IMG/VR virus record: IMGVR_UViG_3300043410_000159
Span: 1 to 34,470 of that record
Source of the DNA: a virus
Direction: 5' to 3' (one strand)
Length of the DNA stretch: 34,470 nucleotides
In this document: piece by piece, positions 1-34,470 of the stretch
Layout: the number at the start of each line of letters is the position of its first letter
Position numbering within the stretch: the first letter of the stretch is position 1
Position numbers and translations under genes: made by a program
Notes under the pieces: model-generated
Told to the model about the DNA's origin: nothing
The model's input: only the letters and a program-made list of their open reading frames with translations
Database searches by the model: none

Positions 1-655
1 TCAGCTTGTGGATATGTGGCTGACAGACCCGCCCTACAACGTGGCTTACGAGGGCAAAACCAAAGATGCTCTGAAAATCCAAAACGACAGCATGGGCGAT
101 GATCAATTCCGTCAATTTTTGCGGGATGCCTATGTAACAGCCGATATTGTGATGAAACCAGGGGCGGTTTTCTATATTTGGCATGCCGATTCCGAAGGCT
201 ACAACTTTCGAGGCGCTGCTCAAGACGCTGGTTGGAAAGTCCGTCAATGCCTTATTTGGAAGAAGTCCACTATGGTTATGGGTCGCCAAGACTACCATTG
301 GAAGCATGAACCCTGTTTGTATGGTTGGAAGGAAGGCGCAGGCCACCTATGGGCCACAGACCGTAAACAAACCACCATTTTGGAGTTTGACAAACCCTCA
401 AGGAATGGCGAACATCCCACAATGAAGCCTGTTGCGCTTTTTGAATACCAATTGCTCAACAATACAAAAGGCGGCGATATTGTGCTGGATTCATTTGGTG
501 GAAGCGGTACAACCTTGATTGCAGCCGAGAAGAACGGGCGTGTTGCTCGATTGATGGAACTAGACCCAAAATATTGCGATGTGATCGTAAAACGTTGGGA
601 AGATTTCACAGGCAAGAAAGCCGTGTTGTTGACAGAATTAACCGAAACTGCTTAA
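1..655 (+). CDS. ParB-domain DNA methyltransferase, 3' part (continues from 33796-34470 across the circular join)
   Basis: This is the C-terminal 217 residues of a protein of about 400 residues whose first 183 residues are encoded at 33796-34344; position 1 equals position 34344 and the frame is kept across the join. It is the catalytic part of an N4/N6 amino-methyltransferase that uses S-adenosylmethionine. Visible motifs are DPPY (fused residues 192-195, catalytic motif IV), HPTMKP (motif X) and FGGSGTT (348-354, SAM-binding motif I). Motif IV comes before motif I, which is the beta-class order. It probably modifies phage or host DNA, for example to evade restriction; the target sequence cannot be read from the DNA. 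The GTG at 8 is an internal valine, not a start. The small terminase gene follows after 25 bases. Confidence 0.93.
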   Translation, partial: QLVDMWLTDPPYNVAYEGKTKDALKIQNDSMGDDQFRQFLRDAYVTADIVMKPGAVFYIWHADSEGYNFRGAAQDAGWKVRQCLIWKKSTMVMGRQDYHWKHEPCLYGWKEGAGHLWATDRKQTTILEFDKPSRNGEHPTMKPVALFEYQLLNNTKGGDIVLDSFGGSGTTLIAAEKNGRVARLMELDPKYCDVIVKRWEDFTGKKAVLLTELTETA

Positions 656-657
656 AT
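629..657 (+). promoter_or_regulatory. Candidate promoter upstream of the terminase/late genes
   Basis: A perfect -35 box TTGACA (629-634) is followed after 17 bases by TTAAAT (652-657), a 4/6 match to the -10 consensus. It lies inside the last codons of the methyltransferase and would start RNA near 664, just before the small terminase gene at 681. It could drive the packaging and structural block. The -35 also encodes protein, so chance is possible. Confidence 0.4.
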
Positions 658-680
658 CACAACGAGTTCCCCTTTATAAA

Positions 681-1031
681 ATGCCTGTAATTCCACAAGA
701 ACCTCACATCCCAACGGATGAAACCCGCAAAATGGTCGAAAGCACCAGCGGGTTAGGCTTGCCGCATGAGCAGATTGCTATCCTGGTGGGGATTGATGAC
801 AAGACCTTGCGTAAGTATTACCGCACCGAACTGGATACAGGAAAGGCTAAAGCCAACGGGCAGATTGCCAAAACGCTGTATTCCAAAGCGATAGCGGGTG
901 ACACAACAAGCCTGATTTGGTGGACAAAGAGCCAGATGCGTTGGTCTGAGACTGTGCGTCAAGAAGTAACGGGCGCTGATGGTGAGCCGCTTCAGGGTAT
1001 CCAGGTTACTTTTGTGAAACCGAATGAGTGA
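681..1031 (+). CDS. Terminase small subunit
   Basis: This 116-residue protein fits the small packaging subunit that recognises phage DNA and hands it to the large subunit. A helix-turn-helix region is visible around residues 25-50 (HEQIAILVGIDDKTLRKYYR), followed by a helical segment typical of the oligomerising core. The gene sits directly before the large terminase and overlaps it by 8 bases (1024-1031), the usual arrangement. The identification rests on this context plus the HTH pattern. The recognition (pac or cos) site is not evident. Confidence 0.87.
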   Translation: MPVIPQEPHIPTDETRKMVESTSGLGLPHEQIAILVGIDDKTLRKYYRTELDTGKAKANGQIAKTLYSKAIAGDTTSLIWWTKSQMRWSETVRQEVTGADGEPLQGIQVTFVKPNE

Positions 1032-2313
1032 GATACAAGCCGCCATCGCCAAGGCGCAATTCCCATTCAAACTGGCTTGCCTGTTTGACCCGCCAAAAGC
1101 GCGGTATCGCGTTCTGTATGGTGGGCGTGGCGGCGCTAAATCTTGGGGTGTGGCCAGAGCACTTCTAATCAAAGGTGCTAAAGACTGCCTACGCATCCTG
1201 TGCGCCCGTGAGTTCCAGACCTCAATCAAAGATTCAGTTCACAAGCTGCTGTGCGACCAGATCACCGACCTTGGCCTGACCGCTTTCTACGAAATAACCC
1301 AAACCTCAATCCGAGGCAAGAACGGCACAGAGTTCGCCTTTGTCGGCCTGAAGAACAATGTGGCCAATGTCAAATCCTACGAAGGTGTGGACATTTGTTG
1401 GGTTGAGGAAGCGCAGACTACCAGCCGACTAAGCTGGAATGTGCTTATCCCAACCATCCGAAAGCAAGACTCAGAGATTTGGGTGACCTTCAACCCTGAG
1501 TTGGAGAGCGATGAGACTTATCAAAGGTTTGTTTTAAACCCACCCGAAGGCGCGGTAGTCCAGAAAATCAATTGGTCGGACAACCCTTGGTTTCCTGAAA
1601 CGCTAGAAGTTGAAAAGAACCAACTAAAGATGCGCGACCCCGAAGCCTACAACGTGGTTTGGGAAGGGTTATGCAGGCAGACTGTTGACGGCGCGGTGTT
1701 TGCCAAGGAAATGCAATTGGCTGAGTTGGATGGCCGCATTACAAGGGTCAATTACGACATGACCAAGCCTGTTCACGCCATCTTTGACTTGGGTTGGTCT
1801 GACGCTACCGCTATCTGGTTTTTACAATTCGTGGGCATGGAAACCCGCTTGATTCGCTACATCGAGGGCAATCAACAGACCATGAGCGAATACCTAGCCA
1901 AGATGCAGACCTTTGGGTATATCTACGACACCCTGTGGTTACCGCATGACGCTGAGAACAAGACTTTGGCGGGGAATGGCCGAAGCATTGAGGAAATCGT
2001 CAGGGCGGCAGGATACAAGACAAAGATCATCCCAAAGACACCGATTCTGGACTCCATCAACGCTGCCCGAACAATCTTCCGAAACTGCTGGTTTGACCGC
2101 GAAAACTGTCATGAGGGGCTTCAATGTCTCAGGCACTATCGCTACGATGTTGACCCTGATACAAAGCAGTTCAGCAGAACGCCAGTACACGACAACTATT
2201 CACACGGCGCTGACGCATTCAGGTATATCGGCCTGATGGTCAACGAACCCAGACAAAGACCGAAGGCTAGACCCATTCAAAACTATGGCGGTGCTAACGC
2301 TTGGATGGGATAA
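1024..2313 (+). CDS. Terminase large subunit (packaging ATPase/nuclease)
   Basis: This 429-residue protein is the motor that pumps DNA into the procapsid and cuts concatemers. The ATPase half has a Walker A loop GGRGGAKS (residues 33-40) and a Walker B-type stretch VDICWVEEA (122-130) ending in the acidic pair. The nuclease half has the spaced acidic residues of the RNase H-like fold: D255 in FDLGWSD, D309 in LPHDAENK and D397 in HGADAFRY. Length and motif layout match the PBSX/Terminase_3 type. It overlaps the small subunit gene and is followed after 34 bases by the portal gene. Confidence 0.96.
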   Translation: MSEIQAAIAKAQFPFKLACLFDPPKARYRVLYGGRGGAKSWGVARALLIKGAKDCLRILCAREFQTSIKDSVHKLLCDQITDLGLTAFYEITQTSIRGKNGTEFAFVGLKNNVANVKSYEGVDICWVEEAQTTSRLSWNVLIPTIRKQDSEIWVTFNPELESDETYQRFVLNPPEGAVVQKINWSDNPWFPETLEVEKNQLKMRDPEAYNVVWEGLCRQTVDGAVFAKEMQLAELDGRITRVNYDMTKPVHAIFDLGWSDATAIWFLQFVGMETRLIRYIEGNQQTMSEYLAKMQTFGYIYDTLWLPHDAENKTLAGNGRSIEEIVRAAGYKTKIIPKTPILDSINAARTIFRNCWFDRENCHEGLQCLRHYRYDVDPDTKQFSRTPVHDNYSHGADAFRYIGLMVNEPRQRPKARPIQNYGGANAWMG

Positions 2314-2347
2314 TGGCATAAAATCGCCGCATATTTAAGGACTTGCT

Positions 2348-4456
2348 ATGGCAAAAGACACAGTTGGTGACCCAAGAATTGACGAGGCGAAACAGTTCCT
2401 CAAGTTAGCCAATGACGCTGACACCATGAACCGCCAAGAGGCGCTAGAGGACATGAAGTTTGTGGGCGGTGAGCAATGGCCTGTTGAACTTCAGAACTCA
2501 CGCAATCTGGAATCCCGCCCTGTCCTGACCATTAATAAATTGGATGGTTACTGCCGTCAGGTGGTGAACCAGATCAAACAACAACGCCCCCGCCCCAAAG
2601 TTCACGGCATGAACTCACAGGCTGACGAAAAGACCGCCCAAGTCATTCAGGGCATTATTCGTCACATCGAGGCTAATTCCCGCGCTGATAACGCCTACGA
2701 CACCGCCGCTGACTATGCTGTTCGGATGGGTTGGGGCTATATCCGACTACGCACCGATTATGTTTCCCCTGACTCATTTGATCAGGAAATCTATATTGAT
2801 GCTGTAGATAACCCATTTACTGTCTATTACGACATTAACTCTGTCGCCCCCGATGGGTCAGACGCAGAACGTTGTTTAATTACAACAATGATGTCAAAGG
2901 GTGATTTTGAGAAGCTCTACCCTGATTCGGACACTATGTCTTTTACTCAACGAGGCACAGGCGACAGCCAATCAGAATGGATTACCAAAGAAGATATTCG
3001 TCTTGCTGAGTATTACTACACCGTCAAGGAAAAGGCGACTTTGTATCTTTTGAGCGATGGTTCATCGACCTTTGCTGACGATAAGGACTTCTTTAATCGT
3101 TTGGAAGCCGTGGGCGTGACTGTGGTTGACCAGCGGGATTCTTACAAGAAAACTGTGAAGTGGTGTAAGTTGACAGCCTGCGAGATTCTTGAGGAAAGAA
3201 CCCTGCCAGGCCGCTATATCCCTGTCGTTCCTGTGATGGGTCGCCATATCGTTGTGGGTGACAAACGCCACAAATTCGGTATGGTGCGCTACGCCAAAGA
3301 CCCACAGAGAATGTACAACTTCTGGCAAACCAGCATGACCGAATCAATCGCACTCGCACCAAAGGCGAAGTGGTTGATGGCAGAAGGCCAAGACGAAGGC
3401 CACGAAAACGATTGGGCGCAGGCTAACGTCAAGTCCTTCCCATTGTTGCGCTACAAACAGACAGACATTGAAGGTCGCCCCGCACCTGCCCCGACTCGCT
3501 TGCAACCAGAACCACCGCCAACAGGTATCTTGGCTGCGACTGCGACCATTGATGAAGATATGAAGATGATGATGGGCATCTTTGACCCTGCCCAACTGAA
3601 GCAAGGCAATATCTCTGGTAAAGCTCTAAATGGCCAGATTCAGCAGATGGATTTGTCCAACTTTGACTTTTACGACAACCTTACAAAGTCACAAGCACAA
3701 GTTGCCCGAATCATCCTCAATTGGATTCCAGAGGTGTATGACACTCAGCGCGTGATGCGAATAATTGGTGACGACAACAAACCAGAGACTATTACGATCA
3801 ATGAGCGTGACGCTGTGGGTCGGGTGATGAACGATGTGACTGTTGGCCTCTACGATGTGGTGATGGACACAGGCCCAGGCTACAACTCAAGACGCGAAGC
3901 CGCTGTTGAGGCCATGACACCTATTCTGGCGCGTGACCCCAACCTAATGGCTCAAATCGGTGACTTGTGGTTCAGAAACCAAGACTTCCCTGGCGCTGAC
4001 ATCATTGCTGACCGCTTGGCCACACTCAACCCGCTGGCTCAGATTGACGAGAAATCGGACATTCCCCCGCAGGCTCAAATGGCCATCAAGCAATTGCAGA
4101 CGCAACTCCAACAGGCTCAACAGCAAATGCAACAAATGCAAATGGCCATGAAGCAGCGTCAGGACATTGAGCAGGTCAAGCAAGACAACGAGAACAAGCG
4201 CAAGTTGATGGATGTGACCGCCAGAGCGCACAACACCGAAACAATGGCAGAAGTCAGGGTAAATGACCAGAACACCCGTTCTATCACCAGCCAGAACAAG
4301 ACCGAAATTGACGCGATTGTTCAACTTCTTCTGCACAACATGGACACCGCCAGATTGGTCAAAGAGATTGAAGCCAGAAACCGCGAACAGATGCAATTTG
4401 CTCAGATTGCGGCACAAGACATTGACCAAGGCCAAAATCCATTGATGCCTCAATAA
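2348..4456 (+). CDS. P22-type portal protein
   Basis: This 702-residue protein is the expected dodecameric portal at the head vertex through which DNA enters and leaves. The N-terminal pattern (RPVLTINKLDGYCRQVVNQI, then QRPRPKVH) and the length, close to the 725 residues of P22 gp1, fit the P22 portal family. Residues about 576-608 are rich in Gln and Met and look like a long alpha-helical segment, comparable to the C-terminal barrel helices of P22-like portals. A Shine-Dalgarno AAGGA lies before the ATG at 2348. Position after the large terminase supports the call. Confidence 0.92.
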   Translation: MAKDTVGDPRIDEAKQFLKLANDADTMNRQEALEDMKFVGGEQWPVELQNSRNLESRPVLTINKLDGYCRQVVNQIKQQRPRPKVHGMNSQADEKTAQVIQGIIRHIEANSRADNAYDTAADYAVRMGWGYIRLRTDYVSPDSFDQEIYIDAVDNPFTVYYDINSVAPDGSDAERCLITTMMSKGDFEKLYPDSDTMSFTQRGTGDSQSEWITKEDIRLAEYYYTVKEKATLYLLSDGSSTFADDKDFFNRLEAVGVTVVDQRDSYKKTVKWCKLTACEILEERTLPGRYIPVVPVMGRHIVVGDKRHKFGMVRYAKDPQRMYNFWQTSMTESIALAPKAKWLMAEGQDEGHENDWAQANVKSFPLLRYKQTDIEGRPAPAPTRLQPEPPPTGILAATATIDEDMKMMMGIFDPAQLKQGNISGKALNGQIQQMDLSNFDFYDNLTKSQAQVARIILNWIPEVYDTQRVMRIIGDDNKPETITINERDAVGRVMNDVTVGLYDVVMDTGPGYNSRREAAVEAMTPILARDPNLMAQIGDLWFRNQDFPGADIIADRLATLNPLAQIDEKSDIPPQAQMAIKQLQTQLQQAQQQMQQMQMAMKQRQDIEQVKQDNENKRKLMDVTARAHNTETMAEVRVNDQNTRSITSQNKTEIDAIVQLLLHNMDTARLVKEIEARNREQMQFAQIAAQDIDQGQNPLMPQ

Positions 4457-4460
4457 ATTC

Positions 4461-4476
4461 GTGGTAAATTAACCAC
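4461..4476. other. Inverted repeat between portal and scaffold genes
   Basis: GTGGT and ACCAC flank six bases, giving a near-palindrome of 16 bases. It lies between the portal stop codon and the scaffold start. It could be an mRNA-processing or stability hairpin or a protein-binding site. There is no T-tract, so it is not a classical terminator. Confidence 0.4.
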
Positions 4477-4484
4477 AAACCTTA

Positions 4485-4501
4485 CCCGTGAGGTACACGG
4501 G
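4485..4501. other. Hairpin upstream of the scaffold start
   Basis: CCCGTG and CACGGG form a perfect 6-bp stem with a 5-base loop. It sits just ahead of the GGAG ribosome-binding site (4510-4513) of the scaffold-like gene. It may tune translation or protect the 5' end of a processed mRNA. It also contains the alternative GTG start at 4488, which argues against use of that start. Confidence 0.45.
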
Positions 4502-4523
4502 GCAAATTCGGAGTGACAACGTA

Positions 4524-5408
4524 ATGTCTGAAAAACAAGCTAGTCAAGTATTGACAGGCGAAAACGCAGCGGAATTTTATGCAAACAGATTAGGTTTAGC
4601 TGAATCTCCAGCACCTGCCGAGGCTGAGGAAACCTCAGAGCCGACAGAAGTTGAGGAACAGAGTGAACCTGAGGAAGCAGAAGCCGAAGCAAAACCACAG
4701 GAAGAAAAAAAGCAAAATCCTAAACTTGAACGGCGATTCTCGGAAATCACTAAACAACGTGAAGAAGCGCGAAAAGAAGCGCAAGCAGAGCGTGAGCGTA
4801 GAGAAGCCCTAGAAGCGCGTTTGGCGGCACTTGAAACGCAATCTAAGCCTCAAGCTGTGGTTGCAGACCAAGAACCCCAACCTAGCCAGTTCAACGATGC
4901 GTTTGAATACGCCAAAGCACTCGCAGAGTACACGGCAGACAAACGAATTGCTGAAATGAAGCAGGAAGAAGCGAAGGCCAAAGAAGCCCAAGAGCGCCAG
5001 AAGGTCATTGACCAATGGACTCAGAAGGTTCAAAAAGCCAAAGCCGAACTGCCTGATTTTGATGACATGGTTGCATCGAGTGATGTGGTCGTAAATGACG
5101 ATATTCGTGATGCGATTCTGGAGAGTGATGTTGGGCCTCAAGTCCTTTATCACCTAGCTGAAAACACAGACTATGCCAAAAAGATCGCTAGCATGAGTCC
5201 TAAACAGGCTCTGAGAGAAATAGGAAAGCTAGAGGCTAGGTTTGAAAAGACCGAAGAATCTAAACCTGTGGCTAAGAGTAAAGCACCAGCACCGATCAGC
5301 CCGATTCGGAGTTCTGGAAAGGCAGATTTGCCCATAAGCGCCAATGGCGAATTTCATGGGTCTTATCAGGCTTGGAAAGAAGCGAGAAAAGCGGGAAGGA
5401 TTCGGTAA
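4524..5408 (+). CDS. Putative capsid scaffold protein
   Basis: This 294-residue protein is highly charged. It has a Glu/Ala-rich N-terminal third, a long coiled-coil-like middle (runs of EAR, KEA, ERRE) and a basic C-terminus, which is the usual look of a phage scaffold that guides coat assembly and then leaves the head. P22 gp8 is of similar size (303 residues) and sits at the same place between portal and coat. I chose the ATG at 4524, which has GGAG ten bases upstream. A GTG at 4488 would add 12 residues but lies in a hairpin without a good ribosome site. There is no sequence motif proof; the call is from composition and synteny. Confidence 0.78.
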   Translation: MSEKQASQVLTGENAAEFYANRLGLAESPAPAEAEETSEPTEVEEQSEPEEAEAEAKPQEEKKQNPKLERRFSEITKQREEARKEAQAERERREALEARLAALETQSKPQAVVADQEPQPSQFNDAFEYAKALAEYTADKRIAEMKQEEAKAKEAQERQKVIDQWTQKVQKAKAELPDFDDMVASSDVVVNDDIRDAILESDVGPQVLYHLAENTDYAKKIASMSPKQALREIGKLEARFEKTEESKPVAKSKAPAPISPIRSSGKADLPISANGEFHGSYQAWKEARKAGRIR

Positions 5409-5435
5409 ACCTAATCTTTTTGAAAGAGACTAAAA

Positions 5436-6692
5436 ATGTCAAACAATTTGCTAACCATTAGCAAGATCACCAACGAAGCGTTGATGGTCTTGGAAAACGA
5501 GTTGACCTTCACTTCTGAAGTTGACCGCAACTATGACGACCAGTTCGCTGTCGTGGGCGCTAAGATCGGTAACACCGTGAACGTTCGCAAGCCTGGCCGT
5601 TTCATCGGTACTACTGGCCCTGCCCTGAACGTTGAAGATTTCAACGAAACCAGCGTGCCCGTGACCTTGAGCACACAATTCCACGTTGACACCCAATTCA
5701 CCACACAAGATTTGGCGCTGTCTTTGGATATGTTCTCTGATCGCGTGTTGAAGCCCGCAATCGCTGCAATCGCCAACAAGATTGACCGCGATGGTATGGC
5801 TATGGCCGTGGCTCAGACTGCCAACATCGTTGGTACTGCTGGCGTTGTTCCTACCGAATTGCTGACCTACTTGACCGCAGGCGCATATTTGGACAGCGAA
5901 GGCGCACCACGTGATGGCCGCCGTTCATGTATCGTTGAACCCTTTACATCTGCTTCCATCGTGAACAGCTTGAAAGGTTTGTTCGTTCCTCAAGAAGCCA
6001 TTGCCCAACAATATCGTAAAGGTTTGATGGGTCGTGACTCTGGTGGTATGAACTGGAAACTTGACCAGAACGTTGTGTCACAAACTTTTGGCGCTAACAG
6101 CACCACTACTGTGACCGCTTCTGTGAACACCACCACAGCTACTGGTTTCTTGACTAGCGGTTGGGCTTCTAGCTCTACCATCAGCGTGACTGCCGCCAAC
6201 ACAGGTATCTTGAACCTGAACGCTGGTGACGTTATCACTATTGATGGTGTTTACGCTGTCAACCCCCAGAACCGCCAACCTTACGGCTCAAACAAGCTGC
6301 GTAACTTCGTGGTTAAGACAACTGTAGCGATTTCGTCTGGTTCGTCTGGCAACGTGGTTGTGTCGCCTGCCGTTATCACCGCTGGCCAATTCCAGAACGT
6401 GAGCATCCCCACAACTTCCAGCACCGCTGCTGTGACCCAGTTCAACAAGACTGGTGTTGTGTCTGCTCAGAACATCATCATGCACAAGAACGCTTTCACT
6501 TTGGCTGTGGCCGATTTGGAATTGCCAGAAGGTGTGCATTTTGCTGGTCGTGCAAGCGATAAAGAGATTGGTCTGTCAATGCGTGTTGTGCGTCAGTACA
6601 CCATCAACAACGACAGCATCCCAACTCGCTTGGATGTGCTCTATGGTTGGGCCCCGCTCTACCCCGAATTGGCTTGCCGCGTTGCAGCCTAA
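5436..6692 (+). CDS. Major capsid protein, P22 coat (gp5) type
   Basis: This 418-residue protein matches the P22 coat family in length (P22 gp5 is 430) and in its N-terminal pattern: LTISKITNEALMVLENELTF, then a stretch with GNTVNVRKPGRF and the TTQDLALSLD segment. It forms the icosahedral shell with an HK97 fold. A Ser/Thr/Val-rich stretch in the middle (residues about 215-330) could correspond to the inserted I-domain of P22-like coats. Codons look biased towards a limited set, as expected for the most abundant virion protein. A hairpin with a T-tract follows directly. Confidence 0.92.
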   Translation: MSNNLLTISKITNEALMVLENELTFTSEVDRNYDDQFAVVGAKIGNTVNVRKPGRFIGTTGPALNVEDFNETSVPVTLSTQFHVDTQFTTQDLALSLDMFSDRVLKPAIAAIANKIDRDGMAMAVAQTANIVGTAGVVPTELLTYLTAGAYLDSEGAPRDGRRSCIVEPFTSASIVNSLKGLFVPQEAIAQQYRKGLMGRDSGGMNWKLDQNVVSQTFGANSTTTVTASVNTTTATGFLTSGWASSSTISVTAANTGILNLNAGDVITIDGVYAVNPQNRQPYGSNKLRNFVVKTTVAISSGSSGNVVVSPAVITAGQFQNVSIPTTSSTAAVTQFNKTGVVSAQNIIMHKNAFTLAVADLELPEGVHFAGRASDKEIGLSMRVVRQYTINNDSIPTRLDVLYGWAPLYPELACRVAA

Positions 6693-6693
6693 T

Positions 6694-6734
6694 TGACAAT
6701 GGGGGCTAATCACCCCCGTCATTAAACTTTTTTT
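6694..6734 (+). terminator. Terminator-like hairpin after the coat gene
   Basis: TGAC and GGGGG pair with CCCCC and GTCA around a 7-base loop (6694-6721), and a run of seven T follows at 6728-6734. The 6-base gap between stem and T-run is longer than ideal, so it may be a leaky terminator or a 3'-end stabiliser for coat mRNA. Confidence 0.6.
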
Positions 6735-6747
6735 AAGGAAAATCATC

Positions 6748-6984
6748 ATGGCTAATCCAGGACCAGCATCCACCCAAACCGCCATTTATTTACTGAATGG
6801 CAATGCCGCTGACGGTTCGCTCATCGCTTCTAGCGGTGGCAAAGTCGGCTTCTATGGCACTACTCCCGTTGTTCAAGCTAGCGCAATCACCGCATTGACC
6901 GCTGGCCCATCAACTGCCGAGTTTGTGGCCGCAACCAACTCAATCATTACTGCATTGAAGAACCTTGGTTTGGTCGCTAGCTAA
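6748..6984 (+). CDS. Small virion-associated protein (possible decoration/head fibre)
   Basis: This 78-residue protein is Ala/Thr/Ser-rich, with a GGKVGFYGTTPVVQ segment (residues about 29-42) and a helical C-terminus (ITALKNLGLVAS). That segment is common in small head-fibre or decoration-like proteins of tailed phages, but this is from memory of the pattern and not from a search. It lies between two terminator-like hairpins directly after the coat gene and has an AAGGAAAA ribosome site, so it could be made in high amounts. Function is not proven. Confidence 0.6.
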   Translation: MANPGPASTQTAIYLLNGNAADGSLIASSGGKVGFYGTTPVVQASAITALTAGPSTAEFVAATNSIITALKNLGLVAS

Positions 6985-7002
6985 TCACTAGCAGTTGCCT
7001 TT

Positions 7003-7039
7003 GCGCCCTCTGAGTAAAATCAGGGGGCGTTTTCTTTTT
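7003..7039 (+). terminator. Rho-independent terminator
   Basis: GCGCCCTCTGA pairs with TCAGGGGGCGT (one G-T wobble and a mismatched base near the end) around a GTAAAA loop, and TTTTCTTTTT follows at once. This is a textbook intrinsic terminator closing the coat/decoration unit. Confidence 0.85.
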
Positions 7040-7052
7040 GTGAAGGAAAAAG

Positions 7053-7715
7053 ATGAAACACGTGATGATTGCAATTCCCGCCTACACAGGCGTGGTTCAC
7101 ATGGGAACAATGCGTTCCTTGATAAACGACACCTTAGAATTGGTCAAAAGGGGTGACCGCTTTACCTTGGTTGACGATATTGGGAATGCCCTAATTGCTG
7201 ACAGCCGAGGCATCATTGCCACTAGATTTTGGGAATCCGACTGTGATGACCTAATCTTTGTGGATTCGGATGTCACTTGGCAGGCTGGTGCGCTTCTTAA
7301 ACTGGTAGACGCGCCTGTTGACTTGGTGGCGGGTGTTTACCCTGCTAGGCGTGACCCAATCTTTTACCCGCTTCACTATTTGGAGAAGGAAGAACTGTGG
7401 GCTGACCCCGAAACAATGCTTTTGGAAGTCAAGTCTGTGGCTACGGGGTTTATGAAAATCAGCCGAAATTGCATCGCGAAGATGATTGAGGCTTATCCCC
7501 AAAAGCACTACTACACCGCAGAACGCGACCAACAGTTTTATCCCTTGTTTGACCATGTATTTGAAGATGGGTATAAATGGGGCGAGGATTACAGTTTCTG
7601 TATCCGCTGGAGAAATATTGGGGGGCAAGTTTGGATTGACCCTGAGATTGCAATGGGGCATATCGGGTATAAAATCTTCCAAGGGCATCTAGGAAATTAC
7701 CTTAGAAATAGGTAG
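7053..7715 (+). CDS. Glycosyltransferase-like protein (GT-A fold)
   Basis: This 220-residue protein starts with a Rossmann-like strand (HVMIAIPAYTG). It carries an acidic DSD motif at residues 71-73 in LIFVDSDVTW, the metal/nucleotide-sugar site of GT-A enzymes, and a later GEDYSF motif (177-182) followed by a His (H203), as in family 2-like transferases. Such genes are common within phage structural blocks. It could decorate capsid or fibre proteins or alter host surface sugars; substrate and target are unknown. It begins right after a strong terminator, so it needs its own promoter or readthrough. Confidence 0.72.
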   Translation: MKHVMIAIPAYTGVVHMGTMRSLINDTLELVKRGDRFTLVDDIGNALIADSRGIIATRFWESDCDDLIFVDSDVTWQAGALLKLVDAPVDLVAGVYPARRDPIFYPLHYLEKEELWADPETMLLEVKSVATGFMKISRNCIAKMIEAYPQKHYYTAERDQQFYPLFDHVFEDGYKWGEDYSFCIRWRNIGGQVWIDPEIAMGHIGYKIFQGHLGNYLRNR

Positions 7716-7744
7716 AATTTGCCCATTCTTTGCAAAGGAAAAAT

Positions 7745-8080
7745 ATGTCAACTCCTTTTCGCGTAGTCGGCCCAACCGTTGCGGTTTCGGCTGGCGCTAC
7801 CGCCACATCAGAGGCTTTGGTAAACAACAACCCAAACATTCAATGTAACTATGTATCGCTGATTAACACAGGCGCTACAAGCGTTGCTGTGAAGTTTGGC
7901 CCTACTGGTGTCGGTGCGCCCGTTCTGCCTGTGAGTGGCTCAACTACTGGTGACTTTGTGTTGCCACCTTCGATGAATGATGCGATTCTGTTTGCCGTTC
8001 CAACCACTCCCACTTATGTGCGAATGATTGGCTCTGCTGCTGGCCCTTCAATCGTTTACGTTACCCCCATCGCGTTTTAA
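7745..8080 (+). CDS. Small beta-rich structural protein
   Basis: This 111-residue protein is Val/Thr/Ala-rich with alternating hydrophobic residues (VGPTVAVSAGATATSEAL, VSLINTGATSVAVKFG) and looks like an all-beta domain. Similar short proteins occur next to fibre genes in many phages as head or tail decoration. The ATG at 7745 has AAAGGA upstream and is preferred over a TTG at 7730. The next gene starts 9 bases after its stop. I do not recognise a named family. Confidence 0.55.
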   Translation: MSTPFRVVGPTVAVSAGATATSEALVNNNPNIQCNYVSLINTGATSVAVKFGPTGVGAPVLPVSGSTTGDFVLPPSMNDAILFAVPTTPTYVRMIGSAAGPSIVYVTPIAF

Positions 8081-8089
8081 GGGGGCTTC

Positions 8090-10657
8090 ATGGCTGACCC
8101 CGCCGAATCAGAAAACCAAAACCTACTGCCCGTTCAGGCGTATTTTTCGGTTGACGGGACATTTCAAACCTTCATTGGTCAGGGTCAGCCGTTTTACGCG
8201 ACTGTTAACCCGTCACAATCGGGTTTGAACATCACAAACAGCACGATTAACTCAACGACAATCGGTGCTGTAACGCCCTCTACTGGGGTTTTTACCAATG
8301 TCGCAACGACAACGGGAACAATCACCACAGCGCCAACCGCGAACACCGATATTGTCAATAAGCAATATGTGGATGCGGTAGCCCAAGGGCTAAACCCAAA
8401 GCAGGCTGTAAAGTGCGCCACAACCGCGAATATCACGCTTTCTGGACTCCAGACGATTGACACCTACACCACCTTGTCGGGTGATCGAGTGTTGGTTAAA
8501 AACCAAGGCACAACATCTGAGAATGGCATTTATGTCGCATCGGCAAGCGGTTGGACTCGCGCCACAGACATGGACACATGGTCTGAAGTGCCAGGCGCTT
8601 ACACCGTTGTTCTATATGGTTCGGCCAATTACCAAACTGGTTGGGTTTCCACATCGGCTGATACAGGGACAATTAACGTCACCGCCATCACCTTTGTGCA
8701 GTTCTCAGGCTCTGCGACTTACTATGCTGGTACAGGTCTGACCCTTGCGGCCAACACTTTTAGCATCACGAATACTGGCGTAACAGCGGCTTCGTATGGG
8801 TCGGCTTCAAAGACTCTGACCGCGACTGTCAACGCCCAAGGTCAATTAACGGCACTTTCTGCCTCTGATATTGCCATTGCTGGCACTCAGATTACAAGCG
8901 GGTTGGTCAGTCCGACTTATGGCGGCACAGGGGTCAATAATGGCTCAAACACGCTGACTTGGAACGCAAGCTATACGCTGAACCAATCGGTTGCGTCTGG
9001 CGCTTCGCCTTCGTTCGTGGGTGCTAACTTTTCGTCAATCCCAAATGCGGCTTTGACTAACAGTTCTGTCACCATTAATGGGACTTCCATCGCCCTTGGT
9101 GCTTCAGCAACCATCACGGCGGCCAATCCCTATGCTTTGACTTTGGGAACTGGTTTGTCTGGGACTTCTTACGATGGTTCAGCGGCCGTAACTGCGGCGA
9201 TTGCGAACACAGGGGTTACAGCGGCTTCTTACACGATTCTGAACGCAACAGTTAATGCTCAAGGTCAATTGACTGCGGCATCAAGCGCGGCGACAACAGG
9301 TTCAGGTAATGTGGTTTTGGCCAATGGCCCAAGCATTTCAGCCCCAACAATTGATGGCGCAAACCCTTACATTCAATTTGCGGATGGTACGGCTGTGGCT
9401 TTGGCTGCGGGTCGTATGTGGTACAACGGCACAACAGGAAGCCTGAACTTTGGCATGGGTGGTGGCAACATTACTCAGCAAGTTGGTGAGGAAATCTTTG
9501 TATATGGCAAGGCATCAGCGGCCATTACAGAGGGTCAATTGGTGATGAAAACTGGCGTGGTTGGCGCTTCTGGCGTTATCACATTCGCCCCAACTTCAGC
9601 CAATATTACTAATGACAACGTAATTATCGGTATCGCCACAGAAAACATTCCTCTCAACGGCTTTGGTCGTGTTACAGCTTTTGGCGTGGTTCATGGAATC
9701 AACACATCTGCTTTTACCGATGGGGCAACGCTTTGGTACGACCCAACATCTAGCACAGGCGGGATGACTGCCACAAAACCTTCAGCGCCTAACGCAAAGT
9801 GTGAAGTTGGTATTGTTATCAACGCTGGTTCTGGCGGGTCTGGTTCAATTCAAGTTGAAATCATTCACGGCACAACTTTGGGCGGTACTGACTCAAATGT
9901 TGGCTTTGGAACTTTGGCTAATGGCGATCTGATTCAATACAACACAAGTTTGGGGTATTGGACTAATGTGGCCACAAGCACAGTTTCTGTCGGAACTGCG
10001 ACCAATTTAGCTGGTGGCGGTGCGGGATATGTTCCCTACCAATCAGCCTCTGGCACGACTGCGTTTGTTTCTGCTGGAACTTCTGGCCAAGTCTTAACCT
10101 CAAACGGCTCAAGCGCACCTACTTGGACAACTCCAACCGCCTACGCCACAGTTACTGACGATACAACCACAAACGCCACCCGTTATCCGCTGTTTGCGGC
10201 GGCTACAAGCGGCAATTTAACGACTGAATACACTAGCAGTACCAAGTACCAATTCAACCCCTCTACGGGCGTTTTAACGGCTACGCAGTTTAGCGGTTCT
10301 GGTGCTGGTCTAACCTCAATCCCAAATTCAGCGCTGACCAACTCAAGCATCACAATTGGCTCAACCGCCATCAGCTTGGGGGCGACTGCTACGACCATTG
10401 CGGGGCTGAGTTCTGTCACATCGACTACTTTTGTGGGCGCTTTGAATGGCAATGCTAATACAGCGACCACGGCCACAACAGCAACGAACGCAACAAACAC
10501 GGCGATTACAGATGACACGACTACAAACGCCACTTTCTATCCGACTTTTGTAAGCAACACAACAGGCAATTTGCCACAAACAGTTTCGTCAACAAAGCTA
10601 AAATTCAACCCATCAACGGGGGCTTTGACAGTCAGCCAGTTAATCATCGCACCATAA
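8090..10657 (+). CDS. Large tail fibre protein
   Basis: This 855-residue protein is Thr/Ser/Gly/Asn-rich and repetitive, as receptor-binding fibres are. After an N-terminal segment with a TNTDIVNKQYVD motif (residues about 84-95) comes a domain with GDRVLVKNQG (131-140) and GWTRATDMDTW (154-164), a module frequent in phage fibres. Internal duplications are visible: two NTGVTAAS...VNAQGQLTA units, two SIPN.ALTNSS..I units and two DDTTTNAT.YP...NPSTG units near the C-terminus. It probably binds the host surface or links to the next fibre gene, whose start lies 9 bases downstream. No enzymatic motif is seen. Confidence 0.85.
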   Translation: MADPAESENQNLLPVQAYFSVDGTFQTFIGQGQPFYATVNPSQSGLNITNSTINSTTIGAVTPSTGVFTNVATTTGTITTAPTANTDIVNKQYVDAVAQGLNPKQAVKCATTANITLSGLQTIDTYTTLSGDRVLVKNQGTTSENGIYVASASGWTRATDMDTWSEVPGAYTVVLYGSANYQTGWVSTSADTGTINVTAITFVQFSGSATYYAGTGLTLAANTFSITNTGVTAASYGSASKTLTATVNAQGQLTALSASDIAIAGTQITSGLVSPTYGGTGVNNGSNTLTWNASYTLNQSVASGASPSFVGANFSSIPNAALTNSSVTINGTSIALGASATITAANPYALTLGTGLSGTSYDGSAAVTAAIANTGVTAASYTILNATVNAQGQLTAASSAATTGSGNVVLANGPSISAPTIDGANPYIQFADGTAVALAAGRMWYNGTTGSLNFGMGGGNITQQVGEEIFVYGKASAAITEGQLVMKTGVVGASGVITFAPTSANITNDNVIIGIATENIPLNGFGRVTAFGVVHGINTSAFTDGATLWYDPTSSTGGMTATKPSAPNAKCEVGIVINAGSGGSGSIQVEIIHGTTLGGTDSNVGFGTLANGDLIQYNTSLGYWTNVATSTVSVGTATNLAGGGAGYVPYQSASGTTAFVSAGTSGQVLTSNGSSAPTWTTPTAYATVTDDTTTNATRYPLFAAATSGNLTTEYTSSTKYQFNPSTGVLTATQFSGSGAGLTSIPNSALTNSSITIGSTAISLGATATTIAGLSSVTSTTFVGALNGNANTATTATTATNATNTAITDDTTTNATFYPTFVSNTTGNLPQTVSSTKLKFNPSTGALTVSQLIIAP

Positions 10658-10666
10658 GGAAGAATC

Positions 10667-11950
10667 ATGGGCAATTTAGTATTTCAAGCAACATTAGGCG
10701 GTCAAGTTAACTTGGTTGGCCCTAACACCGCATCCACTTTTAACTTGAATGTTCCTGCTGTTTCTAGCACTATTTCTACGACAAGCGGAACTGAAACCCT
10801 GACCAACAAGACTCTGACAACGCCTGTAATCAATGGGTTTACTGGCGACACATCGGTGGTGAATATTGGTTCTGGCCAATTTTACAAGGACACTTCTGGA
10901 AACATTGGTGTAGGTGTTACGCCTAGTGCTTGGTTTGCAAACAGTAAAGCAATTCAGTTGGGTCAAGGTTCTTTTATTGAAGGCCGTGCAAACAACTACA
11001 CAGTAACCGAAGTTGGCTCTAATGTTTATTTGAATTCTTCTGGTAACTGGACATACTTGTCAACCGCTGCGGCTGCTCTTTATCAGCAAAACGCTGGCGC
11101 TCACAATTGGCAAATTGTTGGTTCAGGCACAGCAGGAACAACAGCATCCTTCACCCAAGCAATGACGCTTGATGCTAGTGGGAATTTGATGGTTGGCACG
11201 ACAAGCAGCGCTGGTCGTCTGACTGTTGCAACTAGCACATCCGTAGATGCACAAGTAACCATTAAAGCCCAAACAAACAACTACGCATCAATTTTGAATC
11301 TTGAGGGCGCAAATGATAATGGTGCGATATATAACTACATTGCATCAAACACAACTGGCGTTACTCAGCATTGGAAAATTAGTGGCGGCGGCGCTGCAAA
11401 CACAATGGCGCTTGCAACGGCTGGCACAGAACGCGCCCGTATCGACTCCAGCGGTAACTTGCTGGTGGGGAAAACAGCTGCAGATACTACTAACGCTGGT
11501 GTGTGGATTTATAATGCTGGAGGAAATGGACGACTTAATGTAATTAAAGCAAATTCAGGAACAGTAAGTTCAATTGCTAACTATTATTCTGGCACTTATG
11601 TCGGTGGTATTGACTACTCAAATACTGCAACATCTCTTGTTTCTTCATCTGATGAACGATTGAAAGAAAACATTGTTGCCGCACCGCAAGCATTAGAAAA
11701 AGTTAACGCTATTGAAGTTGTTTCTTACGATTGGAAACATGACCCAAGCCATGTTGAATTTGGTTTTGTTGCTCAAAGATTAAACACAATTTATTCAGAA
11801 GCGGTGACGCAAGGCGATGTTGGTGAAGAAATAGAAAAAACTTGGGGTGTTGAATATGGTCGTTTGACTCCTTTGTTGGTCAAAGCCATCCAAGAACAAC
11901 AAGCCATCATCACTCAATTACAGGCTGATGTAGCCGCATTGAAAGGTTAA
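10667..11950 (+). CDS. Tail fibre with C-terminal S74 self-cleaving chaperone domain
   Basis: This 427-residue fibre has a repetitive Thr/Gly/Asn shaft and ends in an intramolecular chaperone of the Peptidase_S74 type. The signature SDERLKENI begins at Ser328. Ser328 and Lys333 are spaced as the catalytic dyad of endosialidase-type chaperones, which cut on the N-terminal side of the serine after trimer folding. Cleavage would leave a 327-residue fibre and release 100 residues ending in a coiled coil (IQEQQAIITQLQADVAAL). The shaft contains TLTNKTLTTPVINGF (about residues 45-59), a common fibre motif. It is one of two or three fibre genes here. Confidence 0.88.
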   Translation: MGNLVFQATLGGQVNLVGPNTASTFNLNVPAVSSTISTTSGTETLTNKTLTTPVINGFTGDTSVVNIGSGQFYKDTSGNIGVGVTPSAWFANSKAIQLGQGSFIEGRANNYTVTEVGSNVYLNSSGNWTYLSTAAAALYQQNAGAHNWQIVGSGTAGTTASFTQAMTLDASGNLMVGTTSSAGRLTVATSTSVDAQVTIKAQTNNYASILNLEGANDNGAIYNYIASNTTGVTQHWKISGGGAANTMALATAGTERARIDSSGNLLVGKTAADTTNAGVWIYNAGGNGRLNVIKANSGTVSSIANYYSGTYVGGIDYSNTATSLVSSSDERLKENIVAAPQALEKVNAIEVVSYDWKHDPSHVEFGFVAQRLNTIYSEAVTQGDVGEEIEKTWGVEYGRLTPLLVKAIQEQQAIITQLQADVAALKG

Positions 11951-11952
11951 TC

Positions 11953-12249
11953 ATGATAATTACATGGAAAATCAATAACCTAGAACGCCAAACCTCTGAT
12001 GGTCTTGTAACAGTAGTGCATTGGGGTGCTTCAGCCGTAGATGGCGATGTAAGCGCATCTATCGTGAACACACAAGCCCTAGAGCGTGGTGACTCATTCG
12101 TGAACTACGACACCCTGACTGAAGAAACAGTATTGGGTTGGTTGTGGGGCAAGATTGACAAGGCTGCGGTGGAAGCTGCTTTAGAGGCTCAGATTGAGGC
12201 TCAAAAAGCACCCGTGACAGCCAACGGTTTGCCTTGGGTGACAGAATGA
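11953..12249 (+). CDS. Conserved small fibre-associated protein, copy 1
   Basis: This 98-residue protein begins MIITWKINNLERQ and contains a VVHWGASAVDGD segment. It ends in a helix (AAVEAALEAQIEAQK) followed by PWV. Such proteins are often found directly after fibre genes in tailed phages; a role as fibre-assembly or tip protein is inference from position. It is clearly related to the next gene: both have W-K-I at the start, an E-x-x-x-G-W motif in the middle and a long helix then P-W at the end. It overlaps that gene by 4 bases (ATGA). Confidence 0.68.
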   Translation: MIITWKINNLERQTSDGLVTVVHWGASAVDGDVSASIVNTQALERGDSFVNYDTLTEETVLGWLWGKIDKAAVEAALEAQIEAQKAPVTANGLPWVTE

Positions 12250-12551
12250 ATTTCGTCTGGAAAATCCTAGAACTGTTCGCAGAGGAAGGCCGAATTACAT
12301 CGGCCAAATACCATTGCGCTGTTTCTGACGATGACAACACCGTAGAAACTGAGGGCTACTGGTCTTTTCCTGAAGCGGGAACTGTTCCTTTTGACCAGGT
12401 GACCGAGGAAATGATTGCTGGCTGGATTGAACAAGCCTCTATCAAAGACGGTCAGAGTGTCATAAAATCAAGGCTAGAAGAACAACTAAAAGCACAACAA
12501 AAACCTGTTCCAGCCCCTTGGATGCCGCAAGTCTTTACGCCTAATATTTAA
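12246..12551 (+). CDS. Conserved small fibre-associated protein, copy 2 (paralogue)
   Basis: This 101-residue protein has the same plan as its upstream neighbour: N-terminal FVWKI, a beta segment (AKYHCAVSDDDNTVETEGYWSF shortened by me to its ends), TEEMIAGW, and a helix ending in QKPVPAPWMP. The ATG at 12246 overlaps the previous stop as ATGA, indicating coupled translation; a longer reading from 12234 would only add four residues inside the previous gene. The pair looks like an old tandem duplication. Function is unknown; position suggests a virion or assembly role. Confidence 0.68.
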   Translation: MNFVWKILELFAEEGRITSAKYHCAVSDDDNTVETEGYWSFPEAGTVPFDQVTEEMIAGWIEQASIKDGQSVIKSRLEEQLKAQQKPVPAPWMPQVFTPNI

Positions 12552-12560
12552 GGATTCCCT

Positions 12561-13541
12561 ATGGCAATGCCAATTGACATTATCAGCAGAGCGTTAAAAG
12601 ATATTGGCGCATTGGAAGCGGGCGAGACACCTACGCCTGATGCGGCTCAAGACGCATTTGATATGCTGAATGACCTTGTTGACCAATGGTCAAACGAGAG
12701 TTTCATGGTGTTCAATGTCACAGAGATTATTTTTCCTGTGATTAACGGTCAGACTCAATACACAATTGGCCCCAACCCTTCAACTCAGAACTTTATTGGC
12801 GCGTCATTTACTGGCTCGATTGCTGGAAACATTCTGACCGTGACAGGCATTAACTCTGGTGCTGTGGCTCAAGGGCAAACCCTAAGTGGCGGTGGTATTC
12901 TGCAAGGCACAAAGATCACAGCAAGCCTGACAGGTGCAGGCGGTAATGTGAACGAAGTGGGCACTTACAGGGTTAATTTGCCCCAAACTGTTGCCTCAAC
13001 AACCATCACGGCCAACTACCAAAAGCCTTTGAGCATTGATTCGGCGTTTGTTCGGATTAACACCACATCTAACGGCCAACCCATCTTAAACGGTGGTTTG
13101 GACTATCCTGTTGCGATTCTTGCCCTGCAAGATTACGAAATGATCGGTTTGAAAACGCTAAACGGCCCTTGGCCAAAAGCGTTGTATTACAACCCAAACG
13201 AAGAATCTGGTAACTTGTTTGTGTGGCCAAACCCTGCACAAGGCGAAATGCACTTGTTTGCAAACACCTTGTTCAGCCGATATGACAGCCTTTACAACGA
13301 TGTAATCCTGCCACAAGGCTACTCAATGGCTTTGCGTTGGTGCTTGGCTGAACGCCTGATGCCTATGTATGGAAAGGCAAATCAAACGCAAATCGCCATG
13401 ATTTCCCAATATGCCGCACAGTCAAAGTCAACATTGAAGCGAACCAATATGTCGCCTTTGCAAACCGCGAGATACCCTGATGCTCTAATGAACAGCAGAG
13501 CGCGTGACGCCGGATGGATTTTGTCCGGAGGCTTTATTTAG
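12561..13541 (+). CDS. P22 gp4-like tail accessory factor (head-tail adaptor)
   Basis: This 326-residue protein begins with the helical pattern of gp4-type head-completion factors ([20 protein letters not shown], then ALMNDLVDQW-like [14 protein letters not shown]). It ends with a helical part containing [15 protein letters not shown]. In P22, gp4 assembles under the portal and starts tail assembly. Here it is longer than P22 gp4 (166 residues), partly because residues about 83-151 hold an inserted Gly/Thr-rich domain. The same domain occurs twice in the gp10-like protein downstream. The gene ends 25 bases before a homing endonuclease. Confidence 0.82.
12807..13013 (+). repeat. Accessory domain copy A, inside the gp4-like gene
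   Basis: The encoded segment (residues 83-151) starts [15 protein letters not shown] and ends TVASTTITA. It aligns by eye with two segments of the gp10-like protein, sharing FTGSI..., T-V-x-x-[IV]-x-S-G, G-Q-x-[LV], T-x-I-T-A and G-T-Y-x-V. It looks like a modular surface domain inserted in a loop. Confidence 0.75.
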
Positions 13542-13566
13542 TACATTTTAAAATAAAATTAAAACT

Positions 13567-14199
13567 ATGTACTATGTTTATCAACACAGAAAAGCAGATA
13601 CCAACGAAGTTTTTTATGTTGGTAAAGGCGTTGGTGACCGCGCTTACAAAGAACGAAGCCGCAATGATTATTGGAAGCGTATTGTCGCCAAGCATGGTTA
13701 CAAAGTTGCGTTTATTGCAAAAGATTTGACTGAAGAATTGGCTTTTCTTGTAGAGGCTGAAACGATAAACCTATACAAACGCCTAAACATCAAATTGTCA
13801 AACATGACTGATGGTGGTGAGGGTGCGTCTGGTTACCGTCATACTGAACAACACAAACAAAAAATGGTTGGTAATCAGTACGGCAAATTGGTAAAGCAAA
13901 ATGGCTTCAAGGGTAAAACGCATTCTGACGAGCAAAAAGCTAAATGGTCTGAAACTCGCAAAGGCGTGACTTCACCAAGAAAAGGCGTCACCCTTTCTGA
14001 TGAAACTAGAAGTAAAATCAGCCAAGCAAGAATCGGCATGATTGTAAAAAAGCGCCGAGCCTTGACTGATGAACAAGTCAGAGAGATTCGCGTGTTGTTG
14101 CCTCAACATTCGATTGCCGCACTTGCCAGAAAATATGGTGTTGGTGAATCCACCATCCGCAGATTGCGTGATGGCGAACGATATGCAGAGGTGAAATAA
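13567..14199 (+). CDS. GIY-YIG homing endonuclease with NUMOD3-like repeats
   Basis: This 210-residue protein has a GIY-YIG variant at its start (YYVYQH, residues 2-7, and FYVGKG, 16-21), a candidate catalytic Glu at 63 or 65 in VEAETINLY and an SNMTDGGEG motif (78-86). Repeats of the nuclease-associated modular type follow ([41 protein letters not shown]), and a C-terminal helix-turn-helix ([19 protein letters not shown], about 186-204). It is a free-standing selfish gene that cuts DNA lacking it. It sits between gp4- and gp10-like genes after an AT-rich gap with no clear ribosome site, and its TAA overlaps the next ATG by one base. Confidence 0.93.
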
Positions 14200-16196
14200 T
14201 GCCAGATTTTGGATTCGTTGGGCCAAGTTATGAAGCGCCAAGCATTACGCAGGAAGCGCAAGAGTGCATAAATTTCTTTCCTGAAATTGACCCACTTAAA
14301 CAAGCTGGTGAGCGTGGCGTGGTCGCGCTTTACCCAACGCCAGGGCTGACAATCAAAGCCGTTCTGCCCAACCTTCAAGAAGTTCGCGGTCTGCGTACCT
14401 TGTCTGGTGGCGAACAAATGATTGCGGTCTGCGGGCCGTATGTTTATGTCTTAACCGCCAACTTAGTCCCTGCCGTGGTGGGGTTCTTGAATTCCTCAAG
14501 CGGCAAGGTCGGGATTACTGACAACGGCATAAACGCTTACATCGTAGATGGGGCTTATCGCTACACATGGCGTATTTCAGCGCCAGCAACTGCGGTGTTT
14601 ACTGGCTCAATTAGTTCTACGACCCTGACTGTAAGTTCTGTGTCAAGCGGCACTATTGCTGTCGGTCAGTCTCTTTATGGCGTGGGTGTGTCGGCTGAAA
14701 CCGTCATTACCGCTTTGGGAACTGGCACAGGCGGGGCGGGAACTTACACAGTTAATGTGTCTCAGACTGTGACCGCTAGGGCATTGAATTCTGCAACTGT
14801 GGGGGCAACCTTTACCGCGACAATTTCAGGCTCTACGATGACCGTTTCTGCGGTTGCTAGCGGTACTCTTTACCTTGGTCAGACAGTTCAAGGCGCGGGT
14901 GTAACAGCCAATTCTGTGATTACCGCTTTGGGTACGGGAGCTGGCGGGGCTGGCACTTACACCTTGAGCGCGTCTAGTACTGTGGGTTCTTCAACCACAA
15001 TGTATGGTTTGAACTTTTCTGTTCTTCCCTCTACCGATGGTGCTTTCAGCGGGGCAAACACCTGCGACATTATTGACAACTACTTTGTTTACAACAATCC
15101 AACTACCCAACAATGGGGCGCGTCTGACCTTTTAAGCCCGATTTCGCCTGCTTTGAGTTATGGATTGAAGGATGGTTCGCCTGATGACTTGGTGGCTCTA
15201 ATTGCTGACCACCGAGAAGTTTATCTAATGGGCGAGACTTCTTCAGAGGTGTGGGTGGATGTGGGGGCGACTCCCTTCCCTTTCCAAAGAATCCCTGGCA
15301 CATCTACCCAACACGGCATTGCTGCGCCTTTCTCGCTTTATCGCCTTGGTAACTCATTTGCTTATGTAAGCCACAACAATCGTGGTCAAGCTCAGATCAT
15401 GCAAATGAATGGGTACATTCCTCAGAGGATTTCCACTCACGCTGTGGAAAACACTTTGGTTAATCAGACAATTGATGACGCTATTGCTTGGACTTACCAG
15501 CTTGAAGGCCATGAAGTCTATGTAGTGACTTTCCCTAGTATTGGGACAAATGGCCTGACATGGGCTTATGACGCTACTACTCAGATGTGGCACAAATGGC
15601 TCTATACCGCCGATGACAACTCTTATCAGCGTCATCGTGGTAATTGCTGTGCGGTCTTTCAGGGAATGGTTTTGGTCGGAGATTACGCCAATGGCAAGAT
15701 TTACCAATTAGACAAGACCAACTTTACTGATGACGGCCAGAATGTGCGCCGATTGCGTAGAGCGCCCCACCTTGTTGCTGACTTCCAGCGTCAGTATTTT
15801 GACGAACTTCAGATTCAATTCCAGCCTGGTGTCGGGACAACGGGCTTGTCTCAGCCTACTGGCGACATTTACCTGAATTCGCCTTACATCATTTACCCTG
15901 AAGCGACCTTTACGATTGGCCCTTTCCAGACCTTTATTATTGGCCAACAAGCCAATTTGACGACCAATGTGACCACGACCAACCCACAGGCGATGTTGCG
16001 CTGGTCAAATGACGGTGGTTCAACTTGGTCTAAAGAATATTGGGTTTCCATCGGCAAGATGGGCAAGTACCGCAATCGTGCCATTTGGCGCAGATTAGGC
16101 ATGGCGCGAGACAGAATCTTTGAAGTCTCAATTACCGACCCTGTAAATGCCGTGATTGTGTCGGCTAACCTAAAAGCATCTGGGGGTGCAAATTGA
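14199..16196 (+). CDS. P22 gp10-like tail accessory factor (packaged-DNA stabilisation)
   Basis: This 665-residue protein begins with the family pattern [10 protein letters not shown]...ECINFFPEI and is rich in beta-propeller-like segments ([33 protein letters not shown]). P22 gp10 (472 residues) joins gp4 to the tail needle and plugs the channel. The extra length here is largely explained by two tandem accessory domains at residues about 134-197 and 205-268. The ATG at 14199 shares one base with the endonuclease stop, and AGAGGTG in the end of that gene serves as ribosome site, so the nuclease gene supplies the translation signal. Confidence 0.85.
14598..14789 (+). repeat. Accessory domain copy B, inside the gp10-like gene
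   Basis: The encoded segment starts [15 protein letters not shown] and contains [19 protein letters not shown] and [10 protein letters not shown]. It is closely similar to copy C just downstream and to copy A in the gp4-like gene. Confidence 0.78.
14811..15002 (+). repeat. Accessory domain copy C, inside the gp10-like gene
   Basis: The encoded segment starts [15 protein letters not shown] and contains [19 protein letters not shown] and [10 protein letters not shown]. It is in tandem with copy B, separated by about seven residues. Confidence 0.78.
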
Positions 16197-16429
16197 GCAA
16201 CGGCTTACCCACAACTTACCAGACTAATCCCTATCCACAGAGTGAATTTCTGGATGGGAACACCAAACGACCTACAAGGGCATGGCAACAATTCTTTTTG
16301 AATCTGTTGAACTTTTCCTCATCAACAACAGCGACCACGGGGGCGGCAACGCTTCCCGCTAATCCTGTTGGGTTCATAAATGTGACTGTGAATGGTCAAC
16401 CTTACAAAGTGCCTTATTACAATCCCTGA
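16193..16429 (+). CDS. Small conserved phage protein with TTG start
   Basis: This 78-residue protein starts at TTG 16193, overlapping the previous stop by 4 bases (TTGA), with GGGGGTG a few bases upstream as ribosome site. It has an aromatic segment ([13 protein letters not shown], about residues 29-41) and ends in [15 protein letters not shown]. It sits where P22-like phages carry the tail needle or neighbours, but it is far too short to be a needle. I do not recognise the family; a virion or assembly role is inferred only from place. Confidence 0.6.
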
Positions 16430-16834
16430 ATGAAAATTCTACGCATACCGCCCGAACAAATCTCACAGAGGTGGGGGCAGATTTCCCCATTTTTGGCTGA
16501 TGTTCTGGAATGTGCGACTGATGATTTCACTCTTGACCAAATGAAGGTTTACCTAACAAATGGTCAATGGCTAACGCTAGGGGTTTTTGATGAGGCAGAC
16601 TTGAGGGGCGTGATTACTGTTTCGTTCACAAATATGCCAAACGACAGAGTTGCGTTTATTACTGCCATTGGTGGCAAAAATATTACCAATTCTGACACTT
16701 TTAACCAGTTTCAGACTATCCTAAGAGCGCATGGTGCGACTAAAATTCAGGGTGGTGTAAGAGAATCTGTTGCAAGACTTTGGCGCAGGCTTAACTTCAA
16801 ACAACGCCAAATTTTGGTGGAGTTCAAACTATGA
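16430..16834 (+). CDS. GNAT-fold-like phage protein
   Basis: This 134-residue protein follows the previous stop directly (TGAATG). Its layout resembles GNAT-like proteins found in podovirus structural blocks: an N-terminal helix (QISQRWGQISPFLADVLE), a beta hairpin (QWLTLGVFDEADLRGVITVSF), a strand (VAFITAIGG), a helix and a C-terminal RESVARLWRRLNFK segment that matches the place of the GNAT cofactor-site helix and end. Such proteins are sometimes placed near internal virion or ejection genes. Whether it transfers acetyl groups is not known. It overlaps the next gene by 4 bases. Confidence 0.5.
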   Translation: MKILRIPPEQISQRWGQISPFLADVLECATDDFTLDQMKVYLTNGQWLTLGVFDEADLRGVITVSFTNMPNDRVAFITAIGGKNITNSDTFNQFQTILRAHGATKIQGGVRESVARLWRRLNFKQRQILVEFKL

Positions 16835-18216
16835 GATACAACGCATTTTTTGGCGAATTACCGCTTAACGCTTTCAAACCCCGCCCTAGTGGGGGAATGA
16901 CTTTTGAGGGCGGTAATCCCATTTCTGCCGTGACTGACGCAATTGGCGATGTTGTTGAGGGCGTTGGCGATGTTGGCCAGACCGTCATCAATGAGGTCGG
17001 TAATGCTGGCAAGGCGATTGACCAAACTGTTCGCGATGTGTTGCCTGGCGGATGGACTACCGCCGCATTGTTGGCCGCTGGATACTATTATTCTCCTGAA
17101 ATTGGCGCTTACATGAATGCACAAGGGGCGACAGTACCCCTTTCCCAAGTGGCTGATGCTAGTGTTGCTGCCGCGCCTACCGCTGCCGCTGGTTCAGCAG
17201 GTACAGGTTTAACCGCTGGTGGAACTGGTTTGGGACTGACATTGCCAGAAGCCACAACTGGTTTGGGCATGACAGCCCCTGCTGGCTCTGGTTTGGCCGC
17301 AGGAACTACCGCAGGCACTTCTGCCGCAAACCTAGCTGGTTTGGGTGCAGGACTTGGAACATCTGGATTGGCATCTGGAACAGGCTCTTTGTTGGGCGCG
17401 GCTGGTGCAGGTGCGGCTGGTTCTGCTTTAGGCTCTGCCGCCGCAGGTGCTGCGGGTGCAGGTGCAGGTTCTAGTCTTTCATCAATGTTGCCTTACATGA
17501 CCGCTGGTCAGATTGGCACAGGATTGCTTCAAGCCAATGCCGCCACAAACGCCGCCGACATTCAAGCCGCCGCCGCTGATCGAGCAACAGCAATTCAGCA
17601 AAGAAATTTTGACATTATCAACGCCCAACAAGCACCATATCGCGGTGCTGGTTATGGCGCTTTGAACAAATTGGCTGGAATGGGTAGCGGTCAAACCCAA
17701 ATGTATGACGAGACAGGCAAGCCAATTGGTGCTGTTACTGGTGCAACTGATTACTTGACTCGCCAATTTAGCCCTGAAGATTTTGCCGCAGGCATTGACC
17801 CTGGTTATGCTTTCAGACTCCAACAAGGCCAAATGGCCAACCAAAGAGCCGCTAACGTTGGTGGTGGTGCTTTGTCTGGAAACACACTAAGAGGCTTGCA
17901 AGACTATACCCAAGGGCTTGCATCACAAGAATATGGAAATGCCTTTAATCGTTTCCAAACTCAGCGTCAAAACATTTACAACACTTTGGCTGGTATTGCA
18001 GGCATCGGTCAAGCAGGCCAAACAGCCACAAACACAGCAGGCACTAACTTGGCCAACGCCGCTTCTCAATTGGGTGTCGGTGCGGCTGGCGCTCAAGCCG
18101 CTGGCTTAACTGGTCAAACAAACGCTTTGGCCAACACCGCCCAAAACGTGATTGGCAATTACACTTTGGCATCATTGTTGAACCAGCGTGGCAATGTTGC
18201 TTTACCAACAGGTTAA
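16831..18216 (+). CDS. Ejection/DNA-transfer protein, Ala/Gly-rich (gp7-like position)
   Basis: This 461-residue protein has a long Ala/Gly/Thr-rich region (residues about 75-240), with stretches of small residues that could insert in membranes. A helical half follows, containing AADRATAIQQRNFDIINAQQ and repeats of AN.AQ and GQ. This composition and the place after the tail factors match the DNA-transfer (ejection) proteins of P22-like phages, which leave the virion and form a conduit through the cell envelope. It starts with ATGA overlap on the previous gene. Assignment to gp7 in particular is by order only. Confidence 0.7.
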   Translation: MRYNAFFGELPLNAFKPRPSGGMTFEGGNPISAVTDAIGDVVEGVGDVGQTVINEVGNAGKAIDQTVRDVLPGGWTTAALLAAGYYYSPEIGAYMNAQGATVPLSQVADASVAAAPTAAAGSAGTGLTAGGTGLGLTLPEATTGLGMTAPAGSGLAAGTTAGTSAANLAGLGAGLGTSGLASGTGSLLGAAGAGAAGSALGSAAAGAAGAGAGSSLSSMLPYMTAGQIGTGLLQANAATNAADIQAAAADRATAIQQRNFDIINAQQAPYRGAGYGALNKLAGMGSGQTQMYDETGKPIGAVTGATDYLTRQFSPEDFAAGIDPGYAFRLQQGQMANQRAANVGGGALSGNTLRGLQDYTQGLASQEYGNAFNRFQTQRQNIYNTLAGIAGIGQAGQTATNTAGTNLANAASQLGVGAAGAQAAGLTGQTNALANTAQNVIGNYTLASLLNQRGNVALPTG

Positions 18217-18225
18217 GGATTAAAG

Positions 18226-19566
18226 ATGGCTGACTATCAATTCAACACAAACCTTGGCCCTACCGCCCAACAAGGCACAAACATCGCCGACATGGTAAAC
18301 CTTGCGCGTGGAGTGCAAGCGTATCAACAATCTCAAGAACTCAATCCTTTGGCTGTGCAAAAAGCCAAGATGGAAATTGAGCAAGCTCAGAAGTTGAACC
18401 CTTTGGCTGTTCGTCAACAGACTGCCCAAACTGGCACGGCTGAACTTGGTTTGAGTTCTGCCCAAACCGAAAAACTGTATGGTTTGGCTGGTGGTGTTTT
18501 GAATGACCCACGACTGAAAAGCAAAAAGCCAGAAGAAGTGATGGGCGCTTTATACGAAGCTCAACAACGCGCCTCAACTTACGGCCTGCCAAAAGAAACT
18601 GTTGATGGTGTGTTTAACCCATTGTTTCAAACCGCACAAAAGCGCCCTGAAGCTGTGAAGCAGGCCATCAACAACATCGTTCAAAGCCGCTTGCCTGCTG
18701 AATCTCAGACCGCCTTGCAAATGGGTGGAACTGTTGAAATCAACGGCGTTAAATACCAATATGCCCCCGCCTCTGGCAAACTTGAGCAAATTGGTGGCGG
18801 TGCTGCACCTTCTGCTACACCTACCGCGCCCACCGCGCCTTCTGCGCCTACCGCGCCTTCTGCCCCGTCAGAAATGCGTGGCCTTGTTCGCCAAGATATG
18901 CCTGTTGCCTCTGGTGGTGTTCCACAAATGAACACACAGCAAACTGCGCGATATGACGAAGGCCAAAAGATTCAAGCCGAATCTACAAGCCTTGCACAAG
19001 CCGCACAAGAGGCCAAGCAAACATCACGCAAGATCAAAGAAAACATTGCCGCCGCCTCTGGAAGTAAGCCAGGCCAATTAATTCGTTCTGCTGGTAAGTT
19101 CATTGCTGGTAGTGAGGAACTTGACGAGTTGGTCAAGAACTTGGCAGACAACCAAATGCGTCAAGCCGCATTGATGGGCGCAAGCCAAGCCACAGACCAA
19201 GCCCGTCAAGTGGTGGCTTTGGCAAATGGTAGCGAAAACATTACAGCAGGCGCTTTGGCTCAGATTGTTCAACGCGCCGATGCGACTTCTACCGCTTTGG
19301 AGAAGTTCAACAAAGGTCTGAACAAGTACTTTGAGAAGTCTGGTGCATACAACGGCCCAATCCATGCGAGAAACTTTAAGCAAACATGGGCTGATAACTA
19401 TGACCCACGAATCTTTATGGTTCAGAACGTCAATTCTTCTGATATGTCACCCGCTGAGAAACAAGCTCAATTGCAATTGATTCTTAAGGGTACATCAGAG
19501 CAAGAGCGTAAAGATTTGGCTAAGAAGGCTGAGATTATCAAACGCTTGGAAAGAGGTGATTTCTAA
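18226..19566 (+). CDS. Ejection/internal virion protein (gp20-like position)
   Basis: This 446-residue protein is Gln/Ala-rich and mainly helical, with an N-terminal repeat around NPLAV (LNPLAVQKAKMEIEQAQ then LNPLAVRQQ). A Pro/Thr/Ala/Ser low-complexity hinge lies at residues about 195-214, and long helices follow. It fits the second ejection protein of a P22-like set. Its stop TAA shares its last base with the ATG of the next long gene (19566), so the two are coupled. No enzymatic motif is seen. Confidence 0.68.
   Translation: MADYQFNTNLGPTAQQGTNIADMVNLARGVQAYQQSQELNPLAVQKAKMEIEQAQKLNPLAVRQQTAQTGTAELGLSSAQTEKLYGLAGGVLNDPRLKSKKPEEVMGALYEAQQRASTYGLPKETVDGVFNPLFQTAQKRPEAVKQAINNIVQSRLPAESQTALQMGGTVEINGVKYQYAPASGKLEQIGGGAAPSATPTAPTAPSAPTAPSAPSEMRGLVRQDMPVASGGVPQMNTQQTARYDEGQKIQAESTSLAQAAQEAKQTSRKIKENIAAASGSKPGQLIRSAGKFIAGSEELDELVKNLADNQMRQAALMGASQATDQARQVVALANGSENITAGALAQIVQRADATSTALEKFNKGLNKYFEKSGAYNGPIHARNFKQTWADNYDPRIFMVQNVNSSDMSPAEKQAQLQLILKGTSEQERKDLAKKAEIIKRLERGDF
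18807..18868 (+). repeat. Short tandem repeats coding a Pro/Ala/Thr/Ser hinge
   Basis: Units of nine or eighteen bases built from CCTTCTGC and CCTACCGCG repeat here and encode alternating SAP and TAP tripeptides. Such slippage-prone DNA makes a flexible linker whose length can vary between relatives. Confidence 0.7.
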
Positions 19567-21644
19567 TGGCATACGAAACCGACCCAGATGTTGCGGCATT
19601 TTTGTCTGTCGGTAAAGGTTCTGCCGCCAGCCGAATCCCAACAAAAGAACCAACGCTTGAAGAAATAAAGAAGAACAAAAAGGGTTATTCAAACGCTAAC
19701 CCTCAACTACAAGCGGAAGCAGACTATGCAACCGACCCCGATGTTTCTGCCTTTTTGTCAGTTACACCAAAGAAAGTAAAAACCGCAGACTTGCCAAACC
19801 AATTCCAACAATTAGTTGGTAAAGGTTTGCAGACCATTAACCAGCCATTGCAACAAATGCGTGACATTGGCGAGGCTGGTGCGGCATTGTTAAGCGGTGC
19901 TGTTGCCGCGCCTTTGGGTGCTGCTACTGGTGTCGTTTCTGCTTTACGTTCGGGAAAGTTTGGCACTCAAGAAGGCATCAAAGCAGGCCAAGAACAAGCC
20001 GCAAACTTACAACAGCAACTGACCTACCAACCAAGGTCTGAGGGTGCAAAATCCATTGTTGAATCAATCAGCAAGATTCCTGAAAAACTAACTGGTTCAA
20101 CTATGGGGGTCGGGCCTTTGCCTGAGACTTATGGATTTGCACCTTTGGCTGCGCCTGCGGCTGAACAAGCTGTTGCAAAAGCCGCCGCCGCGCCTACTCA
20201 AATGCGCCAGCAATTTCAGAATCTTAAAGCTCAAGCGCCTACTGTTAGAGTGGAGAAAGTCCAGCCAGGTATGCAATCGGGCGGTGCTGCTGCGGCTGTT
20301 CCAGAGAATGTATTGCGTGGCAACATTGATGCGGCAATTGCTAACGCTTCCCCTGAACTTCAGTCTCATGTCAGCGCCCTACCACCTCAGAAAGTCAACA
20401 TTCCTGCTTTGGAAACCAGAGCATTGGAAGAAAAGCATGGCGTGAACTTGTTGACTAGCCAAAGAACTGGCGATTTGCAGGGTTACACCGAGGCTTGGAA
20501 TCAACGCGCCAAAAATGGTTTGATCGGTGATTTTGAGCAACAACCTAAACAATTGGCTCAAGCATTTGAGCAGTCAAAACAGCGTCATGCCCCTGACATT
20601 CCATCAACAGCCGATGCGTCTGAGTTGGGTCAGATAATGATTGACTCATTGGCGGCAAAAGATCAAATTCGCCAAGACGCTATTAGAGGCGCTTACAAGG
20701 CTTTAGAAGAAGCCAATGGTGGCCAGTTCCCGATTGATGTGCAAACGCTTGACACAAACATTAAGAGCAATTTGGCGGCTAAGTTAAAGACAAGCCACCT
20801 TTCTACCGCTATTGCGTCAGACCTCAAAGACTTCTACGCCAATCCAACATTTGAGGCTTACGAAGCTCTGAGAACTAACCTGTCAAACGAAATGCGTTCT
20901 AGCGCAAATGGAAACGCTAGGGCTGCGGCTTACATTGTTCGTCAGGAATTGGAAAACTTGCCTATCTTTGGTGAAAATGGTGGAAGTCCACAAGCACGAC
21001 AATTGAAGGCTTTGGCTGACCAAGCGCGTTCACTACACAAAGAACGCCAAGACATTCTTAAGTCAAACCCTGCTTATCGTGCCGCTGTTCGTGAGGCAGG
21101 TACTTTGGAAGAAGCCGCCGCCCAAGGTGAAAGCCTGAACGCTGACAAGTTCCACAAGAAATTTGTGGCCAGCGCAAGCCCTGAAGCAATTAGACGCATG
21201 AAAGCCGAAATCGGTTCTGATAGTGTTGCCAACCAAGCAATCGCTTTTGCTGAACTTGAAAGAGCTAAACGCGCTATCACAAATGCAAACGAAAGCAGAG
21301 TGAAAGCAGACACTTTTGCTGATTTCATACGAAACAACAAATCTGTGTTGCGTGAGGCATTGCCGCCAGAAGCTATGCAGGATGTGATGGAAATCGGACT
21401 GTTAAACAGCAAGATTGGCAAGCCCGAAGCTGGCACATTTAACTATTCAAACACATACGCTAGCATGATCGGTGATTTAGCCAAGCAAGGTTTGTTAGGT
21501 CTTGGTGAAGCTAAACTTGCTGGCGCTACTGGTGGGGCTTCAATCCCCGCTGTTGGCGGTTTGAAAATGATGTTTGAAAAGATGAACAAGGATGCCTTTG
21601 CTAATAGCCAAAGAAATCCTTTTGGTGGACTAACTAAGGACTAA
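19566..21644 (+). CDS. Large ejection/internal virion protein (gp16-like position)
   Basis: This 692-residue protein is helical and Ala/Gln/Glu-rich. Its N-terminus carries a duplicated motif, TDPDV[AS]AFLSV at residues 5-15 and 56-66, separated by a Lys-rich linker. A Gly/Ala segment at about residues 98-120 (AGAALLSGAVAAPLGAATGVVSAL) could be membrane-active. The C-terminal part is long and helical and ends in a Gly-rich stretch. By order it is the third and largest ejection protein, as gp16 in P22. I see no lytic transglycosylase motif. Confidence 0.68.
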   Translation: MAYETDPDVAAFLSVGKGSAASRIPTKEPTLEEIKKNKKGYSNANPQLQAEADYATDPDVSAFLSVTPKKVKTADLPNQFQQLVGKGLQTINQPLQQMRDIGEAGAALLSGAVAAPLGAATGVVSALRSGKFGTQEGIKAGQEQAANLQQQLTYQPRSEGAKSIVESISKIPEKLTGSTMGVGPLPETYGFAPLAAPAAEQAVAKAAAAPTQMRQQFQNLKAQAPTVRVEKVQPGMQSGGAAAAVPENVLRGNIDAAIANASPELQSHVSALPPQKVNIPALETRALEEKHGVNLLTSQRTGDLQGYTEAWNQRAKNGLIGDFEQQPKQLAQAFEQSKQRHAPDIPSTADASELGQIMIDSLAAKDQIRQDAIRGAYKALEEANGGQFPIDVQTLDTNIKSNLAAKLKTSHLSTAIASDLKDFYANPTFEAYEALRTNLSNEMRSSANGNARAAAYIVRQELENLPIFGENGGSPQARQLKALADQARSLHKERQDILKSNPAYRAAVREAGTLEEAAAQGESLNADKFHKKFVASASPEAIRRMKAEIGSDSVANQAIAFAELERAKRAITNANESRVKADTFADFIRNNKSVLREALPPEAMQDVMEIGLLNSKIGKPEAGTFNYSNTYASMIGDLAKQGLLGLGEAKLAGATGGASIPAVGGLKMMFEKMNKDAFANSQRNPFGGLTKD

Positions 21645-21646
21645 AA

Positions 21647-22189
21647 ATGGCAGTAAATCTTTCCCCTATTGGTAACGGCTTCCAGTTCTTTACCACCACA
21701 GGAATCCCACTCGCGGGTGGTTTTCTCTATACCTACCAAGCAGGTTCAACCACCCCCGCTACGACTTACACCGACAGCGCGGGTACTATTCCCAACACCA
21801 ACCCAATCCAATTGGGGACTGATGGCCGCCCACCACAAGAGATTTGGTTAACCGCTGGCTCGACCTATAAGTTTGTGTTGTCCGATTCCTCTAACGTGGT
21901 GATTCAGACCTATGACAACCTTTATGGAATTATTGGCACGACTCCATCTGTTAGTGCTGTTCCTGCTGGCGGGATTATTATGTGGTCTGGCTCAATCGCT
22001 AGTATCCCTTCTGGATATTATCTTTGCGATGGTCAGAACGGCACTCCTGACTTGCGTGATCGTTTTGTTGTTGGCTCTGGCTCAACCTATGCTGTGGGTA
22101 ATACTGGCGGTTTTACTTCTTCTGTGACCTCAAATATTGGTACAAACCTGCCCCTGTATTATTCTTTGGCGTTTATCCAGAAAGCCTAA
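21647..22189 (+). CDS. Short fibre/spike with head-binding-like N-terminus and tail-collar domain
   Basis: This 180-residue protein has an N-terminal half with GIPLAGGFLYTYQAGSTTPA and TYTDSAGT, resembling the virion-anchoring domain of podovirus spikes. Its C-terminal part has the phage tail-collar pattern GGIIMWSG...IPSGYYLCDG...TPDLRDRFVVGSG. In P22 the tailspike also follows the ejection genes. It is very short for a spike, so it may serve as an adaptor or as a small secondary fibre. It starts 2 bases after the previous stop. Confidence 0.78.
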   Translation: MAVNLSPIGNGFQFFTTTGIPLAGGFLYTYQAGSTTPATTYTDSAGTIPNTNPIQLGTDGRPPQEIWLTAGSTYKFVLSDSSNVVIQTYDNLYGIIGTTPSVSAVPAGGIIMWSGSIASIPSGYYLCDGQNGTPDLRDRFVVGSGSTYAVGNTGGFTSSVTSNIGTNLPLYYSLAFIQKA

Positions 22190-22190
22190 G

Positions 22191-22385
22191 ATGGAAAACG
22201 TGGAGACTAAATTGGCCGTTCACGAAGCCATTTGTGCAGAGCGTTACCACCGAATCAATAGCTCTTTGGATGATGGTTCTAAGCGCATGACAAAGATTGA
22301 ATATCTTTTGTATGCGGTGATGATCGCTGTCCTGCTTGGGCCTGGCGTGGCTGCCGAGTTCGTGAAGAAACTTTTGGGGTTGTGA
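22191..22385 (+). CDS. Small membrane protein, possible holin-type
   Basis: This 64-residue protein has a polar helical N-terminus (residues 1-36, with ERYHRINSSLDDGSKRMTKIE) and one transmembrane segment at about 38-57 (LLYAVMIAVLLGPGVAAEF). This layout resembles small XhlA-like or accessory holins. I chose the ATG at 22191, one base after the previous stop, over an in-frame start at 22137 that would run through the fibre gene. The neighbouring holin and endolysin support a lysis role, but this is inference. Confidence 0.6.
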   Translation: MENVETKLAVHEAICAERYHRINSSLDDGSKRMTKIEYLLYAVMIAVLLGPGVAAEFVKKLLGL

Positions 22386-22404
22386 TATTGACCCGATTTC
22401 TGCA

Positions 22405-23199
22405 ATGCTCATGCTGTCAAGCGCACTCAAGGGCATACGCTCTTGTTGTGAAATGCTGTCAGAGGGCAAAGCAGAGATACAGCGCATAAAGAAGGGGGTC
22501 GCTGATGCCAAAGAAATTGCAAAGGAAGTTTCTGGATTCTTTGGTTGGATTAAAAACCTGTTTGGGGACAAGCCTAGCCCTGAGAGCGTACCAGTTAAGT
22601 CAGAAAAGAAAGTAAAGGATGAATATGTTGACTACATTCCTGACCAAGATGCGATCATTGACCAATTCATTAAGCACGTTGGCGACTTCTTTAAGGCACA
22701 GGCTTATCTCATTGCTTACAAAGAAGATTTAGAGCGCAAAGTGTTCAGTACCTCATACGGCGACAACAACATTGGTGCTTTGGAATTGATTTCCATTGAA
22801 ACAAAGTTGGTCAAGTGTGGGACTGAACTACGGGAGTTGATGAACGAAGCGCCTGCCGAACTTGGCCCTCTGTACAGCCGATATAAAGCCATGTACGCTA
22901 AGATTCTTGATGAGCAGCGTAAGTCAAGGGAAAGGGACAAAAGAAACGAAAAACAAAGGCGTTTAGACAAGATCAAGACTGAGAATGACAGGGTTGATCG
23001 TTGTGTTCCTCATTGGGTTACGCTTGGTTTGGTCATTATCTTTTGGTTGTTTATATGGCTAATATCTCTGAATATGACGCAAAAATCTACTTTTGGGGCA
23101 TGGTCTTATTCGCCACCGTCAGCTTTATCGCACTTCCAGCCGTTGCCTTTATTTATCTTGAAAACCGAATCATCAACGAACAGACCAAAATTGCTTTGA
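22405..23199 (+). CDS. Conserved phage protein with C-terminal membrane segment
   Basis: This 264-residue protein has an N-terminal helical part (SSALKGIRSC...AKEVSGFFGWIKNLFG), an acidic region (DEYVDYIPDQDAIIDQF), a helical core with SIETKLVKCGTELRELM, a very basic coiled stretch (ERDKRNEKQRRLDK) and a membrane segment at about 203-222 (HWVTLGLVIIFWLFIWLISL). Similar proteins occur near lysis genes of related metagenomic phages, to my recollection. The last 48 codons overlap the next gene in another frame and look non-conserved, so the ancestral protein may have ended just after the membrane segment. No strong ribosome site is seen; ATG 22411 is an alternative start. Confidence 0.66.
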   Translation: MLMLSSALKGIRSCCEMLSEGKAEIQRIKKGVADAKEIAKEVSGFFGWIKNLFGDKPSPESVPVKSEKKVKDEYVDYIPDQDAIIDQFIKHVGDFFKAQAYLIAYKEDLERKVFSTSYGDNNIGALELISIETKLVKCGTELRELMNEAPAELGPLYSRYKAMYAKILDEQRKSRERDKRNEKQRRLDKIKTENDRVDRCVPHWVTLGLVIIFWLFIWLISLNMTQKSTFGAWSYSPPSALSHFQPLPLFILKTESSTNRPKLL

Positions 23200-23249
23200 A
23201 GAAGATTGAAAAGCTGGAAAAGAAGTTAACCAAAGAAAAGGAAGAATGA
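23055..23249 (+). CDS. Small membrane protein with C-terminal coiled coil (spanin- or holin-like topology)
   Basis: This 64-residue protein has one long membrane segment (about residues 12-35) and then a charged helix rich in Lys and Glu (IALKKIEKLEKKLTKEKEE). A short anchor followed by a coiled coil recalls inner-membrane spanins, but it is much shorter than known Rz proteins. It begins inside the previous gene in a different frame (145-base overlap), and its TGA overlaps the ATG of the holin gene (ATGA at 23246). The strong composition pattern in this frame supports it as real; no ribosome site is obvious. Confidence 0.6.
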   Translation: MANISEYDAKIYFWGMVLFATVSFIALPAVAFIYLENRIINEQTKIALKKIEKLEKKLTKEKEE

Positions 23250-23731
23250 TGTTACCAATCGTTGCTGGAATCGTGGCCAACCTAATTAACAACGGGATGC
23301 ACAAAGTGGCTGACCAAGTTATAGAGAAGGGCGTTGATGCCGTTCAGGAAAAGTTGGGCATGGAACTAAAACCCGAGGGCGAGGCCACACCAGAATACAA
23401 CGCTAAGTTACAAGAAGAAGCCAACCGTCATTCTGAGTTCATGGCTGAATTGGATGAGAAATCTACCCAACGCGCTACTGATATGTATATGAACGATGAC
23501 AGCACCAAGCGCTTTGCACAACATTACGCTTGGTTTCTGTCTGTCGTTTCGTTCCTCTATTTCTTTATGGTGTCTTTCATGCCCATTGAGAACCGCAACC
23601 GAGACTTCATCAACATCATTTTGGGATTTCTAATCGGTACTGCGGTGAACTCTTTGATTCGCTTTTTCTATGGTTCGTCTAATAAGTCTCAAGAGGCTGT
23701 TGACCAAAAGCAAAAGGAACAAAAAGAATGA
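23246..23731 (+). CDS. Holin, 3TM family
   Basis: This 161-residue protein resembles the 3TM holin superfamily also found in gene-transfer agents. It has an amphipathic or membrane-associated N-terminus (PIVAGIVANLINNGMHKVADQVI), a charged middle (EEANRHSEFMAELDEK) and two clear membrane segments (about 96-116, AWFLSVVSFLYFFMVSF, and 122-146, FINIILGFLIGTAVNSLIRFF). It would make the lesion that lets the endolysin reach the cell wall. It overlaps both neighbours by 4 bases, in one coupled lysis cassette with the GH19 gene. Confidence 0.82.
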   Translation: MMLPIVAGIVANLINNGMHKVADQVIEKGVDAVQEKLGMELKPEGEATPEYNAKLQEEANRHSEFMAELDEKSTQRATDMYMNDDSTKRFAQHYAWFLSVVSFLYFFMVSFMPIENRNRDFINIILGFLIGTAVNSLIRFFYGSSNKSQEAVDQKQKEQKE

Positions 23732-24375
23732 TTCCAGAGCGCAAACACCTAGAAGCTGCGGGGGTGAAAGACCCTGATAAATGGCTGGATGCTGTGGTTC
23801 AGACCTGCCAAGAATTTGAGATTGACACCCTTGAGAGGATTGCTGCTTTCATTGCTCAGACCGCCCATGAATCTGGTGGTTACACAATGCTGACAGAGAA
23901 TCTAAACTACAAAGCGGCAACCTTGGCGGCTTGTTGGCCAAACCGATTCGCGGTTCTTGGCGCTGACAAAAAGCCCATTAAAGACAATGGCAAGCTAGTC
24001 CCCACCGCTGTGGCCAACTCTATCGCTGGCAAGCCTGAGTTAATTGCTAACCTAGTTTATTCGGCTCGGATGGGTAACGGCCCTGCTGAATCTGGTGAGG
24101 GCTGGAAATATCGCGGAAGGGGCTTAAAACAGCTTACAGGCAAGGATAACTACACTCGATGTGGACAAGCCTTGGGCGTTGATTTTGTGGGCAACCCTGA
24201 CCTTCTGTTAGAACCCCTCTATGCCGCCCGTTCTGCTGGTTGGTTCTGGAAATCTAATAACCTGTCTAAATTTGCCGATGTGGAAGATTTAGAAGGCATG
24301 ACCAAAAAAATCAACGGGGGCTTAATCGGGATTGCAGACCGAAAAGCCCGTTACCAAAAGGTCAAGTCAGTCTAA
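23728..24375 (+). CDS. Endolysin, glycoside hydrolase family 19 (chitinase-like)
   Basis: This 215-residue protein shows the GH19 lysozyme-like pattern: FIAQTAHESGGY with candidate catalytic Glu48, the conserved WKYRGRGLKQLTGKDNY segment (about residues 127-143), SAGWFW and TKKINGG near the end. It would cut the glycan strands of peptidoglycan at the end of infection. No signal peptide is present, consistent with holin-dependent release. It closes the rightward late block and its stop overlaps by 9 bases the end of a converging small gene on the other strand. Confidence 0.93.
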   Translation: MIPERKHLEAAGVKDPDKWLDAVVQTCQEFEIDTLERIAAFIAQTAHESGGYTMLTENLNYKAATLAACWPNRFAVLGADKKPIKDNGKLVPTAVANSIAGKPELIANLVYSARMGNGPAESGEGWKYRGRGLKQLTGKDNYTRCGQALGVDFVGNPDLLLEPLYAARSAGWFWKSNNLSKFADVEDLEGMTKKINGGLIGIADRKARYQKVKSV

Positions 24376-24465
24376 GGCGCTAAGAGCTAAAACAAACACC
24401 CCAATGGCAACGCTGATGACAGCGCCAAGGACTAAGATTGCTGACAGCATAAAGATGTTAGTCAT
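24367..24465 (-). CDS. 32-residue single-pass membrane microprotein
   Basis: This tiny gene encodes MTNIFMLSAILVLGAVISVA followed by IGVFVLALSALD, which is nearly all one hydrophobic helix. Its ATG overlaps the stop of the upstream gene as ATGA (24462-24465), a strong sign of coupled translation in this operon. Its end overlaps the endolysin stop from the other strand. Function is unknown; inner-membrane insertion is likely. It is the last gene of the leftward operon. Confidence 0.55.
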   Translation of the reverse strand: MTNIFMLSAILVLGAVISVAIGVFVLALSALD

Positions 24466-24776
24466 CGTTTCATGTTCCTTACAAAAACAGCAAAACTAGC
24501 GGCGGTGTCTCCAAAGACAACCATCTTTTCAAACTCTGCCGCCACTTCCTCAAGGACTAGATTTCGGTAAGGGTCTAGTTCTTTCTTTTGTTCAATGTGC
24601 TGCTTACGCCAACCCATTGCCTGCTCACGTTCAATGCGGTCAAATTCGTCATCTTCATCGGTCATTACAAACCCTTCCTTTTCTAACCATTTGCGGAAAT
24701 TTTCATCTATTTGGGGCGGTTTGGCACGTTTTCTTTTCCCATACCAAGGCGCACCAGGGGCGAGGACTGTTTTCAT
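24462..24776 (-). CDS. Early phage protein of unknown function
   Basis: This 104-residue charged protein has a basic N-terminus (YGKRKRAKPP), an acidic middle (DEDDEFDRIEREQ) and a conserved-looking C-terminus (EEVAAEFEKMVVFGDTAASFAVFVRNMK). The FGDTAASFAVFVRNM-type ending recurs in small early proteins of many phages, by recollection. Both ends overlap neighbours by 4 bases. No domain with known activity is recognised. Confidence 0.7.
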   Translation of the reverse strand: MKTVLAPGAPWYGKRKRAKPPQIDENFRKWLEKEGFVMTDEDDEFDRIEREQAMGWRKQHIEQKKELDPYRNLVLEEVAAEFEKMVVFGDTAASFAVFVRNMKR

Positions 24777-25036
24777 AGCGGCTCACGCTTTGGTTGTGGG
24801 TGGGTGTAAAGAGGGGCATAGCCTTTACACGGTTCTTCTAACAAATCAATTAAATTCCCTATTTCGCTGAACTGTGCCCACGCCACAGGCTCTTGCTTCT
24901 CTGCCTCTGCGATGGCTTGGCGTAGGGATGTGATGGCGTCTTCAACTTCATCCATGACTCGCATCGGCCCCGCCCATGTCCATCCAGTAACTTCGTCCAA
25001 CGCCTCAAGCGCCTGTTTCATTGCTTCTATGCTCAT
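24773..25036 (-). CDS. Small early phage protein with PVAW...LYTHPQPKREPL-type ending
   Basis: This 87-residue protein starts with a helical region (MKQALEALDEV, LRQAIAEAEKQ) and ends with EPVAW...APLYTHPQPKREPL, an ending shared by a widespread group of small phage and prophage proteins of unknown role. The ATG at 25036 has GGGGGTGAT before it. It overlaps the downstream gene by 4 bases. Function is unknown. Confidence 0.7.
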   Translation of the reverse strand: MSIEAMKQALEALDEVTGWTWAGPMRVMDEVEDAITSLRQAIAEAEKQEPVAWAQFSEIGNLIDLLEEPCKGYAPLYTHPQPKREPL

Positions 25037-25037
25037 A

Positions 25038-25109
25038 TCACCCCCAAAAAACCAAGTCTAAAAGTAAAGCCACAAAGACTATCCCAAGCAAAAGTTCAAA
25101 GTCACTCAC
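25038..25109 (-). CDS. 23-residue hydrophobic microprotein (GTG start)
   Basis: The frame reads MSDFELLLGIVFVALLLDLV then FWG, one short membrane helix. The GTG start overlaps the upstream gene's TGA as GTGA (25106-25109), and the stop lies one base before the next ATG, so it fills an otherwise empty gap exactly. This fit and the hydrophobic run support it; its size leaves room for chance. Confidence 0.42.
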   Translation of the reverse strand: MSDFELLLGIVFVALLLDLVFWG

Positions 25110-25405
25110 AACAATCTCACTTGTACTGGAATAAACGCCCACTCGCGTTCCATACGGCCGCTGTTGGACTTCACTTGGTTTCCTGTCAAACATATCTGAC
25201 CTTCTTTCAAAAGTTCATTCAATCGTCTTGCTACCTGATTACCGTCAAGCCCTGTGTGCTTGGCGATACCGTCTTTGCCCAATGCGCCATGTATTTGGAG
25301 ACAAGTAACAATCAAGCGTGAGTGGTGCTTTGAAAGTTCTTTGGCTGAATCGGCAGCCATGAAGCTGGTGATTGGGTCTGTGTTTCTCGCTCTAATGTGT
25401 TCCAT
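25106..25405 (-). CDS. Winged-helix/HTH DNA-binding protein
   Basis: This 99-residue protein has a helix-turn-helix core: HSRLIVTCLQIHGALGKDGI, then AKHTGLDGNQVARRLNELLK, about residues 28-68. A wing-like segment follows (GQICLTGNQVKSNSGRMEREW). The N-terminus DPITSFMAADSAKE is typical of a family of phage early proteins. It probably binds DNA and may regulate phage genes. The start is preceded by TTAGGAGTAATTAG, one of three near-identical leaders in this operon. Confidence 0.76.
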   Translation of the reverse strand: MEHIRARNTDPITSFMAADSAKELSKHHSRLIVTCLQIHGALGKDGIAKHTGLDGNQVARRLNELLKEGQICLTGNQVKSNSGRMEREWAFIPVQVRLL

Positions 25406-25419
25406 CTAATTACTCCTAA
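25403..25419 (-). promoter_or_regulatory. Repeated translation-start leader, copy 1
   Basis: On the minus strand this reads TTAGGAGTAATTAGATG, ending in the start codon of the winged-helix gene. Thirteen or more of its bases match the leaders at 27857-27873 and 28018-28034. It contains a strong AGGAG ribosome site. Confidence 0.7.
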
Positions 25420-25498
25420 AGGGTGGGGTACTAACTCTGCGTCTGCTTGCGAAGATGTCCAATCAATTACAAACAGCATCCGTGCTTTCCCCCGTTAA

Positions 25499-25714
25499 TC
25501 AAAAATCCATGTCTGAGTGTTCTTTTTCGCGTGGTTCGTTGAGATATGCCCAACCTGACCAACCGCCCTCAATGATTGGCAGATTGTCCAATTTCAACAT
25601 CAGACCATTCTTTGTGTCAATGATCGAACCGATGCGGTAATACTTGGTCTTTTCCACGCCGTCTTTCATGTACTTGCCGCCTGTGACGGTGACTTCATAT
25701 TTAAATTTACTCAT
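25499..25714 (-). CDS. Conserved small phage protein of the recombination operon
   Basis: This 71-residue protein is beta-rich with the pattern YEVTVTGGKYMKDGVEKTKY, IGSIIDTKNGLMLKLDNLPI and GWSGWAYLNEP. Similar small proteins accompany ERF/YqaJ-type recombination genes in other phages, by recollection; a single-strand DNA or recombination accessory role is only inferred. The C-terminus is acidic (EKEHSDMDF). It overlaps the exonuclease gene by 4 bases. Confidence 0.68.
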   Translation of the reverse strand: MSKFKYEVTVTGGKYMKDGVEKTKYYRIGSIIDTKNGLMLKLDNLPIIEGGWSGWAYLNEPREKEHSDMDF

Positions 25715-26331
25715 AGTTTTCTTTTTAAGTCATTGAGTTTGCTTACTTTCACATCTAATTCCATCAGAAACGACAGAACTTCTTTCTCCAACATTGATAT
25801 GTAATCTTCATCCCGTGGGACTCGCTTAATAAACAATTGGAGTTCTTTTGGCAATCGTGGGTCAAAGCTCACGAAGTCACACCACTTTCTGTCGGTACAA
25901 GCCATTTGCCATTGCATTTGGGTGACATACTTGCCTGGCACAGTTTGGGTCAGCAAAGTGTCAATATGCGTGGCCGTCTGGGGCGCTTTTATCTCAATAA
26001 GCCCCTCTGTGCCCACAAGCCCATCAGGTGACGCGCCAGCCTGTTCAATGCGTGGGTGGGTAATCATGGCTACCTCATCCACTAAAACATCCATCTTGGC
26101 CTCATACGCTGCTCTAGCGAGTGGTTCGTTATCTGTCCCCCATTGCATTGCCGCATTGGTGTAGGACTCTGCCACAGTCCCTGTCATGCGCTCACAGACC
26201 AACTGCGCCATGTAATTTTCACGGCTGGTTGAATAGCCTGTTTTGGTCTTGGCAATCACATCAGCTACGCGAGAGGCCGTGACCTTACCCAAGCGCTGTG
26301 CGAACCATTCTGGTGTTCCCTGTTCAATCAT
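25711..26331 (-). CDS. YqaJ-type phage exonuclease (lambda exonuclease fold)
   Basis: This 206-residue enzyme is the 5'-3' exonuclease partner of the annealing protein encoded upstream. Family features are QGTPEWFAQRLGKVTAS (residues 4-20), Glu69 in GTDNEPLA, Asp103 in GASPDG, the E-x-K pair Glu113/Lys115 in LIEIKAP, and the Gln-containing MQWQMACTDRKWCDF. These match the PD-(D/E)xK active site. I start at ATG 26331, which overlaps the upstream stop as ATGA; the longer reading to 26433 would run through the upstream gene. Together with ERF it would recombine replicating phage DNA. Confidence 0.92.
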   Translation of the reverse strand: MIEQGTPEWFAQRLGKVTASRVADVIAKTKTGYSTSRENYMAQLVCERMTGTVAESYTNAAMQWGTDNEPLARAAYEAKMDVLVDEVAMITHPRIEQAGASPDGLVGTEGLIEIKAPQTATHIDTLLTQTVPGKYVTQMQWQMACTDRKWCDFVSFDPRLPKELQLFIKRVPRDEDYISMLEKEVLSFLMELDVKVSKLNDLKRKL

Positions 26332-26528
26332 TGTTTGTCCTTCCAGTCTTTTAAGGCTTTTTTGCCCATGTCTGTCAAAATGCTGCCTGAGTTCACCAAA
26401 CCTCTGCGCCTGAGTGACCAGTATGTGTTCCATGAACCAGGCTTTTTGTTATCCAACTTAAATTTCCAACCCAAAGCAAAATGTTTCAACATAAAGGCTT
26501 GGTGCTGGCTAAGTTGAATTTTGGCCAT
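26328..26528 (-). CDS. Small protein with winged-helix-like pattern
   Basis: This 66-residue basic protein contains SQHQAFMLKHFALGW, then NTYWSLRRRGLVNSGSILTDMGKKAL, which looks like a recognition helix followed by a wing, as in small winged-helix regulators. It overlaps the exonuclease start by 4 bases and lies 2 bases after the alpha-CTD-like gene. A DNA-binding role is inferred from the pattern only. Confidence 0.64.
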   Translation of the reverse strand: MAKIQLSQHQAFMLKHFALGWKFKLDNKKPGSWNTYWSLRRRGLVNSGSILTDMGKKALKDWKDKQ

Positions 26529-26530
26529 TT

Positions 26531-26917
26531 TTATTCTTGACCTTTCAATTTCAATCCATGTTCAGCCATGGCCTCTCTAACAAGTTGTACGCCTTTTGCG
26601 CCCAAGTTAGGAATTCTTTTTAAATCTCGTATATCCCATTTACATAACTGTTCTTTTGTATAAATATCTTCTGCTCTTAAGCAACGAAAATATCTAACTG
26701 GTAAATTTAACTCGTGTAAATCGGCATTTTTATATAGTTGCTCTCGCTCTTGTTCTGCCAACCATTCCGCATGGATTCTGTCGCGATGATTTACCATTTC
26801 AATCGCTAGCCGATAAGCTGTTTGAGCCAATGCAAATGGATTGGTAATTCCAAATTTTTCAACTTGTGCTGTCATTGCGTTTGTCGCAAAGTGATCTAAC
26901 AATTCTTCTTTAGTCAT
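26531..26917 (-). CDS. Protein with RNA polymerase alpha-CTD-like C-terminal domain
   Basis: This 128-residue protein has a helical N-terminus (residues 1-65, ending in a charged helix with EWLAEQEREQ) and a C-terminal domain at about 68-126. That domain follows the bacterial alpha subunit CTD pattern: L-P-V-R-x-x-x-C-L-[RK]-A-E, then a leucine and Asp segment, L-K-R-I-P-N-L-G-x-K, and a final helix ending HGLKL. In E. coli the matching parts are TVRSANCLKAE, LLKTPNLGKKS and ASRGLSLG. The alpha-CTD binds UP-element DNA and activators, so this protein might redirect host polymerase or bind DNA. Its DNA is more AT-rich than its neighbours. It overlaps the ERF gene by 4 bases. Confidence 0.75.
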   Translation of the reverse strand: MTKEELLDHFATNAMTAQVEKFGITNPFALAQTAYRLAIEMVNHRDRIHAEWLAEQEREQLYKNADLHELNLPVRYFRCLRAEDIYTKEQLCKWDIRDLKRIPNLGAKGVQLVREAMAEHGLKLKGQE

Positions 26918-27462
26918 ACAAAACTCGCTTTCTTTTCGTCTTTAGCTGCAATGATTTTCTTCTGCCAGTTGGCATCAGTCCCACAAGCCTTGTACGCTTC
27001 TGTATAGGCTTTCTTCAATTCGTCTGCGTTCTTAGCGTCTTGAATAGCTACTAAGTGGTCTGCCATCATGTTTGAATCAACAGATGGTTTACGGCTAGCC
27101 ATGTTGCCATCGTCATCTTCTGGCGCGATACCGCAAGCTGCCATCAATGAATAACGGCGGCCATAAGTAAGGGCAGAAGCGTAACCTTGTGGGTCTTTCT
27201 TGGTGGCAGGAAAGTGGACAATCCCGCACTCCAACATTTCGCCTGATTCGTGGACAAACACAGTCTCAACCATGATGCCGTCAGGACAATCGTAGTTCTT
27301 CTGTAAAAGGAAAATGCCGTTGTCGTTCAAGGCATCAATGACAGCCTCAACGCAAGCTGACAGATCGGCATACTTTGAGCGAAAGTGTGGGTTAGTGGAA
27401 GTCTTGAGGGCAGGGCCAAAGGCTTTCTGCGCCTTGACAAGTGCGGTGGCAATATTCTTCAT
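26914..27462 (-). CDS. ERF-family single-strand annealing protein
   Basis: This 182-residue protein matches the ERF recombinase family: NPHFRSKYADLSACVEAV (residues 24-41), then KKDPQGYASALTYGRRYSLM (88-107) and GIAPEDDDGN (111-120). It anneals complementary single strands and works with the YqaJ-type exonuclease three genes downstream. The C-terminus is a Lys/Ala-rich helix. Its start follows the previous TAA directly, with GGAG inside the end of the upstream gene. Confidence 0.93.
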   Translation of the reverse strand: MKNIATALVKAQKAFGPALKTSTNPHFRSKYADLSACVEAVIDALNDNGIFLLQKNYDCPDGIMVETVFVHESGEMLECGIVHFPATKKDPQGYASALTYGRRYSLMAACGIAPEDDDGNMASRKPSVDSNMMADHLVAIQDAKNADELKKAYTEAYKACGTDANWQKKIIAAKDEKKASFV

Positions 27463-27639
27463 TTATTTACTCCAAAAAAATACATCTAATGCAACAACAA
27501 CCAAGGCAATAACGCTGATTGCCATTATTACTTTGTCAACCCAATGAAGCCCGTTGTAAGGCTTCTCGATTGATGCGCCATATTCCATCGTGTTGGGAAA
27601 GGCTTCGTTAATGGTGCGGGGGTGTTTGCGTTCAGTCAT
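27463..27639 (-). CDS. Small protein with C-terminal membrane anchor
   Basis: This 58-residue protein has a polar N-terminus (MTERKHPRTINEAFPNTMEY) and one membrane segment near the C-terminus (VDKVIMAISVIALVVVALDVFFW). I chose ATG 27639, which has GGAG about eight bases upstream and overlaps the upstream gene by 8 bases; a start at 27657 would add six residues inside that gene. Its stop directly abuts the ERF start. Function is unknown. Confidence 0.62.
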   Translation of the reverse strand: MTERKHPRTINEAFPNTMEYGASIEKPYNGLHWVDKVIMAISVIALVVVALDVFFWSK

Positions 27640-27859
27640 TTGCGTTCTCCAAAGCAATCTCTAAAGCCAAGTCAGCATTGCGGCGCTTGATAATGGCGAG
27701 ATAGTTTTGTTCAAATTCGCGGATTACAGCATCTGACAGCAGGTTGTAAATGCAGTCGTCACCGTTAATCATGACATTCCACAGAGAGCCTGTGTATGGG
27801 TCAAAGATACATTCAAACGTTGCGCTTGAATCGTGGTGGGTCATTGTCAAAGTTTCCAT
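27632..27859 (-). CDS. Small early protein of unknown function
   Basis: This 75-residue protein has a beta-like front (SATFECIFDPYTGSLWNVMI) and a helical back (AVIREFEQNYLAIIKRRNAD). The start is preceded by TTAGGAGAACTTAG, one of the three repeated leaders. No family is recognised. Placement near the head of the leftward operon suggests early expression. Confidence 0.62.
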   Translation of the reverse strand: METLTMTHHDSSATFECIFDPYTGSLWNVMINGDDCIYNLLSDAVIREFEQNYLAIIKRRNADLALEIALENAND

Positions 27860-27873
27860 CTAAGTTCTCCTAA
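27857..27873 (-). promoter_or_regulatory. Repeated translation-start leader, copy 2
   Basis: On the minus strand this reads TTAGGAGAACTTAGATG, ending in the start codon at 27859. It differs from copy 3 by one base and from copy 1 by two. Confidence 0.7.
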
Positions 27874-28020
27874 TTACGCTTGAAAGATTTGGCAATGTAC
27901 ACCACGCTTGACCATCAAAGACACAAAGCCTAAAGCCTTGGTGATTGATGTGAACTCCATGCGTGACCAGCCATCGGCGGTGTTGGTTGTGTTGAATTCA
28001 ACTACATAACTGCTTTTCAT
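27874..28020 (-). CDS. First gene of the leftward operon, 48 residues, unknown function
   Basis: The frame encodes MKSSYVVEFNTTNTADGWSR followed by a helix with SITKALGFVSLMVKRG and a short end. It has an excellent ribosome site (TTAGGAGTACTTAG before ATG 28020), and its stop lies 14 bases before the next gene's start. It is the first gene after the leftward promoter and would be expressed earliest. No family is recognised. Confidence 0.66.
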   Translation of the reverse strand: MKSSYVVEFNTTNTADGWSRMEFTSITKALGFVSLMVKRGVHCQIFQA

Positions 28021-28034
28021 CTAAGTACTCCTAA
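28018..28034 (-). promoter_or_regulatory. Repeated translation-start leader, copy 3
   Basis: On the minus strand this reads TTAGGAGTACTTAGATG, ending in the start codon at 28020. Confidence 0.7.
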
Positions 28035-28065
28035 ATTTCCGCTTGCGTTTTGCTGCGGTAAGTGA

Positions 28066-28095
28066 ATTCTAGTCCACAAATGTAGACAAACGCAA
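28066..28095 (-). promoter_or_regulatory. Leftward early promoter
   Basis: On the minus strand TTGCGT (28095-28090) is followed after 18 bases by TAGAAT (28071-28066). Transcription would start near 28059 and run into the 48-residue gene. The 16-base operator at 28072-28087 lies entirely in the spacer, so a repressor bound there would block RNA polymerase. Confidence 0.65.
28072..28087. promoter_or_regulatory. Operator 1 (GTCCAC-N4-GTAGAC)
   Basis: This inverted repeat has 6-base half-sites with one mismatch and a 4-base AT-rich spacer (AAAT). It matches operator 2 at 28147-28162. Small Cro/CI-type dimers bind sites of this size. It fills the spacer of the leftward promoter. Confidence 0.7.
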
Positions 28096-28146
28096 GGGCA
28101 TACAAAAAATATTTTTTAGCGTGTGGCGTAAACGCAACTGTTGCCC

Positions 28147-28162
28147 GTCTACCAATGTAGAA
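28147..28162. promoter_or_regulatory. Operator 2 (GTCTAC-N4-GTAGAA)
   Basis: This is a perfect 5-base inverted repeat (TCTAC/GTAGA) extended on one side to GTCTAC, with spacer CAAT. It overlaps the candidate -10 box of the Cro-like gene and ends 7 bases before its ATG, which fits autoregulation. It is 75 bases from operator 1. Confidence 0.7.
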
Positions 28163-28163
28163 T
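28158..28163 (+). promoter_or_regulatory. Candidate -10 box of the Cro-like gene
   Basis: TAGAAT, the same hexamer as in the leftward promoter, ends 6 bases before the ATG at 28170, so RNA would start at or next to the start codon. No good -35 box is seen at 16-18 bases (CAACTG at best), so an activator or weak constitutive use is possible. Confidence 0.45.
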
Positions 28164-28169
28164 AATTGC

Positions 28170-28337
28170 ATGACTATTGAAGATGCTATCAAACGCGCAG
28201 GCTCACCAAGTGAGCTAGCCAGGCTTTTAGGCGTAAGCCGTGGGGCTGTGTACTTGTGGCAAACGCGAAAGTTCCCCAAGATGAGGGTTTATCAACTACG
28301 GGTCATGCGCCCAGAATGGTTTGAGGTAATCAAATGA
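28170..28337 (+). CDS. Cro-like HTH repressor, 55 residues
   Basis: This small protein is a single helix-turn-helix domain of the Cro/YdaS-like type: AIKRAGSPSELARLLGVSRG (residues 6-25), AVYLWQTRKFPKM. The phase SELARLLGVSRGAVYLW is the HTH. It is transcribed divergently from the leftward operon and separated by the operator region, so it most likely represses one or both promoters. The ATG at 28170 has no Shine-Dalgarno sequence, and a -10-like box ends six bases before it, suggesting a leaderless mRNA. Its stop overlaps the next ATG (ATGA at 28334). No CI partner is seen. Confidence 0.82.
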   Translation: MTIEDAIKRAGSPSELARLLGVSRGAVYLWQTRKFPKMRVYQLRVMRPEWFEVIK

Positions 28338-28486
28338 AAAAGCTAATCTGTATCATTTTTGCAACATTGTCATTTTCTGCCATGGCGCAGACTTCTACCC
28401 ATACCTATTGGGTAAATGGAAAGTCCGTGACCTGCACAACAACTTGTTTCGGTAATGGGCAATCTTGCACTACATCTTGTTTTTGA
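28334..28486 (+). CDS. Small secreted Cys-rich protein with signal peptide
   Basis: This 50-residue protein has a clear signal peptide: KK at residues 2-3, a hydrophobic core LICIIFATLSFS and an AMA cleavage site after residue 18. The mature part (about 32 residues) is Thr-rich with four cysteines spaced C-x3-C-x7-C-x3-C, built from two similar units, CTTTCF and CTTSCF. It would be exported to the periplasm or surface and probably disulphide-bonded. It is translationally coupled to the Cro-like gene (ATGA overlap). Possible roles are superinfection exclusion or altering the envelope early in infection; none is shown. Confidence 0.72.
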   Translation: MKKLICIIFATLSFSAMAQTSTHTYWVNGKSVTCTTTCFGNGQSCTTSCF

Positions 28487-28522
28487 TGTAACATTGTTTG
28501 AAACACGGCTAGGTTTGAAGTC

Positions 28523-28606
28523 ATGAGCAAACCGAAAAGCGAACCGCACCCCGCCTGCCGCTTGTTTCTTTTCAGGGTGCAACTTGAGTGCGGAAATCCA
28601 AAATGA
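28523..28606 (+). CDS. Possible 27-residue leader peptide before the replication gene
   Basis: The frame encodes a basic peptide MSKPKSEPHPACRLFLFRVQ plus seven residues. Its TGA overlaps the replication gene's ATG at 28603 (ATGA), and AGG and GAAG lie upstream as weak ribosome sites. The overlap suggests coupling, but no other evidence supports it. Confidence 0.33.
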   Translation: MSKPKSEPHPACRLFLFRVQLECGNPK

Positions 28607-29301
28607 AGATCAAAAATTGGTCGAAATTCCAACATTTCAAAGACCGTAAACCACCTTGGGTCAAGCTGTATCGAGATGTTCTTGATGACCTTGAATGGCA
28701 CGAATTAGACCCACTTGCAAGCAAAGTGCTAGTGATGTGTTGGCTTATCGCTAGTGAAGATGAAGGTCGTCTACCAAACACAAAAACCCTTGCATTTCGT
28801 CTAAGAATGACAGAAAAGCAAACTTTGGAATCAATTAACAAGCTGTCTCATTGGTTGGAACAAGACGATATCAACTTGATATCAAAGCAATATCAAACCG
28901 ATAGTCTAGAGACAGAGAGAGAGACAGAGAAAGAGAAGAGACAGAACACGCAGCGCGGGTCGCGCTTGCCAACCGATTGGACTTTGCCAGTTGATTGGAA
29001 AACATGGGCGCAAGCTGAACGACCAGACCTGAACGCAGAAAAGGTTGCTGAATCGTTTAAGGACTTTTGGATTTCTAAGCCTGGTGCTGGCGGTGTAAAA
29101 CTTAATTGGGAAGCCACTTGGCGTAACTGGGTCAGAAGCCAAAAACAATCCTACAAACCGCAGGATGTTGTTCACCAAACAACCCCAACCCCTGCCAACC
29201 ATGACGCTGCCCTGCGAAAGATTGAAGAAGATCGCAAGAAGGCAGTTAAACCAAACGCAGAAGTCCAGGCAAGGATTGCTCAACTTTTGAAGGGCGTGTG
29301 A
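28603..29301 (+). CDS. Replication initiation protein (lambda O-like role)
   Basis: This 232-residue protein has an N-terminal winged-helix-like domain (residues 1-90: KFQHFKDRKPPWVKLYRDVL, then SKVLVMCWLIASEDEGRLPN and LAFRLRMTEKQTLESINKL). A low-complexity Glu/Arg/Lys linker follows (about 100-115), then a C-terminal domain with WKTWAQAERPDLNAEK, FKDFWISK and WEATWRNWVR. This layout is common in phage initiators that bind origin iterons and recruit a helicase. Three phased repeats lie within its own gene at 28867-28896. I chose ATG 28603; the GTG at 28588 would add five residues. No phage helicase gene is visible, so host DnaB is probably recruited. Confidence 0.76.
   Translation: MKIKNWSKFQHFKDRKPPWVKLYRDVLDDLEWHELDPLASKVLVMCWLIASEDEGRLPNTKTLAFRLRMTEKQTLESINKLSHWLEQDDINLISKQYQTDSLETERETEKEKRQNTQRGSRLPTDWTLPVDWKTWAQAERPDLNAEKVAESFKDFWISKPGAGGVKLNWEATWRNWVRSQKQSYKPQDVVHQTTPTPANHDAALRKIEEDRKKAVKPNAEVQARIAQLLKGV
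28867..28896 (+). repeat. Three phased direct repeats (candidate origin iterons)
   Basis: GATATCAA occurs at 28867-28874 and 28878-28885, and AATATCAA at 28889-28896, at exactly 11-base spacing, so they face the same side of the helix. They lie inside the replication-initiator gene and just before a purine-rich tract. Lambda has its origin iterons in gene O in the same way. Confidence 0.6.
28908..28946 (+). repeat. Purine-rich GAGACA/GAGA tract
   Basis: This stretch of about 39 bases is almost only A and G on the plus strand, with occasional C, built from GAGACAGAGA-type units. It encodes the Glu/Arg/Lys linker of the initiator. It may also act as an easily opened or slippage-prone part of the origin. 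Confidence 0.65.
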
Positions 29302-29304
29302 TGA

Positions 29305-29523
29305 ATGAACTCGAAAAAGCGTGGAATATCGGAACTGGAACACATGAAGAACTGCGAGGCTCAGGAATGGACTCGGAGATTCAAAGAGAAAGCATCGACT
29401 CTTGGCTACAACAAAGCGTTTGCATGGTGGCAGGGTGTGTTAAGGGACTTGGAACGAATCAGAGGCGAATCCGCTACTTTGGATTTGAGACAACGCATGA
29501 ACAAACTGAAGGATAAAAAATGA
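29305..29523 (+). CDS. Small conserved phage protein downstream of the initiator
   Basis: This 72-residue basic protein has the pattern EWTRRFKEKASTLGYNKAFA, WWQGVLRDLERIRGESA, LRQRMNKLKD, which I recall from small proteins next to phage replication genes. A competing frame at 29298-29516 over the same DNA lacks such a pattern and is rejected. The ATG at 29305 is four bases after the initiator stop, with AAGGG upstream. Function is unknown. Confidence 0.68.
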   Translation: MNSKKRGISELEHMKNCEAQEWTRRFKEKASTLGYNKAFAWWQGVLRDLERIRGESATLDLRQRMNKLKDKK

Positions 29524-29711
29524 ACTGGCAAGACGAACAAAAGAAGGTGGCTACTGGTGTAACTGGTAAGCGTGAATGGGTTGGGCTGACTGATGAGGAT
29601 ATTGAAAAAGCCTATAAACAAGCAGAAAAGAAAGAGCCTTACATGGGCGCTGTCACGCGCAAAGGCATTGCAGAAGCATTTGAACAAATCTTGAAAGAGA
29701 AAAACACATGA
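29520..29711 (+). CDS. Small conserved phage protein
   Basis: This 63-residue charged protein (WVGLTDEDIEKAYKQAEKKE in the middle, ending AEAFEQILKEKNT) overlaps the genes on both sides by 4 bases. The TDEDIEKAY segment resembles a motif seen in many small phage proteins of unknown role. It ends with the same LKEKNT-stop as the next gene. Confidence 0.65.
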   Translation: MNWQDEQKKVATGVTGKREWVGLTDEDIEKAYKQAEKKEPYMGAVTRKGIAEAFEQILKEKNT

Positions 29712-29797
29712 TTACTTTTATTTATGGAATGTGGTTTGGTATTGCATTGACATACATTTGTTTTGAGATAGCCAAACTCAAGGAAAAGAACACATGA
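29708..29797 (+). CDS. 29-residue membrane microprotein
   Basis: The frame encodes MITFIYGMWFGIALTYICFE followed by IAKLKEKNT, a single hydrophobic helix with a basic end. It overlaps both neighbours by ATGA, so it is exactly embedded in the chain of coupled genes. Its last six residues repeat those of the previous protein. Function is unknown. Confidence 0.55.
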   Translation: MITFIYGMWFGIALTYICFEIAKLKEKNT

Positions 29798-29916
29798 AGT
29801 TCATAGCCCGAATATGCGCTATCTGCAAAAAACCCAAATCAGCTCTTGGTGGAAAGATCATCAAGCGTAACGGTATGCGTCAATGGATATGCAAATCCTG
29901 CGTAGAAGAACAATGA
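29794..29916 (+). CDS. 40-residue zinc-ribbon-like protein
   Basis: This basic miniprotein has two C-x2-C knuckles, CAIC near residue 8 and CKSC near residue 33, separated by a Lys/Arg-rich loop (KKPKSALGGKIIKRNGMRQW). That is the layout of a minimal zinc ribbon, likely to bind nucleic acid or protein. It overlaps both neighbours by 4 bases. It could be a partner of the RusA resolvase encoded next; this is inference from coupling. Confidence 0.62.
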   Translation: MKFIARICAICKKPKSALGGKIIKRNGMRQWICKSCVEEQ

Positions 29917-30341
29917 CATTTATGCTCACATTCACCATTGAAGGCGACCCACACGGCAAGGGAAGGCCACGCTTTCGGTCAACAGGAAAGTTTGTCCAGA
30001 CCTACACCGATTCCAAAACAAAGTCGTATGAGGAAAAAGTCAGGGATGCTGCCAAACAAGCGATGGGAGAGTCCGAGCCATTAGAAACGCCTGTAAGCGT
30101 CTTTTGCTACATAAGGTTGTCAATCCCTAAGTCGTACTCCAAAACCCGCAGGGAAGCCTGTTTAAGCGGCTCTGAGAGGCCTTCTAAAAAGCCAGACACC
30201 GACAATGTGTTCAAAAGCGTGTCAGATGCGATGAACGGGATTGTTTACAAGGATGATTGTCAGATTGTGTCAATCAACGCCAAAAAGGTTTATTCGGCTG
30301 TGGCGGGGGTTGATGTGATGGTCAGAGAAGAAATTAACTAA
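29913..30341 (+). CDS. RusA-type Holliday-junction resolvase
   Basis: This 142-residue protein has the RusA pattern: an N-terminal GDPHGKGRPRF (residues 11-21) and the acidic catalytic region KKPDTDNVFKSVSDAMNGIV (92-111) with Asp95, Asp97 and Asp105, followed by YKDDCQIV. It cuts four-way junctions made by replication and recombination and so prepares DNA for packaging. I start at ATG 29913, which overlaps the zinc-ribbon stop; ATG 29922 is also possible. Confidence 0.92.
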   Translation: MTFMLTFTIEGDPHGKGRPRFRSTGKFVQTYTDSKTKSYEEKVRDAAKQAMGESEPLETPVSVFCYIRLSIPKSYSKTRREACLSGSERPSKKPDTDNVFKSVSDAMNGIVYKDDCQIVSINAKKVYSAVAGVDVMVREEIN

Positions 30342-30352
30342 AGGGGATTTAG

Positions 30353-31168
30353 ATGAACGGAAAAATTATTGTTCCTGTGAGCGGTGGCAAAGACAGCCAG
30401 CTCTGTTTGCAGATGGCGCTTGAAGAACATGGCAAAGAAAATGTTGTGGCTGTTCACCAAAGCACAGGCTACGACCATCCTTTGACCGACAAACACTTGA
30501 TTGACATGGAAAACTTCTATGGCATCAAGATTCACATGACCAAATCAGAAAAATACAAAGATGTGTTTGATTTTGTGGAAAAGGTAGGGTATTTCCCTAG
30601 CAGCGTAGCCAAGTCTTGCACAAGCAGGCTTAAGCAGCAACCTTTTGCCAAATGGTTAATTGACAACAATTATTGTGATGGAACTCATGTTATTTGGATG
30701 GGTATGCGGAAAGACGAGAGCCGCGCTAGAGGCACAAAGTACGGCGGCTGGAATGAGGACATTGAGATTACCTTGCAAGACTTTTCAACAGAATACAGAA
30801 ATAAGATATTTGCAAATGTCAAAGTTCGTTTGCCAATAGTTGATTACCTTGAAAAAGAGGTTTTTGACGATCTGAACAAAGTTGGCGCGCCAATCAATCC
30901 CTTGTACGGCAAAGGACACAAGCGGGTTGGGTGCTATCCATGTTTACTGGCGGCAAATGCAGAGTGGGAAAGAGCCGCCAAAGACCCTGTTGGTCGGGAA
31001 AACATCAAAAAACTGATTCAAATTGAAGATAAGTTTATTGCCGACAAAAACCCAAGGAAGATGATAAAGATTCACCCAACAAGGAATGTTCGGGCTTTGC
31101 TGGATGACGATTTGTTCACTTTGGAAGAAGAAGAAAGCAATTCCGAGTGTTCTTGGTGTCAGATTTAA
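30353..31168 (+). CDS. PAPS-reductase/DndC-like PP-loop protein
   Basis: This 271-residue protein has an N-terminal PP-loop SGGKDS (residues 10-15) that binds ATP pyrophosphate or PAPS. It also has KSCTSRLKQQPFAKWL, a WMGMRKDESRARG motif as in PAPS reductase and DndC-like proteins, and cysteine pairs GCYPC and CSWC that could hold a metal or Fe-S cluster. Phage members of this family are common but their role is unclear: sulphur metabolism, base or backbone modification, or defence evasion. It has a good ribosome site (AAGGGG). No DndB, D or E partner is visible. Confidence 0.82.
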   Translation: MNGKIIVPVSGGKDSQLCLQMALEEHGKENVVAVHQSTGYDHPLTDKHLIDMENFYGIKIHMTKSEKYKDVFDFVEKVGYFPSSVAKSCTSRLKQQPFAKWLIDNNYCDGTHVIWMGMRKDESRARGTKYGGWNEDIEITLQDFSTEYRNKIFANVKVRLPIVDYLEKEVFDDLNKVGAPINPLYGKGHKRVGCYPCLLAANAEWERAAKDPVGRENIKKLIQIEDKFIADKNPRKMIKIHPTRNVRALLDDDLFTLEEEESNSECSWCQI

Positions 31169-31177
31169 GGTGAAAAA

Positions 31178-31513
31178 ATGAACGAAGCACCACACTCAGC
31201 CGTTGATTTCATTATCAAGAACGCGCCCAAATACGGCAAAGCCAAAGGCAACAGGGTTCAGATTGAAGAATTCAGAAAATCAAAAAAGGCGCTTTTGATG
31301 AAAGATGCTTTGACCAGAGGCTTTGAGGCGGCAAACGCCCAAGAGCGAGAGGCTTACGCAGACCCTGAATATGTCCAACTAATCTCAGGATTGGCGGCGG
31401 CTGTTGAGGAAGAAGAAACCCTCAAATGGCAGATGGAAGCCGCAAAGATGCGGGTGGACATTTGGCGTACTGAACAAGCTAACAACCGAACAATTGACAA
31501 GGCGGCGCAATGA
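31178..31513 (+). CDS. Conserved early phage protein, unknown function
   Basis: This 111-residue, mostly helical protein has the pattern AVDFIIKNAPKYGKAKGNRV, FRKSKKALLMKDAL, AQEREAYADPEYV, AAAVEEEETLKWQME and RVDIWRTEQANNR. I recall closely similar proteins from many freshwater and Burkholderiales-type phages without assigned function. It overlaps the next gene by 4 bases. Confidence 0.72.
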   Translation: MNEAPHSAVDFIIKNAPKYGKAKGNRVQIEEFRKSKKALLMKDALTRGFEAANAQEREAYADPEYVQLISGLAAAVEEEETLKWQMEAAKMRVDIWRTEQANNRTIDKAAQ

Positions 31514-31968
31514 GAAAGAAATGCAACCGAAAAGTTTGGTCAACCCAAATCAACCCAATAGCTCATGCAATGGCTGGCGCGGCCATAACTGATGAAACAA
31601 GCCTAAACAAACTCAGACTTGGTGAACTATCCGCTTTAGAAGCCATGAGAATGGGCAAAGGAACGCTAGAAGATTGGCGGCTTTTGGTGGATATGCTGAA
31701 CATAACCCAGACTTTCATCCGTTACGGGATTGGCCCAGAGGCAAGAGAGGACTGCAACAAAGCCCAAGAAAGCCTATTTAACGCCGCCAAACGCTACGAA
31801 AAGACAAAGAGAATGGGATTGGATGGTCAGGGAATAACAGCCCTTCAAAATGTCCATGAGTGGCATGACCTTCAAAGGACAAGTGTCGCCAGATCAGTCT
31901 ATGAGGACATGATTGAAAAGACCAGAAATTACATCCGAAGCAAGGGAAGCGAGGTGGTGGAGATATGA
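31510..31968 (+). CDS. Conserved early phage protein, unknown function
   Basis: This 152-residue helical protein begins MRKKCNRKVW and contains NPIAHAMAGAAI, LRLGELSALEAMRMGKGTLE and DWRLLVDMLNITQTFIRYGI. It recurs in phages beside the preceding gene type. No enzymatic motif is visible. It overlaps both neighbours by 4 bases. Confidence 0.7.
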   Translation: MRKKCNRKVWSTQINPIAHAMAGAAITDETSLNKLRLGELSALEAMRMGKGTLEDWRLLVDMLNITQTFIRYGIGPEAREDCNKAQESLFNAAKRYEKTKRMGLDGQGITALQNVHEWHDLQRTSVARSVYEDMIEKTRNYIRSKGSEVVEI

Positions 31969-32285
31969 CAGCAATCCCTAAATTCAAATACTTTCGATCT
32001 AAACAGCATTTGAAGAATGTAGCTTCTTTGCCTTGTCAAATTTGCGGCCTGGAAGGGCAAACACAAGCGGCGCACTCAAATCAACTTAAACATGGCAAAG
32101 CCCGAAGCCTGAAGGCAAGTGACGAATACACCGCCGCCCTTTGCTTCAAACATCATTTCCTGATAGACCAAGGAAGCAGTCTAACGAAAGAAGAACGGGT
32201 AGAAATGTGGGAAAAAGCCCACCAAAAGACCATTAGCGCCCTGATTGAGCAGGACTTATGGCCGACAGAGATTCAACCCCGATGA
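31965..32285 (+). CDS. HNH-like / DUF968-type nuclease-fold protein
   Basis: This 106-residue protein has a zinc-and-His pattern: CQIC (Cys24, Cys27), AAHSNQ with His37, KHGK with His43 and LCFKHH (Cys60, His63, His64) followed by ID. This is the layout of HNH/Ref-like phage nucleases, where His37 would be the general base. It may nick or process recombination intermediates. Its 3' end overlaps by 13 bases a converging gene on the other strand. Confidence 0.75.
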   Translation: MTAIPKFKYFRSKQHLKNVASLPCQICGLEGQTQAAHSNQLKHGKARSLKASDEYTAALCFKHHFLIDQGSSLTKEERVEMWEKAHQKTISALIEQDLWPTEIQPR

Positions 32286-32440
32286 GCCTTGTCCAAACCT
32301 TGAGATTCGTGCTTTTTGAGTTCTTTTTCAACTTTCTCAATACGGCGCATTTCTTCTTTATGTTCACGCACAGACTCATAATGACCCGTCGGAGTGGGGC
32401 GATGGTTCTTTTTTTCGGTAATCTTAAAATTTGTGGCCAT
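32273..32440 (-). CDS. Opposite-strand small charged protein (55 residues)
   Basis: This frame encodes a very polar protein: MATNFKITEKKNHRPTPTGH, then YESVREHKEEMRRIEKVEKE and LKKHESQGLDKAHRG. It is basic and coiled-coil-like. It has an AGGAG ribosome site eight bases before the ATG at 32440. It is the only leftward gene within the rightward early block and has its own upstream promoter-like sequence at 32468-32497. It ends inside the HNH-like gene. Function is unknown; a small regulator is possible. Confidence 0.6.
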   Translation of the reverse strand: MATNFKITEKKNHRPTPTGHYESVREHKEEMRRIEKVEKELKKHESQGLDKAHRG

Positions 32441-32458
32441 GAAAAAAACTCCTATAAT
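32431..32458 (+). promoter_or_regulatory. Candidate rightward promoter 1
   Basis: TTGTGG (32431-32436), a 16-base spacer and a perfect -10 box TATAAT (32453-32458). RNA would start near 32465. It overlaps the start region of the opposite-strand gene and would drive the gene at 32520 onwards. Confidence 0.5.
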
Positions 32459-32461
32459 GTG

Positions 32462-32491
32462 TTGACTATTATGCCTTTAAGGGCGTAAAGT
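32462..32491 (+). promoter_or_regulatory. Candidate rightward promoter 2
   Basis: TTGACT (32462-32467), 18-base spacer, TAAAGT (32486-32491). RNA would start near 32498, just before the palindrome at 32503-32514. Confidence 0.42.
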
Positions 32492-32497
32492 TACCAA
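32468..32497 (-). promoter_or_regulatory. Candidate leftward promoter of the opposite-strand gene
   Basis: On the minus strand TTGGTA (32497-32492), an 18-base spacer and CATAAT (32473-32468). It overlaps the rightward promoters, so the two directions would compete. Confidence 0.4.
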
Positions 32498-32502
32498 ACA
32501 AC

Positions 32503-32514
32503 TTCCTTAAGGAA
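32503..32514. promoter_or_regulatory. Perfect 12-base palindrome TTCCTTAAGGAA at the start site
   Basis: The palindrome contains the AAGGA ribosome site of the gene at 32520 and lies just after promoter 2. It could be an operator, or the mRNA could pair with itself between molecules; a loop-free hairpin within one molecule is not possible at this length. Confidence 0.5.
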
Positions 32515-32519
32515 CAATC

Positions 32520-32735
32520 ATGGGCAAAATGGATTCAAGCAAAGGCATCCCAAGCGTGACTGGTGCAACTGCACCTAAAGGCGCGACTTCTTCTGACCGT
32601 ACTGGCGAACGCATGGAAAAAATGCGTGGTGGCGTGGCGCAAGGCATGGAAGATAAGATTGGTGCTGACAAGCAATTCAATACTGGCAAAACCTCTGGTA
32701 TTTGCTATGTAAAAGAAAAAGCAGCTTACCGCTAA
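32520..32735 (+). CDS. Small Gly/Lys-rich phage protein
   Basis: This 71-residue protein is rich in Gly, Lys, Ser and Thr (KGIPSVTGATAPKGATSSDR, then ERMEKMRGGVAQGMEDK) and looks disordered and basic at its N-terminus. It starts a new transcription unit after a promoter region and has a strong AAGGA ribosome site. It could be an abundant small virion or DNA-binding protein; nothing identifies it. Confidence 0.62.
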   Translation: MGKMDSSKGIPSVTGATAPKGATSSDRTGERMEKMRGGVAQGMEDKIGADKQFNTGKTSGICYVKEKAAYR

Positions 32736-32740
32736 AAAGC

Positions 32741-32777
32741 GAAGCCCAAGCAGCCGTGAAGGGACTGCAAGGGCTTC
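32741..32777 (+). other. Symmetric RNA hairpin between genes
   Basis: GAAGCCC (32741-32747) pairs with GGGCTTC (32771-32777). After a symmetric AA/AA internal loop, GCAG (32750-32753) pairs with CTGC (32765-32768) around an 11-base loop. No T-tract follows, so it is probably not an intrinsic terminator. It may be a processing or stability element, or a small structured RNA. Confidence 0.55.
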
Positions 32778-32804
32778 TAAACAAGGCAAATAAGGAGATT
32801 CGCC

Positions 32805-33035
32805 ATGTCTGCTAGAGATTGTAAGTCGTGTGACTACTTTGTAGATAGTGGTCACAGCATTGGAACTTGTCGGCGTTACCCACAGTTTCAGACTCGCTCA
32901 CCAAACGAGTGGTGCGGCGAGTTTTCGCCTGTTCCGTACGCTGAACCAGTACCTGAGATGCTGGCGCTGCCTGTCCGAGAAATGACAGAACCCAAACCAA
33001 AACGCAAATACACCAAGAAGGTGAAGAATGATTAA
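32805..33035 (+). CDS. Small Cys-knuckle protein with basic tail
   Basis: This 76-residue protein has four cysteines fit for zinc (Cys6, Cys9, Cys22, Cys37) in DCKSCDYF, GTCRRYP and NEWCGEF. A Pro/Glu-rich linker follows, then a Lys-rich C-terminus (KPKRKYTKKVK). This resembles rubredoxin- or zinc-ribbon-like small phage proteins of unknown role. The ribosome site AAGGAG is strong. It overlaps the GroES-like gene by 8 bases. Confidence 0.66.
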   Translation: MSARDCKSCDYFVDSGHSIGTCRRYPQFQTRSPNEWCGEFSPVPYAEPVPEMLALPVREMTEPKPKRKYTKKVKND

Positions 33036-33315
33036 GCCATTACGCGACAAGATCATTGTGAAACCTGAACAGCGGTTCGTGTCTGAATTGCTGGATTTAA
33101 CCCAAGTCCAAGGCGTTGACACCAAGGGAATCGTGGTGGCGGCAGGGCCAGAAGCGTTAGATCAAGGTCTAAATATCGGTGACAAAGTTCATTTTGGGAC
33201 TGTGGCTGCCGATGTAAATGATGAATACTTGAAGTTTGAGCCGCTAATTCTCAATGGTGAAAGACACCTGAAGATGAGTTGGCAAGATGTTTGTTTTGTA
33301 GAGGAAATCGAATGA
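33028..33315 (+). CDS. GroES-like co-chaperonin (Cpn10)
   Basis: This 95-residue protein has the Cpn10 layout: start IKPLRDKIIVKPE, a mobile-loop-like region (RFVSELLDLTQVQGVD), GIVVAAGPEALDQGLNIGDK, VHFGT and a final VCFVEEIE strand. GroES is 97 residues. Like T4 gp31, it would cap host GroEL to help fold a phage protein such as the coat. Its ATG overlaps the upstream gene's end. Confidence 0.82.
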   Translation: MIKPLRDKIIVKPEQRFVSELLDLTQVQGVDTKGIVVAAGPEALDQGLNIGDKVHFGTVAADVNDEYLKFEPLILNGERHLKMSWQDVCFVEEIE

Positions 33316-33479
33316 CTAAAGACCAAATCCAAGCCCGTATTGACGAACTGATGAAGATCGGCAAACAAGTAGAAACACAGATTCACGCCATCAATGGTGC
33401 GCTTCAAGAATGCAACTACTGGATGAGCCAACTTGAGCAGGGCGCAGAGCCAGAAGTCAAGACCCAAAATGAAGGTTGA
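33312..33479 (+). CDS. Small coiled-coil protein
   Basis: This 55-residue protein is one long helix (QIQARIDELMKIGKQVETQI, then NGALQECNYWMSQLEQ). The ATG at 33312 overlaps the GroES-like stop (ATGA), and an upstream in-frame start would run through that gene. The stop overlaps the next gene by 11 bases. Function is unknown. Confidence 0.6.
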   Translation: MTKDQIQARIDELMKIGKQVETQIHAINGALQECNYWMSQLEQGAEPEVKTQNEG

Positions 33480-33663
33480 GAACATTTACACCTTGGTGAT
33501 GTGGTACGAGGCCGCCAAGAAACAATTGGAGTGGTTGCGTAAAGGCGACAATCGCGCTTTAATTGAGGCGTACAAGGAAATCGTGCTGTCTTACGAACAA
33601 AGGTTTAGAGACTTAAACGAAGATATTGATGTAATGGCTTATTTTGGGGAATCAAATGCTTAA
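33469..33663 (+). CDS. Small helical phage protein
   Basis: This 64-residue protein (IYTLVMWYEAAKKQLEWLRK, then IEAYKEIVLSYEQRFRDLNE) is helical and amphipathic. I chose ATG 33469 over 33433 because the latter lies deep within the preceding gene. It overlaps genes on both sides. No family is recognised. Confidence 0.58.
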   Translation: MKVENIYTLVMWYEAAKKQLEWLRKGDNRALIEAYKEIVLSYEQRFRDLNEDIDVMAYFGESNA

Positions 33664-33796
33664 AAAATCAGCAAGTCCTAAGGCTTTCAAAGAGAACATT
33701 AAGACTGAAGTGAAAGCAGGCAAGCCTGTTAAGCAGGCCGTTGCCATCGCTTATTCTGAGGCGCGTGAGGCCAAAAAAGAAAAGAAGAAAAAATAA
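33656..33796 (+). CDS. 46-residue Lys-rich protein (DUF6496-like)
   Basis: This basic protein has the pattern KEGK-like AFKENIKTEVKAGKPVKQAV followed by AIAYSEAREAKKEKKKK. The G-K-x-x-K-Q-A-[VI]-A-I-A-x-S-E-A-R segment is shared by small DUF6496-type proteins. It may bind nucleic acid. The ATG overlaps the preceding stop, and its TAA shares one base with the methyltransferase ATG. Confidence 0.62.
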   Translation: MLKKSASPKAFKENIKTEVKAGKPVKQAVAIAYSEAREAKKEKKKK

Positions 33797-34470
33797 TGCA
33801 AATAAAGGAAAAGCTAGTATCAGAGCTGATTCCTTATGTAAAAAACAGCCGCACCCACTCTGACGAACAGGTGGCACAAATTGCGGCAAGCATAAAGGAA
33901 TTTGGCTGGACTAACCCAATCCTGATTGATGGCGAAAACGGCATCATCGCGGGGCATGGGCGGCTCATGGCTGCGCGGAAGTTGGGACATACGAAAGTCC
34001 CGACCATTGAGCTAAAAGACCTGACTGAAACACAAAAGAAGGCTTACATCATTGCCGACAACCGCTTGGCGCTAAATGCAGGTTGGGACAATGAAATGTT
34101 GAAGCTGGAGTTTGACGAACTTAAAGAGTTGGGTTTTGACCTAGAACTGACGGGTTTCAGCCTAGACGAGATTGATGCTCTTAATCCCGTTGAGTTAAAT
34201 GCTGGCCTCACAAACGAAGACGAAGCGCCAGCCATTCCAGAAGAGCCAAAAACCAAGCCTGGCGACATATACCAGCTTGGCAAGCACCGTTTGATGTGTG
34301 GGGATTCGTGTAGCACTACCGACATGGAAAAACTATGTGATGGTCAGCTTGTGGATATGTGGCTGACAGACCCGCCCTACAACGTGGCTTACGAGGGCAA
34401 AACCAAAGATGCTCTGAAAATCCAAAACGACAGCATGGGCGATGATCAATTCCGTCAATTTTTGCGGGAT
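33796..34470 (+). CDS. ParB-domain DNA methyltransferase, 5' part (continues at 2-655)
   Basis: This is the N-terminal part of the 400-residue fusion. Residues 1-90 form a ParB/Srx-like domain: LIPYVKNSRTHSDEQVAQIA, then ILIDGENGIIAGHGRLMAARKLG, which carries the GHGR signature of ParB-type NTP-binding domains. A helical linker follows (QKKAYIIADNRLALNAGWD, ELKELGFDLELTGF). The methyltransferase begins near residue 158 (PGDIYQLGKHRLMCGDS). The reading frame is open at the window end and continues at position 2. Such fusions are common phage and prophage modification enzymes. The ATG shares a base with the previous stop. Confidence 0.93.
   Translation, partial: MQIKEKLVSELIPYVKNSRTHSDEQVAQIAASIKEFGWTNPILIDGENGIIAGHGRLMAARKLGHTKVPTIELKDLTETQKKAYIIADNRLALNAGWDNEMLKLEFDELKELGFDLELTGFSLDEIDALNPVELNAGLTNEDEAPAIPEEPKTKPGDIYQLGKHRLMCGDSCSTTDMEKLCDGQLVDMWLTDPPYNVAYEGKTKDALKIQNDSMGDDQFRQFLRD
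34344..34470. repeat. 127-base terminal duplication of positions 1-127
   Basis: The last 127 bases equal the first 127 exactly. This means the contig closes into a circle or has a terminal repeat. The length of exactly 127 equals the largest default k-mer of a widely used assembler (SPAdes), so it is most likely an assembly overlap of a circular or circularly permuted genome and not a biological end repeat. It falls inside the methyltransferase gene. Confidence 0.95.

Follow-up and report, generated by a model that had tools for sequence, protein, structure and literature searches.

Lambda and P22 combine a Cro-family repressor with divergent early operons (ERF-type recombination genes to the left, replication genes to the right) and with operators, three dyads in each of OL and OR, that overlap the early promoters; both also have cI/c2 opposite cro, and PRM. 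The telomere phages PY54, N15 and phiKO2 share an N15-type helical Cro fold, a 16-bp palindromic operator and a prophage repressor opposite cro. For PY54, a leaderless cro mRNA and an UP-like AT block have been reported, and its Cro binds a single operator and, it appears, leaves its own gene unrepressed (PMC4488713); phiKO2 Cro binds OR3 only (PMC4997575). A cultured phage, Pantoea phage PdC23 (Certevirus), has a Cro-like gene between an ERF operon on the left and a replication operon on the right, with no repressor annotated beside cro.

The locus described here lies in a 34,470-base virus contig (the window, by which we mean the whole stretch of DNA analysed) that carries P22-like podophage genes for terminase, portal, scaffold, coat, head closure, DNA ejection and endolysin. 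It resembles lambda and P22 in the features listed above, but lacks cI/c2 and PRM, has a single dyad per promoter, and holds both predicted operators within one 149-bp region in which the promoters PL and PR are adjacent and divergent. With the N15 group it shares, by prediction, the 16-bp palindromic operator and the Cro fold, and with PY54 an UP-like AT block and a predicted leaderless cro mRNA, whereas the N15-group phages have the prophage repressor and their Cro proteins, where tested, bind one site. The Cro-like gene of PdC23 shows 45% identity to that of the window, but by eye the PdC23 locus offers only an inverted GACTATACA pair near two presumed -10 regions. The layout appears to be a lytic relative of the lambda/P22 switch and not an entirely new one. 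We consider it likely that it damps both early operons, in a P22-like and probably strictly lytic podophage, through negative feedback by Cro alone, and that it does not act as a bistable switch.

The divergent early control region

The features to which the text refers are as follows.

25711-28020, minus strand: leftward early operon, with 48-, 75- and 64-aa genes, ERF (26914-27462), an alpha-CTD protein (26531-26917) and YqaJ exonuclease (25711-26433)
28028-28032, minus strand: Shine-Dalgarno AGGAG of the first leftward gene, conserved directly after the hairpin
28039-28058, minus strand: leader hairpin, CCGC A GC AAAAC GC AA GCGG, from covariation, model search and folding
28066-28095, minus strand: leftward promoter PL, TTGCGT (28095-28090), 18-bp spacer, TAGAAT (28071-28066), predicted +1 near 28059
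28072-28087: predicted left operator OL, GTCCACAAATGTAGAC, filling the PL spacer
28104-28117: AT block between the promoters, AAAAAATATTTTTT, UP-element-like, with a similar block in relatives of clades A, B, D and E
28147-28162: predicted right operator OR, GTCTACCAATGTAGAA, overlapping the -10 of the rightward promoter
28158-28163, plus strand: TAGAAT, -10 of the rightward promoter PR, 6 nt before the cro ATG, with a weak -35
28170-28337, plus strand: cro-like repressor gene, 55 aa (P22_Cro PF14549, E=2.8e-8; phrog_409)
28334-30341, plus strand: rightward operon after cro, with a 50-aa signal-peptide-like protein, replication protein (28588-29301) and RusA (29883-30341)

The 55-residue protein scores 33.8 bits against P22_Cro PF14549 (curated cut-off 30.2), and also passes YdaS_toxin PF15943 (31.8 against 30), a model that overlaps PF14549. 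Its profile matches P22 Cro 1rzs with E=3.5e-7. AlphaFold models it as a four-helix HTH protein (pLDDT 94.8; helices 3-10, 13-20, 24-32 and 37-46), for which the top Foldseek neighbours are XPH1, Xfaso 1, N15 Cro and P22 Cro, with TMq of 0.75 for N15 Cro and 0.69 for P22 Cro 1rzs and E-values that are weak for so short a chain. By family, then, it is a P22_Cro protein and a presumed repressor. A profile search of genome contigs with the Cro alignment returned four distant loci only.

A consensus promoter scanner reported neither PL nor PR in the window, finding one promoter-like site where 1.7 are expected by chance, so that both promoters rest on their conserved position; we regard the generic scan as uninformative. 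In the relatives inspected, a -10-like hexamer lies 5-9 nt upstream of the cro ATG. Since the PR -10 of the window is only 6 nt before the ATG, the cro mRNA is predicted to be leaderless. The repeats belong to the divergent early control region of a P22-like phage.

Opposite cro, in the place of CI/c2, is a gene for a 48-aa protein without a family match. The initial annotation had the locus without CI or integrase, and searches of 24 records (the window and 23 relatives, classed 'linear' and possibly incomplete) uphold this: there was no match to Phage_integrase PF00589, and hence none of the integration function of the lambda/P22 bistable switch in these records, no match to Peptidase_S24 PF00717, and none above cut-off to HTH_3 PF01381. 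The Cro-like gene is the sole recognisable repressor gene.

Several neighbouring features deserve record. The 128-aa product of 26531-26917 (minus strand) contains an RNA polymerase alpha C-terminal domain (PF03118, E=1.2e-11) and keeps, by eye, the equivalents of R265, C269, G296 and K298; this phage-borne gene, which occurs near the UP-like element, was not found in the 70 cro loci described below but is present in 19 other viral loci, many of them adjoining the same ERF and exonuclease genes. The 50-aa protein (28334-28486, plus strand) is cysteine-rich with a signal-peptide-like start, and its gene overlaps the cro stop codon; it is kept after cro in L001, L058, L061 and L066-L069, and in L120-L123, which have no recognisable cro. 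Between this gene and the replication gene, at 28502-28577 (plus strand), there is an int-alpA RNA (Rfam RF02996; 36.0 bits, cut-off 35.8). It is also found at 4207-4281 of L066, the only one of 24 relatives searched to reach the gathering score, and we do not count it as a component of the control circuit.

Paired dyads in the window and its relatives

Two 16-base inverted repeats with the half-site GTCTAC had been described from the sequence, and they are found exactly, at 28072-28087 and 28147-28162. The first was correctly placed in the 18-bp spacer of TTGCGT-TAGAAT (minus strand, 28095-28066), and the second, said to cover the -10 of the Cro-like gene, overlaps TAGAAT at 28158-28163. The symmetry of each 16-mer is 5/6, and the two are identical to each other at 13/16 positions. 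Allowing at most one mismatch, GTCTAC-N4-GTAGAC occurs in the 34,470 bp only at OL and OR, the next best site having three mismatches. Comparable palindrome pairs number nine in the real window and 1-10 in shuffled genomes. When the 149-bp region is shuffled, an OL/OR-like pair arises once in 3000 trials; a two-site score with looser criteria is reached by 9 of 1500 region shuffles and by 5 of 687 genome windows of the same size. With pairs expected by chance genome-wide and rare regionally, the window sequence alone is suggestive, and the case is made by the relatives.

The initial annotation also listed AAACGCAA as occurring three times. The copies are there, at 28043 (inverted), 28088 and 28130, but as a regulatory repeat the element is not conserved: 13 of 14 relatives checked have no copy and the remaining one has a single copy. 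The copy at 28043 sits in the RNA hairpin, and that at 28088 contains the -35 hexamer.

Our IMG/VR search gave 70 loci, 69 of them usable close relatives; the other, L070, has a more distant protein in another context. Most relatives have ERF and/or exonuclease genes to the left of cro and replication, RusA or HNH genes to the right. By a dyad scoring that was designed after the pattern had been seen, most well-resolved loci carry at each early promoter an 18-bp dyad of the TGT-N12-ACA type with 6-N4-6 geometry, OL lying at -75 to -117 and OR at -19 to -27 relative to the cro ATG. A less biased two-site score exceeds all or nearly all shuffles in the window, L001, L010, L048, L024, L051 and L012; it is no better than shuffles in several other relatives, whose site symmetry is only 3-4/6, and in several clades OR in particular is poorly symmetric (3/6). 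A left site resembles best the right site of its own clade, the true pairing ranking first of 120 permutations over five clades. Because the dyad scoring is post hoc, we regard this within-clade pairing as the better evidence. The claim of two matching operators, one per divergent early promoter, is thus supported, the paired arrangement being found in more distant clades as well.

The half-site itself differs between clades, together with the recognition helix of Cro: it is GTCTAC in the window clade, mostly GTCTAG in clade D, GT[AG]TAG in clade C and TATAAG in L125 and L126. The last two loci were met via the alpha-CTD gene, and their Cro has a different recognition helix; their left site is TATAAGCCAACTAATA, and the right site is its exact reverse complement in L125 (16/16; half-sites TATAAG/TATTAG) and nearly so in L126 (15/16). 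Owing to this difference in half-site, a universal operator matrix fails between clades, whereas matrices within clades C and D work. A matrix built from other clades does not rank the OR of the window highly.

Conservation among phages with the same repressor had been proposed as a check, and the repeats withstand it. L001, whose repressor is 98% identical, keeps OR exactly and has a palindromic OL; taken by itself this counts for little, the region of L001 being nearly identical to that of the window. The two sequences are alike from OL through cro and unlike just to the left of OL, the operator apparently being the site of a recombination junction. Although its left flank differs, L001 has there a palindromic CTAC, an equally spaced -10 and a hairpin in the leader, and PL is retained as a -35-like TTGGCA, an 18-bp spacer and TATGAT.

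In four further loci, L120-L123 (in L122 at 2387, minus strand), we see the same control region, with the hairpin and an OR-like TGT-N12-ACA site kept; the first rightward gene encodes a 69-aa cysteine-containing protein without Cro similarity. These loci, like the poor -35 of PR, speak against the reading that we propose below.

The hairpin at the predicted start of the leftward transcript

A hairpin that the initial annotation did not mention has its first base about one position downstream of the +1 predicted from the PL -10, and 6 nt separate its end from AGGAG. Among ten distinct combinations of arms, pairing is preserved at 39 of 40 outer pairs; shuffling the arms leaves 23 on average, and one in 20,000 shuffles is as high. 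In a MAFFT alignment of 21 sequences, covariation is 0.404, compared with 0.108 when shuffled (0 of 500 reaching it) and at most 0.075 with the partner slid; both counts are inflated by the relatedness of the sequences. Stem variants outside the model can be read directly from the sequence (CCCTC/GAGGG in L122, CCCTA/TAGGG in L126). The occurrence of G-C, C-G and A-U at one pair, along with a variable loop length, argues for an RNA. Pairing is kept with loops of three (L002), four (L015) and five bases (L009), and single-base changes of this kind would rotate the half-sites of a DNA operator on the helix; we therefore reject the hairpin as a third operator. Nor is it a terminator, the U-run after it being missing in the window and clade D, and no conserved sequence follows it that could be a boxA.

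Stabilisation of the mRNA 5' end is known for the ompA and papA leaders (from works cited in PMC3997798). Like those stem-loops, the element lies within a few bases of the predicted 5' end and just upstream of the ribosome-binding site, with a stem free to covary; unlike them, it travels with a Cro operator. It also recalls HK022 put and lambda nut, in that an early leftward transcript opens with a structured RNA. The put RNA, however, is ~70 nt with two stem-loops (PMC9378689), whereas a single short stem-loop is conserved here, with a freely varying stem and no conserved boxA. By analogy, the hairpin is most likely a 5'-end stabiliser of the leftward mRNA. A covarying 5' hairpin tied to an operator is apparently a cis element not previously described, and the most original part of these observations.

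Operator and hairpin also occur together away from cro. The canonical-site matrix of clade C finds extra sites far from cro in L010, L052, L027 and L030, and the hairpin covariance model, which is independent of it, gives off-position matches in the same four loci and also in L028, L031/L034, L038 and L044. Where the two methods agree, in these four loci, operator and hairpin immediately adjoin, and a Shine-Dalgarno sequence and then a gene come after the hairpin; clade C has a second such cassette kilobases from the first. This co-occurrence is the strongest support that operator and hairpin are both real and linked. In the window the hairpin is single-copy (26.4 bits with the covariance model, next match 12.4). 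It is possible, though we think it rather doubtful, that operator, promoter, 5' hairpin and Shine-Dalgarno form a portable cassette, which clade C would have duplicated to place several operons under one Cro, and that the leader RNA belongs to an undescribed class and does more than protect mRNA, perhaps modifying RNA polymerase or the ribosome.

Clade C shows in addition a 15-bp dyad, TAGGG-N5-CCCTA, upstream of the canonical and duplicated promoters (L016-L057; second copies in L027, L028, L030, L038 and L044), which is possibly an activator site. Between genes, L010 (7633-7665), L052 (3764-3796) and L060 (2227-2259) carry the variant GGGGCTTCGGCCCC, with the 3' half of the hairpin element and a Shine-Dalgarno sequence behind it. 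In L058-L069, 1.7-3.3 kb after cro, an invariant TGTCTTATAATCTAGACA of clade D has TATAAT within an operator-like dyad; since it lies inside the start of a conserved 68-aa gene, where coding constraint may explain the conservation, we set it aside as operator evidence.

Proposed feedback by Cro and its alternatives

In the circuit that we propose, host RNA polymerase would fire the divergent PL (recombination operon: exonuclease, ERF) and PR (cro-replication operon), and the leaderless PR transcript would yield the 55-aa Cro early. Cro dimers would bind the 16-18-bp dyad at each promoter, inside the PL spacer and over the PR -10, excluding RNA polymerase, so that the build-up of Cro would turn down both early operons in a symmetrical, one-repressor negative feedback. 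Such a circuit would be the 'Cro half' of lambda/P22, without CI to hold the opposite state, and its leftward mRNA would begin with the hairpin just upstream of the ribosome-binding site. Where the initial annotation spoke of a divergent genetic switch, we keep the divergent control through two operators; a lone repressor that controls both directions, unopposed by CI, makes a feedback brake, and 'switch' overstates it.

The main caution for repression from two operators comes by analogy from PY54 and phiKO2 (PMC4488713, PMC4997575), whose single-site Cro proteins give precedent for a Cro that binds one dyad only or spares its own promoter, the second dyad being vestigial or meant for another factor. 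The OR symmetry of 3/6 in several clades would fit, but the two sites of the window are equally symmetric and 13/16 alike, the left and right sites of L125 and L126 match at 16/16 and 15/16, and the two sites shift in parallel between clades, making us think a one-site Cro unlikely here. The parallel change of half-site and Cro recognition helix among related phages of the same gene layout bears on another possibility, that the dyads are sites for a host regulator, with Cro working elsewhere. Host-factor sites can occur at phage promoters, though none of our results indicates one here, but a half-site that tracks a phage protein is unlike a host-regulator site, and we hold this very improbable.

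We give equally little credence to the repeats being a chance by-product of two similar AT-rich promoters. Equally similar pairs do arise in shuffled whole genomes, but rarely in the shuffled region; moreover, geometry and position are kept across diverged relatives, the likeness of OL and OR extends to spacer bases outside the -10, and a matrix detects second operator copies in clade C. More substantial, though we find it quite improbable, is the alternative of a temperate switch whose CI-type repressor is missing or has escaped recognition, Cro being just one of its arms. Among isolates with a related Cro, some have a divergent repressor and a CII-like gene as well, Vibrio phage K242 being one, and the linear-class records of the window and its relatives may lack a segment. 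Against this, the gene opposite cro is a small recombination-operon gene and not a repressor, the family searches of the 24 records gave neither integrase nor S24 peptidase nor an HTH_3 protein above cut-off, and the cro-like gene of PdC23 has equivalent neighbours, ERF on one side and replication on the other, again with Cro alone.

Read as a Cro-only feedback circuit, the locus would be a natural minimal form of the textbook lambda/P22 circuit, with many diverged relatives. As operator and recognition helix change together among these, the rules of repressor-operator recognition become directly testable, and so do the effects of Cro without CI.
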